The position numbers and the translations under genes are program-made. A model generated the notes under the pieces. The model did no database searches and was not told the DNA's origin. It saw nothing but the letters and a program-made list of their open reading frames with translations. 64,000 nt of DNA from Cupriavidus pauculus (GTDB lineage Bacteria > Pseudomonadota > Gammaproteobacteria > Burkholderiales > Burkholderiaceae). This document shows, piece after piece, positions 1 to 64,000 of this stretch; position 1 is the stretch's first letter, and each line of letters opens with the position of its first letter. The DNA is taken from the NCBI RefSeq assembly GCF_022179805.1, contig NZ_BPUO01000003.1:124001-188000 (forward strand). Direction: 5' to 3'.

Positions 1-1
1 G

Positions 2-472
2 GTGCATGTGGCCGAGGTATCGAGCTTCATGGCCGGCTACCTGCGCTATGTGGGACCGCTGTCCGTGGCGGAACAGGACCGGTATTTCGACGAAGAGGCC
101 ACGGTGGCGGCATTGCTCGGCGCGCCCGACGTGCCGCGCTCGCGCGCACAGGTGGACGCTTATCTCGATGCGCAGCGGCCGCATCTGGTCAACAGCGAGC
201 GCACGCGCGAAGTGGTGCGCCTGGTGATGGCGATGCCGGTAGCCAATCAGCTGCTGGTGCCGGCCGTGCGTACCATGACCGATGCCGGCGCCGCGCTGCT
301 ACCCCCTTGGACGCGCCAGATGCTGGGACTGCATCGGCCGTCGCTGCGTCGTTCGCTGGCACTGGCCGGCATGCGTGGCCTGGCGCCGACGCTGCGCTGG
401 GCGCTCGGCCCCGGTCTGGCCGCGCGTGCCCGGCGGCGCGTGGCGCGGCCCGCCAACAGCGACGCCGGCTGA
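2..472 (+). CDS. MpaB/DUF2236-family oxygenase-like protein, 5'-truncated
   Basis: The reading frame is open at the left edge, so only the C-terminal 156 or so residues are present. Segments such as FMAGYLRYVGPLS, DRYFDEE, LLGAPDVPRSRAQVDAYL and a C-terminal Arg-rich tail match my memory of the DUF2236 / latex-clearing-protein (MpaB) family, whose members are heme-type oxygenases or uncharacterised. The catalytic N-terminal part lies outside the window, so activity cannot be judged. The gene converges with the exporter on the other strand, with ten bases between the two stop codons. Family assignment is by recognition only. Confidence 0.6.
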   Translation: MHVAEVSSFMAGYLRYVGPLSVAEQDRYFDEEATVAALLGAPDVPRSRAQVDAYLDAQRPHLVNSERTREVVRLVMAMPVANQLLVPAVRTMTDAGAALLPPWTRQMLGLHRPSLRRSLALAGMRGLAPTLRWALGPGLAARARRRVARPANSDAG

Positions 473-482
473 GCGTCTTCGC

Positions 483-2027
483 TTATTCGGCTGCCGCGCT
501 GGGCGCCGGTGCCGCGCTGCCGCGCAGCGTCGTCTCTTCCAGGCGCGCCACGAAGAACGGCGCGATCAGCGACACGGCGGCGCTCATCAGGAACAGCACG
601 CGGAACGCACGCTCGGCGGCCACGCGCACGGCGGCGGCATCGCCCTGGTCGCCCACCGACATCGCGCGGCGGAACATGCTCATCAGCACGTCCTCGCCAC
701 CGCCCGTATCCGACAAGGCCACGCCACTGTGGCGCAGCAGCGCGATCAGCACCGTGGTCAGCACGGCCACGCCCACGGCACCGCCGAGCAGCCGCGAGAA
801 CGCGGTCAGCGCGGTGGCGATGCCCACCTGCTGGGGCGGCACGGAGTTTTGCGTCGCCACCAGGCCGCTGGGCAGTTGCAGGCCGATCGACAGGCCCAGC
901 ACGACCATCACCACGGCCGCCAACGTCACCGACTGCGGCGGCGTAAAGGCCAGCGCCACGATGGCAAGCGGCGCCACCAGGCAACCGGTCATCTGCAACG
1001 GCTTGTAGCGGCCACTCCACGACATCAGCCGTCCGGAGATATACGCGCCGAACGGAATCGCCAGCGTCAGCGGCACCAGCCGCAGCGCGGCCGTGTCGGC
1101 ATGCGCGCCACCCACCACCTGAAAGCGCAGCGGCAGCAGCACTGACATGGCAATCAACTGGAAGAAGCACAGGAACAGCGTCAGGCAGCAGATGGCCACG
1201 GTCGGCACGGCGAGCATTCCCAGCGGAATCACGGGGTCGGTGGCACGGCGCTCCTGCCAGATGAACAGCGCCAGGCCCACCAGCCCGGCGGCCAGCAGGC
1301 CGATGGTCTGGGGTTCAAGCGGCGAATGGCCCTGCCCCAGCCGGGTCAGGAACACCAGCACGCCGGACAGGCCGCCGCCGAACAGCAGCGCGCCCAGGTA
1401 GTCGATCTTGTGCCGCCGCCCGCTGACCGGCAGGTGGCGCAGCGCGCGGCGAACCACCACCAATGCCAGCAGCGACAGCGGAATGTTGATCCAGAAAATC
1501 CAGCGCCACGACAGAAAGTGCGCCAGATAGCCGCCGATGACCGGGCCGGCCATGCTGGCCACGGCCCACACGCCACTGACATAGCCCTGGTACTTGCCGC
1601 GCTCGCGCAGCGGCACCACGTCGGCAATGGTGGCCTGCGACACCGAAATCAGTCCGCCGCCGCCCAGCCCCTGGAGGATGCGCGCGACGATCAGCATCGG
1701 CATGGTCGTGGCCATCGCGCAGGCAATCGACGCCAGCAGGAACAGCACGATCGAGAAGGTCAGCACCGAGCGGCGGCCCAGCACGTCAGACAGCTTGCCG
1801 TAGATGGGCGTCACCACGGTGGACGCCACGAGGTAGGCGGAAATCACCCACGCCATGTCCTCGAAGCCATTGAGCTGCAGCGCGATGTCAGGCAGCACCA
1901 CGGCCACGATCGACTGTTCGAGCGCACCCAGCAGGATGGCCAGCATCAGGCCGAAGATGACCTGCATGACGGGCACGTCGGCGGGCGGTGCGTCAGGAGA
2001 AAGCCGGGAGGAAGGCGCTGCGGACAT
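483..2027 (-). CDS. MFS multidrug exporter, DHA2 (14-TMS, EmrB/QacA-like) family
   Basis: A 514-residue, very hydrophobic protein, the usual size for 14-helix DHA2 drug:proton antiporters of the inner membrane. Motif A is present in the loop after helix 2 (GKLSDVLGRRSVL, about residue 77). Motif C follows at about residues 160-168 (AGPVIGGYL), and then the typical WRWIFWINIP segment. The cytoplasmic N-terminus is Ser/Pro-rich (MSAAPSSRLSPDAPPADVPV). No membrane-fusion-protein (EmrA) partner is adjacent, so it may work alone or with a distant partner. The substrate cannot be told from sequence. No clear Shine-Dalgarno precedes the ATG. Confidence 0.85.
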   Translation of the reverse strand: MSAAPSSRLSPDAPPADVPVMQVIFGLMLAILLGALEQSIVAVVLPDIALQLNGFEDMAWVISAYLVASTVVTPIYGKLSDVLGRRSVLTFSIVLFLLASIACAMATTMPMLIVARILQGLGGGGLISVSQATIADVVPLRERGKYQGYVSGVWAVASMAGPVIGGYLAHFLSWRWIFWINIPLSLLALVVVRRALRHLPVSGRRHKIDYLGALLFGGGLSGVLVFLTRLGQGHSPLEPQTIGLLAAGLVGLALFIWQERRATDPVIPLGMLAVPTVAICCLTLFLCFFQLIAMSVLLPLRFQVVGGAHADTAALRLVPLTLAIPFGAYISGRLMSWSGRYKPLQMTGCLVAPLAIVALAFTPPQSVTLAAVVMVVLGLSIGLQLPSGLVATQNSVPPQQVGIATALTAFSRLLGGAVGVAVLTTVLIALLRHSGVALSDTGGGEDVLMSMFRRAMSVGDQGDAAAVRVAAERAFRVLFLMSAAVSLIAPFFVARLEETTLRGSAAPAPSAAAE

Positions 2028-2291
2028 TGTGTAGCCTGGCTGGCAGATGTCGGCCCGAACGGACCTGGCTGCTCTTCTGTCGATGGAGGAGAGCGGCCAT
2101 TTTAGGCGACTGCTGAAAACCCTGCTTGTCGATTACCTTTCAGCAGCGCCGCGTCGACGCGAAAAAGCGACACAAAAGTCACTCGAAGCTTGCTGGCTAC
2201 TGCCGGCGATCCGGCGCGCGACGGGTCCGGAGACCCTCCGCGCCGACGTCCACACTTAGGCCGGACGCCGGAGATTCAACAGATCACCCGA

Positions 2292-4262
2292 TCAGAAGGT
2301 TTCCCAGTCGCCGCTGTCGGCCGTGGACGGCGTCGGGGCGGCTGCGGGACGGCGGCGTGCCGGCGTGGCCAGCACGGGCTCCTTGCGCTGGTGCGAGACC
2401 GGGGCGCGCGGCGCCGCGGGCTTGGCGGCCTGGCGCGACAGTACCGGCTCTGCCTTGGTCTTGCGTTGGACCGGCGGACGCGCCGCGGCGGGAACGGCCG
2501 CCACGCGGACCGAAGCCGGCTGCGGTGCGGCGGCCTTGGCAGCCTTGACCGGCTTGACCGCCGGAGCGGGCTTGACCGGCTTGGCGGGGATGGCTGCCAC
2601 CTTTGCCGCCTTCGTCACCTTGGCCGGCGCGGCCAGTGCCGCCACCGGAGCCGGCCTCGCGGCGACCTGGCGCACCGGCCTGGCGGCTTCCACAACCGCC
2701 ATGCCGCCCTGCCCCAGCTCGAAACGCGCCACTTCGGTCACCAGTCCGCCCGCTTGCTGCATCAGGCTCTCGGCAGCGGCGCTGGCTTCTTCCACCAGCG
2801 CGGCGTTCTGCTGGGTCACGCTTTCCATCTGGGTGATGGCCAGGCTGACCTGCTCGATGCCGGCGGTCTGTTCTTCACTGGCCGACGAGATCTCGCCCAT
2901 GATGTCGGTCACGCGGCGTACGGCATTGACGATGTCGTCCATCGTCTTGCCGGCCACCTCCACCTGCTTCGCGCCGTCCTGGACCTGGCGCGCCGACCCG
3001 TTGATCAGTTCGCCGATCTCCTTGGCCGCCGACGACGACCGCTGCGCCAGGCTGCGCACCTCGGCCGCCACCACGCTGAAGCCGCGCCCCTGCTCGCCGG
3101 CGCGCGCCGCTTCCACGGCGGCGTTCAGCGCCAGGATGTTGGTCTGGAAGGCAATGCCCTCGATCACGCCGATGATTTCCGACACGCGGGCCGACGACTT
3201 CGAGATGCCTTCCATGGTGTCCACCACGCTGCGCACCACGCGGCCCCCCTCGGTCGCCACGTCCGATGCGGTCACGGCAAGCTGGTTGGCCTGACGCGCG
3301 TTCTCGGCGTTCTGGCGCACGGTCGACGTCAGTTGCTCCATCGACGCGGCGGTCTGTTCCAGCGACGCGGCCTGCTCTTCCGTGCGTTGCGACAGGTCGG
3401 TATTGCCGCTGGCAATCTCGCGGGCGGCGGTGTCGATCGAACCGGCGGTCTGCTGGATGCCGCGCACCAGCATGCCCAGTTGGCCGAACGCGCGCTCAAG
3501 CGCCCCAAGCATGCGGCCCATTTCGTCCTGGCTGCGCACGTGGATGGCGTGGCTCAACTGGCCCTGCGCCAGCGCTTCGGCGGCATCCAGTGCCTGGTTG
3601 GCCGGACGCGTGACCGAGCGGGTCAGGCCGATGCCGAGCAGCGTGGCAATCACGGCGGCCGCCACGGACATGCCGATCAGCAGGTTGCGCGTGAATACAT
3701 AGTGCTGCGCGGCCTCCTCGGTGGCGACCATGGCCATCTTGCGGCCCATTTCCGCCACGGCGTCGAGCTTCTCGAAGTAGGCAGCCTGTGCGGCCGGCAG
3801 CGTCACCACCAGGCCGGCACGCGCGCCATCGAAAGCGCTGCTGCGCAGTTGCTGCAGCACCAGGTCGAGCTGGCCGTTGTAGTTGGCGCGCACTTGAACC
3901 AATTCGTCGAACTTGGCCTTGGAATCCGGGCTGGCCGATGCCGCCATGACCTTGCCCAGCGACTCCAGCGTGGCGCTGACCTGCTCGCGCAGCTTGCCGA
4001 TCTTCTCGGCGTTCTGCTCGGCCATGGCCGGGTCCTCGGTCAGCGCCGCGTCACGCACCAGGATGCCGATGGTCAGCACCTGTTCCTTGGCCTGCTTGAT
4101 GTCCATCACCCGCAGCAGCCGCTGCTCCACGGCCTGATGCATGGCGTCGTTCATGCCGCCCAGCGCCCTGACCCCCACCGTGGCCACGACCGCCAGCAAT
4201 ACCACCACCACGGCAAACGCCAGCGACATCCGCGCGCCAATACCCATTTTCCGCAAGCCCAT
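2292..4262 (-). CDS. Methyl-accepting chemotaxis protein with C-terminal DWETF tether
   Basis: A transmembrane chemoreceptor of about 656 residues. TM1 lies at about 13-32 and is followed by a four-helix-bundle-like periplasmic domain. TM2 is near 192-212, then HAMP and the signalling domain, whose hairpin tip carries the invariant [20 protein letters not shown]. After the coiled coil comes an Ala/Pro/Lys-rich linker of about 120 residues ending in GDWETF. This matches the xWxxF pentapeptide that docks CheR/CheB in Tar/Tsr-type receptors. The start at 4262 (MGLRKMGIGARM) is chosen because TM1 follows directly, AAAGG lies upstream, and a sigma-28 promoter sits about 80 bases further up. An in-frame extension to 4460 would put 66 hydrophilic residues before TM1. 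An alternative ATG is at 4247. The ligand is unknown. Confidence 0.93.
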   Translation of the reverse strand: MGLRKMGIGARMSLAFAVVVVLLAVVATVGVRALGGMNDAMHQAVEQRLLRVMDIKQAKEQVLTIGILVRDAALTEDPAMAEQNAEKIGKLREQVSATLESLGKVMAASASPDSKAKFDELVQVRANYNGQLDLVLQQLRSSAFDGARAGLVVTLPAAQAAYFEKLDAVAEMGRKMAMVATEEAAQHYVFTRNLLIGMSVAAAVIATLLGIGLTRSVTRPANQALDAAEALAQGQLSHAIHVRSQDEMGRMLGALERAFGQLGMLVRGIQQTAGSIDTAAREIASGNTDLSQRTEEQAASLEQTAASMEQLTSTVRQNAENARQANQLAVTASDVATEGGRVVRSVVDTMEGISKSSARVSEIIGVIEGIAFQTNILALNAAVEAARAGEQGRGFSVVAAEVRSLAQRSSSAAKEIGELINGSARQVQDGAKQVEVAGKTMDDIVNAVRRVTDIMGEISSASEEQTAGIEQVSLAITQMESVTQQNAALVEEASAAAESLMQQAGGLVTEVARFELGQGGMAVVEAARPVRQVAARPAPVAALAAPAKVTKAAKVAAIPAKPVKPAPAVKPVKAAKAAAPQPASVRVAAVPAAARPPVQRKTKAEPVLSRQAAKPAAPRAPVSHQRKEPVLATPARRRPAAAPTPSTADSGDWETF

Positions 4263-4338
4263 CTGTTCGTACCTTTCGATTAGTCCGGTTGTTTTGTACG
4301 AGCTGCGTCCACCCGAAAACGGGGGTCGCACGGCCGGG

Positions 4339-4365
4339 CTATCGGCAGTGGAACTGAAGCCTTGA
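4339..4365 (-). promoter_or_regulatory. Sigma-28 (FliA) promoter of the chemoreceptor gene
   Basis: Read on the minus strand the elements are TCAAGGCT, an 11-base spacer, and GCCGATAG. The FliA consensus is TAAAGTTT-N11-GCCGATAA, so the spacing is exact and the -10 differs at one base. It faces the receptor gene and leaves a leader of about 75 bases. This places the receptor in the late (class 3) flagellar regulon. Confidence 0.8.
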
Positions 4366-4621
4366 GCGAAAAAATGAAAAGGGGGGGAAAGTCGCTGCTC
4401 TTCCACTAATTGGTGGGGCAGCGCATGGCGTCTAATGCCATCCGTGCACTTCGAACCCACCGCAAACCGGCGGGTCGCGACGGACCTGGCAAGACCCGGT
4501 CGTCAGCGAAGGACGCGGGCTCAAAAAAAAAGAAGCCCACGCGCGGGGTGCTCGTAGGCTTTCAGGACTGCTTTACAGGGCCCGGCTGTACCCGGACCCG
4601 AACCGGGAATATAAACCCGGC

Positions 4622-4636
4622 TTACATGAGGTGTAA
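4622..4636. repeat. Palindrome TTACA-N5-TGTAA
   Basis: A perfect 5+5 inverted repeat with a 5-base centre, the size and symmetry of a dimeric helix-turn-helix operator. It lies in the non-coding stretch upstream of the Hfq-like gene. No regulator can be named. Confidence 0.35.
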
Positions 4637-4697
4637 ATCGTGCTTCTATCAGGGATTTCCCTCATGGCGGGTGTAACGCATGACGCACTCGTTTGCC

Positions 4698-4722
4698 AAA
4701 AGTGATCGGTAATATCACTTTT
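4698..4722. repeat. Inverted repeat AAAAGTGAT-N7-ATCACTTTT
   Basis: A perfect 9-bp inverted repeat around CGGTAAT. As RNA it makes a hairpin ending in four U residues, so it may be a weak bidirectional terminator for the chemoreceptor side or for a short transcript. As DNA it could be an operator. Confidence 0.4.
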
Positions 4723-4750
4723 AAGCGTATCGATGAATTACGGACGATTG

Positions 4751-4799
4751 CCGGAAACCTTTAGCTGGCGCGGGATGTGGAGCAACAGTCGGTTTCCGG
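4751..4799. repeat. Long-range inverted repeat CCGGAAACC ... GGTTTCCGG
   Basis: Perfect 9-bp arms enclose 31 bases. The geometry suits a structured RNA domain better than a protein operator. It lies between the AAAAGTGAT repeat and the Hfq-like gene. Confidence 0.4.
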
Positions 4800-5181
4800 G
4801 AGTCGTCGAATTATCGAATGTGCTACACGAATCACAATTACCCAGCAACAAAATAAGTAGAGCAATTCCTCTAGGCCCAGCCATGCCGGGCCTTCGTCAA
4901 TGCTTGTAAAACTTTGTTACTCTCCGGCCTGAAGTATTCCCCTTCTCTCCTGGCAGCGTCGAATCCATTCGGCAGCTGGGCAGCGTGGTTCGCTCGACCG
5001 AAACGCCTGTCTGCCGCGATCATGTCGCCATGTCCCTGCGCCGGTTCCGAGAGCGAATGTTTCAATTCTCGCCGGGATCGGGCTGCATTGGGCGTCACTT
5101 TTAGAGCGACGTATTCTGAAGTTTCCGATCCACGGACCGTTGTCAGCCGCCAGAACCCTCGCGGGCTCTTCCGGAGAAGTT

Positions 5182-5502
5182 GTGAAGAAGGAAATCAAGG
5201 CTCCCAGACCCAGCAGAAAGCTGCAGCAACTGCAATTCGCCGCGCACAGTTCCAGCCGCTCCGCGGTGATCGTGCACCTGTCGAATGGCACGCGGCTGAA
5301 CGGCATCGTGCTGGCGTCGGACAATTACATGATCCTGCTCGGGCGGTCCGCGGAGGATCCCACCCCGACGCTGATCTACAAGCGCGCCATCACGGTGGTC
5401 ACACCGGCCCACGCGTCGAACGACGACATGGCGATGCTGGACGCGGAAGGGTCGCCGGACTTCGTGCGTCTTTTCATCCCGCGCACCCGCAAGCGCCGCT
5501 GA
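5182..5502 (+). CDS. Small Hfq/Sm-like RNA-binding protein upstream of flagellin
   Basis: About 106 residues. The central part lines up with Hfq: LSNGTRLNGIVLASDNYMILL matches the Sm1 pattern (NG-x2-L-x-G ... D-x-[FY]-x-ILL), and LIYKRAITVVTP matches Sm2 (YKHAISTVVP in E. coli Hfq). Differences from canonical Hfq are Arg for His57 in the YKH motif, a four-residue insertion between Sm1 and Sm2, a basic N-terminus (KKEIKAPRPSRK), and a C-terminal extension ending in RTRKRR. GTG at 5182 is preferred because GGAG lies five bases upstream; an in-frame TTG at 5140 lacks such a site. The likely role is RNA binding near the flagellin operon. This is a divergent paralogue and not obviously the housekeeping Hfq. 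Confidence 0.7.
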   Translation: MKKEIKAPRPSRKLQQLQFAAHSSSRSAVIVHLSNGTRLNGIVLASDNYMILLGRSAEDPTPTLIYKRAITVVTPAHASNDDMAMLDAEGSPDFVRLFIPRTRKRR

Positions 5503-5512
5503 ACGGCGCCGC

Positions 5513-5533
5513 GCGGCCGGCCAGCCCGGCCGC
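5513..5533. other. GC hairpin just after the Hfq-like gene
   Basis: GCGGCCGG and CCGGCCGC form a perfect 8-bp stem around CCAGC, ten bases after the stop codon. There is no T tract, so it is more likely an mRNA-stabilising or Rho-assisted end than an intrinsic terminator. Confidence 0.35.
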
Positions 5534-5655
5534 CGCACCCCACGGTGCTCCTATATATATAGCGTCACACCCCAGGGCACCCGCCGCCGCCATGCGGCCG
5601 GCCGGAGGCCATACACCAGATCGGGCTACGCCCGCAACTCGCGCAAAGATCACTC

Positions 5656-5682
5656 TAAAGTCTTCCTACCCACGGTCGATAA
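5656..5682 (+). promoter_or_regulatory. Sigma-28 (FliA) promoter of fliC
   Basis: TAAAGTCT, 11 bases, GTCGATAA. Both elements are near-perfect FliA consensus with exact spacing. They lie 96 bases upstream of the fliC ATG, giving a leader of about 85-90 bases. Confidence 0.9.
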
Positions 5683-5778
5683 CCTTTGCAACGGAGGCAC
5701 TCTACGCCCTGCACTGCAGGCAGCCAACGTTACGGCACCCGCCGGAATGCCTACAACATTGCATATAGGAGTCGTACC

Positions 5779-6957
5779 ATGGCGCAAGTCATCAACACCA
5801 ACATTCTGTCGCTGCAAACGCAGAGCAACCTGAACACGTCGCAAGCTTCGCTGAACAGCGCGATCCAGCGTCTGTCGTCGGGCCTGCGCATCAACAGCGC
5901 CAAGGACGATGCAGCTGGCCAAGCCATCGCCAACCGCTTCACCGCCAACATCAAGGGCCTGACGCAAGCTTCGCGTAACGCCAACGACGGTATCTCGATC
6001 GCTCAAACGACCGAAGGCGCGCTGACCGAAGTCAACAACAACCTGCAACGTGTCCGTGAACTGTCGGTGCAAGCCGCCAACGGCACGAACTCGCAGTCGG
6101 ACCTGAAGTCGATCCAGGACGAAATTACGCAACGTCTGGCTGAAATCGACCGCGTGTCGGCTCAGACCCAGTTCAACGGCGTGAAGGTTCTGGCCAAGAA
6201 CCAACAAATGACGATCCAAGTTGGTGCCAACGACTCGGAATCGATCTCGATCAACCTGCAACAAATCACCTCGAAGACCCTGGGCGCCCTGGGTTACAAC
6301 GTGAACGGCCCGCAAGGCGCCGTGACCGCCGTGACCGCTGGCGACAAGGCCGTGACCGACGTGTTCGGCGCTGGCGCAACGGGCGCTGCTGACGCAACGA
6401 CCGCCAACACGACGGCTGCCCTGCGCACCGCCCTGGGCGTGTCGACCAACACCGGCGCTACCGCTTCGCTGGTGAAGGACGCCAACGGCAAGCTGTTCAT
6501 GCAAGTTACGCTGACCACGCCGACCGCGGCTGCCGACATCGCTGCCCTGAACGGCAAGAACATCGACGAAACGAAGCCGGTGTACATGGCTGTTGACTCG
6601 TCGTCGGGCACGCTGAACACGACGACCGGTGTGGTTGCTCTGACCGCCGCCACGACGTCGTCGAGCTTCACCAACGCTGCTACGGCCAACCCGCTGGCAA
6701 CGCTGGACAAGGCCCTGGCTTCGGTTGACTCGCTGCGCTCCTCGCTGGGTGCTGTGCAAAACCGCTTCGAATCCGCGATCAACAACCTGAGCACGACGAT
6801 CAACAACCTGTCGGCCTCGCGTTCGCGTATCGAAGACGCAGACTACGCAACGGAAGTGTCGAACATGACCCGCGCGAACATCCTGCAACAAGCTGGTACG
6901 TCGGTTCTGTCGCAAGCGAACCAAACCACGCAAAACGTGCTGTCGCTGCTGCGTTAA
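5779..6957 (+). CDS. fliC: Flagellin, major filament subunit
   Basis: About 392 residues, exported by the flagellar type III system and polymerised into the filament. The conserved N-terminal D0/D1 region starts MAQVINTNILSLQTQSNLN and contains LSSGLRINSAKDDAAGQAIA. The C-terminal D1/D0 region has RSRIEDADYATEVSNMTR and ends QTTQNVLSLLR. The central 170 or so residues are Thr/Ala/Val-rich and variable, the usual surface-exposed and glycosylated zone. The start is set by AGGAG upstream and by the family N-terminus. Codon use differs from the neighbours: Gln is mostly CAA, and GCT and CGT are frequent, as expected for a very highly expressed gene. It is driven by the sigma-28 promoter and closed by a strong terminator, so it is probably monocistronic. 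Confidence 0.98.
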   Translation: MAQVINTNILSLQTQSNLNTSQASLNSAIQRLSSGLRINSAKDDAAGQAIANRFTANIKGLTQASRNANDGISIAQTTEGALTEVNNNLQRVRELSVQAANGTNSQSDLKSIQDEITQRLAEIDRVSAQTQFNGVKVLAKNQQMTIQVGANDSESISINLQQITSKTLGALGYNVNGPQGAVTAVTAGDKAVTDVFGAGATGAADATTANTTAALRTALGVSTNTGATASLVKDANGKLFMQVTLTTPTAAADIAALNGKNIDETKPVYMAVDSSSGTLNTTTGVVALTAATTSSSFTNAATANPLATLDKALASVDSLRSSLGAVQNRFESAINNLSTTINNLSASRSRIEDADYATEVSNMTRANILQQAGTSVLSQANQTTQNVLSLLR

Positions 6958-6976
6958 TCGCAACACCGCAAAGAAG

Positions 6977-7001
6977 CCGGGCCGCAAGGCCCGGTTTTTT
7001 T
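6977..7001 (+). terminator. Intrinsic terminator of fliC
   Basis: CCGGGCC-GCAA-GGCCCGG stem-loop followed by seven T residues, twenty bases after the fliC stop. Confidence 0.93.
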
Positions 7002-7011
7002 GCCGGAGTGT

Positions 7012-7037
7012 TTTGGAGGCAGTCCACTGCCTCCAAA
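7012..7037. repeat. 26-bp near-perfect palindrome between fliC and flaG
   Basis: TTTGGAGGCAGT, two C residues, then ACTGCCTCCAAA: 12-bp perfect arms. No T tract follows on either strand, and the fliC terminator lies just upstream, so termination is not the obvious role. It sits 35 bases before the flaG start and could be an operator, an mRNA end protector or a translation-modulating hairpin. Confidence 0.55.
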
Positions 7038-7072
7038 GCATTTCAACCTTGCCCTACCGGACGGAGCTGATC

Positions 7073-7453
7073 ATGGCATCTTCCACTCCCGTTTCCTTGC
7101 CGGCGGCACGCTTCATCGCCGACGCAACGGTCAACAGCGCCGCCCCGGCCCAGCCGGTGGCGGCGTCCGTCGTGCGCGCTGGCGCCGCCTACCCGGCCAC
7201 GTCCGGTGCCAGCCAGTTGCCGCCCGACGCTTCGCCGGACATGACCGCCGCCGTGAACGAACTGGTCGACGTACTGAAGACCACCTCGATCGGCCTGCGG
7301 TTCGAGATCGACGAAGACACCCATCGCGTGATCACCAAGGTGATCGACAAGGACACCGGCGAACTGATCCGCCAGTTGCCGAGCGAAGAGGTACTGCGCT
7401 TTGCGCGGGCCATCGACAAGCTCCAGGGGCTGTTCGTCAGCCACGCAGTCTGA
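7073..7453 (+). CDS. flaG: FlaG-family flagellar protein
   Basis: About 126 residues. The N-terminal half is Ala/Pro-rich and unconserved. The C-terminal half is the FlaG domain (LRFEIDEDTHRVITKVIDK, then TGELIRQLPSEEVLRFARAI). FlaG proteins are linked to filament length or stability in other bacteria. ATG at 7073 has GGAG six bases upstream; an in-frame earlier start at 7013 would run through the palindrome. It lies between fliC and fliD, the standard place for this gene. Confidence 0.88.
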   Translation: MASSTPVSLPAARFIADATVNSAAPAQPVAASVVRAGAAYPATSGASQLPPDASPDMTAAVNELVDVLKTTSIGLRFEIDEDTHRVITKVIDKDTGELIRQLPSEEVLRFARAIDKLQGLFVSHAV

Positions 7454-7501
7454 TTTCACGTACCAAGTCAGTTGAAGCACAACAACAACAGGTAAAAAAA
7501 C

Positions 7502-8917
7502 ATGGCCTCGATCTCGAACATCGGCGTTGGTTCCAACCTCGACCTGCAAGACCTGCTCGACAAGCTGGAAGCCAGCGAGAACACCCGGCTTGACGTGATC
7601 AACACGCAAGCCAAGAGCTACCAGACCAAGCTGAGCGGCTACGGCACCATCAAGAGCGTGCTCGACGCCTACGCGGCGGCCGCCAAGACGCTGGCCAACG
7701 CGCAGACGTACAGCGCCGTGACCGCATCGGTGGGCAGCGACAGCGTGCTGTCCGCCACCAACGACGCCACCGCGGTGGCCGGCACGTACACGGTCAACGT
7801 TACCGCGCTGGCTTCGGCGCAGAGCGTGGTCTCGAAGCAGGTGGCCGACCAGAAGGCAGCCATCGGCGGCGGCACCATCACGTTCGATCTGGGCGAGAAC
7901 CTGGGCAGCGGCGGCACGCCGACCAGCACCAAGACCGTGACCATCGGCTCGGACACCTCGCTGCAAGGCATCCGCGACTCGATCAACAAGGCTGGCGTCG
8001 GCGTGACGGCCAGCATCATCAACGACGGCACCGGCAACCGCATCGTGCTGACGTCGGACCAGACCGGCACGAAGTCGGGCTTCCGCGTGACGGCCAGCGA
8101 CAGCGCCGTGAGCGACGTCGTCGCCTACGATCCGACGGTGGCCGTACAGCCGAACGGCAGCTCGGAAAAGGTCAAGGCCGCCAACGCCGCGCTGACGATC
8201 AACAACATCGCCGTCACGAGCCAGAGCAACACAATCTCCGAAGCCGCCCAGGGCGTGACGCTGAACCTGAAGAGCCTTGGCACGACCAGCCTGGACATGA
8301 AGCTGGATACGGCGTCGATCAAGACCGCCGTCAGCGGCTTCGTGGCCGCCTACAACAACGTGCTGACGGCCGCCAAGACGCTGACCGCCTTCGACACCGA
8401 CGCCGAGACCAAGGCCGCGCTGAACGGCGACAGCACGCTGCGCAACATCCAGTCGCGCATGCGTTCGATGCTGAACACGCCGATGTCGGACGGCAACGGC
8501 GGCTCGATCACGCTGTCGGACATCGGCGTGGAGTTCTCGATCGACAGCACCAACTCGGGTGCGCTGAAGGTCAACGACGACAAGCTGAACAAGGCGATCA
8601 CCGGCAACATCGACAAGCTGAAGGCGGTGTTCGCGGGCGTGAACGGCAATGCCGGCATCGGCAAGAACATCACCGACTATAACGACTCGCTGAACGCCAC
8701 CGGCGGCGCGCTGTCCGCGGCTACCGACGGCATCACCGCCACGCTGAAAGACCTGGAAAAGCGCTACGACGCCACGCAGACCCAGATCACGGCCACGATG
8801 GACCGCTACCGCGCGCAGTTCACGCAGCTCGACCTGCTGATCTCGCAGATGAACCAGACCAGCAGCTACCTGACGCAGCAGTTCAGCGCCCTGAACGGCA
8901 CCAGCACCAAGAAGTAA
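7502..8917 (+). CDS. fliD: Flagellar hook-associated protein 2 (filament cap)
   Basis: A 471-residue HAP2/FliD. The pentameric or hexameric cap at the filament tip guides flagellin folding. The N-terminus MASISNIGVGSNLDLQDLLDKLE and the C-terminus with MDRYRAQFTQLDLLISQMNQTSSYL are typical, with amphipathic coiled-coil ends and a Thr/Ser-rich centre. The start follows an AGG site at short spacing. It lies 48 bases after flaG and is followed closely by fliS and fliT, so flaG-fliD-fliS-fliT probably form one transcript. No sigma-28 element was seen directly ahead. Confidence 0.96.
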   Translation: MASISNIGVGSNLDLQDLLDKLEASENTRLDVINTQAKSYQTKLSGYGTIKSVLDAYAAAAKTLANAQTYSAVTASVGSDSVLSATNDATAVAGTYTVNVTALASAQSVVSKQVADQKAAIGGGTITFDLGENLGSGGTPTSTKTVTIGSDTSLQGIRDSINKAGVGVTASIINDGTGNRIVLTSDQTGTKSGFRVTASDSAVSDVVAYDPTVAVQPNGSSEKVKAANAALTINNIAVTSQSNTISEAAQGVTLNLKSLGTTSLDMKLDTASIKTAVSGFVAAYNNVLTAAKTLTAFDTDAETKAALNGDSTLRNIQSRMRSMLNTPMSDGNGGSITLSDIGVEFSIDSTNSGALKVNDDKLNKAITGNIDKLKAVFAGVNGNAGIGKNITDYNDSLNATGGALSAATDGITATLKDLEKRYDATQTQITATMDRYRAQFTQLDLLISQMNQTSSYLTQQFSALNGTSTKK

Positions 8918-8934
8918 CCAACCGGAGTCAAGCC

Positions 8935-9372
8935 ATGTTCGCGCGCCAAGGTATCAACGCCTATGCCCAGGTCGGAGTCCAGACCGGGGTCATGAGTGCC
9001 AGCCCGCACAAGCTGATCGTGATGCTGTACGACGGCGCGCGTTCGGCCATTGCCCGGGCCAAGTTCCATCTGGAGAACAACGAGCTCGAAGCGCGCGGCA
9101 ATGCCATCTCCAAGGCCATCAACATCATCGACAACGGCCTGCGCGCGGTGCTGGACCACGAGGCGGGCGGAGAAATCTCCGCCAACCTCGAATCGCTGTA
9201 CGAATACATGACGCGTCGCCTGATGCTGGCCAACCTGCGCAGCGACGTGGAATTGCTCAATGAAGTGGACGCCCTGCTCGAGAATCTTGCCTCGGCCTGG
9301 GCAGCCATCGACCCCGATGCACCCGCGCCGGAGTCGGCCGTGGAGTCCCAACCCGTCTTGCAGGACAACTGA
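8935..9372 (+). CDS. fliS: Flagellin export chaperone FliS
   Basis: A 145-residue cytoplasmic chaperone that binds the flagellin C-terminus and prevents early polymerisation. Recognised by MFARQGINAYAQVGVQTGVMSASPHKLIVMLYDGA at the start and by EYMTRRLMLANLRSD. A Pro/Glu-rich tail of about 25 residues (DPDAPAPESAVESQ) extends beyond the usual helical core. It starts 17 bases after fliD, and its stop overlaps the fliT start (TGATG). Confidence 0.96.
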   Translation: MFARQGINAYAQVGVQTGVMSASPHKLIVMLYDGARSAIARAKFHLENNELEARGNAISKAINIIDNGLRAVLDHEAGGEISANLESLYEYMTRRLMLANLRSDVELLNEVDALLENLASAWAAIDPDAPAPESAVESQPVLQDN

Positions 9373-9701
9373 TGATGTTTGCCATGTCCCCCATCGTGCG
9401 CAGCTATGAAGAGCTGCTGGTACTGTCCGAGCAGATGCTCGACGCCGCGCGCGCGTCCAACTGGGATGCGCTGACCGATCTGCAGAAGGTCTACATGGCC
9501 GAGGTGGATCGCCTGCGCCTGCTCGACCACAGCGCGCCCTTCAACGACAACGAGCGCCTGCGCCGCTTTCAGTTGCTGGAACGCATCCTGGCGTACGATG
9601 CCCGGATCCGCGACCTGACCATGCCGCGCCTGGCCGAACTGGGCAACCTGCTCAACAACTCGCGCCGCAAGCTCGAACTGTCCGCCGCCTACGGCGCCTG
9701 A
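9372..9701 (+). CDS. fliT: Flagellar chaperone FliT-like protein
   Basis: 109 residues, mostly alpha-helical, beginning MMFAMSPIVRSYEELLVLSEQMLDAARA. Position directly after fliS, with one-base start/stop overlap, and the size identify FliT, the export chaperone for the cap protein FliD. Sequence conservation in this family is low, so context carries much of the call. A second ATG three bases on is equally possible. Confidence 0.82.
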   Translation: MMFAMSPIVRSYEELLVLSEQMLDAARASNWDALTDLQKVYMAEVDRLRLLDHSAPFNDNERLRRFQLLERILAYDARIRDLTMPRLAELGNLLNNSRRKLELSAAYGA

Positions 9702-9772
9702 ACCGCGCGCTGCGCCGCGCACAGGTTGCCGCCACGCGTATCACCGACGTTTTACTGCCCTGACACGCGTCA

Positions 9773-11122
9773 ATGACCGGCATCCAGATTCCTTCCAGCC
9801 TGATTCCGCAGCAGGCACCGGACCCGCAGCTTTCGCGTCCCGCGCTGGCAATCGACAAGCTCGCCGCGCTGATGCCGGTGCCCGAGGTATCGCAGGGCAA
9901 CGTACAGACGTCCACCGGCGAGGCCGCACAGGCACGCCAGCCCAACGCCCTCGGCCCAGGCGGCACGGATCCGCGCCTGGCCGGACAGCCCGGCTCCACG
10001 CGTGAAACACTGAGCTTTGCCGCCAAGGCCATTCTCGACCTGTTCGAAGGCGGCAGTGCCGCGCCCGCGCGTCCCGCGACGCCGCTGCTGGCGGCTTCGC
10101 CAACTGGAAATCCCGCCGCGACCCAGGACCTGGCCAGTGCGCTGGCGCGCTTTGTCGACCAGAGCGGCCTGTTCTACGAATCGCACGTCACCCAGTGGGT
10201 GATGGGGCAGCGTCCGCTGTCCGAGTTGCTGCAGGAGCCACAGGCCGCATTGCGCAATCCGGCCCAGTCGCCGACGCAAATGCCGGCACCATCGGCGCAG
10301 CCGCAGGCCCAGCCCGCCGCGCCCGCACCGGCCGCCCTGCTGCCCTACGGCGGCCCGGCCGCACCGGGCGCGCTGCCGCCGCCCAGCGCCACGATCCTGG
10401 CCGAACTGACGCGGCCGGTCATCTATCCGCTTTCCACCGGAATTCCCGCGCAGGCAGCGCATGGCCAGCCGCAGGCCGCCAACGCGCAGCCAGCCGCCAG
10501 TAACGCCGCCGCGCTCCAGCCGCAGACGCCGCAGAGCCCCGCCGCCGAACAGCGGCTCGCGGCACATGCCAGCGCGGCCGCGCATGCGTACCAGGTCACG
10601 GCCGAGATTTCGCAGGAAGGCCACCATGTTGCCCGCGCCCAGCACGCCGCCATCGTCGCGAGCTGGAATGCGCCAGATAGCAGCGCCACGCAAGCGCAGC
10701 CTGACCGGGGCCCGCCCATCCATCCGTCCAGCGAAGGCGTGGTGCGTCAGCAGCTTGAACTGCTGGCATCGCAGCAGTTCCGCGCCACCATCGACGCCTG
10801 GCCCGGCATGCCCGTGGACTGGGAAATCACGCGCGACTACGACCGCGAAGCCGGTGGCACCACGCCGGAGGCCGCCACCTGGAGCACCCGGCTGCGCCTG
10901 AACCTGCCGCAGCTTGGCAGCGTCGATGCCGTGCTGACGCTCGGCGCGCAGGGGCTCGAAGCGCGCCTGGTGGCTGCCGACAGCGACGCCGCCGCGCGCC
11001 TGATCCAGGGCCGCGCCGACTTCCGCAGCCAGCTCGATGCACGCGGCATCGCGCTGCTGAACCTGAACGTGTCGACGCAGGACACCCCGTCGACGCCCAC
11101 CGTCATCGCCCTGCCAGCATGA
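9773..11122 (+). CDS. FliK-like hook-length-control paralogue
   Basis: 449 residues. The N-terminal 300 or so are Ala/Pro/Gln-rich and low complexity, as in molecular-ruler proteins. The C-terminal 120 look like the Flg_hook domain (QFRATIDAWPGMPVDW; then TRLRLNLPQLGSVDAVLTL and SQLDARGIALLNLNV). A second, more typical FliK lies at 26,709-28,190, so this is an extra copy. Its stop codon overlaps the start of the stand-alone FlhB C-terminal domain (ATGA), implying translational coupling. In canonical systems the FliK C-terminus talks to the FlhB C-terminus to switch export specificity, so the pair is a plausible functional unit. Confidence 0.78.
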   Translation: MTGIQIPSSLIPQQAPDPQLSRPALAIDKLAALMPVPEVSQGNVQTSTGEAAQARQPNALGPGGTDPRLAGQPGSTRETLSFAAKAILDLFEGGSAAPARPATPLLAASPTGNPAATQDLASALARFVDQSGLFYESHVTQWVMGQRPLSELLQEPQAALRNPAQSPTQMPAPSAQPQAQPAAPAPAALLPYGGPAAPGALPPPSATILAELTRPVIYPLSTGIPAQAAHGQPQAANAQPAASNAAALQPQTPQSPAAEQRLAAHASAAAHAYQVTAEISQEGHHVARAQHAAIVASWNAPDSSATQAQPDRGPPIHPSSEGVVRQQLELLASQQFRATIDAWPGMPVDWEITRDYDREAGGTTPEAATWSTRLRLNLPQLGSVDAVLTLGAQGLEARLVAADSDAAARLIQGRADFRSQLDARGIALLNLNVSTQDTPSTPTVIALPA

Positions 11123-11397
11123 GCGACAACCCGTCCGATCGCGGCGCCGCCGTCGCCCTCTCCTACCAGTCCAGCGACAACGCGCCGCGCGTGGTGGCCA
11201 AGGGCTACGGCATGTCCGCCGAGGCCATCATCACGCGCGCCCGCGATGCCGGCGTCTATGTACATGGTTCCCCCGCGCTGGTGAACCTGCTGATGCAGGT
11301 AGATCTGGACAGCCAGATTCCCCCGCAGCTCTATGTGGCCGTGGCCGAACTGCTGGCCTGGCTGCATCGCATGGAAGGCGAGCCCGCCGCAGCCTGA
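11119..11397 (+). CDS. Stand-alone FlhB cytoplasmic C-terminal domain (FlhX/FhlB-like)
   Basis: 92 residues matching only the part of FlhB that follows the autocleavage site: AVALSYQSSDNAPRVVAKGYG, then a helix, GSPALVNLLMQVDLDSQIPPQLYVAVAELLAWL. The NPTH cleavage tetrad and the four membrane helices are absent, as expected for a protein equal to the cleaved FlhB-CC fragment. Such stand-alone domains (FlhX in epsilonproteobacteria) can substitute for FlhB-CC. It overlaps the FliK-like gene by four bases. Full-length FlhB is not in the window. Confidence 0.8.
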   Translation: MSDNPSDRGAAVALSYQSSDNAPRVVAKGYGMSAEAIITRARDAGVYVHGSPALVNLLMQVDLDSQIPPQLYVAVAELLAWLHRMEGEPAAA

Positions 11398-11570
11398 GCG
11401 GGAGAGCGCCGCATCCATCACGCCCGGCGCCCTGCCGGGCGAATTAGCCCCTGTTTTCCGCTGTGTTCGCGCCGTCGTATCTGGCGGCGGCTTGTTAATT
11501 TGTTGGCATGGGACCAGACCATCCATACGGATCGTCTGGGCGTCAGCAGTCCATCGAAAGACACAAGCCA

Positions 11571-13844
11571 ATGAAGAAACAGCCAAGGGGAAGCGGTTCG
11601 CATGCACTGGAAGAGGCGTGGGCGCTGTTCCGCGTCGGTAACTATCCGGCAGCGCATGCCACGGCCGAGCAGGCCGGACGGCGCGGCGCGCCGCCTGTGC
11701 AGGTGGAATACCTGAAGGGATACTCGCTGCTGCTGCTCGACCGCGATGCCGAGGCGCTGCAGATCGCCCAGGCCGGTCTGGCCAAGTGGCCCGGCGACGT
11801 CGCGCTGCAAGGGCTGACCGGCATGCTGCTGGTGCGCCAGGACAATCCCGACGAAGCGCGCCCGCTGCTAGAGCGCGCGCTGGAAGTGCGTCCCGACGAC
11901 ACGAACCTGCTGCTGTCGATGGCACGTGTCCACAGCATGATGAACGAGCGCCCCGCCGCGCAGGCCCTGTACCAGCGCCTGGTCGAGGCCGATCCCACCA
12001 ACTACATCGCGTTTTCCAACCTGGGCAACGAGCGGCGCGCCAATGGCGACCCCGCCGGCGGCCTGCAGGCCTATCGCATGGCGCGCCACGGCAATCCGTC
12101 GCTGGTGACCAACCGCTCGAACGTGCTGCTGGGCATGCTGAGCGCGGAAGACACCACGGCGCAGACGCTGCGTGCCGAGGCCGAGGACTTTGCCGCGATG
12201 CTCGCACGCGACACGGTGGCCGCCAGCGGCCCGCTGGGCAGCACGTCGCCGCGCATCCGCATCGGCTTCCTGTCGGCCGACCTTTCGTGGCACGCGGTTG
12301 CCTACTTCCTGATCCCGCTGATCGCGAACATCGACCGCAACCTCTTCGACGTGTTCCTGTTCCGCATGAACCGCAAGCAGGACAAGCTGACCGAGAAGCT
12401 GGAGCAGTACGCCACGGCGATGATCGACGTCAGCCGCCTGTCGACGCTCGACACGGTCCAGCGCATCCGCCGCGAGCAGATCGACGTGATGGTCGACCTG
12501 GGCGGTTACACCGGCCATTCGCCGCTGCTGGTGTTGTCGCACCGCGTGGCGCCGGTGCAGATGACCTGGCTGGGTTTTCCGGGCACCACCGGCATGCCGT
12601 CGATCGACTATCGCATCTCGGACTGGGTGGGCGATCCGGAAGGCGCCGAAAGCCACTATTCGGAAAAGCTGCTGCGCGCGCCGGTGTTCTGCGCGTTCCA
12701 CCCGCTGGTCACCGCGCCGCTGCAGGTCTATGAAGACAAGTACCGCGTCAAGGACACGCCGGCACTGCGCAATGGCTTCATCACGTTCGGCTCCTGCAAC
12801 GGCCTGACCAAGCTCAGCGACCTGACCCTGAAGCTGTGGGCCGATGTGCTGGACGCCTGCCCGAACAGCCGCCTGCTGATCGAATCCCAGAACGTGGCCC
12901 TGTCGGGCGTGCGCGAGATGTTCGAAGCGCGCCTGACGGCCCATGGCATCGACCTCGATCGCGTGGAACTGTTGAATCGTGTGGCCGACAACCAGTACGT
13001 CATGTACAACCGCATCGACATCGCGCTCGATGCCACGCCGTACACGGGCGGTACCACCACGTGCGACGCGCTGTGGATGGGCGTGCCCGTGGTGTCGCTG
13101 ACCGGCGAGGCGTTCCACCAGCGTATCTCGGCGATCTTCCTCAAGGACTGCGGCCTGGAGCCGCTGGTCTGCGAGGACGCCGCCGCCTACGTCAACATGG
13201 CCAGCGAACTGGCCAGCGATATCGGCCGTCTCAACGAACTGCGCCTGTCGCTGCGCCAGCGCGTGGAAAGCAGCGCGATGACCGACGCGCCGCGCTTTGC
13301 CGCGTGGTTCGAGCAGCAAGCCTACGCACTGAGCCACGCCCGCAAGGGCCTGCCGGAAGCCATGCCCGAGCGCGAGCAGGGCGTGTACTTTGGCGGCACG
13401 TGGTACACGGCCACCGACATGGCATTGAGCGTGGCCGCTCACATCGAGACCGGCGAATTCGACAAGCTCCACAACGTGCTGGAGAACCTGAGCTCCACCT
13501 GGTATCGCCACTGGATGGTCACGTACGGCCTGGCCGTCTACAAGTACCACATGTCGTCGCGCTCCGAAGCCATCGACCTGCTGATCGAAGCCATTGGCCA
13601 GCGCCCGTACGCGCTGCCGCTCTATCGCCTGCTGGCAGCATGGCTGAGCGACAACGGCTTCGAAAAGGACGCGCTCGCCGGCCTGCTGGGCGAGCAGTTT
13701 GGCCTGGACCTGGCCACGCTCGAAGCCAGCCCGGTGCCGAGCGCCTTTGAAGTGGCGGGCATGAAGGTGGAAGTGGTTGCTGACGAACCGGCCAACACGC
13801 ACGTCAACATCCGCATCAACGCCGACAGCGAGGCCCTCGCATGA
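11571..13844 (+). CDS. TPR-containing O-linked glycosyltransferase (SPINDLY/OGT, GT41-like), probable flagellin glycosyltransferase
   Basis: About 757 residues. The N-terminal 200 form tetratricopeptide-type helices ([49 protein letters not shown]). The GT-B catalytic part of the GT41 family follows: [79 protein letters not shown] and [20 protein letters not shown]. These enzymes transfer a sugar from a nucleotide donor to Ser/Thr of cytoplasmic proteins. It sits after the flagellin, cap and chaperone genes and overlaps rfbF by four bases, so flagellin is the likely acceptor. ATG at 11571 is chosen; the earlier in-frame start at 11508 lacks a better ribosome site. Confidence 0.85.
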
Positions 13845-14614
13845 AAGCCGTGATCCTGGCCGGTGGCCTTGGCACCCGCATTTCCGAAGAGTCGCACCTG
13901 CGTCCCAAGCCGATGATCGAGATCGGCGGCAAGCCGATCCTGTGGCACATCATGAAGATGTACTCGGCGCATGGCGTGAACGAGTTCGTGATCTGCCTGG
14001 GCTACAAGGGCTACGTCATCAAGGAATACTTCGCCAACTACTTCCTGCACATGTCCGACGTGACGTTCGACATGTCGGGCAACCGCATGGAAGTGCATTG
14101 CCAGAAGGCCGAGCCGTGGCGCGTCACGCTGGTGGACACAGGTGAGGACTCGCAAACCGGCGGCCGCCTGCGCCGCGTGCGCGACTACCTGCCGGCCGGC
14201 GAGTCGTTCTGCTTCACCTACGGCGACGGCGTGTCCGACATCAACATCAGCGCGGAAATCGAATTCCACCGCCGCCATGGCCGCTGGGCCACCGTGGCCG
14301 CCGTGCAGCCGCCGGGCCGCTATGGCGCCCTGCAGCGTACCGACGAGAACATGGTGACCGGCTTTGCCGAGAAGCCGCGCGGCGACGGCGGCTGGATCAA
14401 CGGCGGCTTCTTCGTGCTGCAGCCCGAAGCCATCGACCTGATCGCCGGCGACCATATCGCCTGGGAACAGGAACCGATGGGGCAACTGGCGCGTGACGGC
14501 CACCTGCTGGCCTTCGAGCATTCGGGCTTCTGGCAGCCGATGGACACGCTGCGCGAGAAGAACCAGCTCGAACAACTGTGGCAAACCGGCAAGGCGCCCT
14601 GGAAAGTCTGGTGA
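13841..14614 (+). CDS. rfbF: Glucose-1-phosphate cytidylyltransferase
   Basis: A 257-residue nucleotidyltransferase making CDP-glucose from CTP and glucose-1-phosphate, the committed step to CDP-linked deoxysugars. It has the signature [20 protein letters not shown] and [19 protein letters not shown] at the nucleotide site, [12 protein letters not shown] with the metal-binding Asp, and WINGGFFVL. Length and motifs agree with RfbF/DdhA. The start overlaps the glycosyltransferase stop (ATGA), and the stop overlaps the next start (TGATG), giving a tightly coupled GT-rfbF-rfbG unit. Confidence 0.95.
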
Positions 14615-15684
14615 TGGAAGCGCTTGCTCACTACCGTGGCCGGCGCGTGTTCGTGACCGGCCATACCGGTTTCAAAGGCGCGTGGCTGTCGATGTGGCTG
14701 GCGCGCGCCGGGGCCAAGGTCACCGGCTATGCGCTGGCACCGGCCACCGAGCCGAACCTGTTCACGCTGGCCGGCGTCGGACGCACGCTGCACGCGCACC
14801 ACATCGGCGACATCCGCGACACGGCGCAACTGCAGCAGGCCATGCGCACGGCCGAGCCCGAGGTCGTGTTCCACCTGGCCGCCCAGCCACTGGTGCGCGA
14901 AAGCTATCGCACGGCGGTGGATACGTGGTCGACCAACGTGATGGGCACAGTCAACGTGCTCGAAGCGGTGCGCGCCAATCCCTCGGTGCGCGCTGCCGTG
15001 GTGATCACCACCGACAAGTGCTACGAGAACCGTGAGTGGTTGTGGGGCTACCGCGAGACCGATCCGCTGGGTGGCCACGATCCGTACAGCGCCAGCAAGG
15101 CCGGCGCGGAACTGGTGGTGTCCAGCTATCGCCGCTCGTTCCTGGCGGCATCGGGCCAGCACCTGGCCAGCGCGCGTGCCGGCAATGTCATCGGCGGCGG
15201 CGACTGGTCGGCCGACCGGTTGATTCCCGACGCCGCGCGTGCCGCAGCGGCGGGCCAGGCGCTGCGTATCCGCCATCCGGAAGCAACGCGTCCGTGGCAG
15301 CACGTGCTGGAGTCACTGCACGGCTACCTGCTGTTGGGCACCAAGCTGCTCGGTGACGATGGCCGCACGTACGCCGATGCCTTCAACTTCGGCCCGGCCG
15401 CCACCGACAACCAGCCGGTACAGGCTGTGCTGCAAGGCTTGCAGCGGCACTGGCCGCAACTGCGTTGGGAACTCGATGCCGCGATGCGCGCAGCGGCGCC
15501 GCATGAAGCCGGCTATCTCTATCTGGATTCGTCGAAGGCCGTGCGCACGCTCGGCTGGCAGCCGCGCTGGACGCTCGACCGCGCCTTGCAGGAAACGGCG
15601 CGGTGGTACAGCCAGGTGCAGGCCAATCCCGACCAGGCCCGCGCCATCACCGAAGCGCAGATCGAAGCGTTCTCGGCAGCCTGA
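14614..15684 (+). CDS. rfbG: CDP-glucose 4,6-dehydratase
   Basis: About 356 residues, an extended short-chain dehydrogenase converting CDP-glucose to CDP-4-keto-6-deoxyglucose with bound NAD. The Rossmann motif is GHTGFKGAWLS (residues about 17-27); VVITTDKCYEN and DPYSASKAGAELVVSSYRRS supply the Thr, Tyr and Lys of the catalytic set. The ATG overlaps the rfbF stop by one base. The gene converges on the acyltransferase of the opposite operon, 14 bases away. Confidence 0.95.
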   Translation: MEALAHYRGRRVFVTGHTGFKGAWLSMWLARAGAKVTGYALAPATEPNLFTLAGVGRTLHAHHIGDIRDTAQLQQAMRTAEPEVVFHLAAQPLVRESYRTAVDTWSTNVMGTVNVLEAVRANPSVRAAVVITTDKCYENREWLWGYRETDPLGGHDPYSASKAGAELVVSSYRRSFLAASGQHLASARAGNVIGGGDWSADRLIPDAARAAAAGQALRIRHPEATRPWQHVLESLHGYLLLGTKLLGDDGRTYADAFNFGPAATDNQPVQAVLQGLQRHWPQLRWELDAAMRAAAPHEAGYLYLDSSKAVRTLGWQPRWTLDRALQETARWYSQVQANPDQARAITEAQIEAFSAA

Positions 15685-15698
15685 TCGGCAGGCTACCC

Positions 15699-16187
15699 TT
15701 ACTCGCGATACCGTACGATCCGGGCCGGATTGCCAGCAATCACTGCGTAATCCGGCCACTCGCCCTTGATCACGGCGCCCGCGCCGACCACGCAGCCCTT
15801 GCCCAGCGTGGTGCCATCCAGCAGCACGCAGTTCGCGCCAATCCAGCAGTCGTCGCCAATCACGATGCCGCCACGCGACGGCATGAAGCGCTGCTCGATG
15901 ATCGTCCGGTTGCGGTCGCGATACTCGTGGTTGGTCGACGCCAGCGTGGTATTGGCCGCGATCAGCACGCCAGTGCCCATGCGCACGCCGTTGCCGGAGT
16001 AGATCACCACGCCCGAGTTCAGGTAGCAGCGCGGACCGATTTCCACGTTGCCGTCGCCGCCCGCGAACTTGATTTTCACGAAGCTGTCGATGGTGACGTC
16101 GTCGCCCACCGACACATGGTTGCCGCGCACCGAACGCTCGATGTCGGCCAGCGGCGAGATCTTCGCCAGCGTTGAGATTCTGTTCAT
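15699..16187 (-). CDS. Hexapeptide-repeat acyltransferase (left-handed beta-helix)
   Basis: 162 residues built of hexapeptide turns (IGPRCYLNSGVVIYSGNGVRMGTG, split over residues 50-75; VIGDDCWIGANCVLLDGTTLGKG near 114-136). The C-terminus AVIAGNPARIVRYRE is typical of O-acetyltransferases. The probable catalytic His lies in STNHEYRDRN. It probably O-acylates the sugar made by this cluster. It is the last gene of the minus-strand sugar operon and overlaps the reductase stop by four bases. Confidence 0.85.
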   Translation of the reverse strand: MNRISTLAKISPLADIERSVRGNHVSVGDDVTIDSFVKIKFAGGDGNVEIGPRCYLNSGVVIYSGNGVRMGTGVLIAANTTLASTNHEYRDRNRTIIEQRFMPSRGGIVIGDDCWIGANCVLLDGTTLGKGCVVGAGAVIKGEWPDYAVIAGNPARIVRYRE

Positions 16188-17071
16188 CGCGAACGTTCCT
16201 TCAGCAGTCGGGTGGCCACATCGCGTACGAAGACGGTCATGCGCGTCCCATCAGTATCGGCTTCATCGTTCCAATGCGCCGAACCGAACGTGTAGGCGGC
16301 TTCCTGCGGACGATTGGTGCCAAGCGATACCGGCACCTCACCACCACCCGCAGCGGCCACCACGCCGGCACACAGCGTGGCCAGCGCATCCATGCGCCAC
16401 GGCTGGCCCGACACGTGCGTCAGGCCCGGCAGTGCCAGGTCCAGGCCCTGCACCACCGCCACCACCAACCGGTCCAGCGAGACATAGCAGCGCACCGGCG
16501 AGCCATCTGACAGCAGGCGCAGCGCGCCCTCGCCCACGGCCTGGCGTGTGAAATCAAAAGGCGCCAGCGTCCAGCGGTCGAAGGTCGACCAGTCGGCCGG
16601 CGTGCCGAACAGATTGGCAGGCCGCAGGATCGTGGTGCGAAAGTCCTGCGCGGCCAGCAACTGCTCGGCCAGCAGGTGGGTCAACCCATAGTCGTTGGCA
16701 GGCACCGGCACGGCGGCTTCATCGAGCCGGCCGGCCGGCTTGCCGAACACGTGGAACGTGGACAGGTAGACCACGTGTTTCACGCCCGCCTCGCGCAGGC
16801 GGCCGGCCAACGCACGTGTGGCGGTGACGTTGGCCGTGTATGCGGCGAGCGGGTCCTGGCGGCACAGGATCTCGTTGGCGGCGGCCGCGTGCACGCAGGC
16901 GTCGATGCCGGCAGGCAACGCGGCCAGGCTTTCGGGATGCAGCAGGTCGAACCGCACGTCGTCAGTTGGCCGGCGGCCCGCCGTGAGCACCTTCCAGCCG
17001 CGCGCACGCAGGCCGCCGCGGATCGCGCCGCCCGCGTAGCCCGATGCACCGGTCAGCAACACTGTCTGCAT
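16184..17071 (-). CDS. NAD(P)-dependent sugar epimerase/reductase, likely C4-ketoreductase of the CDP-sugar pathway
   Basis: 295 residues of the extended SDR fold: MQTVLLTGASGYAGGAIRGGL at the dinucleotide site, DACVHAAAANEI, VYLSTFHVFG, then NDYGLTHLLAEQLL with the catalytic Tyr and a Leu-His-Leu variation (YGLTHLLAE instead of YGLSKLLAE: the usual Lys position reads His, so catalysis may differ). Its position beside RfbH and an RfbC-like epimerase suggests reduction of a CDP-4-keto-3,6-dideoxyhexose. Stereochemistry and product cannot be deduced. Confidence 0.75.
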   Translation of the reverse strand: MQTVLLTGASGYAGGAIRGGLRARGWKVLTAGRRPTDDVRFDLLHPESLAALPAGIDACVHAAAANEILCRQDPLAAYTANVTATRALAGRLREAGVKHVVYLSTFHVFGKPAGRLDEAAVPVPANDYGLTHLLAEQLLAAQDFRTTILRPANLFGTPADWSTFDRWTLAPFDFTRQAVGEGALRLLSDGSPVRCYVSLDRLVVAVVQGLDLALPGLTHVSGQPWRMDALATLCAGVVAAAGGGEVPVSLGTNRPQEAAYTFGSAHWNDEADTDGTRMTVFVRDVATRLLKERSR

Positions 17072-17081
17072 GGTCTGTGGA

Positions 17082-17645
17082 TCAGGAGAAATCGGTCTGC
17101 GCCAGATAGGTGGCCAGCGCGGGATGCTGCGTGTCGCGCGGCGACAGCACCGGGGCGCCAGTCACATGCGGCGCGCCGTCGAACCAGTCGATGCCGACGC
17201 TGTCGACATGCACCCCGGCATCCGCTTCGGGCGCGTGCACCGACGACACCAGGTACCAGAGGCGCGTGTCGTCGACGTGCGCGGCAAAGCCGTGGGCGAT
17301 GCCGCGCGGGATGTACAGCATGGCCGGCGCATCGGCGCTGAGCATCAGGCTGATGCCCTGGCCAAACGTCGGCGAGCCGCGCCGCAAGTCCACCAGGCCG
17401 TCGCGCGCGCGGCCCGTCAGGCAACTCACGATCTTGGCGTGATCGTGCGGCGGGCGCTGGAAGTGCATGCCACGGATCACGCCGGCATGCGAGGTGGAGA
17501 CATAGGACTCCGCGAAGTCCGTCTCCAGCCCTTGCGCGGCCAGCGTGGGCGCATGAAAGAGCTTCATGAAGTCGCCTCGGCTGTCGCCGATGCGCGCTCC
17601 ATGCAGCAGGAAGCAGCCCGGCAGCGCAAGCGGCTCGGCACGCAT
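17082..17645 (-). CDS. RfbC-like cupin epimerase (dTDP/CDP-4-keto-hexose 3,5- or 5-epimerase family)
   Basis: 187 residues. It has the RfbC-type signature GVIRGMHFQRPPHDHAKIVS with the catalytic His after RGM, a strand with GLVDLRRGSPTFGQ, and YIPRGIAHGFAAH. In CDP-ascarylose synthesis an enzyme of this family acts as the C5 epimerase after RfbH. The start at 17645 lies two bases after the rfbH stop and gives the usual family length; the longer in-frame extension to 17933 reads through rfbH and is rejected. Confidence 0.82.
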   Translation of the reverse strand: MRAEPLALPGCFLLHGARIGDSRGDFMKLFHAPTLAAQGLETDFAESYVSTSHAGVIRGMHFQRPPHDHAKIVSCLTGRARDGLVDLRRGSPTFGQGISLMLSADAPAMLYIPRGIAHGFAAHVDDTRLWYLVSSVHAPEADAGVHVDSVGIDWFDGAPHVTGAPVLSPRDTQHPALATYLAQTDFS

Positions 17646-17647
17646 GA

Positions 17648-18964
17648 TCAGAACCCGATGCCGAAGAACTGTTCGAGCTTCTCGCCGACGAAGTCGAGCA
17701 TCGACTCCGACAAGCCCGGGTAGATGCCCAGCCAGAACGTGTCGTTCATCACGATGTCCGAGTTGGTCAGGTCGCCCACCACGCGGTAGTTGCGGCCCAT
17801 CATGTACGGCTGGCGCGTCAGGTTGCCGGCGAACAGCAGGCGCGTGCCGATGCGGTGCTGCTCCAGGTACGTGACCACGTCGGTACGGCGCACATTGGCC
17901 TCGGGGCGCAGCGTGACCGGGAACCCGAACCACGACGGATCGGAATTCGGCGTGGCGTGCGGCAGGATCAGCATGTCGCTGCAGGCGGCCAGGCGCTCAC
18001 GCAGGAAGGCGAAGTTGCTCCGGCGCGCGGCGATGAAGCCTTCGGCGCGGTCGATCTGGGCCAGCCCGCATGCGGCCTGCATGTCGGTGATCTTGAGGTT
18101 GTAGCCCAGGTGCGAATACGTGTACTTGTGGTCGTAGCCTTCGGGCAGGTTGCCGAGCTTCCAGCAGAAGCGGCGATTGCACGTGTTGTCCTTGCCCGGC
18201 GGGCAGTAGCAATCACGGCCCCAGTCGCGGAACGACTCGGCAATGGTCTTCAGCGCGTGGTTGTTCGTGAACACCGCGCCGCCCTCGCCCATCGTGATGT
18301 GGTGGGCCGGGTAGAAGCTCAGCGTGGCGATGTCGCCGAACGTGCCGACGAGCTGGCCGTTGTAGGTGGCGCCCAGCGCGTCGCAGCAGTCTTCCACGAG
18401 CCACAGGTTGTACTTGCGGCACAGCGCCGTCACCACTTCGAGGTTGAACGGGTTGCCGAGCGTGTGGGCCAGCATGATGGCCTTGGTGCGCGGCGTGATC
18501 GCGGCCTCGATGCGGCTGGCATCGATGTTGTACGTGCCCAGTTCCACGTCGACGAAGACGGGTACCGCGCCGCACTGCAGGATCGGGTTGACGGTGGTCG
18601 GGAAGCCCGCGGCCACGCCGATGACTTCGTCACCGGGCTGGATGGCGCGGTCGCCCAGGCGCGGCGACGTCAGCGTGGCAAATGCCACCAGATTCGCCGA
18701 CGAACCCGAGTTCACGGTCAGCACGTGCTTCACGCCCAGCAGCTTGCCCAGCCGCTGTTCGAAGGCGTCATTGAAGCGGCCCGTGGTCAGCCAGGCGTCG
18801 AGCGAAGCCTCGACCATGGCCTTCATCTCAGGCGCGCCCACCACCTTGCCAGACGGCGGGATCACGGTTTCACCAGGCCGGAATCCCTGGGTTTCGCTCT
18901 GGACCAGTGCCGCGTATTCGTCGACCAGCCCTGCGATCTTCGCGCGTAGTGTTTCCTTGTTCAT
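17648..18964 (-). CDS. rfbH: CDP-4-keto-6-deoxy-D-glucose 3-dehydrase (E1)
   Basis: About 438 residues. A PMP-dependent aminotransferase-fold enzyme with His in place of the Schiff-base Lys ([16 protein letters not shown]), the hallmark of E1. A cysteine pattern C-x57-C-x1-C-x7-C runs from the second Cys of EDCCDALG to [11 protein letters not shown], exactly the [2Fe-2S] ligand spacing described for E1. It removes the C3 hydroxyl of CDP-4-keto-6-deoxyglucose with electrons from a separate reductase (E3), which is not in this window. The ATG at 18964 is preferred over an in-frame TTG two codons upstream. The gene heads the tightly packed rfbH-rfbC-reductase-acyltransferase block. Confidence 0.95.
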
Positions 18965-19025
18965 TCCCAAGCTCTATTGGTTATATCTGCGCGGCTCTAG
19001 CGGCCGCAGCATTGTTCGGTCGTAC

Positions 19026-20546
19026 TTAAGCGGCCTTTTTGTCAGCCGTCTGCGCCATGGCATCCATCTCGGCCACCACGGCCTGCGGATTGTCATGAAT
19101 CAGGTCGTGGCCGCCGCGTACCTGCGTCACGGCGATGCCGCGTGCGCGCAGTTCGTCCAGGTCGTCCTTGTCCAGGCAGCAGGCCACCTTGTCGGTGCGG
19201 CGTTGCGGATGCATCGACACGTCGCCCGTCAGCGTGTGCACCGGCGTCTGCAGGCCATCGAGCAGATGCCAGAACGTGCGCTCGGCGATCACGGTTTCGG
19301 TCACGCCGTAGATGTCCCACGCGAACTGCCGCGCGTGAAGATTGTCCGGCGACGACGCCAGCACGCTGCGCAGGAACGCGTGGTTGTGCCAGAGCTTCTG
19401 CGCCGAGAACGGCGTGTCCAGCAGCAACACGCCCTTGCAGCGTTCGTCCTCGCGCGCCAGTGCCAGTCCTACGGCGCCGCCAAAGCTGACGCCCACCACC
19501 TGGTAGTCGCCCTGAATCTCGCGCGCAATCGCCGGCAGCAGTTCGCGGGCGAAGCCTTCGGCCGAATACTCGGCCGGCCGCCAGCTCTTGCCCGAACCGG
19601 GCAGGTCGGCGAACACCAGGTTCACGTGCGATGCCACGCCGGCAAAGTCGGCCACGGTCTCGATATTGCCCAGCGATCCATGCAACACCAGCCACGTGGG
19701 CGCGTCGGGCTTCCAGGTCTGCGGCACGCGCAGGCGCACCACGCCGGTGGCGCCCGCGATGATGCGCTCGCCCTTGGTCTGCGACCGCATGCGGTGGATC
19801 ATCGTCGCCTTGGCCTCGTCGAGCTTGCCCAGCGCCGGCGTCTCGCCGTTCATGATCCAGCGGATGTTGGCTTCCACGTCGGCCTTGGGCCAGTCCCACC
19901 ACCGCAGCGCCTGCAGGTGCGCACTGGTGGCCTCGTCGAAGCGGCGACGGATGAAGGTGGCCGGATTGCCGGCCCAGACCTCGTAGGGGCCCACGTCGCG
20001 CGACACCACCGCGCCCGCGCCGATCACGGCGCCATCGCCAATCGTGACGCCAGACAGGATGGTCGAATGCGCGCCGATCCAGACGTCGTTGCCGATGGTC
20101 ACGCCGCCGCGCGTGGACGAAAAGTCCGGCACCGGCACGGTCTTGAACAGCGTGCCGAAGTGCGGCGCGGTGAACGGATAGATCGTGTGCCAGTCGTGGC
20201 GGTGATAGCTGCCCAGGATGACCTTCACGTCATGCCCGATCGTGCAGTAGTTGCCGATGGCCAGCCGCGCGTATTCGCCGGGCTGGTTGTGCGGGAAGAC
20301 CGACGGCACGCCGTAGCTGTAGTCGCCAATGCTGTACTGGGTGGGCTGGTGCAGGTGCACGGCGGTGAACTGCAGGCCCTGGACGTTATGGCCAACGGTC
20401 CACTGCAGGTGCGTGGCGCCACGATGCTCGGGACGCACCGCCAGGATCTGGCGCGCCACGTCCGCCGCCTGGCTTCGGTTGCCCTGCATCAGGGCATTCA
20501 CCGCCAACTGCATGGCGTCGTCGATCGTCATGGTCTGTTCGGCCAT
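19026..20546 (-). CDS. Fusion protein: CatB/XAT-type acetyltransferase plus alpha/beta hydrolase
   Basis: About 506 residues. Residues 1-45 are helical. About 60-210 are a left-handed beta-helix acyltransferase of the xenobiotic acetyltransferase type: IGDYSYGVPSVF, IGNYCTIGHDVKVILGSYHRHDW with the catalytic His, VTIGNDVWIGAHSTILSGV, and YEVWAGNPATFIRRRF. About 265-500 form an alpha/beta hydrolase: LVLHGSLGN oxyanion loop, VVGVSFGGAVGLAL nucleophile elbow, LTGDVS acid region and GGHDLIHDNP His. Putting an acyl-transfer and an acyl-hydrolysis module on one chain is unusual. AGGAGG lies three bases before the chosen ATG, a tight spacing. It lies between fliE and rfbH on the same strand, so a role in acylating the flagellar glycan is plausible. 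Confidence 0.8.
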   Translation of the reverse strand: MAEQTMTIDDAMQLAVNALMQGNRSQAADVARQILAVRPEHRGATHLQWTVGHNVQGLQFTAVHLHQPTQYSIGDYSYGVPSVFPHNQPGEYARLAIGNYCTIGHDVKVILGSYHRHDWHTIYPFTAPHFGTLFKTVPVPDFSSTRGGVTIGNDVWIGAHSTILSGVTIGDGAVIGAGAVVSRDVGPYEVWAGNPATFIRRRFDEATSAHLQALRWWDWPKADVEANIRWIMNGETPALGKLDEAKATMIHRMRSQTKGERIIAGATGVVRLRVPQTWKPDAPTWLVLHGSLGNIETVADFAGVASHVNLVFADLPGSGKSWRPAEYSAEGFARELLPAIAREIQGDYQVVGVSFGGAVGLALAREDERCKGVLLLDTPFSAQKLWHNHAFLRSVLASSPDNLHARQFAWDIYGVTETVIAERTFWHLLDGLQTPVHTLTGDVSMHPQRRTDKVACCLDKDDLDELRARGIAVTQVRGGHDLIHDNPQAVVAEMDAMAQTADKKAA

Positions 20547-20572
20547 GCGCCTCCTTGTCTTCTGAGCTGGGT

Positions 20573-20606
20573 TGCCCGGCAAGTCTGCCGGGCAGGTCTG
20601 CCCGGC
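20573..20606 (-). other. Tandem mutually exclusive hairpins after fliE (attenuator-like)
   Basis: On the minus strand, directly after the fliE TAA, come GCCGGGCA, TGCCCGGCA and TGCCGGGCA in series. The middle segment can pair perfectly with either neighbour, giving two alternative 8-9-bp stems. No T tract follows either, so simple intrinsic termination is unlikely. The element sits 27 bases before the acyltransferase-hydrolase start and may tune read-through or mRNA processing from fliE into the sugar operon. Confidence 0.5.
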
Positions 20607-20927
20607 TTAAACCGGCATGTTCATCATTTCCTGGTACGCCGCCGCCAGGCGGTTACGCACCTGCACCGTGGTCTGGAAGGAAATGTTGGCCTTCTGCATG
20701 TCGATCATCACGTCGTTCAGCGACACACCGGGCTTGCCCACTTCAAACGCCTCGGCCTGGCCATAGGCGCGTTCCTGGGTGGCGTTCAGGCGCTGCAGCG
20801 ATCGCTGCAGTTCGCCGCCAAAGCCGGTGGATGCGGCCGCGGCCGTCTGTGAGGCGTTGCCGCCGCCAGCCACCTGCGCCAGGCCGCGCAGTTGCTGGAG
20901 CATGCCTTCGATAGAGGAAATGGTCAT
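20607..20927 (-). CDS. fliE: Flagellar hook-basal body protein FliE
   Basis: About 106 residues, the adaptor between the MS ring and the proximal rod. Recognised by the C-terminal GKPGVSLNDVMIDMQKANISFQ (split: GKPGVSLNDVMIDM, QKANISFQ) and QVRNRLAAAYQEMMNMPV. Upstream is a Gly/Ala linker. ATG at 20927 gives MTISSIEGMLQQLRG, the family start; an extension to 20981 is rejected. It is transcribed away from fliF and leads into the sugar operon. Confidence 0.95.
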   Translation of the reverse strand: MTISSIEGMLQQLRGLAQVAGGGNASQTAAAASTGFGGELQRSLQRLNATQERAYGQAEAFEVGKPGVSLNDVMIDMQKANISFQTTVQVRNRLAAAYQEMMNMPV

Positions 20928-21288
20928 GGCTCGTACAGGTTGGATAGGGTCGATCCAGGACGCGCGTGACGAAAACACCACTCACCATCCTGTTTCAGCC
21001 CTCGCACTGTACTGGCGGCCCCTCTCCTCCCAAAGGATGAAATCGGTGGGAAAACCCGGCCTATTCAGCCAATTGGTCATCGGCCGTCTGACCGATCATC
21101 GCTACCGTGCCGGATCTGGCGGATCGACGTGTTTTCGTCTTGCCGCCCGAATCCACGGAAGATCAACTATCGCGGGGAGTGCGCGTGTTTTTTCAGCAGC
21201 GTAAAGTGAGCCGTGCCGAGATGAATAACGGCAGCGAAGGCCAGAGTGGTAAGGGCAGGGTATGCCCGGCCAAGCCGGAGACGCGCGC
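20928..21288. other. fliE-fliF divergent regulatory region
   Basis: 361 bases without a gene, containing the promoters for fliE (leftward) and fliFGHIJK (rightward). I see one candidate sigma-28-like element toward fliF and no obvious sigma-54 site. FlhDC boxes are expected for these class 2 genes but are too degenerate to place by eye. Confidence 0.5.
21202..21228 (+). promoter_or_regulatory. Candidate sigma-28-like promoter ahead of fliF
   Basis: TAAAGTGA, 11 bases, ATGAATAA. The -35 core TAAAG and the spacing fit FliA, but only the last four bases of the -10 match. It lies 60 bases upstream of fliF. A late promoter on an early operon would be secondary at most. Confidence 0.3.
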
Positions 21289-22968
21289 ATGAACGCGACC
21301 GCCACCCTGCCCAACGGCGCGGCGCTGGTCGAGCGCCTCAAGGGCAACCCGCGCCTGCCCATGATGCTGGGCGGTGCCGCGCTGGTCGCGGCCATCGCCG
21401 TGGGCGTCATGTGGTCGCGCCAGCCCGACTACAAGGTGCTGTACACCAACCTGTCCGAGCGCGACGGCGGTGCAGTGATCCAGTCGCTGCAGCAGATGAA
21501 CGTGCCGTACAAGTTCGCCGAAGGCGGCGGTGCGGTGATGGTGCCGTCCGACAAGGTGGCCGAGACGCGTCTGCGCCTGGCCAGCCAGGGCCTGCCCAAG
21601 AGCGGTACGACGGGCATGGAACTGATGGACAACCAGAAGTTCGGTATCAGCCAGTTTGCCGAGCAGGTGAACTACCAGCGCGGCCTGGAAGGCGAGCTGG
21701 CCCGCTCGATCGAATCGATCGGTGCCGTGCAGTCGGCCCGCGTGCACCTGGCCATCCCCAAGCCCACGCTGTTCGTGCGCGAACGCCAGAAGCCCACCGC
21801 TTCGGTGGTGCTGCAGCTCTACCCGGGCCGTGCGGTCGATGAAGGTCAGGTGGCCGCGATCACGCACCTGGTGTCGTCGAGCGTGCCGGAACTGACCCCG
21901 AAGTCGATCTCGATCGTCGACCAGCACGGCAACCTGCTGTCTGGCAGCAGCGACCGTTCGATGGACGCCACCCAGCTCAAGTACGTGCAGCAGGTGGAAC
22001 AGAGCTACGTCAAGCGCGTGGAATCGATCCTGGCCCCGATCCTCGGCAAGGACAACGTCCACGCCCAGGTCACGGCCGATGTCGACTTCGCGTCGGTGGA
22101 ACACACCGACGAGAGCTTCAAGCCGAACCAGGACCCCACCCGCGCCGCCATCCGCAGCCAGCAGACCAGCGAATCGAACCAGCAAGGCGGTTCGCAGGTG
22201 GGTGGCGTGCCCGGCGCGCTGTCCAACCAGCCGCCGGCCGCCGCCGTGGCCCCGGTGACCACGCCGCAGCCGCCGCGCCAGCCCGGCCAGCCGAACCCGC
22301 CGGCCCAGGCCAACCAGGCCACGCAGACCGCCGAGAAGACCGGCCCGAGCAACAGCCGCCGCGACGCCACCACCAACTACGAACTCGACCGCACCGTGCG
22401 CCACGTGCAGCAGGCACCGGGTGGCGTGAAGCGCCTGTCGGTGGCCGTGGTGGTGAACTACCGCAGCAAGGTCGACGCCAAGGGCAAGCCGATCACCGAG
22501 GCGCTGTCCGCCAAGGAACTGGCCCAGATCGAAAACCTGACCAAGGAAGCCATGGGCTTCTCGGCTGACCGTGGCGACTCGCTGAATGTGGTCAACAGCC
22601 CGTTCACGGCCGAGAACAACAAGGAACCCGAAGTGCCGCTGTGGAAGCAGCCGCAGATGATCGACCTGGCCAAGACTGGCGTGGGCTACGTGCTGCTGGC
22701 GCTGCTGGCCGTGTTCCTGTGGTTCAAGGTGGCGCGTCCGGTGCTGCGCAAGTACACCGCGCCGCCGGTACCCGCGACCATCGAGGCCTCGGAATCCAGC
22801 GCCGCCGATGCCGTGCTGCCGCCGCCGGAAGAGGAAACCAATCCGGAAGTGCTGCGCCTGGCTGCTAAGTACGAAAGCGATCTCGCCCTGGTGCGTGACG
22901 CCGCGCAACGCGACCCGCGCCTGGTCGCCAGCGTAATCAAGACCTGGATGGCAAATGACGAAGGCTAA
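21289..22968 (+). CDS. fliF: Flagellar MS-ring protein FliF
   Basis: About 559 residues. Two membrane helices (about residues 22-42, [18 protein letters not shown]; and about 465-485, [16 protein letters not shown]) flank the periplasmic ring-building motifs ([33 protein letters not shown]). A Pro/Gln-rich loop lies near 300-345. The cytoplasmic C-terminus ([21 protein letters not shown] ... VIKTWM) binds FliG. ATG at 21289 has GGAG eight bases upstream. The fliG start lies inside the fliF end (14-base overlap). Confidence 0.97.
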
Positions 22969-23974
22969 CGCTAGCAAGGGGGCCCCGGAGAAGGGCCTGC
23001 AGAAGAGCGCCATCCTGATGATGGCGGTGGGCGAGGATTCGGCCGCCGAGGTGTTCAAGCACCTGTCGCCGCGCGAAGTGCAGCAGCTGGGCTCCGCCAT
23101 GGCCAACCTGTCGGCCGTGACCCGCGAGGAAATGGCCGAGGTGCTGGCCGAATTCCGCGGCGAGACCGAGCAGTACCTGGCCCTGAACGTCGACTCCAGC
23201 TCGTTCATCAAGAGCGTGCTGAACAAGGCGCTGGGCGAGGAACGCGCGCTGTCGGTGATCGAGGACATCCTGGAATCCCGCGATCCGGGCGGCGGCATCG
23301 ATTCGCTGAACTGGATGGAAGCCACGTCGGTGGCCGAGCTGATCAAGGACGAGCACCCGCAGATCATCGCCACCATCCTTATCCACCTGGACCGCCAGAA
23401 GTCGTCGGAAGTGCTGGGCTTCTTCACGGAACGCCTGCGCAACGACGTGGTGCTGCGTATTGCCACGTTCGGCGGCGTACAGCCGGGCGCGCTGCAGGAG
23501 CTGACCGACGTGCTGACCAAGCTGCTGGCAGGCCAGAGCCTGAAGCGCAGCCGAATGGGCGGTGTCCGCACGGCGGCCGAGATCATCAACCTGATGAGCA
23601 CGGCCCACGAGGAAGCAGTCATCGACGGCGTGCGCACGCACGACGCGGACCTGGCGCAGAAGATCATCGACGAGATGTTCCTGTTCGAGAACCTGATGGA
23701 AGTGGACGACCGCGGCATCCAGCGCGTGCTCAAGGAAATCGCCACCGAATCGCTCATCGTCGCGCTCAAGGGCGCGCAACAGGAACTGCGCGACAAGTTC
23801 ATCCGCAACATGTCGACGCGTGCCGGCGAAATGCTGCGCGAGGACCTGGAAGCCCTGGGTCCGGTGCGTGTGTCGCAGGTCGAGGCCGAACAGAAGGCCA
23901 TCCTGCAGGTGGTGAGACGCCTGGCCGAGGCCGGCGAAGTCCAGATTGGCGGAGGAGACGATGCCTACGTTTGA
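22955..23974 (+). CDS. fliG: Flagellar motor switch protein FliG
   Basis: 339 residues. The rotor protein couples FliF to FliM and meets the stator. The N-terminal FliF-binding part is [25 protein letters not shown], the middle domain carries the EHPQ motif ([12 protein letters not shown]), and the C-terminal torque helix has charged residues at [29 protein letters not shown] (read in two pieces). Length is typical. It overlaps fliF and fliH by 14 bases each. Confidence 0.97.
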
Positions 23975-24797
23975 GCGCGGCTTTGCCGCTGGCCGCGGCC
24001 CGGGCCGCGGCGACCCCGGTTTCTTCGGCGCGCCCAGCGCGCCGCAAGGTGGCGGCCTCACGAACGTCCACCCCAGCGACGAAGGCTTCAAGAGCTTCGA
24101 GCGGCCCGCCCCGGGCCACGCCGGTGGCAACCCGTGGCAGCGCTGGCAGATGGAATCGCTGGACCCGCGCGACGCGCTGAGAAAGGCCCTGGCCGCGCAA
24201 CTGCCGGTCGAGCCCCCGCCCCCGCCGCCCATCGACTTCGCCGCGCTTGATGCGATGCGCGAAGGCGCCCGCAAGGAAGGCTATGCGCAGGGCTACAACC
24301 AGGGCCAGACGCAGGGCTACGGCGACGGTCACCGCGAAGGTTATGCGCGTGGTCTGGAATCGGCCCGCAACGAAGCGGCCCGCCTGCACGAACTGGCCGG
24401 CAACTTCCAGAACGCGCTGGGCCGTGTCGACACGGAAATCGCCGACGCACTGATCTCGCTGGCGCTGGACGTGGCGCGCCAACTGGTGCGCAAGACGATG
24501 GAAATCGATCCGGCCGCGCTGGTCCCCGCCGCGCGCGAGCTGATCAACGCAGAGCCGCCGCTGTCTGGCGCGCCTTGCCTGCTGCTGAACCCCGAAGACG
24601 TGGCGCTGGTGGAAAACCACCTGCGCGGCGAACTGGAAGCCGCCGGCTGGACCGTGCGTGCCGACGCCACCGTGGCACGCGGCGGCTGCATCGCCAGCGC
24701 GGCCAGCGGCGAACTGGACGGAACCCTGGCTACCCGCTGGGAACGCGTGATCAAGGCCCTGGGCCGCAACGATCCGTGGGAGCCCCCCCATGCATGA
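23961..24797 (+). CDS. fliH: Flagellar export ATPase regulator FliH
   Basis: About 278 residues, peripheral-stalk protein of the type III export ATPase. The N-terminal 80 residues are Gly/Pro-rich. A glycine-repeat helix ([20 protein letters not shown]; then [10 protein letters not shown]) shows the GxxxG pattern typical of FliH. The C-terminal domain ([17 protein letters not shown]) binds FliI. ATG at 23961 with GGAGGAG just upstream is preferred to an in-frame TTG at 23946. Confidence 0.94.
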
Positions 24798-26247
24798 ACC
24801 CCAGGCCACCGCGCCCGAAGCTGCCACCGCAGCCGCAGCAGCCCACACCGGCCGCTGGCGTGATGCGCTGGCATCGGCATCGACGAGCATCGCCGAGATC
24901 GACAGCAAGCGTACCTGTGGCCGCCTGACGCGCGCCGCCGGCCTGGTGCTGGAGGCCGTGGGCCTGCGCATGCCGGTGGGCAGCGACTGCCTGATCGAAC
25001 TGCCGGGTGGACAGCATGCGCACGGTGGCCCGCGCACGGCCGAGGCCGAAGTGGTGGGCTTTGGCGCCGACCGCCTGTATTTGATGCCGCAATCGGACGT
25101 GGCCGGCCTGGTGCCGGGCGCCCGCGTCTATCCGCTGGAACCGTCGCCGCTGCCCAAGGGTGTAAGCGCACCGCGTGAGCCCGGTTCCAAGCGCCTGCCC
25201 GTGGGCGATGGCCTGCTGGGCCGCGTGCTGGATGCTGCCGGCCGTCCGCTGGACGGACTGGGCCCGATTTCGGCCGCCAGCGAGGTGCCGCTGTCGGGCG
25301 CCCAGATCAACCCGCTGATGCGCGCTCCGATCGAAACGGTGCTCGACACCGGCGTGCGCGCGATCAACGGCATGCTGACCGTGGGTCGCGGCCAGCGCAT
25401 GGGCCTGTTCGCGGGCTCCGGCGTGGGTAAGTCGGTGCTGCTGGGCATGATGGCTCGCTACACGAACGCCGACGTGATCGTGGTGGGCCTGATCGGCGAG
25501 CGCGGCCGCGAAGTGAAGGAATTCATCGAGAACATCCTGGGCGAGGAAGGCCGCAAGCGGTCCGTGGTGGTAGCCGCACCGGCCGACTGCTCGCCGCTGC
25601 TGCGCATGCAGGGCGCCGCCTATGCCACGCGCCTGGCCGAGTACTTCCGCGACAAGGGTCAGCACGTGCTGCTGATCATGGATTCGCTGACCCGTTATGC
25701 GATGGCCCAGCGTGAAATCGCGCTGGCCATTGGTGAACCGCCGGCCACCAAGGGCTATCCGCCTTCGGTGTTTGCCAAGCTGCCCACGCTGGTGGAGCGC
25801 ACCGGCAACGGCCCCGAGGGCGGCGGTTCCATCACCGCGTTTTACACGGTACTGACCGAAGGCGACGATCAGCAGGACCCGATCGCCGATTCGGCCCGCG
25901 CCATTTTGGACGGCCACATCGTGCTGTCGCGAAGTCTCGCCGAAGCGGGCCACTATCCCGCCATCGACGTCGAAGCATCGATCAGCCGCGCCATGACCGC
26001 ACTGATCGAACCGCCGCAGTTTGCCTCCGTGCGGCGCTTCAAGCAGTTGATGTCGCGCTACCAGCGCAATCGCGACCTGATCAGCGTGGGCGCCTACGTG
26101 CCCGGCAACGATCCGGAGCTGGACCTCGCGATTCGCCTACACCCGCGCATGGAGGCTTTCCTGCAGCAGGATATCCACGAACGCGCGGATTACGAGGCCT
26201 CGATTGCCCAGCTGCACGCGACCATCGGAGCAACGCACCATGGCTAA
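24790..26247 (+). CDS. fliI: Flagellum-specific ATP synthase FliI
   Basis: 485 residues, the hexameric ATPase of flagellar export, related to F1-beta. Walker A is [15 protein letters not shown] (about residues 208-222), Walker B is [13 protein letters not shown], and the catalytic Glu lies in [12 protein letters not shown]. An N-terminal 40-residue Ala/Thr-rich segment precedes the beta-barrel. It overlaps fliH by eight bases and fliJ by eight. Confidence 0.98.
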
Positions 26248-26692
26248 GACTTCGCCGCTGAACACGCTGGCAGACATCGCCCAGGACAACACCGACAAGG
26301 CCGCGCGCGAACTCGGCCGCCTGCAGGGGCTGCGCACGCAGGCCGAGCAGCAGCTGCACGCGCTTACCGAGTATCGCCACGAATACCGTGAGCGCATGCA
26401 GGCCATCGCCGCCGAGGGCATGACGTCCAGCCGCTGGCAGGATTTCTCGCGCTTCCTGGACTCGCTCGACCACGCCATCCGCCAGCAAACTGCCACGCTG
26501 GCGAAGGCCGAAGCCGACCTGCTGGCCGGACGCACGCACTGGCAACAGGAAAAGCGCCGCCAGAACTCGTTCGACACACTGATTACACGCGCCGAAGTGC
26601 GCGAGCAGCAGATTGCCACGCGCCGCGAACAGCGCGCCAACGACGAATACGCCGCCCGAATCGCCCGTCAGCCGGCGAGCGGCCATAACTGA
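26240..26692 (+). CDS. fliJ: Flagellar export protein FliJ
   Basis: About 150 residues, a long antiparallel coiled coil that acts as the central stalk of the export ATPase and escorts chaperones. Charged heptad-rich helices are evident ([40 protein letters not shown]). ATG at 26240, with GGAG nine bases upstream, overlaps the fliI stop. Confidence 0.92.
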
Positions 26693-26708
26693 CCTGCCCG
26701 AACCCACA

Positions 26709-28190
26709 ATGATCGATATCAGCCAGATCGTCGGCAACGCCGCCGCAGCCCTCAGCTCTCCCAAACTGCCGGACGCCAGCAAGGACGGCAACGTGTTCCA
26801 GGACGCGCTGACGCGTGCACGCCAGGACGGCAAGCCCGCCACGCCGGCCGCACCGCAGGTGAAGGTGCCCGCGAAGGACAGCAAGCAGGCCGATGCATCG
26901 AAGGAGAGCGCCGCGCAGAAGCCGCAACAGCCGGCCGCCAACAATGCGCTGCCGCAGAAGGACTCCGGCAAGGTTGCCGGCAAGACCGATGCGAAGACCG
27001 ACGACGCCAAGGATGGCGAGACTGAAGACACGGCATCGAGCGACGCCGCAGCAGCCGCCGCAGCACTGGCCGCCGCCGCGCTGCTGATCCAGCCCCTGCC
27101 CCAGCAACCCGCTGCTGCTGCCGCAACGGGCGCAGACACCGCCGCCATCAACGCGCTGCCGACGCTGCCCGCGCAGGGCGCGGCACAGGCCGCCGCTGCC
27201 GCCGCCACGGCAGCAGCCAACGCCGCAACGGCTGCCGCCACGAAGGCGGATCCCGCTGCCGATGCTGCCGCACTGCAGGCACAGGTCGATGCACAGCTGC
27301 CGGCCACGACCGTGGACACGGCCGCCAAGGGCACCACGCCGAGCCCGACCGACACCCTGGCCCTGATCGCCCAGCAACGCGCCGCGCTGCAGAACACCGC
27401 ACCGACCACCGCCGACAAGATCGCCGCCGCCGTGACCACGCCGGCCCAGACCGCTGCACAGGATGCACGCGGCCAGGGCGCCGGCCAGCAGCACGCCAAC
27501 CTGGGCCAGTCGAGCAAGCAGGCCCCGCTGGCCGCCGACAGCACGCAAGCCGCCGCCAACACCACGGCACCCGCCACGCCGTACGCTGCCGCTCAGGCCA
27601 GCGCACGCACCGGCGAGGCCGCGGACACCGGCGCCACCAATTCGAGCAGCGCCGCCACCATCGCATCGGCACTGGCAGCGCAAGCACCGGCCCATACCGC
27701 CCAGGCCAGCGCCGCCGCTGCGGCAGCACGCCCGGTCATCACGCCGAACCTGAACGACAGCCAGTGGTCGCAAGCGCTGGGCCAGCAGATGGTGCGCATG
27801 TCGACGCAAGGCAACCAGACTGCCGAGCTCGACCTGAACCCGCCCAACCTGGGACCGCTGAAGGTGGTGCTGAACGTGGTGAACGATCAGGCCCAGGCCC
27901 AGTTCGTATCGCCGCACCAGGCCGTACGCGCCGCCGTGGAAGCCGCGCTGCCGCACCTGCGCACGTCGATGGCCGAAGCCGGCATCCAGCTTGGCCAGAC
28001 GTCGGTGGGCGCGGACAGCTTCGCCCAGGCCAACTCGGGCGGCCAGCAACAACAGCAGCAACGCCAGGCCAGCAACGGCAGCTTCGGCCAGGCCATGGGC
28101 TTCGGCAACGACCCGGCCACGCCGGCCACCCCCGCCACGCCGCGCGCCCCGCGCACACTGGCACGCGGTAAAGTGGATACGTTTGCTTGA
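26709..28190 (+). CDS. fliK: Flagellar hook-length control protein FliK
   Basis: About 493 residues. The N-terminal 340 are extremely Ala/Thr/Gln-rich low complexity, the secreted ruler. The C-terminal Flg_hook domain is clear: QWSQALGQQMVRMSTQGNQ, AELDLNPPNLGPLKVVLNV, HQAVRAAVEAALPHLRTSMA, EAGIQLGQTSVG. A Gln-rich tail follows. FliK is secreted during hook assembly and triggers the FlhB specificity switch. It is the last gene of fliFGHIJK here. In many relatives fliL follows directly, but in this window fliL is 23 kb away. Confidence 0.94.
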   Translation: MIDISQIVGNAAAALSSPKLPDASKDGNVFQDALTRARQDGKPATPAAPQVKVPAKDSKQADASKESAAQKPQQPAANNALPQKDSGKVAGKTDAKTDDAKDGETEDTASSDAAAAAAALAAAALLIQPLPQQPAAAAATGADTAAINALPTLPAQGAAQAAAAAATAAANAATAAATKADPAADAAALQAQVDAQLPATTVDTAAKGTTPSPTDTLALIAQQRAALQNTAPTTADKIAAAVTTPAQTAAQDARGQGAGQQHANLGQSSKQAPLAADSTQAAANTTAPATPYAAAQASARTGEAADTGATNSSSAATIASALAAQAPAHTAQASAAAAAARPVITPNLNDSQWSQALGQQMVRMSTQGNQTAELDLNPPNLGPLKVVLNVVNDQAQAQFVSPHQAVRAAVEAALPHLRTSMAEAGIQLGQTSVGADSFAQANSGGQQQQQQRQASNGSFGQAMGFGNDPATPATPATPRAPRTLARGKVDTFA

Positions 28191-28237
28191 GTGTAAGGTT
28201 TTGCTGAGGGCTGCCGCCCCTCTCCCGCCCTTTTTTT

Positions 28238-28270
28238 TCTCCCCTCTCCCACTTCGTGGGAGAGGGGAGA
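28238..28270. repeat. Dispersed palindromic repeat, copy 1 (CTCCCC/GGGGAG family)
   Basis: A perfect 15-bp inverted repeat with a TTC loop, TCTCCCCTCTCCCAC pairing with its complement, 48 bases after fliK. Two related copies lie at 36.05 and 36.14 kb. An eight-T run precedes rather than follows the stem on the plus strand, so this is not a standard terminator. It may protect the fliK mRNA end. Confidence 0.7.
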
Positions 28271-28351
28271 AATCCAGAGGTTCTTCCAAGGAACTTCCCC
28301 CGCCCCCGCATGGTCCCCTGTAGCGCCCCTCCTCCCACAAGGCGCCCGACC

Positions 28352-29362
28352 ATGTCCAGACTTCGCCCCCTGCTGCTTGCCCTTACGCTGACCGCCACGC
28401 TTGCCCATGCCGCCGACGATGGTCCGGCTTATGGTCCCGAGCTGGAAGGCTTCGACTACCCCTATCCCGTACAACGCTACAAGTTCTCGTCGCAAGGCCA
28501 GCCGCTGGAGATGGCGTTCATGGACGTCAAACCCGACAAGCCGAACGGCCGCGCCGTGGTGCTGCTGCACGGCAAGAACTTCTGCGGGGCCACTTGGCAG
28601 GAAACCATCCGCCAGCTCAGCAACGCCGGCTACCGCGTGGTGGCGCCCGACCAGATAGGCTTCTGCAAGTCGACCAAGCCCGCGCACTACCAGTACACAT
28701 TCCAGCAACTGGCTCGCAACACCCACGACCTGCTGGCATCACTGGGCATCCGCGACGTCACGGTGATGGGCCATTCCACGGGCGGCATGCTGGCCATGCG
28801 TTATGCGCTGATGTATCCGCAGGCAACCAGGCAGTTGGTGCTGGTGAATCCGATCGGACTCGAAGACTGGAAGGCCAAAGGTGTGCCATCACTCTCGGTG
28901 GACCAGTGGTACGCCCGTGAGCTGAACACCACCGCCGACCGCATCCGCAACTACGAGAAGTCCACCTACTACGTGAACCAGTGGAAGCCCGAGTACGAGC
29001 CTTGGGTGCAGATGCTGGCCGGCATGTATCGCGGACCGGGCAAACAGATCGTGGCGTGGAATTCGGCGCTGCTGTACGACATGATCTACACCCAGCCCGT
29101 GGTCTACGAACTGGGCGCCATCCAGGCGCCCACGCTGCTGATGATCGGCGACAAGGACACCACCGCCATCGGCAAGGACGCCGCACCGCCCGAGGTGCAG
29201 CCCAAGCTGGGCCGCTACCCGGAACTGGCGCAGGCCACAGCCAGGGCCATCCCGAACACAACCCTGGTGGAATTCCCCGAAATGGGCCACGCGCCACAGA
29301 TGCAGGACCCGGCGGCGTTTCACAAGGCGTTGCTGGAGGGGATGGGAAAGGTGACCCGGTAG
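28352..29362 (+). CDS. Secreted alpha/beta hydrolase
   Basis: About 336 residues. An N-terminal signal peptide MSRLRPLLLALTLTATLAHA with an AHA-A cleavage site predicts periplasmic export. The fold shows an LLHGKNFCGATW oxyanion segment, VMGHSTGGMLAMRYAL nucleophile elbow (Ser of GHSTG), LLMIGDKDTTAIG acid, and EMGHAPQMQDP His. The substrate is unknown; relatives include esterases and haloalkane-dehalogenase-like proteins. It stands alone after the fliK repeat. Confidence 0.85.
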   Translation: MSRLRPLLLALTLTATLAHAADDGPAYGPELEGFDYPYPVQRYKFSSQGQPLEMAFMDVKPDKPNGRAVVLLHGKNFCGATWQETIRQLSNAGYRVVAPDQIGFCKSTKPAHYQYTFQQLARNTHDLLASLGIRDVTVMGHSTGGMLAMRYALMYPQATRQLVLVNPIGLEDWKAKGVPSLSVDQWYARELNTTADRIRNYEKSTYYVNQWKPEYEPWVQMLAGMYRGPGKQIVAWNSALLYDMIYTQPVVYELGAIQAPTLLMIGDKDTTAIGKDAAPPEVQPKLGRYPELAQATARAIPNTTLVEFPEMGHAPQMQDPAAFHKALLEGMGKVTR

Positions 29363-29425
29363 TTCGAGTGCGGCTACAACATTGACCTGAACCCGGACAG
29401 GGCTTTGACTGTCCGCGTGAACATC

Positions 29426-29890
29426 TCATTCGTAGCCCATGCCCAGGGCCTGGGCCTGGCGCGCCAACTCTCCCATCAGCCGTTCGCTCTCATCGTGCCG
29501 GGCAGCCTTGTAGGCCATCAGGTCGGCAAAACGCACGCGGCGATGCTTGCCGGTCTTGTGGAACGGCAGCTCGCCATCTTCGAGCAGCTTGACTAGGTAA
29601 GGTCGGGACACGTTCAGCAAATCGGCGGCTTCCTGGGTCGTCAGTTCGGCGTGAACCGGAACGACTTGCACCGCATTGCCAGCCGCCAGTTCCGCCAGGA
29701 TATCGAGCAGCAAGCATACGGCTGTGGTTGGCAATTCAATTTGATGCGCCTCATCCCGCTCATCGAAAATCTGGATGCGCTGTGTGTCAATGTGTGTCCG
29801 AAGAAAGGCAGCCAGATCGCGCTGGCCGCGCACGGCAGCTTCGACTTCCTTTTCGACGGGCAAGGTGGTGCGAGGATCGAGGATGGGCAT
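29426..29890 (-). CDS. Excisionase-type HTH protein, orphan antitoxin-like
   Basis: 154 residues with a C-terminal MerR/excisionase-like DNA-binding domain (LTTQEAADLLNVSRPYLVKLL, then GELPFHKTGKHRRVRFADLMAYK). Proteins of this layout are commonly the antitoxin half of PIN-domain toxin pairs, with the toxin just downstream. Here no toxin gene follows: an ATG two bases after the stop opens only 16 codons (29,374-29,424), and then the hydrolase end is reached from the other strand. AGGGAG gives a strong ribosome site for the chosen ATG. It could be a decayed toxin-antitoxin module or an independent regulator. Confidence 0.75.
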   Translation of the reverse strand: MPILDPRTTLPVEKEVEAAVRGQRDLAAFLRTHIDTQRIQIFDERDEAHQIELPTTAVCLLLDILAELAAGNAVQVVPVHAELTTQEAADLLNVSRPYLVKLLEDGELPFHKTGKHRRVRFADLMAYKAARHDESERLMGELARQAQALGMGYE

Positions 29891-30001
29891 TGCAAGACTC
29901 CCTGAAAACGTCGCCTGACCTTAATCGAAATAAACGAAACGGGCAATCACCATGGTCAAGGGAACGCGAGTCTGACGACCGCCCGGTATGATCGGGGCAC
30001 C

Positions 30002-30664
30002 ATGACCTTCGACCTCTTCGACGCTCTCCCTGCAGACCCCGACACCCCGCCCGCCAGCGAACCCCTGGGCCCTGGCGCCGTTGTCCTGCGTGGCTTTGCG
30101 CGCGAGGTGGGGCCTGCGCTGCTGGAGGCCGTGGGCGAAGTCAGCACCGGCTCACCGTTTCGGCATCTGATCACGCCGGGTGGGCTGCGCATGTCGGTGG
30201 CGATGACCAATTGCGGCGAGCGCGGGTGGGTGTCGGATCGCACCGGGTATCGCTATGACGAGATCGATCCCGATCTGGGCCGGCCCTGGCCGACGATGCC
30301 CGACGCGTTTCGCGCGCTGGCGCATGACGCGGCGCAGGCTGCCGGCTATGACGATTTCCGCCCCGACGCCTGCCTGATCAACCGCTATCTGCCCGGTACG
30401 CGGCTGTCGCTGCATCAGGATCGCGATGAGTTGGACCTGCGGGCGCCAATCGTTTCGGTGTCGCTGGGGCTGCCGGCCATCTTTCTCTGGGGCGGGCTGC
30501 GCCGGGCCGACCGGCCGGCGCGCGTGCGGCTGGCGCATGGCGATGTGGTGGTGTGGGGCGGGCCATCGCGGCTGGTGTTCCACGGCATTGCGCCGCTGGC
30601 TGCAGGTGATCACCCACTGACCGGCGGCGAGCGGATCAACCTGACGTTCCGGAAGACACGCTAG
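30002..30664 (+). CDS. alkB: DNA oxidative demethylase AlkB
   Basis: 220 residues. An Fe(II)/2-oxoglutarate dioxygenase that repairs 1-methyladenine and 3-methylcytosine in DNA. The iron-binding HxD is in LSLHQDRDE and the distal His in RLVFHGIAPL. The 2-oxoglutarate-binding Arg lies in RINLTFRKTR. LINRYLPGTRLSLHQD and WGGPSRLVFHG are signature segments. The length matches E. coli AlkB. It is monocistronic. Confidence 0.95.
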   Translation: MTFDLFDALPADPDTPPASEPLGPGAVVLRGFAREVGPALLEAVGEVSTGSPFRHLITPGGLRMSVAMTNCGERGWVSDRTGYRYDEIDPDLGRPWPTMPDAFRALAHDAAQAAGYDDFRPDACLINRYLPGTRLSLHQDRDELDLRAPIVSVSLGLPAIFLWGGLRRADRPARVRLAHGDVVVWGGPSRLVFHGIAPLAAGDHPLTGGERINLTFRKTR

Positions 30665-30791
30665 GAACAGGGCGATGCCATACGGCAGTTGCCTGCTTTG
30701 TAATACATGCCTACGATAGCGACTCAGCACTTCCGCTCATAAAACAAGACCCGCGCCGCAAAACCAGCCGGGCCCAGCGAGACAATCCCTG

Positions 30792-32243
30792 ATGTCAGCC
30801 ACCCCCGGCCGTGCCGACGCGCGTCCCGATGCCCCGCCTCCCAAACCGGCGCCCCTTGCCGGCCGTCCTGCAGATTCCATTCGCGCCGCCCTGCTGATTG
30901 CCGCGTGCATTGCCGCGGTCTGGATCGCGGGCACCGCGCTGCATGCGCCCCCTGCCCTGATCTGGGCCGGCGCGCTGGTGTTGTCCACCGTCAGTTGCTG
31001 GGCCGTCGGCGTGTTGCCGGAACCCACGGCGACGCTGCTGTTTTTCCTAGCCGCCGTGGTGTTCCACATCGCGCCGTCGACCGTGGTGTTTTCCGGATTC
31101 ACCTCCGCGGCGTGGTGGCTGATGTTCGGCGGCGCCGTGACCGGGGTGGCGCTGCGCAACACCGGGCTGGCGCTGCGCCTAGCGGACATCATCTTCCACA
31201 AGCGGGTGGGTACTTACCCACAGGTCATCACCACGGTGGCGCTGAGCGCGGTGGGCCTGGCGTTCCTGATGCCGTCCACCACGGGCCGCGTGCTGCTGCT
31301 GATGCCGATCGTACTGGCGCTGGCCGACCGGCTCGGCTTTGCCGCCGGATCGAACGGCCGCATCGGCATGGTGATGACCGTGGCCCTGGCCAGCTACATG
31401 CCGCCTACCACGATCCTGCCGGCCAATATTCCGAACAGCGTGCTGCTGGGCGCCGCCAGTTCGCTGTATCACATCAACCTGAGCTACGGCAGCTACCTGC
31501 TGCTGCACTTTCCGATCCTCGGCGCGCTGAAGACCGTGGTGCTGATCTGGATGATCTGCAAGCTGTTCCCGGAAAATGGCCCGATGCCCGCGCAGGCGGC
31601 CACGGTCAGTACCGCGATGGGTGGGCAGGAACGCGCGCTGGCCATCATACTGGCGCTGGCGGTGGCGGGGTTCGCCACCGATGCCTGGCATGGCATCTCG
31701 CCCGCGTGGATCTCGCTGGCCGCATGCATCATCTGCCTGTTGCCCGGCATCGGGCTGGTGCCGCCCAAGGCCCTGGCCGAAGGGGTGCATCTGGTACCGC
31801 TGATTTATGTGGCCGGCTTTCTCGGACTGGGCGCGGTGGTGGAATCCACCGGCCTGGGCAGCGCCATCAGTGCCGGGCTCCTGCAAGTGCTGCCGCTGAC
31901 GCCGGGCCATACTGCCGCCAATGTCGGCACCATCGGGGCGATGGGCGCGGTGCTGGGCATGATGTCGACGCTGCCAGCCTTGCCGGCGGTGCTGACGCCG
32001 CTGGCGCGCGACCTGGCCAACGCCACGGGGCTGCCACTGGAAACGGTGCTGATGCTGCAGGTGCCGGTGTTCTCGACGGTGTTCTTCCCGTACCAGTCGC
32101 CGCCGATCGTGATCGCGATGCAACTGGGCGGCGTGGGCTTGCGCCACGGTACGCGTCTTTGCCTGGCCGTTGCGGCCATCACGATCGTCGTGCTGCTGCC
32201 GCTCGATTACTTCTGGTGGAAGTTGCTGGGCTACCTGCCCTGA
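30792..32243 (+). CDS. SLC13/DASS-family anion:sodium symporter
   Basis: A 483-residue membrane protein with about 11-12 hydrophobic helices. It is related to divalent anion:Na+ symporters (citrate, succinate, malate). Helical-hairpin features include LMPSTTGRVLLLMPIVLAL and the repeat-related FLGLGAVVESTGLG and PYQSPPIVIAM. The N-terminal 35 residues are Pro/Ala-rich and cytoplasmic. The stop codon is immediately adjacent to the stop of the convergent HTH gene. The substrate is probably a di- or tricarboxylate. Confidence 0.82.
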   Translation: MSATPGRADARPDAPPPKPAPLAGRPADSIRAALLIAACIAAVWIAGTALHAPPALIWAGALVLSTVSCWAVGVLPEPTATLLFFLAAVVFHIAPSTVVFSGFTSAAWWLMFGGAVTGVALRNTGLALRLADIIFHKRVGTYPQVITTVALSAVGLAFLMPSTTGRVLLLMPIVLALADRLGFAAGSNGRIGMVMTVALASYMPPTTILPANIPNSVLLGAASSLYHINLSYGSYLLLHFPILGALKTVVLIWMICKLFPENGPMPAQAATVSTAMGGQERALAIILALAVAGFATDAWHGISPAWISLAACIICLLPGIGLVPPKALAEGVHLVPLIYVAGFLGLGAVVESTGLGSAISAGLLQVLPLTPGHTAANVGTIGAMGAVLGMMSTLPALPAVLTPLARDLANATGLPLETVLMLQVPVFSTVFFPYQSPPIVIAMQLGGVGLRHGTRLCLAVAAITIVVLLPLDYFWWKLLGYLP

Positions 32244-32501
32244 CTACCACTCCAGCTTCTCGATCAGCTCGTCGTGCACCGCGCGCGGCTCGACGATCAG
32301 GTCCAGCTCGTAGGCGCCCAACAGCGCCAGCAGCTGGGCCACGCTGATGGTTTCTGGGTTCAATTCCATATGAGAAATGCGGCTCTGGCTGATGGCCAGC
32401 CGCGCGGCGGCGTCGGCCTGCGTCAGGCCGGCGATCTTGCGCGCGCCCTGGAGCACCTGCCCCAGTTGGTCGCTGCTGGTAATGGTGACTCTGGCGGACA
32501 T
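32244..32501 (-). CDS. XRE/HipB-like HTH protein
   Basis: 85 residues. A Cro/C1-type helix-turn-helix (LGQVLQGARKIAGLTQADAA, then ARLAISQSRISHMELNPETIS) resembles HipB antitoxins. No HipA kinase is adjacent, so this is an orphan or a stand-alone regulator. It is convergent with the SLC13 transporter with no spacer between the stop codons. Confidence 0.78.
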   Translation of the reverse strand: MSARVTITSSDQLGQVLQGARKIAGLTQADAAARLAISQSRISHMELNPETISVAQLLALLGAYELDLIVEPRAVHDELIEKLEW

Positions 32502-32634
32502 CTTCGTCTACCCGGCAGTAAGTACATCTGGAATCTATCAATTTTCGCCAGCAATCGACAAATTCTTCGTCGGTGACGAATGCGGAGATGTTGCCAATAC
32601 CCATGCGGTGGGTAGATTGACTGCAATGCGTTGC

Positions 32635-32664
32635 CAAAAACAAACGCCGGCCGCGCCGGGCCGG
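32635..32664 (-). terminator. Candidate terminator of the GntR regulator gene
   Basis: On the minus strand CCGGCC-N6-GGCCGG is followed by CGTTTGTTTTT, beginning about 15 bases after the regulator stop. Confidence 0.5.
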
Positions 32665-32678
32665 TCGCCGCCGGGATT

Positions 32679-33380
32679 TCAGCGCAGGTAATCGCGAAAA
32701 CGCGAGCGGATTTCCTCGACGTTGGCGAGCGTTCCGGTCAGGTGACCGCGCAATGCGGCTTCGGCGCCGGCCACATCCCCTGCCGCGATGGCGTCGACGA
32801 TGGCCGTATGGTCGCGCAGTACGGCATTGGCCTTGCCCGGAATCGGCAGGTGCAGGCGGCGCAGGCGGTCCAGGTGGCCGCTCTGGCGGCGCACCAGCCC
32901 GAACAGGTCCGGCACGGCGGCCGCTTCGTAGAGCTGGCGATGGAAATACTGGTCGTTGGCGGTGAATTCCGCCAGGTCGTCCAGTTCCAGCATGCGCTGC
33001 TGGCGGGCAATCGTGGCGCGCAGGCGGTCTACCAGCGCGGGATCGGGCGATTCGGCCAGGTTCCGCACGATTTCCACTTCCACCGAGCGCCGCAGGAAAT
33101 GCGCCTGCCGCGCCAGCGCCACATCCACGCGGCTCACGCGCGTGGCGTGCTGCGGAAACACGTCGACCAGCCCTTCCTCGGCCAGGCGCATCAGCGCATC
33201 CCGCACCGGTGTCTGGCTGATGCCATATTGCAGCGCCAGTTCCGGGCGCGACAGCACCGTGCCCGGCGGCAGCGTCATCGAGATGATCTGGTCGCGCATG
33301 TGCTCGAACACCTGCGGCGCCGCCTGGCGCGTGCGGTCGAACTGGAACTGCGCGGACGGGTTGGGAAGAATGGCGGCCAT
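32679..33380 (-). CDS. GntR-family (FadR/FCD) transcriptional regulator
   Basis: 233 residues. An N-terminal winged helix (MRDQIISMTLPPGTVLSRPE, LALQYGISQTPVRDALMRLA) and an all-helical FCD effector domain follow, with typical His ligands (QYFHRQLYEA, LRDHTAIVDAI). FCD regulators usually respond to small organic acids. It is divergent from the sugar-acid dehydratase operon, whose promoter carries two matching operator candidates, so it is the probable repressor of that operon. Confidence 0.9.
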   Translation of the reverse strand: MAAILPNPSAQFQFDRTRQAAPQVFEHMRDQIISMTLPPGTVLSRPELALQYGISQTPVRDALMRLAEEGLVDVFPQHATRVSRVDVALARQAHFLRRSVEVEIVRNLAESPDPALVDRLRATIARQQRMLELDDLAEFTANDQYFHRQLYEAAAVPDLFGLVRRQSGHLDRLRRLHLPIPGKANAVLRDHTAIVDAIAAGDVAGAEAALRGHLTGTLANVEEIRSRFRDYLR

Positions 33381-33439
33381 GCGAACAAGGATTAGACGTT
33401 GGGCGCGATTCTAGCTGAACGGGTCAGGGTCATATCGCG

Positions 33440-33496
33440 TTGACGTACTAATACATTAGTGCTTTAATCCTTCAAAGCCCAGTCATCGTACAACTA
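33440..33496 (+). promoter_or_regulatory. Promoter and GntR-type operators of the sugar-acid operon
   Basis: TTGACG (33,440) and TTTAAT (33,463) are spaced by 17 bases, a good sigma-70 promoter. The spacer contains a palindrome ACTAAT-AC-ATTAGT (33,447-33,460), where bound repressor would block RNA polymerase. Downstream, TCGTACAACTA (33,486-33,496) fits the FadR-subfamily pattern TNGTNNNACNA exactly. Confidence 0.6.
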
Positions 33497-33530
33497 GGTG
33501 GCTGCAAGATTACTAGTGGAAGAGACAACC

Positions 33531-35270
33531 ATGACGGCACAGAAGAAAACGCCGGACCAGCTGCGCAGCGCGCGCTGGTTCGCGCCCGACGACTTGCGTT
33601 CGTCCGGGCATCGCTCGCGGATCATGCAGATGGGCTACGCGCCCGATGAATGGATGGGCAAGCCGCTCATTGCCATCATCAACACGTGGTCCGACATCAA
33701 TCCGTGCCACTCGCACTTCAAGCAGCGGGTGGAAGACGTGAAGCGCGGCATCCTGCAGGCCGGTGGTTTCCCCGTGGAGCTACCGGCCATTTCTTTGTCC
33801 GAGAGCTCGGTCAAGCCCACCACGATGCTGTACCGCAACCTGCTGGCCATCGAGACCGAGGAGCTGATCCGCTCGCACCCGATCGACGGCGCGGTGCTGA
33901 TGGGCGGCTGCGACAAGACCACGCCGGGGCTGCTGATGGGTGCCACCAGCGCGGGTGTGCCAGCCATCTACGTGCCCGCCGGGCCGATGCTGCGCGGCAA
34001 CTACAAGGGACAGGTACTGGGCTCCGGCTCCGACGCGTGGAAGTTCTGGGACGAACGCCGCGCGGGCAATATCAGCAAGACCGAGTGGATCGGCATCGAA
34101 GGCGGCATTGCGCGCAGCCACGGCACCTGCATGACGATGGGCACGGCCAGCACGATGACCGCGATTGCCGAGACCATTGGCATGACCCTGCCCGGCGCGT
34201 CGTCGATTCCGGCCGCTGATGCCAACCATATCCGCATGTGTTCCGAAGCCGGCCGGCGCATCGTCGACATGGTCTGGGAAGACCTGACCCCGAAGCGCAT
34301 CCAGACCCGCCAATCGTTCGAGAACGCGATTGCCGTGGCCATGGCCATGGGCTGCTCCACCAACGCCATCATCCACGTGATTGCCATGGCGCGCCGCGCT
34401 GGCCACGACATCGGGCTGGAAGACTTCGACCGCGCGAGCCGCCACGTGCCCGTGATCGCCAATATCCGACCCAGCGGCGACACGTACCTGATGGAGGACT
34501 TCTTCTACGCAGGCGGGCTGCCGGCGCTGATGACGCGCATCCGCGACAAGCTCCACCTGGACGCGCCCACGGTCACCGGCCGCACGCTCGGCGAGAACAT
34601 CGCCGGCGCCGAGGTGCACAACGACGACGTGATCCGCACCTGCGAGAACGCGCTGTACCAGGAAGGTGCGCTGGCCGTGCTACGCGGCAACATCGCGCCC
34701 GACGGCTGCGTGATCAAGCCCAGCGCCTGCGAGCCGCGTTTCTTCAAGCACACCGGCCCGGCGCTGGTGTTCGACGACTATCCGTCGATGAAGGCTGCTG
34801 TCGAGGACGAGAACCTGGACGTGACCGCCGACCACGTCCTGATCCTGCGCAACGCCGGCCCGCTCGGTGGCCCCGGCATGCCCGAATGGGGCATGTTGCC
34901 GATTCCCAAAAAGCTCGTGAAGCAGGGCGTGCGCGACATGCTGCGCATGTCCGATGCACGGATGAGCGGCACCAGCTACGGTGCGTGCATCCTGCACGTG
35001 GCACCCGAGGCGTACATCGGCGGCCCGTTCGCGCTGGTCAAGACCGGCGACCTGATTTCGGTCGACATCGAACAGCGCAGCATCCACCTGGAAATTTCCG
35101 ACGAAGAAATGGCCGCGCGCCGCGCCGCCTGGACGCCGCTGCCCCCGCGCTATGCCCGCGGTTACGGCTACCTGTTCTCGCGCCACGTGCGCCAGGCCAA
35201 CGACGGCTGCGACTTCGACTTCCTGCAAACCGACTTCGGCGAGCCCGTTGGCGAACCGAGCATCTACTGA
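33531..35270 (+). CDS. IlvD/Edd-family sugar-acid dehydratase
   Basis: About 579 residues. Cysteines that would bind the [2Fe-2S] cluster are in NPCHSHF, GGCDKTTPG and RSHGTCMTMGTAS. The sequence GSGSDAWKFWDERRAG and the length point to the L-arabinonate/D-xylonate-type dehydratases rather than to IlvD proper. The product would be a 2-keto-3-deoxy sugar acid. It is first in an operon with an RraA-type aldolase, a Bug solute-binding protein and a hydroxyacid dehydrogenase. ATG at 33531 follows GAAGAGA. Confidence 0.88.
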   Translation: MTAQKKTPDQLRSARWFAPDDLRSSGHRSRIMQMGYAPDEWMGKPLIAIINTWSDINPCHSHFKQRVEDVKRGILQAGGFPVELPAISLSESSVKPTTMLYRNLLAIETEELIRSHPIDGAVLMGGCDKTTPGLLMGATSAGVPAIYVPAGPMLRGNYKGQVLGSGSDAWKFWDERRAGNISKTEWIGIEGGIARSHGTCMTMGTASTMTAIAETIGMTLPGASSIPAADANHIRMCSEAGRRIVDMVWEDLTPKRIQTRQSFENAIAVAMAMGCSTNAIIHVIAMARRAGHDIGLEDFDRASRHVPVIANIRPSGDTYLMEDFFYAGGLPALMTRIRDKLHLDAPTVTGRTLGENIAGAEVHNDDVIRTCENALYQEGALAVLRGNIAPDGCVIKPSACEPRFFKHTGPALVFDDYPSMKAAVEDENLDVTADHVLILRNAGPLGGPGMPEWGMLPIPKKLVKQGVRDMLRMSDARMSGTSYGACILHVAPEAYIGGPFALVKTGDLISVDIEQRSIHLEISDEEMAARRAAWTPLPPRYARGYGYLFSRHVRQANDGCDFDFLQTDFGEPVGEPSIY

Positions 35271-35279
35271 GACCCGCCC

Positions 35280-35999
35280 ATGACCCAGCTCAGCACCAGC
35301 GTGCGCGACGCACTGAAGACCGTCAGCACCGCAACGCTCTGCACCGCGCTGTTCAAGCGCGGCCTCCGCAACCAGTTCATCCAGGATGTGCGGCCGCTCA
35401 ACCCGGATGGGGCATCCATGGTGGGCGAGGCGTTCACGCTGCGCTACATCCCCGCGCGCGAAGACCTGAACCCGATCACCGTGTTCCAGGACCCCAACCA
35501 TCCGCAACGCCAGGCCATCGAGCAGTGCCCGCCGGGCGCAGTGCTGGTCATCGACAGCCGCAAGGACGCGCGCGCCGCGTCGGCCGGATCGATCCTGGTG
35601 ACGCGGTTGATGCAGCGCGGCGGCGCCGGCATCGTCACCGATGGCGGCTTCCGCGACTCGCCCGAGATCGCGCAGATGGCGATGCCCGCCTATCACCATC
35701 GCCCGTCCGCGCCCACCAACCTGACGCTGCATCAGGCGCTGGAATTCAACGTGCCGATCGGCTGCGGCGACGTGGCCGTGTTCCCCGGTGACGTGGTGGT
35801 GGGCGATGCCGAAGGCGTGGTCATCATCCCGCGCCACATGGCCGAGGAAATCGCCGCCGAGGCCGTGGAGATGACCGCGTTCGAGGACTTCGTGACCGAG
35901 GCCGTGCGCGACGGCCGCTCGATCATCGGGCTCTATCCGCCGACGACGGAACAGGCGCGTGAGGATTTTGTGGTGTGGCGGAAGGCGCGGGGGCGCTAG
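35280..35999 (+). CDS. RraA/HMG-aldolase-family protein
   Basis: 239 residues of the RraA fold. GGFRDSPEI carries the Arg-Asp pair that binds pyruvate and metal in class II pyruvate aldolases, and GCGDVAVFPGDVVVGDAEGVV is the family glycine-rich signature (quoted as GCGDVAVFPGDVV and VGDAEGVV). In this operon an aldolase splitting a 2-keto acid into pyruvate and an aldehyde is more likely than RNase E regulation. It begins nine bases after the dehydratase stop. Confidence 0.8.
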   Translation: MTQLSTSVRDALKTVSTATLCTALFKRGLRNQFIQDVRPLNPDGASMVGEAFTLRYIPAREDLNPITVFQDPNHPQRQAIEQCPPGAVLVIDSRKDARAASAGSILVTRLMQRGGAGIVTDGGFRDSPEIAQMAMPAYHHRPSAPTNLTLHQALEFNVPIGCGDVAVFPGDVVVGDAEGVVIIPRHMAEEIAAEAVEMTAFEDFVTEAVRDGRSIIGLYPPTTEQAREDFVVWRKARGR

Positions 36000-36045
36000 T
36001 TTTTTCCCAACGGTTTGCTCCCCTCTCTCGCACCACCGTTTTGCT

Positions 36046-36072
36046 CCCCTCTCCCGCGTCGCGGGAGAGGGG
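36046..36072. repeat. Dispersed palindromic repeat, copy 2
   Basis: CCCCTCTCCCGC-GTC-GCGGGAGAGGGG, a perfect 12-bp stem. A partial left arm with the same flank (TTTGCTCCCCTCTC) lies just upstream at about 36,014, suggesting a damaged extra copy. Confidence 0.7.
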
Positions 36073-36135
36073 CCGGGGGAGAGGACATAGCGTGTCGTGC
36101 TTGACTTGCCTTGTTAGTACTTCAAGCGCCCGCCC

Positions 36136-36167
36136 TCTCCCCTCTCCCGCACGCGGGAGAGGGGAGA
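36136..36167. repeat. Dispersed palindromic repeat, copy 3
   Basis: TCTCCCCTCTCCCGC and its complement flank two bases, a perfect 15-bp stem. With copy 2 it fills most of the 240-base gap between the aldolase-like gene and the Bug protein gene. Confidence 0.7.
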
Positions 36168-36239
36168 AAACCAAGAGCTCATAGCCAACGTTTTCGCTAC
36201 ACCAATTTCGCCATTCCATAAAAACACCGGAGACAAAAC

Positions 36240-37208
36240 ATGTTGAAGATTGCCCGCATCGCCGCCGCTGTGCTGACCGGCACGTTTGCCCTTGCCACCC
36301 ACGCCCAGGGCGAATGGCCCACGCGCGCCGTCACCATCATCGTGCCGTTCACGCCCGGCGGCGGCACCGACATTGGCACGCGCCTGGTGGCGCAGCGGCT
36401 GGCGCAGCTGTGGAACCAGCCTGTCGTCGTCGACAACCGTCCCGGCGCGGCCGGCAACGTCGGGCTGGAGCTGACCGCACGCGCCAAGCCCGACGGCTAC
36501 ACGCTCGTGGCCGGCAATGTCGGCACGCAATCGATCAACCCGTTCCTGTACAAGAAGCTCAACTACAAGCCGGACAGCTTCGTGCCCGTGACGATGATGG
36601 CCGAATTGCCGTTCGCACTGGTGGTCACGCCGGGCCTGCCCGCCAAGACGCCGAAGGAACTGGTAGCGCTGGCCAAGGCCAAGCCCGGCAAGCTGACGTT
36701 CGCCAGTTCCGGTACGGGCGGGTCGCCGCACCTGTCGGGCGAGATCTTCAAGGCCGCCACCAGTACCGACATGCTGCACGTGCCGTACAAGGGCGGCGGC
36801 GCGGCCATGACCGACCTGATGGCCGGCAATGTCGACATGCTGTTTGCCTCGATCCTGGAAACCACGGGCCACGTGAAGGCCGGCAAGCTGCGCGCGCTGG
36901 CCGTGACCGGCAACGTACGGTCGCCGTCGATGCCCGATGTGCCGACGCTGGCCGAAGCCGGTATCCAGAACGCCGAGTCCGGATCGTGGGTGGGCCTGCT
37001 GGCGCCCGCCGGCACGCCCAAGGACATCGTCGACAAGATCGCCGCCGACGTGAAGAAGGTGGTCGCCATGCCCGAAGTGAAGAAGCAACTGATCGAGCAA
37101 GGTGCGATTCCCGTGGGCAGCACGCCGCAGCAGTTTGCCGAGACCATCGCCAATGACCGCAAGCGTTACGCAAGGATCATCGCTGATAATCACCTGAGCG
37201 CCGACTGA
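36240..37208 (+). CDS. Bug/TctC-family periplasmic solute-binding protein
   Basis: 322 residues with a signal peptide MLKIARIAAAVLTGTFALAT and an HAQ cleavage region. Family signatures are WPTRAVTIIVPFTPGGGTDI, VVDNRPGAAGNVGLELTAR, HVPYKGGGAAMTDLMAGNVD and AGTPKDIVDKIAAD. Such proteins capture carboxylates for tripartite tricarboxylate transporters or act alone. No TctA/TctB is nearby. Its operon position suggests the ligand is the sugar acid or a breakdown product. CCGGAG precedes the ATG. Confidence 0.93.
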   Translation: MLKIARIAAAVLTGTFALATHAQGEWPTRAVTIIVPFTPGGGTDIGTRLVAQRLAQLWNQPVVVDNRPGAAGNVGLELTARAKPDGYTLVAGNVGTQSINPFLYKKLNYKPDSFVPVTMMAELPFALVVTPGLPAKTPKELVALAKAKPGKLTFASSGTGGSPHLSGEIFKAATSTDMLHVPYKGGGAAMTDLMAGNVDMLFASILETTGHVKAGKLRALAVTGNVRSPSMPDVPTLAEAGIQNAESGSWVGLLAPAGTPKDIVDKIAADVKKVVAMPEVKKQLIEQGAIPVGSTPQQFAETIANDRKRYARIIADNHLSAD

Positions 37209-37246
37209 CCGCGCGCCCAGCCATTCATAAAAAGGACACTTCTCGC

Positions 37247-38182
37247 ATGAAACCCCGCCTCCTGCAGCATGGCCGGCTCCCGGAACAGACCGAAGCCCGT
37301 CTGGCCGAGCATTTCGATGTGCATCCGCTCTGGGCCGAAAGCGACCCCGCCGCCTACCTGGCGCAACATGGCGGCGAGTTCGTGGCGATGACCACGCGCG
37401 CGGCCACCGGTGTCGACGCCGCGATGCTGGGCGCGCTGCCCAACCTGCGCGTGATTTCCAGCTTTGGCGTCGGCCTGGACAAGCTGGACCTGGACACCGC
37501 CCGCGCACGCGGCATCGCGGTGGGCTACACCCCCGACGTGCTCAACGACTGCGTGGCCGATACCGCCTTTGCGCTGCTGATGGATGCGGCACGCCAGGTC
37601 AGCGCGGCGGACCGCTACACGCGCCGCGGCGAATGGCTCAAGGCACCGTACCCGCTGACCACGCGCGTCAGCGGCAAGCGCCTGGGCATCGTCGGCATGG
37701 GCCGCATCGGCCGGGTCATCGCCAAACGTTCGAGCGGCTTCGACATGGAGGTGCGCTACTTCGGCCGCAAGCCGCAGGAAGGCGTGGATGGTTTCGAGCC
37801 GTCGCTGGAAGCGCTGGCCAAGTGGGCCGACTTCCTGGTGGTGGCCACCTCGGGCGGCCCGGCCACGCGCAACCTGATCTCGGCGGCCGTGCTCGACGCG
37901 CTCGGGCCGCAGGGCTACCTGATCAATATCGCGCGCGGCACGGTGGTCGATGAAGCCGCGCTGGTGGACGCGCTCACGCACAAGCGCATTGCCGGCGCCG
38001 GGCTGGACGTGTTCGAGAACGAGCCCAAGGTGCCCGAAGCGCTGTTCGCCCTAGACAACGTGGTGCTGCTGCCCCACGTGGCCAGCGGCACCCACGAGAC
38101 CCGCGCCGCCATGGCCGGGCTGGTGTTCGACAACCTGAAGAGCTTCTTCGACACCGGCGCGGTCCTGAAATCGGCCGTCTGA
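37247..38182 (+). CDS. D-isomer-specific 2-hydroxyacid dehydrogenase (glyoxylate/hydroxypyruvate reductase type)
   Basis: 311 residues. NAD(P) site GIVGMGRIGRVIAKR, the catalytic Arg in NIARGTVVDE, Glu in DVFENEPKVP and His in LLPHVASGTHETR. In the sugar-acid operon it could reduce glyoxylate or glycolaldehyde-derived products. Last gene of the operon, 38 bases after the Bug gene. Confidence 0.9.
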   Translation: MKPRLLQHGRLPEQTEARLAEHFDVHPLWAESDPAAYLAQHGGEFVAMTTRAATGVDAAMLGALPNLRVISSFGVGLDKLDLDTARARGIAVGYTPDVLNDCVADTAFALLMDAARQVSAADRYTRRGEWLKAPYPLTTRVSGKRLGIVGMGRIGRVIAKRSSGFDMEVRYFGRKPQEGVDGFEPSLEALAKWADFLVVATSGGPATRNLISAAVLDALGPQGYLINIARGTVVDEAALVDALTHKRIAGAGLDVFENEPKVPEALFALDNVVLLPHVASGTHETRAAMAGLVFDNLKSFFDTGAVLKSAV

Positions 38183-38279
38183 CCCACTGCAAAGCGTAGC
38201 CGGGGCGACACAGAGCGGAAATACTGCCGCCTGCGGCCCGGCGCTACACTGGGCATCCCACTTCCACACGGAGCGTGCG

Positions 38280-39161
38280 ATGCCCGCAAACCCCGCGCAG
38301 CCAGCTTCGGCGTCGCGCCGCCGGCACCTGCTGGCGGCGGCGCTCGGCGGTGCTGGCCTGCTCACTCTTTCGCGCACGGCACCCGCCGCCGCGCAGGTCC
38401 TGCCCACCGCCACGGCACTGCCGCTGACGGCGCAGACCACCGAGGGGCCGTTCTATTTCGATCCGGGCAAGACCCGCCAGGACATCACCGAAGGCCAGCC
38501 CGGCGTGGCGCTCGAAGTCCGCTTCACGGTGGTCGATGCGCACGGCCAGCCGCTGACCGGCAAGCGCGTGGACCTCTGGCACTGCAACGCGGCCGGCGTG
38601 TACTCCGGCTATGCCGGCCAGATCGACGACTACGACCAGCGCGTGTCGACCAAGGGCCAGACCTTCCTACGCGGCAGCCAGCAGGTGGGCGCCGATGGCG
38701 TGGCCACCTTCCGCACGGTCTATCCGGGCTGGTACGAGGGCCGCGCCACGCACCTGCATATGAAGGTGCTGGACGGCAACCGCGCGTTGCTGACCACGCA
38801 GTGCTTCCTGCCCGACGCGCTCAGCGAATACCTGTACACCCGGCTGCCCGCGTACAAGCGCCAACGCGTGCGCGAGACCCTGAACAGCAACGACGGCATC
38901 GCGCTGCGCGCCGGCGATACGGTGCAGGGCGCCGTGCGCGAGGCCAAGGGCCGCTATATCGCCACGCTGATGCTGGTGGTGGACCCCGCCGCGACGTCGC
39001 CGCGCGAGATGTTTCCGCCGCAAGGCCAGCACGATGACCCCGCCATGAGTTCGCCCGCCGGATCGCACGCCGGGCCACCCCCCGGCCCGCCGCCCGGCCA
39101 CGGCCCGCATGCGGCGCTGGAAGGCGAGCCACGCGTGGCCGCCATGGTGCCGGGCGTCTAG
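38280..39161 (+). CDS. Exported intradiol ring-cleavage dioxygenase-like protein
   Basis: 293 residues. An N-terminal twin-arginine-like leader (SRRRHLLAAALGGAGLLTLS) predicts Tat export. The dioxygenase beta-core has DLWHCNAAGVYSGY and YPGWYEGRATHLHMKV, supplying the Tyr/Tyr/His/His iron ligands, and TEGPFYFDP near the mature N-terminus. The C-terminal 45 residues are Pro/Gly/His-rich (GPPPGPPPGHGPH). Intradiol enzymes are usually cytoplasmic catechol dioxygenases; the exported subfamily has uncertain substrates. Confidence 0.85.
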   Translation: MPANPAQPASASRRRHLLAAALGGAGLLTLSRTAPAAAQVLPTATALPLTAQTTEGPFYFDPGKTRQDITEGQPGVALEVRFTVVDAHGQPLTGKRVDLWHCNAAGVYSGYAGQIDDYDQRVSTKGQTFLRGSQQVGADGVATFRTVYPGWYEGRATHLHMKVLDGNRALLTTQCFLPDALSEYLYTRLPAYKRQRVRETLNSNDGIALRAGDTVQGAVREAKGRYIATLMLVVDPAATSPREMFPPQGQHDDPAMSSPAGSHAGPPPGPPPGHGPHAALEGEPRVAAMVPGV

Positions 39162-39575
39162 CCTCATCCCCGCGCCGCCCAAGCCAGTCAATCCTTCCCT
39201 CCGCGCCCCGGCCGCCAAGCGCCGGGGCCGCCCCTTCGCCCTCGTCCCGGGCCCCGGCCAGTGTGCGCCGGCCTACACCCCACCATCGGTATGAACCGGG
39301 CGTAAAGAAATATCCCTTACCCTGTGCCAGACGCCGCGCCGCGTGCCGCCTTGCCGCCGGCACGCGCCCGGGCGAAATGCAAAAACGAGTACGAAGTAAC
39401 AGACGTGATGGGCCATTGTTAGCTATGCTCCCCAGAGCAGGTGCGTGATTTTGTGGTGCAGCAACCGAAGGACTCACTCCAGTTTCAGGCAACACTGACA
39501 AATCCGGTTTGTGAATGGGACGGTGCCGCAAGCGCCGTGGGCGCCGCGCGCGGCGCACTATCCAGAGGGCTCCTG
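39162..39575. other. Intergenic region before the EAL gene
   Basis: No gene recognised. A GC hairpin GCCCCGGC-N8-GCCGGGGC at 39,205-39,228 may end the dioxygenase transcript, though it has no T tract. The right half could include an N-terminal extension of the EAL gene from an in-frame GTG at 39,441. No clear promoter was identified. Confidence 0.4.
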
Positions 39576-41165
39576 ATGCAGCGCAGCTGGTTCCTGGTTG
39601 TGACGATCGTGCTGGCGACGATGGCCACGCTTTTCCCCGTGGGGATCGGCGTGTTCATGGCCCAGCTCGAAGCCAGCCGGCGCGAATCCGAGCAGTTGAG
39701 CGTGTTCGCCGACGCTGCCGTCACGCGGGCCGAGACGGTCATGACGCAGGCCCTGAACGCGCTGCAAGACCTGGAATCGCTGCGCGAGGACCCGTGCTCG
39801 TCGTCGCATCTGGTGGAGATGCGGCGCATCACCTATACCTACCGCCATATCCAGGACGCCGGCGCATATAAAGGCGGCAAGCGGCTGTGCTCGGCGCTGC
39901 TGGGCGCCGTGCAGGCCGACCAGTTCATACTGCCGCCCCCCGACTGGCGCACCCCCGACGGCCTCGACTACTGGTTCGACCAGCCCAACCCGTTTGCCGC
40001 CCCGCGCCGCTCGATGCTGCTGGGCCGCAACGGCAGCTACGTCGGGCTCGATCCCCAGACCTTTGTCGACGTGGTCGATCGCGAATCGCGCATGCTGGCC
40101 ACGGTGCAGACCGATGCCGGCCGCATCTTCGCGGCGTCGCAGGGCGCCAGCCTGGCGCGGCTGCAGCGCGCCTACGCAGACCACTCCTATGGATCGGGCG
40201 GCGACGCCACTCATGACGACGATGCATCAATCGTCCTGCGCAAGTCGCGCACCATGCCGCTGGCCGTGGTGGTGCTGGCCCCGCGTGCGGCCCTGCTGAC
40301 CAACTGGCGGGCGCTGCTGGCCGGTGGCCTGATCGTGGGCCTGGCGGCCGGCGTGCCGCTGGGCATCCTGGTCTGGCGGCGCGCCACCCGGCGCTTCAGC
40401 CTGGAGGGCGAACTGCGCGGCGCGGTACGGCGCCACGAGATGGCCGTGCACTACCAGCCCATCGTGTCGCTGGCCGACAACCAGTGGGTGGGCGTGGAAG
40501 CCCTGGTGCGCTGGCGGCGCCATGGCCGCCTGGTGCGCCCCAACCTGTTCATTCCGATGGCGGAGAATGCCGGCCTGATCCAGCAGATCACCGACCAGGT
40601 GCTGGACATCGTGCTGGCCGAAATCGGCACCCTGCTGCGTCGGCATCCGCACTTCTACGTGTCAATCAACGTTGGCGTGGAAGACCTCAAGAGCCGCCGC
40701 TTCCTGAGCGTGCTGACCACGCGGCTGCGCGGCAGCGGCATTTCGCCGGACCAGATCCGCATCGAGGCCACCGAACGCGGCTTCCTGGAGCCCGACGTGG
40801 CGCGCGACACGATCCAGGCGTTCCGCGATGCCGGGCACCCGGTCTATATCGATGACTTCGGCACCGGCTATTCGAGCCTGTCGTACCTGCAGAGCTTCAA
40901 GGTCGACGCGCTCAAGATCGACAAGTCCTTTGTCGACACGATCGGCCAGGAGGCGGCATCGAGCACGGTGGCACCGCACATCATCGCCATGGCTCAATCG
41001 CTGGGGCTGCAGGTGGTGGCCGAAGGCATCGAGGACCGCAACCAGGCCGACTTCCTGCGCGCGCAGGGCGTGGACTACGGCCAGGGCTGGCTGTTCGGCA
41101 GGCCGGTGCCTGCTGTGGAATTGGCGCAACTGTTGGCGCGCGGCGCCTCGCAGGCGGCGGCCTAG
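39576..41165 (+). CDS. CSS-motif membrane EAL-domain c-di-GMP phosphodiesterase
   Basis: About 529 residues. TM1 is near residues 5-25, followed by a periplasmic CSS domain with DPCSSSHLVEMRR and a second Cys in GGKRLCSAL, which in relatives form a redox-sensitive disulfide. TM2 is near 240-260. The cytoplasmic EAL domain has GVEALVRW, SINVGVEDLKSR, DDFGTGYSSLSYL, KIDKSFV and VVAEGIED, so the metal and catalytic residues look intact. Hydrolysing c-di-GMP favours motility, which suits the surrounding flagellar genes. The start is uncertain: GTG at 39441 would add 45 residues before TM1. Confidence 0.9.
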   Translation: MQRSWFLVVTIVLATMATLFPVGIGVFMAQLEASRRESEQLSVFADAAVTRAETVMTQALNALQDLESLREDPCSSSHLVEMRRITYTYRHIQDAGAYKGGKRLCSALLGAVQADQFILPPPDWRTPDGLDYWFDQPNPFAAPRRSMLLGRNGSYVGLDPQTFVDVVDRESRMLATVQTDAGRIFAASQGASLARLQRAYADHSYGSGGDATHDDDASIVLRKSRTMPLAVVVLAPRAALLTNWRALLAGGLIVGLAAGVPLGILVWRRATRRFSLEGELRGAVRRHEMAVHYQPIVSLADNQWVGVEALVRWRRHGRLVRPNLFIPMAENAGLIQQITDQVLDIVLAEIGTLLRRHPHFYVSINVGVEDLKSRRFLSVLTTRLRGSGISPDQIRIEATERGFLEPDVARDTIQAFRDAGHPVYIDDFGTGYSSLSYLQSFKVDALKIDKSFVDTIGQEAASSTVAPHIIAMAQSLGLQVVAEGIEDRNQADFLRAQGVDYGQGWLFGRPVPAVELAQLLARGASQAAA

Positions 41166-41216
41166 CCGATAGAATCGGCAGACAATTCCCAGATCAAACG
41201 CGAGACCCCTGCCGCC

Positions 41217-41837
41217 ATGTCCTCACTGCCCGCCCTCTTTCTCACCGCCGCCGGCGTTGGCCTGGCCGTGGCCGCTCCTGTCGGCCCGATGGGGATGCTC
41301 TGCATCCGCCGCACGCTGACCGACGGCCCGCGTGCCGGCTTGTCGATCGGGCTGGGTATCGCGCTTGGTGATGCCGTGTATGGACTGGTGGCCGCGCTGG
41401 GCCTGGTCGGGGTGTCGCAGTTCATGCTGGCCTACGACAAGCCGCTGCATATCGCGGCGGGATTGTTCCTGATCTACCTGGGGCTGCGCACTTTCTTCCA
41501 CAAGCCCACCGAGCAGGTGGCCACGCTGCGCGGCAACGGGACGGGGATGCGCGCGTTTGGCAGCGCGTTCCTGCTGACGCTGACCAACCCGCAGACCATC
41601 ATCATGTTCGCGGCGCTGTTCGCCACGCTGGCCCCGCGCGGTCCGTTCTCGACGACCATCGCGATGACCACCGTGCTGGGCGTGTTCTGCGGATCGGTGG
41701 CCTGGTGGTGCGTGCTGGTGGCGATGATCACTGGCGCACGCCATGCGCTGGGCGCGCGCCTGCGCCAGTGGATCGACCGGGTGGCCGGCCTGGCACTGGC
41801 CGCGTTCGGCCTAGCGGAGATCCGCCGCGCGATGTAG
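41217..41837 (+). CDS. LysE/RhtB-family amino-acid exporter
   Basis: 206 residues with six hydrophobic segments and the family N-terminal motif AAPVGPMGMLCIRRTLTDGPRAG (residues 19-41, here AAPVGPMGMLCIRR plus GPRAG). LLTLTNPQTIIMFAALFATL in the middle is also typical. It probably exports amino acids or similar solutes. It begins 51 bases after the EAL gene and may be co-transcribed with it. Confidence 0.9.
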   Translation: MSSLPALFLTAAGVGLAVAAPVGPMGMLCIRRTLTDGPRAGLSIGLGIALGDAVYGLVAALGLVGVSQFMLAYDKPLHIAAGLFLIYLGLRTFFHKPTEQVATLRGNGTGMRAFGSAFLLTLTNPQTIIMFAALFATLAPRGPFSTTIAMTTVLGVFCGSVAWWCVLVAMITGARHALGARLRQWIDRVAGLALAAFGLAEIRRAM

Positions 41838-41879
41838 GCCGCGCGGCGTACCGGGGCTGGGTCGGCTAAAGCGCCCCGG

Positions 41880-42869
41880 TTACTCGGCCTTGGCGCCCGA
41901 ATCCTTCGCCACCTTGGTCCACTTGGTGGTTTCGGTCTTGATAAAGGCGGCCAGTTGCTGGGGCGTCATGTCGCCGGCGGTCACGCCCTGTTCGTCGAAA
42001 CGCTTCTGCACATCAGGCTGCTTGAGCACCTTGGCAAGTTCGGCGCTCACGCGCTGGCGCACTGCCTCGGGCGTGTTGTGCGGCGCCATCAGCGCATACC
42101 AGGTGGTGACCTCGTAGCCGGGCACACCGCTCTCCGCCACCGTGGGCACGCCCGGATAGGCGGCCGACCGCTTGGCCGACGTCACGGCCAGCGCCTTGAC
42201 CTTGCCGCTCTTGATATGCGGGTTGGCCGACGGGCTGGTCTCGATGGCCATCTGGATCTGACCGGCCATCAGGTCGGTCATCATCGGTGCACCGCCCTTG
42301 TACGGCACGTGCGAGATATCGGTGCCGGTGGACGCGCGGAACAGCTCGCCCGACAGGTGCTCGGTGCTGCCAATACCGGCCGAACCGTAGTTGACCTTGC
42401 CCGGATTGGCCTTGATGTACGCCACCAGTTCCTGCACGGTCTTGGCCGGAATCGACGGATTCACGATCAGCACGTTGGGCGTCAGCGCCACCATGCCGAT
42501 GGGCTCCAGGTCTTTCTGGAAATCGTAGGGCAGCGTCTTGTAGATGCCGGGCGCCATCGTGTGCGCCACGGTGGCCAGCAGGAACGTGTAGCCGTCCGGA
42601 TTGGCACGCGCCACCACGGCGCCGCCGATGGTGCCGCCCGCGCCGGGACGGTTATCGACCACCACGGGCTGGCCCAGCGCTTCACCGAGGCGCTGGCCGA
42701 CGGCGCGGCCGATGATGTCGGTGGTACCGCCCGAGGCAAACGGCACGACCAGCGTGATCGGCTTGGAAGGCCAGGCGTCGGCGGCAAACGCGGCCGAGGT
42801 GGAAGCGGCGGCCAGGGCCATGGCACCGAGCGCCTTCAGCGCGATGCGGCGCGGCATGCGTGGGGTCAT
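41880..42869 (-). CDS. Bug/TctC-family periplasmic solute-binding protein
   Basis: About 329 residues. Signal peptide MPRRIALKALGAMALAAAST followed by SAAFA-AD. Signatures WPSKPITLVVPFASGGTTDI, VVDNRPGAGGTIGGAVVAR and HVPYKGGAPMMTDLMAGQIQ identify the family. A strong ribosome site (AGGAG) fixes the ATG at 42869; the same frame stays open for 1.2 kb more, but that extension has no protein-like composition. A LysR regulator lies upstream on the same strand, the usual pairing for a ligand-controlled Bug gene. Confidence 0.93.
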   Translation of the reverse strand: MTPRMPRRIALKALGAMALAAASTSAAFAADAWPSKPITLVVPFASGGTTDIIGRAVGQRLGEALGQPVVVDNRPGAGGTIGGAVVARANPDGYTFLLATVAHTMAPGIYKTLPYDFQKDLEPIGMVALTPNVLIVNPSIPAKTVQELVAYIKANPGKVNYGSAGIGSTEHLSGELFRASTGTDISHVPYKGGAPMMTDLMAGQIQMAIETSPSANPHIKSGKVKALAVTSAKRSAAYPGVPTVAESGVPGYEVTTWYALMAPHNTPEAVRQRVSAELAKVLKQPDVQKRFDEQGVTAGDMTPQQLAAFIKTETTKWTKVAKDSGAKAE

Positions 42870-42973
42870 GCGAGTCTCCTGCGGGAATCGTTGGAATAAT
42901 GGTTCTTGAAACTTGTCCCGCGACTCTACGCACCCTGCGACATGTGCACCAGCCCCCACGCTGCGGACGGTCT

Positions 42974-43900
42974 TCAGGATTTGTGAAGGGTCGCCCCCGG
43001 CCAGCGCCCGGCGGTGACCAGTTGGCGGGCCACCTGCTCCAGCACGCTGCGCGCGGCCAGGCCGGCTGGCGACAGCTCGTCGTCCGACAGGCTCACCAGC
43101 ATGTTGAGCCGGCTCACCCCGGCGTCGGCAATCTCGATCATCGTCAGCGGATCGCCCAGATGGCGCGCCACGGCCGCCCCGGGCTGGATGGTGGCGCCGA
43201 TGCCGGCCCGTACGGCGTCCATCAGCACGGCCAGCCCGTCGATTTCCGCCACCACGTTCAACGGCCGCTGATTTCGCGCCGATGCCGCGTTCAGTACCGC
43301 GCGCAGGCCGTGGGCGCCGCTCGGCAAGATCAGCGGCAGGTCGCCGATGGCTTCCAGTCGCATGGTCTTGGCGTCGGGCAAGCCCGGCTGGTCTGATCGC
43401 GCGATGACGAACAGCCGCTCGTCCAGCAACGGCACGCTGCTCCAGCGCTGGCCAGGCTCCAGCTGGAACAGCACGGCCAGGTCGAGCTGGCGCGCGCCGA
43501 TCATCGTGGCCAGGCCCCCGGACAGGCTCTCCACGAGGTGCAGGCGGATATCGGGATAGCGGTCGCGCATGGCCGTCATGAACGACGGCCCGAGCACGGC
43601 CAGCGTGCTGGGCGCCATGCCCACGCTGACATGCCCCGACAGCCGTGCGGTGCGCGCCGCGTGGGCGGCATCGTCGGCATGGCGCAGCGCCAGTTGGGCC
43701 TGGCGCCAGAAGGCCAGCCCGGCGTCGGTGGGCACCACGCCGCTGGACGTGCGTTGCAACAGCCGCGTGGACAGCTCGCTTTCCAGCCGGCTGATCTGCT
43801 GGCTCAGCGCCGATGTGACCACGCCCAGCCGCTGGGCTGCCTGCCCCATGCTGCCAAGCTCCACCACGTGCACGAAGTAGCGCAGTTGCCGCAGTTCCAT
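42974..43900 (-). CDS. LysR-family transcriptional regulator
   Basis: About 308 residues. The N-terminal winged helix is MELRQLRYFVHVVELGSMGQ, AAQRLGVVTSALSQQISRLE; a two-lobed effector domain follows. It resembles the Nac/CynR-like subgroup. ATG at 43900 gives the family start; a longer frame to 43981 is not supported. It is 104 bases upstream of, and on the same strand as, the Bug gene it may control. Confidence 0.92.
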   Translation of the reverse strand: MELRQLRYFVHVVELGSMGQAAQRLGVVTSALSQQISRLESELSTRLLQRTSSGVVPTDAGLAFWRQAQLALRHADDAAHAARTARLSGHVSVGMAPSTLAVLGPSFMTAMRDRYPDIRLHLVESLSGGLATMIGARQLDLAVLFQLEPGQRWSSVPLLDERLFVIARSDQPGLPDAKTMRLEAIGDLPLILPSGAHGLRAVLNAASARNQRPLNVVAEIDGLAVLMDAVRAGIGATIQPGAAVARHLGDPLTMIEIADAGVSRLNMLVSLSDDELSPAGLAARSVLEQVARQLVTAGRWPGATLHKS

Positions 43901-44245
43901 TTTCCAGTCCCCTTGCCCGTCCCCAGCCCATGAACCGGTATTGTGCCTGCGGTGCACGCAAACGGCGAATGACGTGACCAATCAGGCACGCGATGGGTGC
44001 CAGGCCGCGCCAGATTCCGCGCGCGGTTTTTGCTTCGATCCCACCTATATCGCCCACCCGTAACAGGCGTTCGGGAATTCTGCCGGTTGACCCGTGTTCG
44101 TTCATGGAAGAGGATGTGTCGGTCGCCCCCGGAAATACCGTGATGCCCGCATCACTCTCGCCCGGAAATACGCGTTCAACAAGCCGGCACGTCTTGCGTT
44201 TGCAGCTTTTTTTCTTTACTGCTTACCTACCTGGAGCCTTCCAGC
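43901..44245. other. Intergenic region between LysR and the 157-residue protein
   Basis: No gene. It holds an 11-base direct repeat CCCGGAAATAC at 44,128-44,138 and 44,161-44,171, spaced three helical turns (33 bases) apart, a possible operator upstream of the rightward gene. A T-rich stretch lies at about 44,207-44,220. Confidence 0.4.
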
Positions 44246-44719
44246 ATGCCAAGCAATACGACGACCCCCTGGGCCAACTGGCCCTCGCCCTTTGCCTCGT
44301 ACGCATTCGCGCCGTTTGCGCAATTCGTACCGTTTGACCAGAAGCTGCTCGAAAACTGGCAGAAATTCATGGGGCTGAATAGCGACTTCACTCGCGCCAT
44401 GACCGAGGAAGCCCAATTCGACTGGGCCTCCTGCTTCGTGCCGCAGGACCCCGAGGAATTCTATGCACGGCAATGGACCAGCCAGATGCCGATGATGTCG
44501 ATTCCGCTGCACTACGCCACCGCCATGCTGGAACTGGGCGCGGCCACGCAGCGCGCGTGGATGGATGCCTGGGGCCACATGCTCGGCCTGCCCGCGCTGT
44601 TGCCGGCCATGCCCGTGATGCCCGACGTGGCGGCGGTGGCCACCGCTTCCGGCGATGTCGTGGATGTGCCGGCCGTGAAGATCCGCGAGCCGCGCGGGCG
44701 CAAGGACAGTGCGCATTAG
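44246..44719 (+). CDS. Hypothetical protein, phasin-like character
   Basis: 157 residues, not confidently recognised. It is rich in aromatic and amphipathic helices (FAPFAQFVPFDQKLLENWQ; ARQWTSQMPMMSIPLHYATA; MLELGAATQRAWMDAWGHML) and ends in a basic tail (KIREPRGRKDSAH). The composition and helix pattern recall polyhydroxyalkanoate granule-associated phasins, which Cupriavidus-type bacteria have in several copies, but no diagnostic motif is seen. GGAG lies nine bases upstream of the ATG. No operon partner. Confidence 0.55.
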   Translation: MPSNTTTPWANWPSPFASYAFAPFAQFVPFDQKLLENWQKFMGLNSDFTRAMTEEAQFDWASCFVPQDPEEFYARQWTSQMPMMSIPLHYATAMLELGAATQRAWMDAWGHMLGLPALLPAMPVMPDVAAVATASGDVVDVPAVKIREPRGRKDSAH

Positions 44720-44879
44720 CAATCACAGTGCGCATTGAACAGCAGGTAAGGCCAGCAGGGACTATCCTTTAAAGATACTGTCAAGACAGCCCACGAGGCT
44801 TGCTATGCCGCCTGCCCGACAAGCTGAGGGCGCAGTCGGGCGGGCCCCTGAATCGCGCCCCAACTGGCGAGGCACCTGC

Positions 44880-45281
44880 ATGAAAACCACACTTCTTTCC
44901 AGCCTGATCTTCGCGGCGGCGGCCATGGCACTGGCACCCATCGCGCAAGCACAAACCAAGCAGTTCGACCCCTATTCGCAGGGTGCAAAGGCCGGCAAGG
45001 CGGATCCCTATACCGACGGCGCCAAGGTTGGCAAGCCAGACCCGTACACCGACGGCGCCAAGACCGGCAAGTTCGATACGTACACCGACGGCGCGAACCA
45101 GTCGACGCGCACTGACCTGGCACCGTCCGCGAAGGCCGACCCGTACACCGACGGCGCCAAGTCGGACAAGTACAACCCGTACACGGACGGTGCCCGCGTA
45201 GGCAAGCCTGATCCGTACACCGATGGTGCCAAGGTCGGCAAGCCCGATCCATACACCGACGGCGCGAAGTCGAGCAAGTAA
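44880..45281 (+). CDS. Secreted tandem-repeat protein (DPYTDGAK repeats)
   Basis: About 133 residues. A signal peptide (MKTTLLSSLIFAAAAMALAP, cleavage near AQA) is followed by eight units of about 12 residues on the theme DPYTDGAKVGKP. The fourth unit is expanded (TYTDGANQSTRTDLAPSAKA). The mature protein is nearly all repeat, with regularly spaced Asp, Tyr, Gly and Lys. I do not recognise a named family; cell-surface or metal-binding roles are guesses. The DNA repeat unit is 36 bases, so copy number may vary between strains. A strong terminator follows. Confidence 0.82.
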   Translation: MKTTLLSSLIFAAAAMALAPIAQAQTKQFDPYSQGAKAGKADPYTDGAKVGKPDPYTDGAKTGKFDTYTDGANQSTRTDLAPSAKADPYTDGAKSDKYNPYTDGARVGKPDPYTDGAKVGKPDPYTDGAKSSK

Positions 45282-45315
45282 GCGTAGCGCGTTGTAGCGC
45301 TGCGCAGCGTCTGCC

Positions 45316-45357
45316 GAAACTCCTCGCTCCCACGTCTGGTGGGAGCGAGGAGTTTTT
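45316..45357 (+). terminator. Strong intrinsic terminator after the repeat protein
   Basis: ACTCCTCGCTCCCAC-GTCTG-GTGGGAGCGAGGAGT, 15 perfect pairs extended by A-T pairs, then a run of T residues. It may also serve the leftward remnant gene. Confidence 0.9.
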
Positions 45358-45370
45358 CATTGGTAACGCC

Positions 45371-45965
45371 TCAGTCCGCCGTCACATGGGCCGGCGCGCC
45401 TTCCTTGAGCCAGGGCAGGAACGCATGCAGAAAGCGCGACGCGGCCGGCATGAAATAGCTGCCGTGGTGATAGCACGGGTCCAGCGTCGCTACGATGCGG
45501 CGTCCCGGTCCGCTAGCCGCATCGTCGTACAGCACCGACCGACCATTGACGGTATCCTCGACCGACACGGCACCTTCGGGTGGCACCAGTTCACCATGCC
45601 GATGCCACGTGTCATCGGGCAGCCCCATGCGCGCATACAGGCCATGGCGCACATCGCCCACGCGCAGGCCGGAATCGGCCTCCGGTGCGCGCCACCACCA
45701 GAAATTGACTTCGCCCGCATGCCATTGCGCGTCGTCGAGCCATAGGTCGGCCCGGCTTTCACCCAACGCCACCACGAGCTTGCCGGCCGTCCAGGAAATC
45801 GGAGACCACGCCACGCACCGCCACCATGTCGGCCGGATTCTGGCGGCTGGCCACGTACAAGCAATCGACCTGCGCGAGGTTGGCGCGCGCCAGCTCCGGC
45901 GCATAGACGTTGACGTCGAAGTACCGGCGCAGCGCCGGGGCGTTGAAGGTTGCGTGGTGGTAAGC
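45371..45965 (-). pseudogene. Truncated, frameshifted glutamine-amidotransferase/ThuA-like gene
   Basis: Two minus-strand frames carry one continuous protein sequence. The first, from about 45,965, reads NAPALRRYFDVNVYAPELAR and ends VRGVVSDFLDG. The second continues KLVVALGESRADLWLDDAQW and ends FLHAFLPWLKEGAPAHVTAD. The join is in GGCCGGC near 45,783-45,788, where one extra base breaks the frame. The N-terminus is missing: the reading frame runs into a remnant of an unrelated gene. The fold resembles glutamine-amidotransferase-like proteins, but the family call is tentative. A sequencing error could explain the frameshift but not the missing N-terminus. Confidence 0.65.
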
Positions 45966-46117
45966 GGCAACTGGCAGCCAAGCTTGGGGTGCGCGCCGAA
46001 ACGCTGAGCCGGCTGCTGTCCGACTGGCGCAAGCTTGGGTATTTGGCGGGATGGGGAAGGCAGTGGCTGATCGCCAGGCCGTGTGTGCTGGATGCGGTGG
46101 CACGGGGGGTGCGGTAA
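45965..46117 (+). pseudogene. Remnant of a Crp/Fnr-family regulator (C-terminal HTH only)
   Basis: A 50-codon plus-strand stretch encodes RQLAAKLGVRAETLSRLLSD, then WRKLGYLAGWGRQWLIARP and VLDAVARGVR before TAA. This is the DNA-recognition helix and C-terminus of a Crp/Fnr regulator. There is no upstream cyclic-nucleotide domain and an in-frame stop lies at 45,944, so it is a fragment. It begins exactly where the leftward amidotransferase-like remnant ends. Confidence 0.65.
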
Positions 46118-46148
46118 CACTCAGCGGCGTGGAAGAAGCAACGCCAAA

Positions 46149-46182
46149 CAAAAAACCCCGACGGACGCTCACGCGCCCGTCC
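46149..46182 (-). terminator. Candidate terminator of the GloVer lipoprotein gene
   Basis: On the minus strand GGACG/CGTCC-type arms (also GACGG/CCGTC) are followed by GGGGTTTTTT. A second hairpin, GGCAGACACC-N8-GGTGTCTGCC at 46,215-46,242, lies between this and the gene end. Confidence 0.5.
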
Positions 46183-46256
46183 ATGTATCAGCAAATGAAA
46201 AATGGAGCTTTATTGGCAGACACCTCTTCTTCGGTGTCTGCCGGGTGCGTAGCCGT

Positions 46257-47804
46257 TCAGTTCACCCTGAACACCGTACCGCGATTGCCGGAGCCGCCAT
46301 ACATGGTGGTGCCAAACATATTGCCGCGACTGTCCACGACGAGGCCGCCATTCGGGGTGCTACCATCGGCCGCGCCGGTGAAGGTGTACAGCAGCAGCGA
46401 CGTGTACGTGCCGTCGCCATTGGCCTTCAGCTCGAACACCACGCCGTTGCTGCTTGCGCCACCTGCCGACGTCGTGCCAAACAGATTGCCCTGTGCGTCG
46501 AGCGTGAGGCCCGCCAGCGGCGTAGCGCCCGTGGCGCTGGAAAACGAGTAAAGGGTCGTCGTCGTATAGGTGCCGTCACCGTTGGGCTTCAGCTTGAACG
46601 CCGTGCCGCTGCCATTGGTGCCGCCATTCTGGGTCGTGCCGAACAGGTTGCCCTGGGCGTCCATGGCCAGCTCCGTCGGAACGTTGCCATCGGTACCCAT
46701 CCCCGTGAAGGCATGGAGGGTAACCGGCGTCGCATAAGTGCCATCTCCGTTGGCCTGCATCCTGAAGGCGGTGCCATTGCCGCCAGTGGTCACGCCATAC
46801 AGGTTGCCCTGGCCGTCCAGCATCAGTCCGGCTGGCTTGCTGCCCGCGGCGCCTTCGAAGGCATAGAGCGTCGTCGCCGACTGGTACGTGCCGTCGCCGT
46901 TCGCCTGCAGCTTGAAGACCGTGCCGCAACCAAACATGCACGAGAAAAAGCTGCCGCCGGTGCTTGTAGTGCCGAACAGGTTGCCTGCGGAGTCGATCGT
47001 CAGACCGGTCGGCCTGCTGCCGTCGGTGTCGGCAAACGAGTGCAACGTCACCATGGTGTAGGTACCGTCACCGTTGGCCTTGAGCTCGAAGACCGTGCCA
47101 TAACCGTTGGCGCCGCCAGACTGAGTCGTTCCGAACAGATTGCCGTGGCTGTCGATCGCCAGGCCGGTGGGAACGCTGCCATCCGTGCCGGTGAAGGCAT
47201 ACACCGTGGCGGTGGTGTAAGTACCGTCGCCATTGGTCTTTACCGAGAACACCGTGCCATAGCCGGCAATGCTGTCCTGAGTCGTGCCGTACAGGGTGCC
47301 CTGCGCATCCGCGACCATCCGGCCAGTCGGACGAATCCCGTCTGCACCAGAGCCCGAGAAAACGTGCAGCGTGTTCAGTTGCGGAGCGTGGCAGTCGACC
47401 GTAATGTTGTTGACGTTGGTCGCCACGGTGCCCTGGCCATTTGTCACCGGGCACAACAGCACGCTACTGCCTGCGGAGATGCTGCTCACCGTCACCACGT
47501 AAGTGTTGCCGACCTGTACCTTGGCGCCGAAGCTGAACGGCACTGCCGCCGTGCCCGAACTCGGGCCATTGACTACAGTAGGATTCGCGCCGTCGAGCAT
47601 CAGCGTCACGCTCTGCCCTGCCGAGAGACCCGACACGGAGCCGGTGATGGCATAGGCAGCTACCGGTTGCGGCGTCTCGGGCTGCGGAGCCGCAGGCTGC
47701 TGCGCCCCAGGCTGCGTCGCGGTCGGGGAATCGTTGCCCCCGCATCCGGCGAGGGTCAACAGAAGAAGCGCGCAGGCGGCGACGCCTGAGGAGATTCGAG
47801 GCAT
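46257..47804 (-). CDS. Lipoprotein with GloVer (Gloeo/Verruco) tandem repeats
   Basis: 515 residues. A lipoprotein signal peptide MPRISSGVAACALLLLTLAGC has an LAGC lipobox; the Cys would be lipidated. After a Pro/Gln linker and a domain of about 100 residues come about nine repeats of 35-45 residues with the pattern GNLFGTT-x-GG-x(3)-GTVFxLxxNGDGTY. These look like choice-of-anchor GloVer repeats, probably a beta-propeller-like surface array. The function of the family is unknown. No partner genes are adjacent. Confidence 0.85.
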   Translation of the reverse strand: MPRISSGVAACALLLLTLAGCGGNDSPTATQPGAQQPAAPQPETPQPVAAYAITGSVSGLSAGQSVTLMLDGANPTVVNGPSSGTAAVPFSFGAKVQVGNTYVVTVSSISAGSSVLLCPVTNGQGTVATNVNNITVDCHAPQLNTLHVFSGSGADGIRPTGRMVADAQGTLYGTTQDSIAGYGTVFSVKTNGDGTYTTATVYAFTGTDGSVPTGLAIDSHGNLFGTTQSGGANGYGTVFELKANGDGTYTMVTLHSFADTDGSRPTGLTIDSAGNLFGTTSTGGSFFSCMFGCGTVFKLQANGDGTYQSATTLYAFEGAAGSKPAGLMLDGQGNLYGVTTGGNGTAFRMQANGDGTYATPVTLHAFTGMGTDGNVPTELAMDAQGNLFGTTQNGGTNGSGTAFKLKPNGDGTYTTTTLYSFSSATGATPLAGLTLDAQGNLFGTTSAGGASSNGVVFELKANGDGTYTSLLLYTFTGAADGSTPNGGLVVDSRGNMFGTTMYGGSGNRGTVFRVN

Positions 47805-48312
47805 TTTGGGGGACGGTCTTGAGTTCTAGAAATCAGAATGGGAGCGCAGCGAGCCGCGCGCAGCCGATCGCTAGCCATTTGACGGAAGCCGACTGCCGAC
47901 CTTTGCACGAAGTACATTTCAACCGGCATAGTGCCCAGTCGCTTTCGCGCGATCGCGCAGCAGTATATCGACGCAATCCGGCCTGATTCACTACCCCGTT
48001 GTGGGGTGGACGATTGAGACTGGTAGTGTTTCTCGGTCTGCACGCTTGGTACGGCGCCGACGTTGGTTGGTAAAACAGCCAGGAAAACGCGAGCGTCATC
48101 CACATACCCGCAGGACGCGTGCCACCAAAATGGAATCGCTCACTGATGCGGAGTACGCGCAAAAAAGAATTGGCCGGCAAGCCGGCCAATCGATACAGCG
48201 AATTTGCTCGAAGCGGTGATGCATTAGTTGACGGTCACTAGTTTCAACCGTTGCGCCAATTAGCGCTCAATAATGCACGCGCCCGTTGGTTCTCACCAGC
48301 GGGCAGTGACGA
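47805..48312. other. Intergenic region between acnB and the GloVer lipoprotein
   Basis: About 500 bases with no convincing gene. Short frames on both strands lack recognisable sequence. It contains the acnB terminator and, at its left end, the promoter of the leftward lipoprotein gene, which I could not place. Confidence 0.45.
48161..48190 (-). terminator. Intrinsic terminator of acnB
   Basis: On the minus strand ATTGGCCGGC-TT-GCCGGCCAAT, 10 perfect pairs, is followed by TCTTTTTT. It lies about 120 bases after the acnB stop. Confidence 0.8.
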
Positions 48313-50904
48313 TCAGACCGTCACCGTATCGGCAACTTCCTTGAAGTCTTCGATCTGGTCGAAGTTCATGTACTTGTAGATCTTGTCGCCGTTGGCGTTC
48401 AGCACGCCCATGTCGGCCATGTACTCTTCCTTGGTCGGGATACGACCCAGGCGCGAGCAGATGGCGGCCAGTTCGGCCGAACCCAGGTACACGTTCGTGT
48501 TCTTGCCCAGGCGGTTCGGGAAGTTACGCGTCGACGTGGACATCACCGTTGCACCTTCGCGCACTTGTGCCTGGTTACCCATGCACAGCGAGCAGCCCGG
48601 CATTTCGGTACGCGCACCAGCCGTTCCGAACACGCCGTAGTGGCCTTCCTCGGTCAGCTGTTTCTGGTCCATCTTGGTCGGCGGGGCCACCCACAGCTTC
48701 ACGGGGATGTCGCGCTTGCCTTCCAGCAGCTTCGATGCAGCGCGGAAGTGACCAATGTTGGTCATGCACGAACCGATGAACACTTCGTCGATCTTGGCAC
48801 CGGCCACATCCGACAGCGTCTTCACGTCGTCCGGATCGTTCGGGCAGGCCACGATCGGCTCGTGCACGTCGGCCAGGTCGATTTCGATCACGGCGGCGTA
48901 CTCGGCGTCGGCGTCCGGCTCCAGCAGCTTCGGATCGGCCAGCCATGCTTCCATGGCCTTGATACGGCGCTGCAGGCTGCGCGGGTCCTGGTAGCCTTCG
49001 GCGATCATCCACTTCAGCAGCGTGATGTTGCTGTTGATGTATTCGATGATCGGTTCCTTGTTCAGGCGCACCGTGCAACCGGCGGCCGAACGTTCTGCCG
49101 AGGCGTCGGACAGTTCGAAAGCCTGTTCCACCTTCAGGTCAGGCAGACCTTCGATCTCCAGGATACGGCCCGAGAAGATGTTCTTCTTGCCTTGCTTGGC
49201 CACGGTCAGCATGTCCTGCTTGATCGCGTACAGCGGAATGGCGTTGACCAGGTCGCGCAGCGTCACGCCGGGCTGCATCTTGCCCTTGAAGCGGACCAGC
49301 ACCGATTCCGGCATGTCCAGCGGCATCACGCCGGTGGCAGCAGCAAATGCCACCAGGCCCGAGCCGGCCGGGAAGCTGATGCCGATCGGGAAGCGGGTGT
49401 GCGAATCGCCGCCGGTGCCCACGGTGTCGGGCAGCAGCATGCGGTTCAGCCACGAGTGGATCACGCCGTCACCAGGACGCAGCGAGATACCGCCACGGGT
49501 GCTGATGAATTGCGGCAGCGTGTGGTGCGTCTTCACGTCCACGGGCTTCGGATACGCGGCGGTGTGGCAGAACGACTGCATCACCAGGTCGGCCGAGAAG
49601 CCCAGGCAGGCCAGGTCCTTCAGCTCGTCGCGCGTCATCGGGCCGGTGGTGTCCTGCGAGCCCACCGAGGTCATCTTCGGTTCGCAGTACGTGCCCGGAC
49701 GGATACCCTTGTTGTCGGTCAGGCCGCAAGCACGACCCACCATCTTCTGGGCCAGCGTGAAACCCTTGCCGGTATCGACCGGGTTCTGCGGCAGGCGGAA
49801 CAGCGTCGACGGGGCCAGGCCCAGTGCCTCGCGGGCCTTGGCGGTCAGGCCACGGCCAACGATCAGCGGAATGCGGCCACCGGCGCGCACTTCGTCAAAC
49901 AGCACGTCGGACTTGACCTTGAATTCGGAGATCACGGCGCCGTTCTTCAGGGCCTTGCCTTCGTACGGGCGCAGTTCCACGACGTCGCCCATTTCCATCT
50001 GCGACACGTCCAGCTCGATCGGCAGCGCGCCGGCGTCTTCCATCGTGTTGTAGAAGATCGGGGCAATCTTGCTGCCCAGGCACACGCCGCCAAAGCGCTT
50101 GTTCGGCACGAACGGGATGTCTTCGCCCGTGAACCACAGCACCGAGTTGGTGGCCGACTTGCGGCTGGAACCCGTACCGACCACGTCGCCGACGTAGGCC
50201 ACGAGGTGACCCTTTTCCTTCAGCGATTCGATGAATGCCACCGGGCCGCGCTTGCCGTCTTCTTCCGGCTGGAACGCCGCGCCTTCGCGCTTGTTCTTCA
50301 GCATGGCCAGCGCGTGCATCGGGATGTCCGGGCGCGTGGTGGCGTCGGGCGCCGGCGACAGGTCGTCGGTGTTGGTTTCGCCCGGCACCTTGAACACGGT
50401 GATGGTCATCGACTCCGGCAGTGCCGGACGGCTCGTGAACCACTCGGCATCGGCCCAGCTTTGCAGCACGGACTTGGCGTTGGCGTTGCCGGCGTCGGCC
50501 TTTTCCTTCACGTCATGGAAGGCGTCGAACATCAACAGCGTCTTCTTCAGCGCGTCGGCGGCGACGGTGCCCACTTCGGCGTCGTCCAGCAGTTCGATCA
50601 GCGGCGAGATGTTGTAGCCGCCCAGCATCGTGCCGAGCAGTTCGGTGGCGCGGGCGCGCGAGATCAGCGCGGTCTTTTCGGTACCCAGGGCCACGGCGGC
50701 CAGGTACGACGCCTTGACCTTGGCGGCGTCGTCCACGCCGGCCGGCACGCGGTAGGTAATCAGGTCCACCAGGGTCTGCTCTTCGCCCGCCGGCGGGTTC
50801 TTGATCAGTTCGATCAGCTCGGCCGTCTGCTTGGCGGTCAGCGGCAGAGGAGGAATGCCAAGCGCGGCGCGTTCGGCGACATGGGCGCGATAGATATCAA
50901 GCAT
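48313..50904 (-). CDS. acnB: Aconitate hydratase B
   Basis: 863 residues, the usual AcnB size. It isomerises citrate and isocitrate in the TCA cycle and may bind mRNA when the [4Fe-4S] cluster is lost. The AcnB-specific N-terminal HEAT-like domain starts [20 protein letters not shown]. Cluster cysteines lie in [13 protein letters not shown] and [22 protein letters not shown] and [14 protein letters not shown] active-site segments are present (here [13 protein letters not shown] and [14 protein letters not shown]). It is monocistronic with a terminator. A palindromic operator candidate lies 118 bases upstream. Confidence 0.98.
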
Positions 50905-51392
50905 GGGAACCTGCTGTTAATAGGGTTGTAACGGGGGTGCTGCTTTGTCTCTTGTGGGCTGACGGCGCAATGCCGCCAACTGCGCCGTGATTGTAGTCCG
51001 AAGTCCGCCGCAGATCAAACGTCTTATATCTTATATAAGAGTTAAACGAGATGATGCACGGCACCACAAGGGCTGGCGGCCGATTGGCTGTTGTAAATCC
51101 GCAGATCGCCCTGACGCAAGGGTCACAAAAGCCGGCGCGATACCTCTCCGCCTAAAAGCGCCTTATACATTACATACACGTCATGTCACGCACCGAAACG
51201 GCATGCACGTCTTAAGTTCCGCGCCCCTTTATCGTTAACCACCGTAGCAGGTGCAAATGGCGCGCCAATGCGCCCCTGCGCCCGATGCCCGCTCGCTCAA
51301 ACGGCCAAGCTGAGCGGGTTTCCCCCTTTTTATCGGCCCTTTGCTTACCTGCGATTCGGGAAGAATGGCAGGCATTCCGACACAGGCATCTC
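50905..51392. other. acnB-fliL divergent regulatory region
   Basis: 488 bases with no gene. It contains the acnB operator candidate and a terminator-like hairpin in the fliL leader, CCCGCTC-N17-GAGCGGG at 51,288-51,318 followed by TTTCCCCCTTTTT. The hairpin faces rightward, so it could attenuate transcripts heading into fliL or end a small RNA. Confidence 0.45.
51022..51040. promoter_or_regulatory. Palindromic operator candidate upstream of acnB
   Basis: TCTTATAT-CTT-ATATAAGA, a perfect 8+8 inverted repeat. The right part alone, TCTTATATAAGA, is also a perfect 12-bp palindrome. AT-rich symmetry in GC-rich DNA makes chance unlikely. A GntR-family regulator is plausible but not shown. Confidence 0.55.
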
Positions 51393-51881
51393 ATGGCGAA
51401 CACGCTTTCCCCCTCCCAGACTGGCGGCACTTCGAGCAAGCGCGGCCGACTGCTGCTGATTGGCGGCGGCGTGCTGGTGGTGGTGCTGGCTGCTGGCGGC
51501 TTTTTCCTGGGCAGCATCCTTAGCAGCAATCATCAGCCGGCAGCTCCGGCTGCCCCGGTGGTGCCGCCGCCGATCTTCGTGCCGCTGGACGCGTTCACCG
51601 TGAATCTCAAGAGCGAGGACGGCGACCGCTTCCTGCACACCGGCCTGTCGCTGAAGGTAGCGGATGCCGACACCCAGGGACGTCTGGCGCAGTACCAGCC
51701 GGAAGCACGCAGCCGCATCCTGCTGCTGCTCTCGGCACGCCAGCCGGGCGATCTGGCCACGGTGGAAGGCAAGCGCAAGCTGGCCCAGGACATTCAGGCG
51801 GCGATCAGCCAGCCGTTTGCCACTGGCCTGCCGCCGCAGAAGGTGCTGGATGTCTTGTTTACTTCGTTCGTGGTGCAGTAA
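51393..51881 (+). CDS. fliL: Flagellar basal-body-associated protein FliL
   Basis: About 162 residues. A cytoplasmic Ser/Gly-rich N-terminus is followed by one membrane helix (RLLLIGGGVLVVVLAAGGFF, about 20-40), a Pro-rich linker and a periplasmic stomatin-like domain (VPLDAFTVNLKSEDGDRFLH; LLLLLSARQPGDLATVEGKR). FliL surrounds and assists the stator. It heads fliLMNOPQR. ATG at 51393 is chosen by family length. A 149-base gap separates it from fliM, whereas the following genes are tightly packed. Confidence 0.92.
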   Translation: MANTLSPSQTGGTSSKRGRLLLIGGGVLVVVLAAGGFFLGSILSSNHQPAAPAAPVVPPPIFVPLDAFTVNLKSEDGDRFLHTGLSLKVADADTQGRLAQYQPEARSRILLLLSARQPGDLATVEGKRKLAQDIQAAISQPFATGLPPQKVLDVLFTSFVVQ

Positions 51882-52030
51882 GTCTTGCTGTCCGCACCGC
51901 GAACTCAGAGCCAACCGATAGATATGAAACTGCCCGCCGATCAACTTCCCTGCCGCCGCGTCATGCGTGGCGTCTGAAGACTGACATGGACCGTTTCATC
52001 CTCACAGCCGTTCACGGGGCAGGACACTAG

Positions 52031-53041
52031 ATGGCCTACGACAAGTTCCTCTCGCAGGACGAGGTAGACGAATTACTGAAAGGGGTATCGGGTGAAGCCG
52101 ATACGCCCACGGCCAGCGCGCCGGTCGTCGAAGAAGGCGGCGTACGGCCGTACAACCTGGCCAACCAGGAACGCGTCGTCCGCGGCCGCCTGCACACGCT
52201 CGAAATCATCAACGAGCGTTTTGCCCGGGCACTGCGCACCGCGCTGTTCAACTTCATCCGCCGTGGCGCCGATATCTCGGTCGGCACGGTAAGGATCGAG
52301 AAGTACGGCGATTTCGTGCGCAACCTGCCGGTGCCGACCAACCTGAACCTGGTCCACATGAAGCCGCTGCGGGGCACCGCGCTGTTCGTGTACGACCCGA
52401 ATCTGGTCTTCCTGGTCGTCGACAACCTGTTTGGCGGCGACGGTCGTTTCCACACTCGTGTGGAAGGCCGCGACTTCACCCAGACCGAGCAGCGCATCAT
52501 CCGCCGCATGCTCGACCTGACGCTAAACAGCTACAGCCAGGCCTGGCGCACCGTGCATCCGATCGAGTTCGACTATGTCCGCTCGGAGATGCACACCAAG
52601 TTCGCCAACGTGGCCGGTCCGAACGATGCCGTGGTCACCACCGCGTTCCATATCGAACTGGGCGCGGTTGGCGGGCAACTGCATATCTGTATCCCCTTCT
52701 CGATGATCGAGCCGCTGCGCGATTTGCTGATGAATCCGCTGCAGGACGAAGTCGAGGTGGACAAACGCTGGCTCGGCCAGCTTTCCAACCAGTTGCGTGC
52801 CGCCGAAGTGGACCTGGTGGCCGAATTCACGCATCTGCGCAGCACCGTGGCCGAGGTTCTGGCCATGCGCGAAGGCGACGTGCTGCCGATCGAACTGCCC
52901 GAGAAGATCTTTGGCAAGGTCGACGGCGTACCCGTCATGCAGTGCGGTTTCGGCACCATGAATGGCCAGTACGCACTGCGCGTGGAACGAATGATCAATT
53001 ACCAAGACAGCGATTCCAACAAGGAAACCGATCATGACTGA
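52031..53041 (+). CDS. fliM: Flagellar motor switch protein FliM
   Basis: 336 residues, C-ring protein that receives CheY-P. The N-terminal part reads MAYDKFLSQDEVDELLKGVSG; the EN-type CheY-binding sequence is replaced by the LSQDEVDELL form common in this group. The CheC-like middle domain has ERFARALRTALFNFIRR and GGDGRF; the C-terminal SpoA domain binds FliN. It overlaps fliN by eight bases. Confidence 0.97.
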   Translation: MAYDKFLSQDEVDELLKGVSGEADTPTASAPVVEEGGVRPYNLANQERVVRGRLHTLEIINERFARALRTALFNFIRRGADISVGTVRIEKYGDFVRNLPVPTNLNLVHMKPLRGTALFVYDPNLVFLVVDNLFGGDGRFHTRVEGRDFTQTEQRIIRRMLDLTLNSYSQAWRTVHPIEFDYVRSEMHTKFANVAGPNDAVVTTAFHIELGAVGGQLHICIPFSMIEPLRDLLMNPLQDEVEVDKRWLGQLSNQLRAAEVDLVAEFTHLRSTVAEVLAMREGDVLPIELPEKIFGKVDGVPVMQCGFGTMNGQYALRVERMINYQDSDSNKETDHD

Positions 53042-53504
53042 CGGCACTCAGGACAAGCCGGTCGATCCGATGGACGATTGGGCCAGCGCCCTCGCGGAGC
53101 AGACCAGCGCCGAACAAACGGCGCCTGCTGCCGAAGCGGCCGCCACCACCACGGTAGCACCCGCTCCGGCCATGCCCACGGCCACGCCGGCGGCTGCCAC
53201 CGTGTTCCCGCCCCTGGCACAGGAGGCGCCGAGCGGCTTTCACAACGATATCGGGATGATTCTCGATATCCCGGTGCAGCTGACCGTGGAACTGGGCCGC
53301 ACCAAGGTACCCATCAAGAACCTGCTGCAACTGGCGCAGGGCTCGGTGGTGGAACTGGACGGCCTGGCCGGCGAACCCATGGACGTGCTCGTGAACGGCT
53401 ACCTGATCGCCCAGGGCGAAGTGGTGGTGGTGAACGACAAGTTCGGTATTCGCCTGACGGACATCATCACGCCGTCCGAACGTATCCGGAAGCTCAACAA
53501 ATGA
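53034..53504 (+). CDS. fliN: Flagellar motor switch protein FliN
   Basis: 156 residues. An N-terminal 65-residue Ala/Thr-rich extension precedes the SpoA domain ([60 protein letters not shown]). It forms the bottom of the C-ring. The stop overlaps the fliO start (ATGA). Confidence 0.97.
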
Positions 53505-54034
53505 CATCCGCCTCGCGCCGGTTTGCAGCTGCCGCGCGCATTGCCTCGGTCACGGCCCTCGCGGGCCTGGCTGCAACCGGTGCGCAGGCAGCCGATGTCG
53601 TACTCAGCACTGCCCAGGCAGGCAACCCCGCCAGCAGTGCCGCAGCCAGCCATGCCTTTACCGGCAATGCGCCGGTGATCAGCAACGGTGCCAGTCTTGC
53701 CCAGGCCGGACTCGGCCTGTTCGGCGTCATCGCGCTGATCCTGGGCATGGCCTGGCTCGCCCGCCGCGTGGGCCTGGTGCGCCACGGCACGGGCAACGCC
53801 TCGATCAAGGTCGTGAACAGCCTGGCGCTGAGTGCGCGCCAGAAGGTCGTGACCGTGGAAGTGGGCGATACCTGGCTCGTGCTCGGTGTCTCGCCCAACG
53901 AAATCCGCCCGCTCCATACGTTGCCGGCCCAGCCCGACAACGGCGCGCCCGCCGGATCGCAGCCAGTCCCGCCGATGCAGGGCGGCTTTGGCGAACGGCT
54001 GATGCGCGCCATGCAGGAAAACCTCAAGAAATGA
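53501..54034 (+). CDS. fliO: Flagellar export-gate assembly protein FliO
   Basis: About 177 residues. A signal-like N-terminus ([20 protein letters not shown]) is followed by a periplasmic segment, one membrane helix ([20 protein letters not shown]) and a short cytoplasmic domain ([38 protein letters not shown]). It aids FliP ring assembly. Overlaps of four bases on both sides show tight coupling. Confidence 0.92.
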
Positions 54035-54840
54035 ACACGCCGCGTGCCGCCGCTGTCCAGCGGCAATCCGTGAAGGCCCCCGTGCGTCCGTCGCATGTGG
54101 CTACCGCCCTGCTGGCCCTGGCGCCGCTGGCGCTGTGGCTCGCGCCCGACGCCGCGCTGGCACAGTCGCTGCCCGGCGTGACCAGCAAGGCAGCCGCAGG
54201 CGGCGGCCAGGTCTGGTCGCTGTCGATCCAGACGCTGGTCCTGCTCACGTCGCTGTCGTTCCTGCCGGCGGCCATGCTGATGATGACGGGCTTCACGCGC
54301 ATCATCATCGTGCTGGGCCTGCTGCGCAACGCGCTGGGCACGGCGTCGTCGCCGCCCAACCAGGTACTGGTGGGCCTGTCGCTGTTCCTTACCTTCTTCG
54401 TGATGTCGCCGGTGCTGGACAAGGTCTACACCGACGCCTACAAGCCGCTGTCCGAGAACAAGATCAGCCTTGAGACGGCCGCGCAGCGCGCCGCCGTGCC
54501 GGTGCGCGCGTTCATGCTGCACCAGACGCGCGAAAAAGATCTGGCCCTGTTCGCGCAGATGGCCAAAACGCCGGAAATGCAGGGCCCGGACGACGTGCCG
54601 TTCTCGGTGCTGGTGCCGGCCTTCGTGACCAGCGAGTTGAAGACCGCGTTCCAGATTGGCTTCACGATCTTCATTCCCTTCCTGATCATCGACCTCGTCG
54701 TGGCCAGCGTGCTGATGGCGATGGGCATGATGATGGTGCCACCCGCCACCATTTCGCTGCCGTTCAAGCTGATGCTGTTCGTGCTGGTCGATGGCTGGCA
54801 ACTGCTGCTGGGGTCCCTGGCGCAGAGTTTCTTGAACTGA
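54031..54840 (+). CDS. fliP: Flagellar type III export-gate protein FliP
   Basis: 269 residues. A cleavable-signal-like N-terminus ([20 protein letters not shown]) and four membrane helices with family signatures [40 protein letters not shown] and [20 protein letters not shown]. It forms the pentameric core of the export gate with FliQ and FliR. Confidence 0.98.
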
Positions 54841-54853
54841 GCGGAGCCCGCAC

Positions 54854-55123
54854 ATGACACCCGAAATGGTCATGACCATCGCCACGCAGGCGATGAAGAT
54901 GACGCTGATGCTGTCGGCCCCGCTGCTGCTGGTGGCGCTGGCGGCCGGCCTGGTCGTGAGCCTGTTCCAGGCCGCGACCCAGATCAACGAAATGACGCTG
55001 ACGTTCATTCCCAAGCTCATCGCGCTGTTCGTGACGATGGTGCTGATCGGGCCGTGGATGATCAACACGTTCGTCGACTACATGCGCGAAGTGTTCCAGG
55101 GCATTCCCGCCCTGGCGCACTGA
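54854..55123 (+). CDS. fliQ: Flagellar type III export-gate protein FliQ
   Basis: 89 residues, two membrane helices, typical MTPEMVMTIATQAMKMTLML start and LFQAATQINEMTLTFIPKL in the loop. It begins 13 bases after fliP. Confidence 0.97.
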   Translation: MTPEMVMTIATQAMKMTLMLSAPLLLVALAAGLVVSLFQAATQINEMTLTFIPKLIALFVTMVLIGPWMINTFVDYMREVFQGIPALAH

Positions 55124-55156
55124 CGCCTTACCCACCCACAGCAGGACACAGGCGCC

Positions 55157-55942
55157 GTGTTCGAGGTCACCACCGACCAGATGTATGGGTGGATCGCCGC
55201 CTTCCTGTGGCCGATGTTCCGGCTGCTGGCGCTGATCGCCACCGCGCCGCTGTTCAGCGAATCCACCATCCCGCGCCGCGCCAAGATCCTGCTGGCCGCC
55301 GCGCTGGCCACGATCGTGTCGCCCACGATCAGCAACATCCCCACCGCGCCAATCTACTCGTACGAGGGCCTGCTCGTCGTCATGAACGAACTGGGCATCG
55401 GCGTGGCCATGGGCTTCACGATGCGGCTGGTCTTCGCGGCGGTGCAGATGGCCGGCGAAGTCATCGGCCTGCAGATGGGTCTGTCGTTCGCGGCGTTCTA
55501 CGACCGGTCCTCGGGCGGCCAGACCATGGTGCTGTCGCGCTTTCTCAACATCGTGGCCACGTTGATGTTCCTGTCGCTGGACGGCCACCTGATGATGCTT
55601 GCCGCGCTGGTCGACAGCTTCCAGGGCGTGCCGATCGCCGCCGTTCCGCTGTCCGGCAACGGCTGGGGCATGGTCGCGCGGGCCGGGTCCACAGTCTTTG
55701 CATCGAGCACGCTGCTGGCGCTGCCGATGATCGCCGCGCTGCTGACGCTGAACCTGGCCATGGGTATCCTGAACCGCGCCTCGCCGCAACTGTCGATCTT
55801 TGCCGTGGGCTTCCCGGTGACGCTGCTGGGCGGCATGCTGGTGATGGTGCTCTGCATGCCGCAGATGGGCGTCTACATGCAGCATCTGGTCGATACCGGC
55901 CTGGAAGCCGCGGGCATGGTGATCAACCAGCTGGCGCCCTAG
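55157..55942 (+). CDS. fliR: Flagellar type III export-gate protein FliR
   Basis: 261 residues, about six membrane helices, GTG start. Signatures: RLLALIATAPLFSESTIPRR, VMNELGIGVAMGFTMRLVFA and AGEVIGLQMGLSFAAFYDRS. It completes the FliPQR gate and ends the operon, 13 bases from the convergent beta-lactamase stop. The usual flhB-flhA genes are not next. Confidence 0.97.
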   Translation: MFEVTTDQMYGWIAAFLWPMFRLLALIATAPLFSESTIPRRAKILLAAALATIVSPTISNIPTAPIYSYEGLLVVMNELGIGVAMGFTMRLVFAAVQMAGEVIGLQMGLSFAAFYDRSSGGQTMVLSRFLNIVATLMFLSLDGHLMMLAALVDSFQGVPIAAVPLSGNGWGMVARAGSTVFASSTLLALPMIAALLTLNLAMGILNRASPQLSIFAVGFPVTLLGGMLVMVLCMPQMGVYMQHLVDTGLEAAGMVINQLAP

Positions 55943-55955
55943 TCAGCCGCGCCGG

Positions 55956-56807
55956 TCAGGGCAGCGCGCCCACCTGCTTGAGCACCGCGCGGGCAATCTC
56001 CTGCCGTTTGGCGCCGACTTCCGGCCGGGGCATGTCCAGATTCATCGCGAACACGTAGGTATCGTCGCCGCGCGTGACCCAGCCCACCCACCAGCCCACG
56101 TCCACCCTGCCCGCCGTCGACCAGCCGGTCTTGGCGCGCAGCGTGTATTCCGGCGTGCGCTCGATGGTCAGGATGTCGTCGAGCGCTTCGAAGCTGTGCT
56201 CCGAGATCAGTGGCACCTTGTGCGCTGCCGCGCGGCTCAGGAAGTCCACCTGCTGGTAGGTATTGATCTGCAGGTGCCCGTTCAGCCAGAACCGGTCGAT
56301 CGGCCCCTCGGCATCGGCATTGCCGAAATGCGCGGCGGTCAGGTACTTGCGGTACTGCGCCGTGCCCACACGGCGCGCCAGCGCCTGGTATGCCGGCACG
56401 CACGAGTTCTTCAGCGCCACGCGTAGCGGCACTTCGCCATTGCAGACCTCCGGCAGGATCGGCTTGCCGTGGTGCATCCATACCTTGCCGTCCCACGGCA
56501 GCTTGTCGTTGTCGACATCGGCCACGGCACCGGTCTCCAGGCCGATCAGCGTATTGAAGATCTTGAACGTCGAGGCCGGCGAGTAGGCCGTGGCGGCGCG
56601 CGCCGGGTTGTAGCTCAGCATCCGCTGGCGGCGTACGTCGTACACCACCATCGTGCCGTCAACGCCGGCGGCATCGAACAGCGCCTTGGCGTCGAGCGGC
56701 ACCTCGGGCGAGGCCGTATTGGCTGTATTGGCCGCATGGGCCACGCCGGCCAGCAGCCATGGCATCAGGGACAGGGTCAGGAAAAGTCGGGCTAGTCTGT
56801 TTCGCAT
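55956..56807 (-). CDS. Class D (OXA-type) beta-lactamase
   Basis: 283 residues. Signal peptide to about residue 25 (GVAHA-A) gives a periplasmic enzyme. Active-site Ser79-Thr-Phe-Lys82 (STFK), NSCV (SxV motif) at about 134-137, and KTGW near 223 are all present. WLNGHLQINTYQQVDFL covers the omega-loop side. The overall look is that of the chromosomal OXA-22/OXA-60 group of Ralstonia, so it is likely an intrinsic gene. No mobile element flanks it. The spectrum cannot be predicted. Confidence 0.93.
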   Translation of the reverse strand: MRNRLARLFLTLSLMPWLLAGVAHAANTANTASPEVPLDAKALFDAAGVDGTMVVYDVRRQRMLSYNPARAATAYSPASTFKIFNTLIGLETGAVADVDNDKLPWDGKVWMHHGKPILPEVCNGEVPLRVALKNSCVPAYQALARRVGTAQYRKYLTAAHFGNADAEGPIDRFWLNGHLQINTYQQVDFLSRAAAHKVPLISEHSFEALDDILTIERTPEYTLRAKTGWSTAGRVDVGWWVGWVTRGDDTYVFAMNLDMPRPEVGAKRQEIARAVLKQVGALP

Positions 56808-56951
56808 ATCAACACGCTATGGTCTTGTGGTTGTGAGGGTTGTCGTCATGCAGACGGTTGGCAATCCAGGCCCGGATCGTGGTGCGGAGAATAGGTGCTG
56901 GCCTGAAAGTCGCCAACCGCCGCCGCTGTAACACGCGTAACATCGCCACCC

Positions 56952-58607
56952 ATGCCCGCCTCCACATTCGTCCATATTGACCTGTCCGGCCCATACCGCG
57001 TGGACAGCCACACCGCGCGCTACCAGTCGGTCTGGCTGCTGGCGCGGATCTGGCTGGCCGCCGCGCGCGATGGTGAAGACCTTGGCGTGGCCACGGTGCG
57101 CACGCGCTTTGCCGATGCGGCGAATGTGCGCATGATCGTCTCGCGCGCGTTCTCGGATTTCGCACATTGGCGGGTACCGGTGGGATGGGGTGCCGACAAG
57201 GGCGTCGGCATTTCCGGCCTGCGCGCCGATGGCCGCAGCCGGGGTCCGTTCTGGATGTCCGCCGCCACGGCTCGCCGGCTGAAATTCGCGGTCCATGGCA
57301 AGCCGCTCGGCCCCGCAGGCGTGGCCCGCTGGCTCGGACAGGCGCCGGCCGGCGACGCGGCACCGCCGCCGCAAGCCAGCGAGGGCCTGCACTACGTGAT
57401 GCGCGACATGGCGTTCTGGCGCCATCTAACCCAGGCGATGCGCGGTGCGCAGGACGGCTTTGCGGGCGTGATCGACCACGGCGTGGCCGAGTCGTTTCGC
57501 GCCGCGCAACGCAGCGCCGCCGACGACTTCCAGCAGGCGCTGTCCCTGCTCAAGGAAAGCCTGGCATGGCGCCGCAGCGACCGCCTGGACAAGAGCCGCG
57601 CGGCGCTACGGGGGTTCGAACGCATCGTCGTGGCGGGCGGAGTCAATGCGGCATTGCCGACGTTTGCAGCGATGGCGCATGTGGTGCGCGCGTGGGAACA
57701 CTATGCACGCGGAGACCTCGATGCCGCGCAGGGCGAACTGGTGCGCCTGTCGGGCGATGCCGAACTGCGGCCCGTGGTGCGCTACAACCCGCGCGTCCGC
57801 TTCGAGACGCTGAACCTGGAAGCGCTGGTCAACAAGAGTCTTGCCTTGCGTCCGGAACAGCCCGAGCCCACGGCTGCAGGCACGTCGCAACGACAGGACG
57901 CCGCGCGGCGCGCGCTCGACGCATTCTCTGGCGCGCTGCAGGCCGCATACGAGGCCGATTCAGTCGATGCGGTCCAGCACGCGGCAGCCAATATCGGCTG
58001 GTCGCTATGGTTGTTCTGGCAATACCGGCTGGTCGACGAAGCGCGGGCGATGCCGGCCGGCGACGTGCAACGGCAGGCCATGCGCTGGCTAGGGCTATCG
58101 GAATGGATCTGCGACCGCTTTGGTGTGGGCGGTGGGTCGGCCTGGAACACGATCTTCCTGCTTCGCGTGGCCCGTGGCGAGGGGAGCGAGGGAAGTGACA
58201 ACGCGCAGCCATCGCTGGCCGCGTTCCGCGCGCTGCAGCCGCTCACGGTAGCGGCGGCCATCGATGCGCTGCGGCCTTTCCACGCGCCATTCGCGCCGGC
58301 CAAGGGTTTTGTCAGATGGTCGTCGGTGGCCGCCTTCGCGCTGGAGGAGCACGATACCGGCCGCGTGCGCTACAACGCGCTGCAGTTGGCCAACCTGCTG
58401 CTGGAATCGGCCTGGTACCTGACGCACGAACAGGGTGCATCGGCCCAGGCCTATGCGGCCATGGAGCGCCTGGCCACGCAGCTCGGCACGTTGCGCGCCG
58501 CCGAGCGCGGGTTCTTTCACGCGGAGATCCGCGCGTTTCCGCCCGAACTGCGCGCGGCCGCCGCCGAGGCGGCACGCGCGCGGCGCGGGCGTACGGCAGC
58601 GGCCTGA
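56952..58607 (+). CDS. Unrecognised 551-residue protein
   Basis: I do not recognise this family. There is no signal peptide and no membrane helix. Residues 1-130 are compact and basic (HIDLSGPYRVDSHTARYQSV; TARRLKFAVHGKPLGPAGVA) and might form a winged-helix-like or effector-recognition domain. Residues about 150-540 are Ala/Leu/Arg-rich helices with paired aromatic positions (FERIVVAGGVNAALPTFAAM; HYARGDLDAAQGELVRLSGD; NIGWSLWLFWQYRLVDEARA), which look like irregular TPR-type repeats. It is divergent from the beta-lactamase and convergent with a chemoreceptor. Coding character (GC at third positions, length) is convincing. Confidence 0.7.
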   Translation: MPASTFVHIDLSGPYRVDSHTARYQSVWLLARIWLAAARDGEDLGVATVRTRFADAANVRMIVSRAFSDFAHWRVPVGWGADKGVGISGLRADGRSRGPFWMSAATARRLKFAVHGKPLGPAGVARWLGQAPAGDAAPPPQASEGLHYVMRDMAFWRHLTQAMRGAQDGFAGVIDHGVAESFRAAQRSAADDFQQALSLLKESLAWRRSDRLDKSRAALRGFERIVVAGGVNAALPTFAAMAHVVRAWEHYARGDLDAAQGELVRLSGDAELRPVVRYNPRVRFETLNLEALVNKSLALRPEQPEPTAAGTSQRQDAARRALDAFSGALQAAYEADSVDAVQHAAANIGWSLWLFWQYRLVDEARAMPAGDVQRQAMRWLGLSEWICDRFGVGGGSAWNTIFLLRVARGEGSEGSDNAQPSLAAFRALQPLTVAAAIDALRPFHAPFAPAKGFVRWSSVAAFALEEHDTGRVRYNALQLANLLLESAWYLTHEQGASAQAYAAMERLATQLGTLRAAERGFFHAEIRAFPPELRAAAAEAARARRGRTAAA

Positions 58608-58608
58608 A

Positions 58609-60237
58609 TCAGGCCTGGCCGTAGGCCACGCCGCCCGGCACGCGACGCCGCTCGCGCCCGTCGCGCAGCGCCACGGCACTGCCCGGCAGTTTGAAGAAGG
58701 CCACCGCGTCGGTCAGCATCCGGCCCTGGTCCTCCAGCGACTTCGATGCCGTGGCGGCTTCGTGCACCAGCGACGCATTCTGCTGCGTGACCTGGTCGAT
58801 CTGCACGATGGCCTGGTTCACCTGCTCGATGCCGCGATTCTGCTCGGCGGAAGCCGCCGCGATCTCGCCCACGATATGCGTCACCCGCGCCACCGCCTCG
58901 GTCACCTCGGCCATGGTCTGGCCGGCCTCGCTGGCAAGCGTGGAGCCGGCCTGCACCTGCGCCACCGATGCATCGATCAGTTCCTTGATCTCCTTGGCGG
59001 CATTCGACGAGCGCTGCGCCAGGTTGCGCACCTCGCTGGCCACCACGGCAAAGCCACGGCCCTGCTCGCCGGCACGGGCGGCCTCCACCGCTGCGTTGAG
59101 CGCCAGGATATTGGTCTGGAACGCAATGCTCTCGATGATGCCGGTGATGTCGGCGATCTTCGACGAACTCGCGCTGATGCCCTCCATCGTGTCCACCACG
59201 CGGCTCACGGTGCCGCTGCCCTGCTGCGCCACGTCGGCGGCACTGCGCGCCAGTTCGCTGGCATGCCGCGCGTTCTCGGTGTTGTGGCGCACCGTGGCCG
59301 TCAGTTGCTCGATGCTGGCGGCGGTTTCCTCCAGCGACGCGGCCTGCTGCTCGGTGCGGCTCGACAGGTCCATGTTGCCGTTGGCGATCTCGCCCGTGGC
59401 CACGCCGATATTGGCGCTGCTTTCGCGCACGCGCGACACGGTTTCGGCCAGGCGGTCGTTCATGTCGCGCAGCGCGGCCAGCAGGCGGCCGGGCTCGTCC
59501 TGCGAATCCACTTCGATATGCATGCCGACTTCGCCACGCGCCACGGTGCGGGCCACCTCGACGGCGCGCTGGATCGGGCCGGTGATGGCGCGCGTCAGCA
59601 GCAGCCCGCCAAAGATGCCGAACGCCACGGCGGCAATCGCCACCGCGATCAGGAACAGCCGCTGGCGTGAGTAGTCGTCGTCGAGCTGGCGGATCATCTC
59701 GTTCTGGCGCTCGCGCGTGAATTCCGCGTAGCCGGTGGTGGCCTTGATCAGCGCGGCCAGCAGCGGACGGCATTCGGCGTTCATCTTGGCGACGGCGGCG
59801 TCCTTCTTGCCGTCGAGCGCCAGCGCGACGATATCGGTGGCCACCGGGCCGTAGCGCGACTCGATGCGGTCGACTTCGGCCACCAGCTTGCGCGCGCCTT
59901 CGCTGACGCCCTCGGCCATGATCATCTGCTTGAGCTTGCCCAGGCGTTCCTGCACGTCGCCATGCGCCTTGAACACCTCGGCCTTTTCCAGGTCGAGATC
60001 AGCCTGGGTGGTTACCAGCACAAGGTTGCGCGCGGCAATGGCCCGCTGGTCCACGGCCGCCCTCACCTGCGACGCCACCTCGGCCCGGGCGTTGAGCCCG
60101 TTGATATAGGCGGAGAACCCGTCGGTGGATCGGCTCAGCGCGCGCAGCGACAGGCCAGACACCACCAGCACGGTGAGCGCCAGCATGCCAAACCCCGCCA
60201 GGAGCTTGGTCTTGATCGATAGATCTCGAAGTTTCAC
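58609..60237 (-). CDS. Methyl-accepting chemotaxis protein
   Basis: About 542 residues. TM1 [20 protein letters not shown] (about 11-30), a four-helix-bundle periplasmic domain, TM2 [20 protein letters not shown] near 190-210, HAMP, then the signalling domain with [20 protein letters not shown] at the tip. It ends GGVAYGQA, with no CheR-docking pentapeptide, unlike the receptor at 2.3-4.3 kb. The GTG at 60237 ([11 protein letters not shown]) is chosen because AAGGA lies just upstream and TM1 follows. The longer in-frame reading to 60453 would put 72 residues before it. Confidence 0.93.
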
Positions 60238-60398
60238 GGTCCTTCCCCTCTCTGTTTCCCGATTGATGGCCCTGACGCTGGACCGAAGGCGATTCATGCC
60301 ACGACAGGTGTCATGGCACAGGCATCGCTGAGGTACCCGTTCAAAAGGCTTGGCAACGGCGTCATGGCGCCGCGCCTTGTAATGTCTGCTTTGTCTGG

Positions 60399-60425
60399 CT
60401 AACGGGCGGACAAGGGCTCGATTTA
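60399..60425 (-). promoter_or_regulatory. Candidate sigma-28-like promoter of the second chemoreceptor
   Basis: On the minus strand TAAATCGA, 11 bases, CCCGTTAG. Spacing fits FliA, four of five -35 core bases match, and the -10 matches at five of eight. It would give a leader of about 160 bases. Confidence 0.35.
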
Positions 60426-60539
60426 CCCCTACGCGCGGAGGGGATGCGCCCAAAATGCATAGGTGCTTTCACTTACGCAACGCGTTGCAGTCACTGTTTC
60501 ATCACTCCTACATCACGATTTCGCCGTCATCGAATCATT

Positions 60540-60571
60540 AAATTGCATTTAACATGCATCTTTCCTAGAAT
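60540..60571 (+). promoter_or_regulatory. NsrR-like operator overlapping the nnrS promoter
   Basis: The 23-bp site at 60,540-60,562 reads AAATTGCATTT, A, ACATGCATCTT. The NsrR consensus as I recall it is AANATGCATTT-N-AAATGCATNTT, so there are two mismatches. A sigma-70 promoter TTGCAT (60,543) - 17 bases - TAGAAT (60,566) overlaps it. NsrR is a nitric-oxide-sensing repressor, and nnrS is one of its standard targets. Confidence 0.75.
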
Positions 60572-60646
60572 CCAATACGTCACACCGCGACATACCGTCT
60601 GCTTACACCGCATCCCTGCATCCGTATCCATCAGCCGCACCTCATC

Positions 60647-61849
60647 ATGTCCGTCCTGCTGCAGATCTCCCCTCCCTCGCGCACGCCCAGCTATCGCGGC
60701 CTGCCTGTCCTGGCCCTCGGCTTCCGTCCGTTCTACCTGCTGGCCGCGACGTTCGGCGCACTGGCCATAGCCATGTGGGTGGCCATCTATCTGGGCTGGT
60801 GGGTGCCGGCCAGTCAGCCGTGGCTGGGCGCCATGGCCTGGCATGCGCACGAAATGGTGTTCGGGTTCGCCGCCGCTGTGGTGATCGGCTTCCTGTTCAC
60901 GGCCGGCAAGAACTGGACGGGCATTCAGACGCCGCAGGGCGCCTGGCTGGGCGCGCTGGTGGGCGTATGGCTGCTGGCGCGCGTGCTGATGTGGACCGGG
61001 CCGGCATGGGCCGCCATTGCCACGGACGTCGCGCTGCTGCCGCTGTGCAGCCTGAGTTTCTTCCTGATCCTGCGCCGCGCGAAGAGCCAGCGAAACTACG
61101 GGCTGGCCATCGCGCTGGGCGTCATGGGCGCGCTCAACATCGGCTTTCATGCGGCCGCGCTGTCGGGCCGCATCGACTGGTCGCTGCACGCGGCCGAGGC
61201 GGCGACCGGCCTCGTGGCCATCTTCGTGACCGTGATCGGCGGCCGCGTGATCCCGATGTTCACCGCCAATGCCATTCCGGGCGTGCGCATCCGCCGCTGG
61301 CAGATCGTGGAGCGTGGCGTGATCGTCCTGACACTACTGGCCACGCTGGCAGCCGCCCTGCAGGCTCCGGTGTGGCTGACCGGCGTGCTGGCGCTGGGCG
61401 CCGCCGCCGCCCACGGCACCCGCCTGTATGGCTGGGACCCGCTGCGCACGTGGCGCAAGCCCATCGTCAGCATCCTGCACGTGGCCTACGCATTCCTGCC
61501 GATTGGCTTCCTGCTCATCGCCGCCGCTTCGGCCGGCTGGCTCGACCGCTCCACCGCACTGCACGCGCTGACCGTGGGCGTGATCGGCTGCGCGATCATC
61601 GCCATGGTCACGCGCACCGCCCTGGGTCACACGGGCCGTCGGCTGGAGACGGGCCGCATGGAACATCTGGCCTACCTGTTCATGACGCTGGCCGCTGTGG
61701 TGCGGGTGGCCGGGCCGCTCTGGCTGCCGTCGTACAAGCCCGAGGCCGTGGCGCTGGCCGGTGCGCTTTGGGTGCTGTCGCTGGTGCTGTACGTGATCAA
61801 GTACGCACCGTTCCTGACACGCCCGCGCATCGACGGCAAGGAGGGCTAG
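60647..61849 (+). CDS. nnrS: NnrS-family membrane protein
   Basis: 400 residues, about 12 hydrophobic helices. Family signatures: LALGFRPFYLLAATFGALAI, WHAHEMVFGFAAAVVIGFLF and GGRVIPMFTANAIPG. NnrS is a heme- and copper-linked membrane protein that helps cells withstand nitric oxide and nitrosative stress. It stands alone behind an NsrR-like operator. A hairpin GCCGCAAC-N7-GTTGCGGC at 61,866-61,888 lies just after it. Confidence 0.93.
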   Translation: MSVLLQISPPSRTPSYRGLPVLALGFRPFYLLAATFGALAIAMWVAIYLGWWVPASQPWLGAMAWHAHEMVFGFAAAVVIGFLFTAGKNWTGIQTPQGAWLGALVGVWLLARVLMWTGPAWAAIATDVALLPLCSLSFFLILRRAKSQRNYGLAIALGVMGALNIGFHAAALSGRIDWSLHAAEAATGLVAIFVTVIGGRVIPMFTANAIPGVRIRRWQIVERGVIVLTLLATLAAALQAPVWLTGVLALGAAAAHGTRLYGWDPLRTWRKPIVSILHVAYAFLPIGFLLIAAASAGWLDRSTALHALTVGVIGCAIIAMVTRTALGHTGRRLETGRMEHLAYLFMTLAAVVRVAGPLWLPSYKPEAVALAGALWVLSLVLYVIKYAPFLTRPRIDGKEG

Positions 61850-61989
61850 CACCCGGTGTCTCCCGGCCGCAACCGAACGTGTTGCGGCTCGAATTGCTGT
61901 GATACGATGACCTACAACTTAACGCGAAGACCATCCGCGTAGGTTGCCCTCATCCACACCCTCGAAATTCAGAACAAACGGGAGACATC

Positions 61990-62433
61990 ATGCGTAAATT
62001 CACCGCGGCGCTGGGCGCCGCCGTTCTGCTTGGCATCGCCGCCGCGCCGGCACTGGCGCAATCGGGCGAGACCCAGGCCGTCACCTCCGCCGCCGAAAAG
62101 CTGCGCGTCGCCATGGTCGACCCCGACCAGGCAACGCTGTCGGGCCTGGTAGCGGAATCGCTGAGCTACGGCCATTCGGGCGGCCGCATCGACACCAAGA
62201 CCAGCTTTATCGGCGATCTGCTCGACAAGAAGTCGGACTTCGTCAGCATCAACATCACAGAACAGAGCGTGAACGTGAACGGCGATGTCGCGGTGATCCG
62301 TCACACCCTGTCCGGCGAAACGCTCGACAGCGGCAAGTCGGGCACGGTCCTGCTGAAGGTGCTGCAAGTCTGGCAAAAGCAGGGCGGCCACTGGAAGCTG
62401 ATTGCCCGCCAGGCCGTCAAAGCCGCCGCGTAA
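61990..62433 (+). CDS. Exported NTF2-like (DUF4440-type) protein
   Basis: 147 residues. Signal peptide MRKFTAALGAAVLLGIAAAP with ALA-Q cleavage. The mature part is one NTF2-like alpha+beta domain (AEKLRVAMVDPDQATLSGLV; LSYGHSGGRIDTKTSFIGDL; LQVWQKQGGHWKLIARQAVK). The family includes small-molecule-binding and enzyme members with no shared function. GGGGAG precedes the ATG. It is monocistronic with a terminator. Confidence 0.82.
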   Translation: MRKFTAALGAAVLLGIAAAPALAQSGETQAVTSAAEKLRVAMVDPDQATLSGLVAESLSYGHSGGRIDTKTSFIGDLLDKKSDFVSINITEQSVNVNGDVAVIRHTLSGETLDSGKSGTVLLKVLQVWQKQGGHWKLIARQAVKAAA

Positions 62434-62499
62434 GCTGGCGCGTGCCTGTATGGAAGACCAGACATTGATACGATGTCTGATGTCTTGAGGCAGCAAGAA

Positions 62500-62528
62500 G
62501 GGCGCATCCATCGGATAGCGCCCTTTTT
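62500..62528 (+). terminator. Intrinsic terminator after the NTF2-like gene
   Basis: GGGCGC-N12-GCGCCC, extended by two A-T pairs, then TTTTT. It also lies between two convergent genes. Confidence 0.85.
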
Positions 62529-62546
62529 CATTGCGATTGAAATGGC

Positions 62547-62813
62547 TCAGTCGAAGATCTCGTAGAGCCAGGACTTCTTGCGTTTGTCATAGCCGTGGTG
62601 GCCGCGATGGTCGCCGTGATAGGCGGGCGACGCGTGCCGCTCGCGCGGCGCTGACGCCTGAGCCGGGGGCGTGGCCATGGTCGAGCGCTCGAGGATCTTG
62701 TCCAGCTCGCCACGGTCCAGCCAGACACCTCGACATTGCGGACAGTAGTCGATCTCAACGCCCTGGCGATCCGCCATGGTCAGCGTTGTATCGGGACAGG
62801 TCGGGCATTTCAT
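62547..62813 (-). CDS. TFIIB-type zinc-ribbon protein
   Basis: 88 residues. MKCPTCPDTTL and DYCPQCRGVWLDRGELDKIL form a CxxC...CxxC zinc ribbon of the zf-TFIIB family. The C-terminal half is His/Arg/Lys-rich (HASPAYHGDHRGHHGYDKRK). The function is unknown. AAGGAG six bases upstream fixes the ATG at 62813; a longer frame to 62891 lacks a ribosome site. Confidence 0.88.
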   Translation of the reverse strand: MKCPTCPDTTLTMADRQGVEIDYCPQCRGVWLDRGELDKILERSTMATPPAQASAPRERHASPAYHGDHRGHHGYDKRKKSWLYEIFD

Positions 62814-63087
62814 TGAGAACTCCTTCGGACGGCTGCGCACGGGGCGCGGTACGGGCCATTCTATGGTCGGCATCCGCGGTGTGCCGCGCATGACGCAATT
62901 GTCATGGCCCCGTCATCGGACGCCGCGGAACCGCCCCGTGCGATAGGCATGAAACGCCGCAAATACGCTGCCGGTGGTGGAGTCCTGTACGATGTGGGCT
63001 TGCTGTCCTCGTGCGCGTTTGACGAAGACGGCCCACCGGCGCAAGCACCAATGGCGCGACTTTCAGGACCATCGGATCATCACCCGC

Positions 63088-63684
63088 GTGACTGAACACT
63101 CGACCCCATCTCACGATGTGCTGGCTTCGCTGCGCACCGCTACCTCCGCCCTGCACGACAAGCTGGACCGCGCCATGCCGCTGTCCCACGGCACGCCCAC
63201 GCTGGACGACTATCGCGATCACCTGCTGATCCTGCGCGCGTGGCTGGCGCCACTGGAAACGTGGCTGGCCGGGTTCGGCGATGGCCCGCAAGACCCCGCG
63301 CTGCTGCCGGCCGCGATGCGCACGCCGATCCTGCGCCAGGACCTGGCGCATCCGGCGACACCGCCGGGCGGCGTCACGGTGCCCGACATCGACGTCGGCA
63401 CGCTGCCCGCCGATGCCGCCTACCGCTGGGGCCTCTGCTACGTCATCGAGGGCTCGCAGCTGGGCGGTGCCGTGCTGTACCGGCAACTGGCCGAACGTCT
63501 GGCGCCGCATCCGCTGCAGTACCTGGGTGCCGGCAGAACGCCCGGGCCGCGCTGGCAACAGTTCATCCACGCGTTGCGCGCCAATGTGCGCGAGCCTGCC
63601 GAGATCGCGCAGGCCTGCGCTGGCGCCAAACGGGCGTTCGAGGATCTGCTCGATCGTGTGCCCGCCACCGCCGGTGCCCGGTAA
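63088..63684 (+). CDS. Biliverdin-producing heme oxygenase
   Basis: About 198 residues of the bacteriophytochrome-associated heme-oxygenase type. The proximal heme His lies in SALHDKLDRAM. The distal helix is RWGLCYVIEGSQLGGAVLYR, matching the EGS-x-LG signature of BphO/HemO enzymes. The product would be biliverdin, iron and CO. The start is uncertain: a GTG at 63088 gives the family length but has only a weak ribosome site. The next gene starts 16 bases later with a PAS domain. Confidence 0.85.
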   Translation: MTEHSTPSHDVLASLRTATSALHDKLDRAMPLSHGTPTLDDYRDHLLILRAWLAPLETWLAGFGDGPQDPALLPAAMRTPILRQDLAHPATPPGGVTVPDIDVGTLPADAAYRWGLCYVIEGSQLGGAVLYRQLAERLAPHPLQYLGAGRTPGPRWQQFIHALRANVREPAEIAQACAGAKRAFEDLLDRVPATAGAR

Positions 63685-63700
63685 CCGCGCGAACCGCACG

Positions 63701-64000
63701 ATGGAAGGCGCCGAACTCCAACGCTCGCAAGACCCTTCGCTCGATACCGCATCGCTGTTCGACGCCCTGCCCGAGTCCTACCTGGTACTGAACGCGCGGC
63801 ACGAGGTGGTCGAGGCCAACACGCGCTACCTGGCCATGGCGGGCCGCACGCGCGGCGATGTCATCGGCAAGTCGGTGTTCGACATCAACCCGACGCAGTC
63901 CGAAGCCCAGATGCGGGCGCGCCGCGAATGGCTGCTGGCCACGCTCGACAACCTGGCCGAAGGCGAATCGCGCATGTCGCCGCTGATCCGCTACGACGGC
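63701..64000 (+). CDS. PAS-domain protein, 3'-truncated (probable sensor kinase)
   Basis: The first 100 codons run off the right edge. MEGAELQRSQDPSLDTASLF is followed by a PAS domain: FDALPESYLVLNARHEVVEA, NTRYLAMAGRTRGDVIGKSV, FDINPTQSEAQMR. Proteins starting this way are usually hybrid sensor histidine kinases. It lacks the N-terminal Cys region of bacteriophytochromes in the part seen. It is probably co-transcribed with the heme oxygenase. Confidence 0.75.
   Translation, partial: MEGAELQRSQDPSLDTASLFDALPESYLVLNARHEVVEANTRYLAMAGRTRGDVIGKSVFDINPTQSEAQMRARREWLLATLDNLAEGESRMSPLIRYDG

Follow-up and report, generated by a model that had tools for sequence, protein, structure and literature searches.

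What is a set of CDP-deoxysugar genes doing inside a flagellar cluster, and which sugar would it provide for which acceptor? The question is raised by a window of 64,000 nucleotides (the whole stretch analysed here) from a genome of Cupriavidus pauculus, a soil-type bacterium. In the fliK–fliE interval of this genome, eight genes with all frames open occupy positions 11571–20546 (Table 1). A sequence-only reading had named genes for a protein glycosyltransferase and a CDP-sugar pathway between the filament and basal-body genes, and all of them were recovered as open frames almost to the base. The plus-strand half (GT41, RfbF and RfbG) is convergent with a minus-strand half of five genes. The cassette is flanked on the left by fliC, flaG, fliD, fliS, fliT and fliK and on the right by fliE followed by fliF (21289, plus strand). 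Flagellin profile PF00669 has two matches in the genome, fliC and one reading as FlgL.

Table 1. Cassette genes and selected flanking genes of the window, with the matches that define them.
Feature	Positions	Strand	Matches and remarks
fliC flagellin, likely acceptor	5779..6957	+	NF005294 534 bits
fliK	9773..11122	+	PF02120 2.1e-15; 448 bp ahead of the plus-strand half, in the same orientation
TPR + GT41 (OGT/SPINDLY-type) glycosyltransferase, 757 aa, candidate flagellin O-glycosyltransferase	11571..13844	+	PF13844 6.6e-41 and TPR families
RfbF, glucose-1-phosphate cytidylyltransferase	13841..14614	+	TIGR02623 462.7 bits (cut-off 300.25)
RfbG, CDP-glucose 4,6-dehydratase	14614..15684	+	TIGR02622 491 bits (cut-off 278.45); start taken as Met overlapping rfbF stop, longer frame from 14578
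Hexapeptide (left-handed beta-helix) sugar O-acetyltransferase, WbbJ-like	15699..16187	-	PF00132 1.3e-18; NF007240 87.4 bits, below cut-off 243
Extended SDR, candidate 4-ketoreductase	16184..17071	-	PF01370/PF04321; motif YGLTH vs YxxxK
RmlC/AscE-type cupin epimerase	17082..17645	-	PF00908 1e-48, 165.7 bits; TIGR01221 128.8 bits, below cut-off 155.75; both scanned on longer frame reaching 17933
RfbH/E1, CDP-6-deoxy-L-threo-D-glycero-4-hexulose-3-dehydrase	17648..18964	-	NF011936 750.3 bits (cut-off 423)
TPR-like hairpin + Vat/CatB-type acetyltransferase + alpha/beta-hydrolase, 506 aa	19026..20546	-	PF00132, PF12697
fliE	20607..20927	-	PF02049 3.5e-28; 60 bp ahead of the minus-strand half, in the same orientation

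Scans for promoters, terminators and base composition were also employed. A sigma-28-like site lies at 5656–5682, before fliC (four pattern matches at ≤2 mismatches; shuffle mean 0.78), while the same pattern found no match for the cassette, and a sigma-28 promoter driving the cassette was rejected. No sigma-70-type promoter was found by scanning, and the terminator scan gave no excess over shuffles. Foreign base composition was not found either, the cassette GC of 0.64–0.68 resembling much of the window.

The locus is probably a flagellar glycosylation island, in which a CDP-4-keto-3,6-dideoxyhexose would be C5-epimerised, C4-reduced, acylated and put on flagellin. The evidence at the level of sequence is the gene order, the families, the E1 residues, the His and Lys of the window's GT41, the flagellar linkage and the swapped tailoring halves; from these we infer the step order, stereochemistry, acyl group, donor and acceptor. 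RfbF and RfbG would yield CDP-4-keto-6-deoxyglucose, from which RfbH and a reductase whose gene lies at another genomic site would together remove the C3 hydroxyl. The RmlC-type enzyme would then invert C5 and the SDR would reduce C4. The product would be CDP-ascarylose, with 3,6-dideoxy-L-arabino-hexose as its sugar, or the C4-epimeric L-lyxo form. The sugar would be O-acylated by one of the acetyltransferases or by both, and the TPR-GT41 enzyme would transfer it in the cytosol to Ser/Thr of flagellin before export.

The first steps of this pathway are the best defined. Both TIGR02623 and TIGR02622 score above their cut-offs for CDP-glucose synthesis and 4,6-dehydration, and RfbH, the one match in its own genome at E up to 1e-60, aligns with the E1 structure PDB 3bcx at 8e-203. 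It carries the marks of an E1, a His where 3bb8 reads the PLP Lys and the [2Fe-2S] cysteines; His221 and Cys193/194/252/254/262 are kept in 47 of 47 rows, including L059, which was read over a stop. The earlier claim that RfbF to RfbH leads to a 3,6-dideoxy sugar is thus supported, as RfbH keeps the His and Cys of the 3-dehydrase. The E3 partner (AscD/RfbI) was not found in the cluster. The Fer2 profile has 28 matches in the genome, and NCBIfam matches of four reductase-like proteins included no E3-specific model. The nearest E3 homologue in the genome (38%) has counterparts (37–40%) in all 60 Cupriavidus genomes searched and therefore does not track the cassette. A cluster-linked E3 was rejected, since only homologues with such genus-wide counterparts turned up. 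An E3 stands near RfbH in two of the 44 RfbH contexts read for this purpose, so the family commonly has its E3 at a distance.

The tailoring enzymes are less canonical. The RmlC-like enzyme has as closest PDB entry 5buv, a putative epimerase, and its His61, Lys71, Tyr131 and Asp153, which we take to be the functional residues of the type, are invariant across five cassette copies. The ketoreductase named earlier is an SDR by sequence, but the canonical catalytic lysine is missing from its YGLTH motif, where His132 takes its place. Ser, Thr and Tyr are kept in 120 of 120 SDR homologues among the matches listed, and His or Asn takes the place of the catalytic Lys in the same 120. This replacement throughout the listed homologues was a surprise. 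An order-wide search returned the SDR from one of 399 genomes (its own), a weak count with five candidates scored per listed genome. Of the two acyltransferases proposed earlier, the acetyltransferase parts hold, but the second is fused to an alpha/beta-hydrolase and has a TPR-like N-terminus. Its profile matches are VatD-type (7.3e-42) and its hydrolase fold was matched by Foldseek; the mean pLDDT of the AlphaFold model is 73.9, with most of the beta-helix part below 50. The family comprises 29 rows, and in C. basilensis the gene is reduced to pieces.

The best PDB relative of the GT41 protein is SPINDLY (1.9e-74), with OGT at 9.4e-43. His and Lys of presumably catalytic type are both present in the window's GT41 domain, after the TPR repeats; among the GT41 rows of flagellar loci, His241 is found in 37 of 37 and Lys414 in 35 of 37, Arg replacing the latter in two rows, both from Achromobacter. 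Locus and domain logic make the TPR-GT41 enzyme a candidate flagellin glycosyltransferase, FlmG-like in action.

Comparison of the slot in 56 Cupriavidus genomes with a fliE match, the window included, revealed exchangeable glycan genes in a fixed flagellar place. This cassette occurs in three genomes, C-methyl-sugar versions in 18 and 6, other versions in two and none in 27; in 26 congeners the slot is shorter than 1.6 kb. A soil relative, Cupriavidus sp. U2, also has the cassette. GT41 is present in 29 of the 56 slots and RfbF/RfbG in 28. In the tree of RfbF proteins, 21 of the 28 from Cupriavidus flagellar loci fall in one clade and the remaining seven in a second, with support of 100/99 and 100/97, respectively. 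The hexapeptide acetyltransferase–SDR–RmlC–RfbH tail adjoins fliE in three Cupriavidus genomes; fliK is out of view in one of them (G006), whose contig begins before GT41. The same tail lies beside fliC in two genomes of Achromobacter, a member of another family of the order, and in A. pestifer it is followed by a sigma-70-family factor and flhC. Judged from gene content, the fliK–fliE slot is a flagellar glycosylation island with different tailoring halves behind related cores. The 3,6-dideoxy and C-methyl tailoring sets may have been exchanged behind the GT41–RfbF–RfbG core, in which case the flagella of related species would differ in sugar.

Four other readings were weighed. RfbFGH is classically an O-antigen pathway, and 41 of 45 RfbH contexts in the family show no flagellar query genes (≤20 kb read in each), which would suit a sugar destined for LPS or another polysaccharide, with the flagellar position a coincidence of insertion. 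GT41 is, however, best known for protein glycosylation, and a simple LPS locus was rejected as the best reading because polymerase, flippase and lipid-linked transferase are all absent among the eight genes and the flagellar placement recurs in Cupriavidus, Achromobacter and L073; we regard an LPS destination as very unlikely. The earlier preference for flagellin over LPS is borne out by the TPR-GT41 enzyme, its presence in slots across the genus and the placement in both genera. There is equally little chance that the pathway has decayed, or that the SDR is a non-catalytic partner, leaving flagellin with a different sugar or none: the missing lysine and the fragmented C. basilensis gene speak for it, but every window frame is open, the other SDR residues are kept and two genera retain the cassette.

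The remaining alternatives concern the sugar itself. SpnQ without its reductase has aminotransferase activity (PMC8987622, as far as the excerpted text goes), and with no E3 nearby RfbH might act likewise, giving a 4-amino-4,6-dideoxy sugar N-acylated by the hexapeptide enzyme. This is highly improbable: in RfbH the PLP lysine is replaced by His and the cluster Cys are kept, an SDR and an epimerase that need the 4-keto group share its operon, and a distant E3 is the rule. A D-series CDP-dideoxyhexose (paratose- or abequose-like), or a C3-epimerised sugar, made by an RmlC-type enzyme that does not invert C5 or that acts as a 3-epimerase, is unlikely but carries more weight. The relationship to 5buv favours it; this is presumably a Yersinia enterocolitica O-antigen enzyme, and 6-deoxygulose there would call for C3 epimerisation. 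Paratose is moreover predicted for Clostridium flagellar islands in the excerpts of PMC13317340. Against it, C3 epimerisation would be pointless ahead of a C3 dehydrase, and the RmlC-type residues are invariant. 

In its fullest form, the main reading has a GT41 enzyme O-link flagellin to an acylated sugar of the L-3,6-dideoxyhexose class, either ascarylose or the C4 epimer, from a CDP-sugar, with the His/Asn-for-Lys SDR doing the last reduction and tailoring sets exchanged. This full proposal is put forward tentatively, as a possibility somewhat short of even. Ascarylose, suggested earlier, is compatible with the composition; the cluster lacks E3, the candidate reductase has His for Lys, and the C5/C4 stereochemistry lies beyond sequence.

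To our knowledge, GT41 enzymes use UDP- or GDP-sugars. This counts against the main reading, as do the lack of an E3 in the cluster, the missing SDR lysine and the Arg of the two Achromobacter GT41 rows. If the proposal is true, the donors used by protein glycosyltransferases of the GT41 family would include a CDP-sugar, and a beta-proteobacterial flagellum would carry a 3,6-dideoxy sugar of O-antigen type. Flagellar sugars can affect host and phage recognition, and the Cupriavidus slot is a natural experiment, in which the cores are related, the sugar tails are of at least two kinds and 26 congeners have the short slot. The modification had been called uncommon; this holds for the exact cassette composition, but for Clostridium a flagellin-borne 3,6-dideoxyhexose had been predicted before (excerpts of PMC13317340).

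Among known systems, the nearest pathway is that of CDP-ascarylose, ascABCDEF of the Yersinia pseudotuberculosis O-antigen; ascarylose is otherwise known from Yersinia O-antigen and nematode ascarosides. The cassette shares RfbF/AscA, RfbG/AscB, RfbH/AscC (E1), an RmlC-type epimerase and an SDR with it, the likeness of the last two being at family level. It differs by lacking AscD (E3), by the His for Lys in the SDR, by GT41 and the acetyltransferases and by its flagellar locus. A search for literature on ascarylose with ascF found none, and the characterised AscE/AscF names are absent from the list searched. In the related genus Burkholderia, a flagellin glycosylation cluster (FgtA, BCAL0111) shares the position after fliD/fliT and differs by its dTDP-amino sugar. 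Clostridium islands with RfbF-RfbG-RfbH-RfbS, for which a CDP-3,6-dideoxyhexose (paratose) was predicted in 2026, share the flagellar locus, the predicted sugar class and, in some strains, TPR-containing glycosyltransferases, but, in the excerpted account, have RfbS in place of RmlC and SDR (C. butyricum), GT2 + TPR (C. sporogenes), a D sugar and an unrelated phylum as host (PMC13317340). Type 23 flagellin glycosylation islands of Enterobacteriaceae likewise have genes for CDP-4-keto-6-deoxyglucose within a flagellar locus that is open to exchange but, as excerpted, neither RfbH nor GT41 (PMC4875605). The tested precedent for a TPR-glycosyltransferase acting on flagellin is FlmG of Caulobacter crescentus; its donor in the excerpted text is pseudaminic acid and no CDP-deoxyhexose, whereas the TPR domain and GT-B transferase are shared with the Cupriavidus GT41 (PMC7591256).

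Gene finding and family scans recovered, at their places, all the genes which the sequence-only reading had named between the filament and basal-body genes, and the locus is a real, well-formed flagellar glycosylation island with a predicted 3,6-dideoxyhexose tail. The plus-strand half, comprising GT41, rfbF and rfbG with frame overlaps of 4 bases and then 1 base, starts 448 bp past fliK on the same strand. The minus-strand half reads, in order, LbH/hydrolase gene, rfbH, rmlC-like gene, SDR and hexapeptide acetyltransferase, the first lying 60 bp behind fliE and co-directional with it. The two halves are convergent and their stop codons are 14 bp apart. As each half adjoins a co-directional flagellar gene, transcription of that gene can run on into the half next to it. 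A scan for sigma-70-type sites inside the cassette returned zero, which is weak evidence. The contig (C3) belongs to a genome of 6.8 Mb.

Flagellin is the likely target of the island's sugar. The Flagellin_N search of the own genome gave two matches, fliC in the window and a FlgL-like protein. On visual inspection of its sequence, and with a FlgK-like frame next to it, the latter reads as FlgL, and hence fliC seems to be the sole flagellin.

RfbF and RfbG score above the curated cut-offs, and RfbH reaches 750.3 bits against NF011936 (cut-off 423). RfbH aligns over its full length with the solved 3-dehydrase E1 (3bcx) and carries His at the position that reads Lys in 3bb8, an otherwise nearly identical chain; all 47 RfbH rows aligned, window included, share this His and five Cys. 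According to the review PMC8987622, E1 and SpnQ are marked by a His in place of Lys and by four Cys, and the reductase E3 is the electron donor of E1. No E3 was found in the cassette cluster. In the own genome, the top-ranking match to a cluster-linked E3 has 38% identity, and E3 homologues at E up to 1e-50 occur in 60 of 60 Cupriavidus genomes. Since E3 lies near RfbH in just 2 of the 44 RfbH neighbourhoods retrieved from the family, a reductase partner acting in trans is the usual state here. RfbH itself is present in 55 of 398 family genomes, with flagellar genes in the stretch for 4 of the 45 contexts read (the window, by its own family scans, included; 10 unread).

The nearest solved structure of the RmlC-like protein is 5buv. 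His61, Lys71, Tyr131 and Asp153 are invariant across five cassette copies, and we take these conserved residues to serve as base and C5 acid. With C3 already deoxygenated, C5 would be the remaining neighbour for this enzyme to invert, and by our derivation subsequent C4 reduction would give ascarylose or its C4 epimer. The SDR keeps the glycine motif, Ser/Thr and Tyr, while His replaces the catalytic Lys of YxxxK, as is also evident against the Lys of 6wjb. Among the 120 listed of 227 homologues (E up to 1e-20, 8000 candidates scored, window's own SDR among those listed), His was observed in 103, Asn in 17 and Lys in none, with Tyr, Ser and Thr kept, in a set drawn by a profile of nine proteins of this kind and with one of two search patterns requiring His. 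A locus of independent origin, L078, found via RfbH, likewise has His, in one row. The His/Asn-for-Lys subfamily adjoins CDP-sugar genes.

Of the two candidate acylating proteins of the cassette, the small one is a hexapeptide acetyltransferase. The larger, 506 residues long, begins with a helical hairpin of TPR-like type (helices between residues 8 and 52; model pLDDT 87-93 at residues 11-50), followed by a Vat/CatB-type domain with catalytic-type His115 (29/29 rows) and an alpha/beta-hydrolase with Ser354 (28/29), Asp377 (29/29) and His480 (29/29); just 20 of the 29 rows have Asp at 442, a second candidate acid. Over most of the beta-helix part the model is of poor quality, with pLDDT below 50 at 103-129 and 136-202. 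Of 8000 scored candidates, 547 matched this protein with E values of 1e-3 or below; within the 120 listed, P0001-P0029 (P0001 being the window's own) cover at least 86% of the query, with Cupriavidus plantarum, C. campinensis and species of Achromobacter as the named carriers. Of the other two Cupriavidus cassettes, that of G022 is without this gene and that of G006 retains just fragments of the hydrolase part.

Of 60 Cupriavidus genomes, 56 gave a FliE match, and all 56 neighbourhoods were read, up to 20 kb each, with the window used for the own genome. The window-type cassette occurs in three (G000, G022 and G006). GT41-RfbF-RfbG-C-methyltransferase-RmlC-like islands fill the slot in 18, 16 with an FkbM methyltransferase and two with a DegT protein, and point to a C-methyl-branched CDP-sugar, putatively on flagellin. 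An inverted set of C-methyltransferase, RmlC-like, WbqC and DegT was seen in six, GT41-RfbF-RfbG with FkbM in one (L118) and GT41 with DegT in one (L162). No island gene was seen in the other 27, the slot being under 1.6 kb in 26 of these; the 27th (L163) has a different gene order and a weak GT41 match (26%) on a side read for only 3 kb. The tandem GT41 genes of some loci perhaps serve two acceptor sites or two sugars.

Coordinates of the cassette-related features in the window, its genome and other loci
Feature	Coordinates	Remarks
Second Flagellin_N match (L002)	G000:C3:396521-396925	Adjoins FlgK-like frame
Sigma-28-like site	window 5656-5682	One mismatch; ends 96 bp ahead of fliC start
SDR	window 16184-17071	
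Tandem pair of GT41 genes	L037:214-4783	Also in L152, L155, L156, L160
506-residue gene	L037:9991-10414	Only as hydrolase-like pieces, overlapping matches
Commoner Cupriavidus island	L111:8061-16520	C-methyltransferase, RmlC-like, mostly FkbM methyltransferase; 17 similar Cupriavidus loci
GT41 with N-terminal methyltransferase, its regulatory domain and TPR repeats	L091:2762-6238; L162:3606-7073	
Locus of another genus, same family	L073:3649-19036	fliC, fliD, GT41, rfbF, rfbG, rfbH, NAD epimerase, FkbM methyltransferase, transketolase-like N domain, GT2/hexapeptide fusion

In the RfbF tree, 21 Cupriavidus islands (three cassette, 18 C-methyl) form one clade (100/99) and the other seven a second (100/97), Achromobacter and L073 standing apart from both. 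Within the first clade the window and G022 form a pair (100/90), whereas G006 joins four C-methyl islands (99/91); a quick RfbH tree places the three cassette copies together (99, without bootstrap). The same tail on two RfbF branches favours an exchange of the tailoring half.

Beyond the genus, a named-genome scan with the SDR gave 30 loci, 19 of which were compared gene by gene. In Achromobacter sp. MYb9 and A. pestifer, rfbF-rfbG-rfbH-rmlC-SDR-hexAT-LbH/hydrolase (hexAT, the hexapeptide acetyltransferase) run in one direction and are followed by fliC on the opposite strand, past which A. pestifer encodes a sigma-70-family factor, which its position marks as FliA, and FlhC. In the same species GT41 carries a fused methyltransferase. 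Both Achromobacter GT41 proteins (L091, L083) have Arg in place of the catalytic-type Lys, which is an argument against simply extending the GT41 reading to these two; this Arg and the second RfbF clade leave the odds for the window unchanged. Seven cyanobacterial loci and Neobacillus have the RmlC-SDR pair after RfbG-like genes, with RfbH in two of the eight (L085, L089). In five of the six loci lacking RfbH, identity of the RfbG-like protein is no higher than 31-34%, so that it may be a different dehydratase there. The L073 product is perhaps a branched 3,6-dideoxy sugar.

No prior description of the cassette in Cupriavidus or Achromobacter was recognised from titles and abstracts, in literature that excludes most subscription papers. 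Paratose on Clostridium flagellin was predicted from RfbF-RfbG-RfbH-RfbS in PMC13317340, and CDP-4-keto-6-deoxyglucose genes in Enterobacteriaceae islands appear in PMC4875605. With these precedents the general idea is already in print; what seems new here is the composition, the host group, the GT41 link and the tail exchange.
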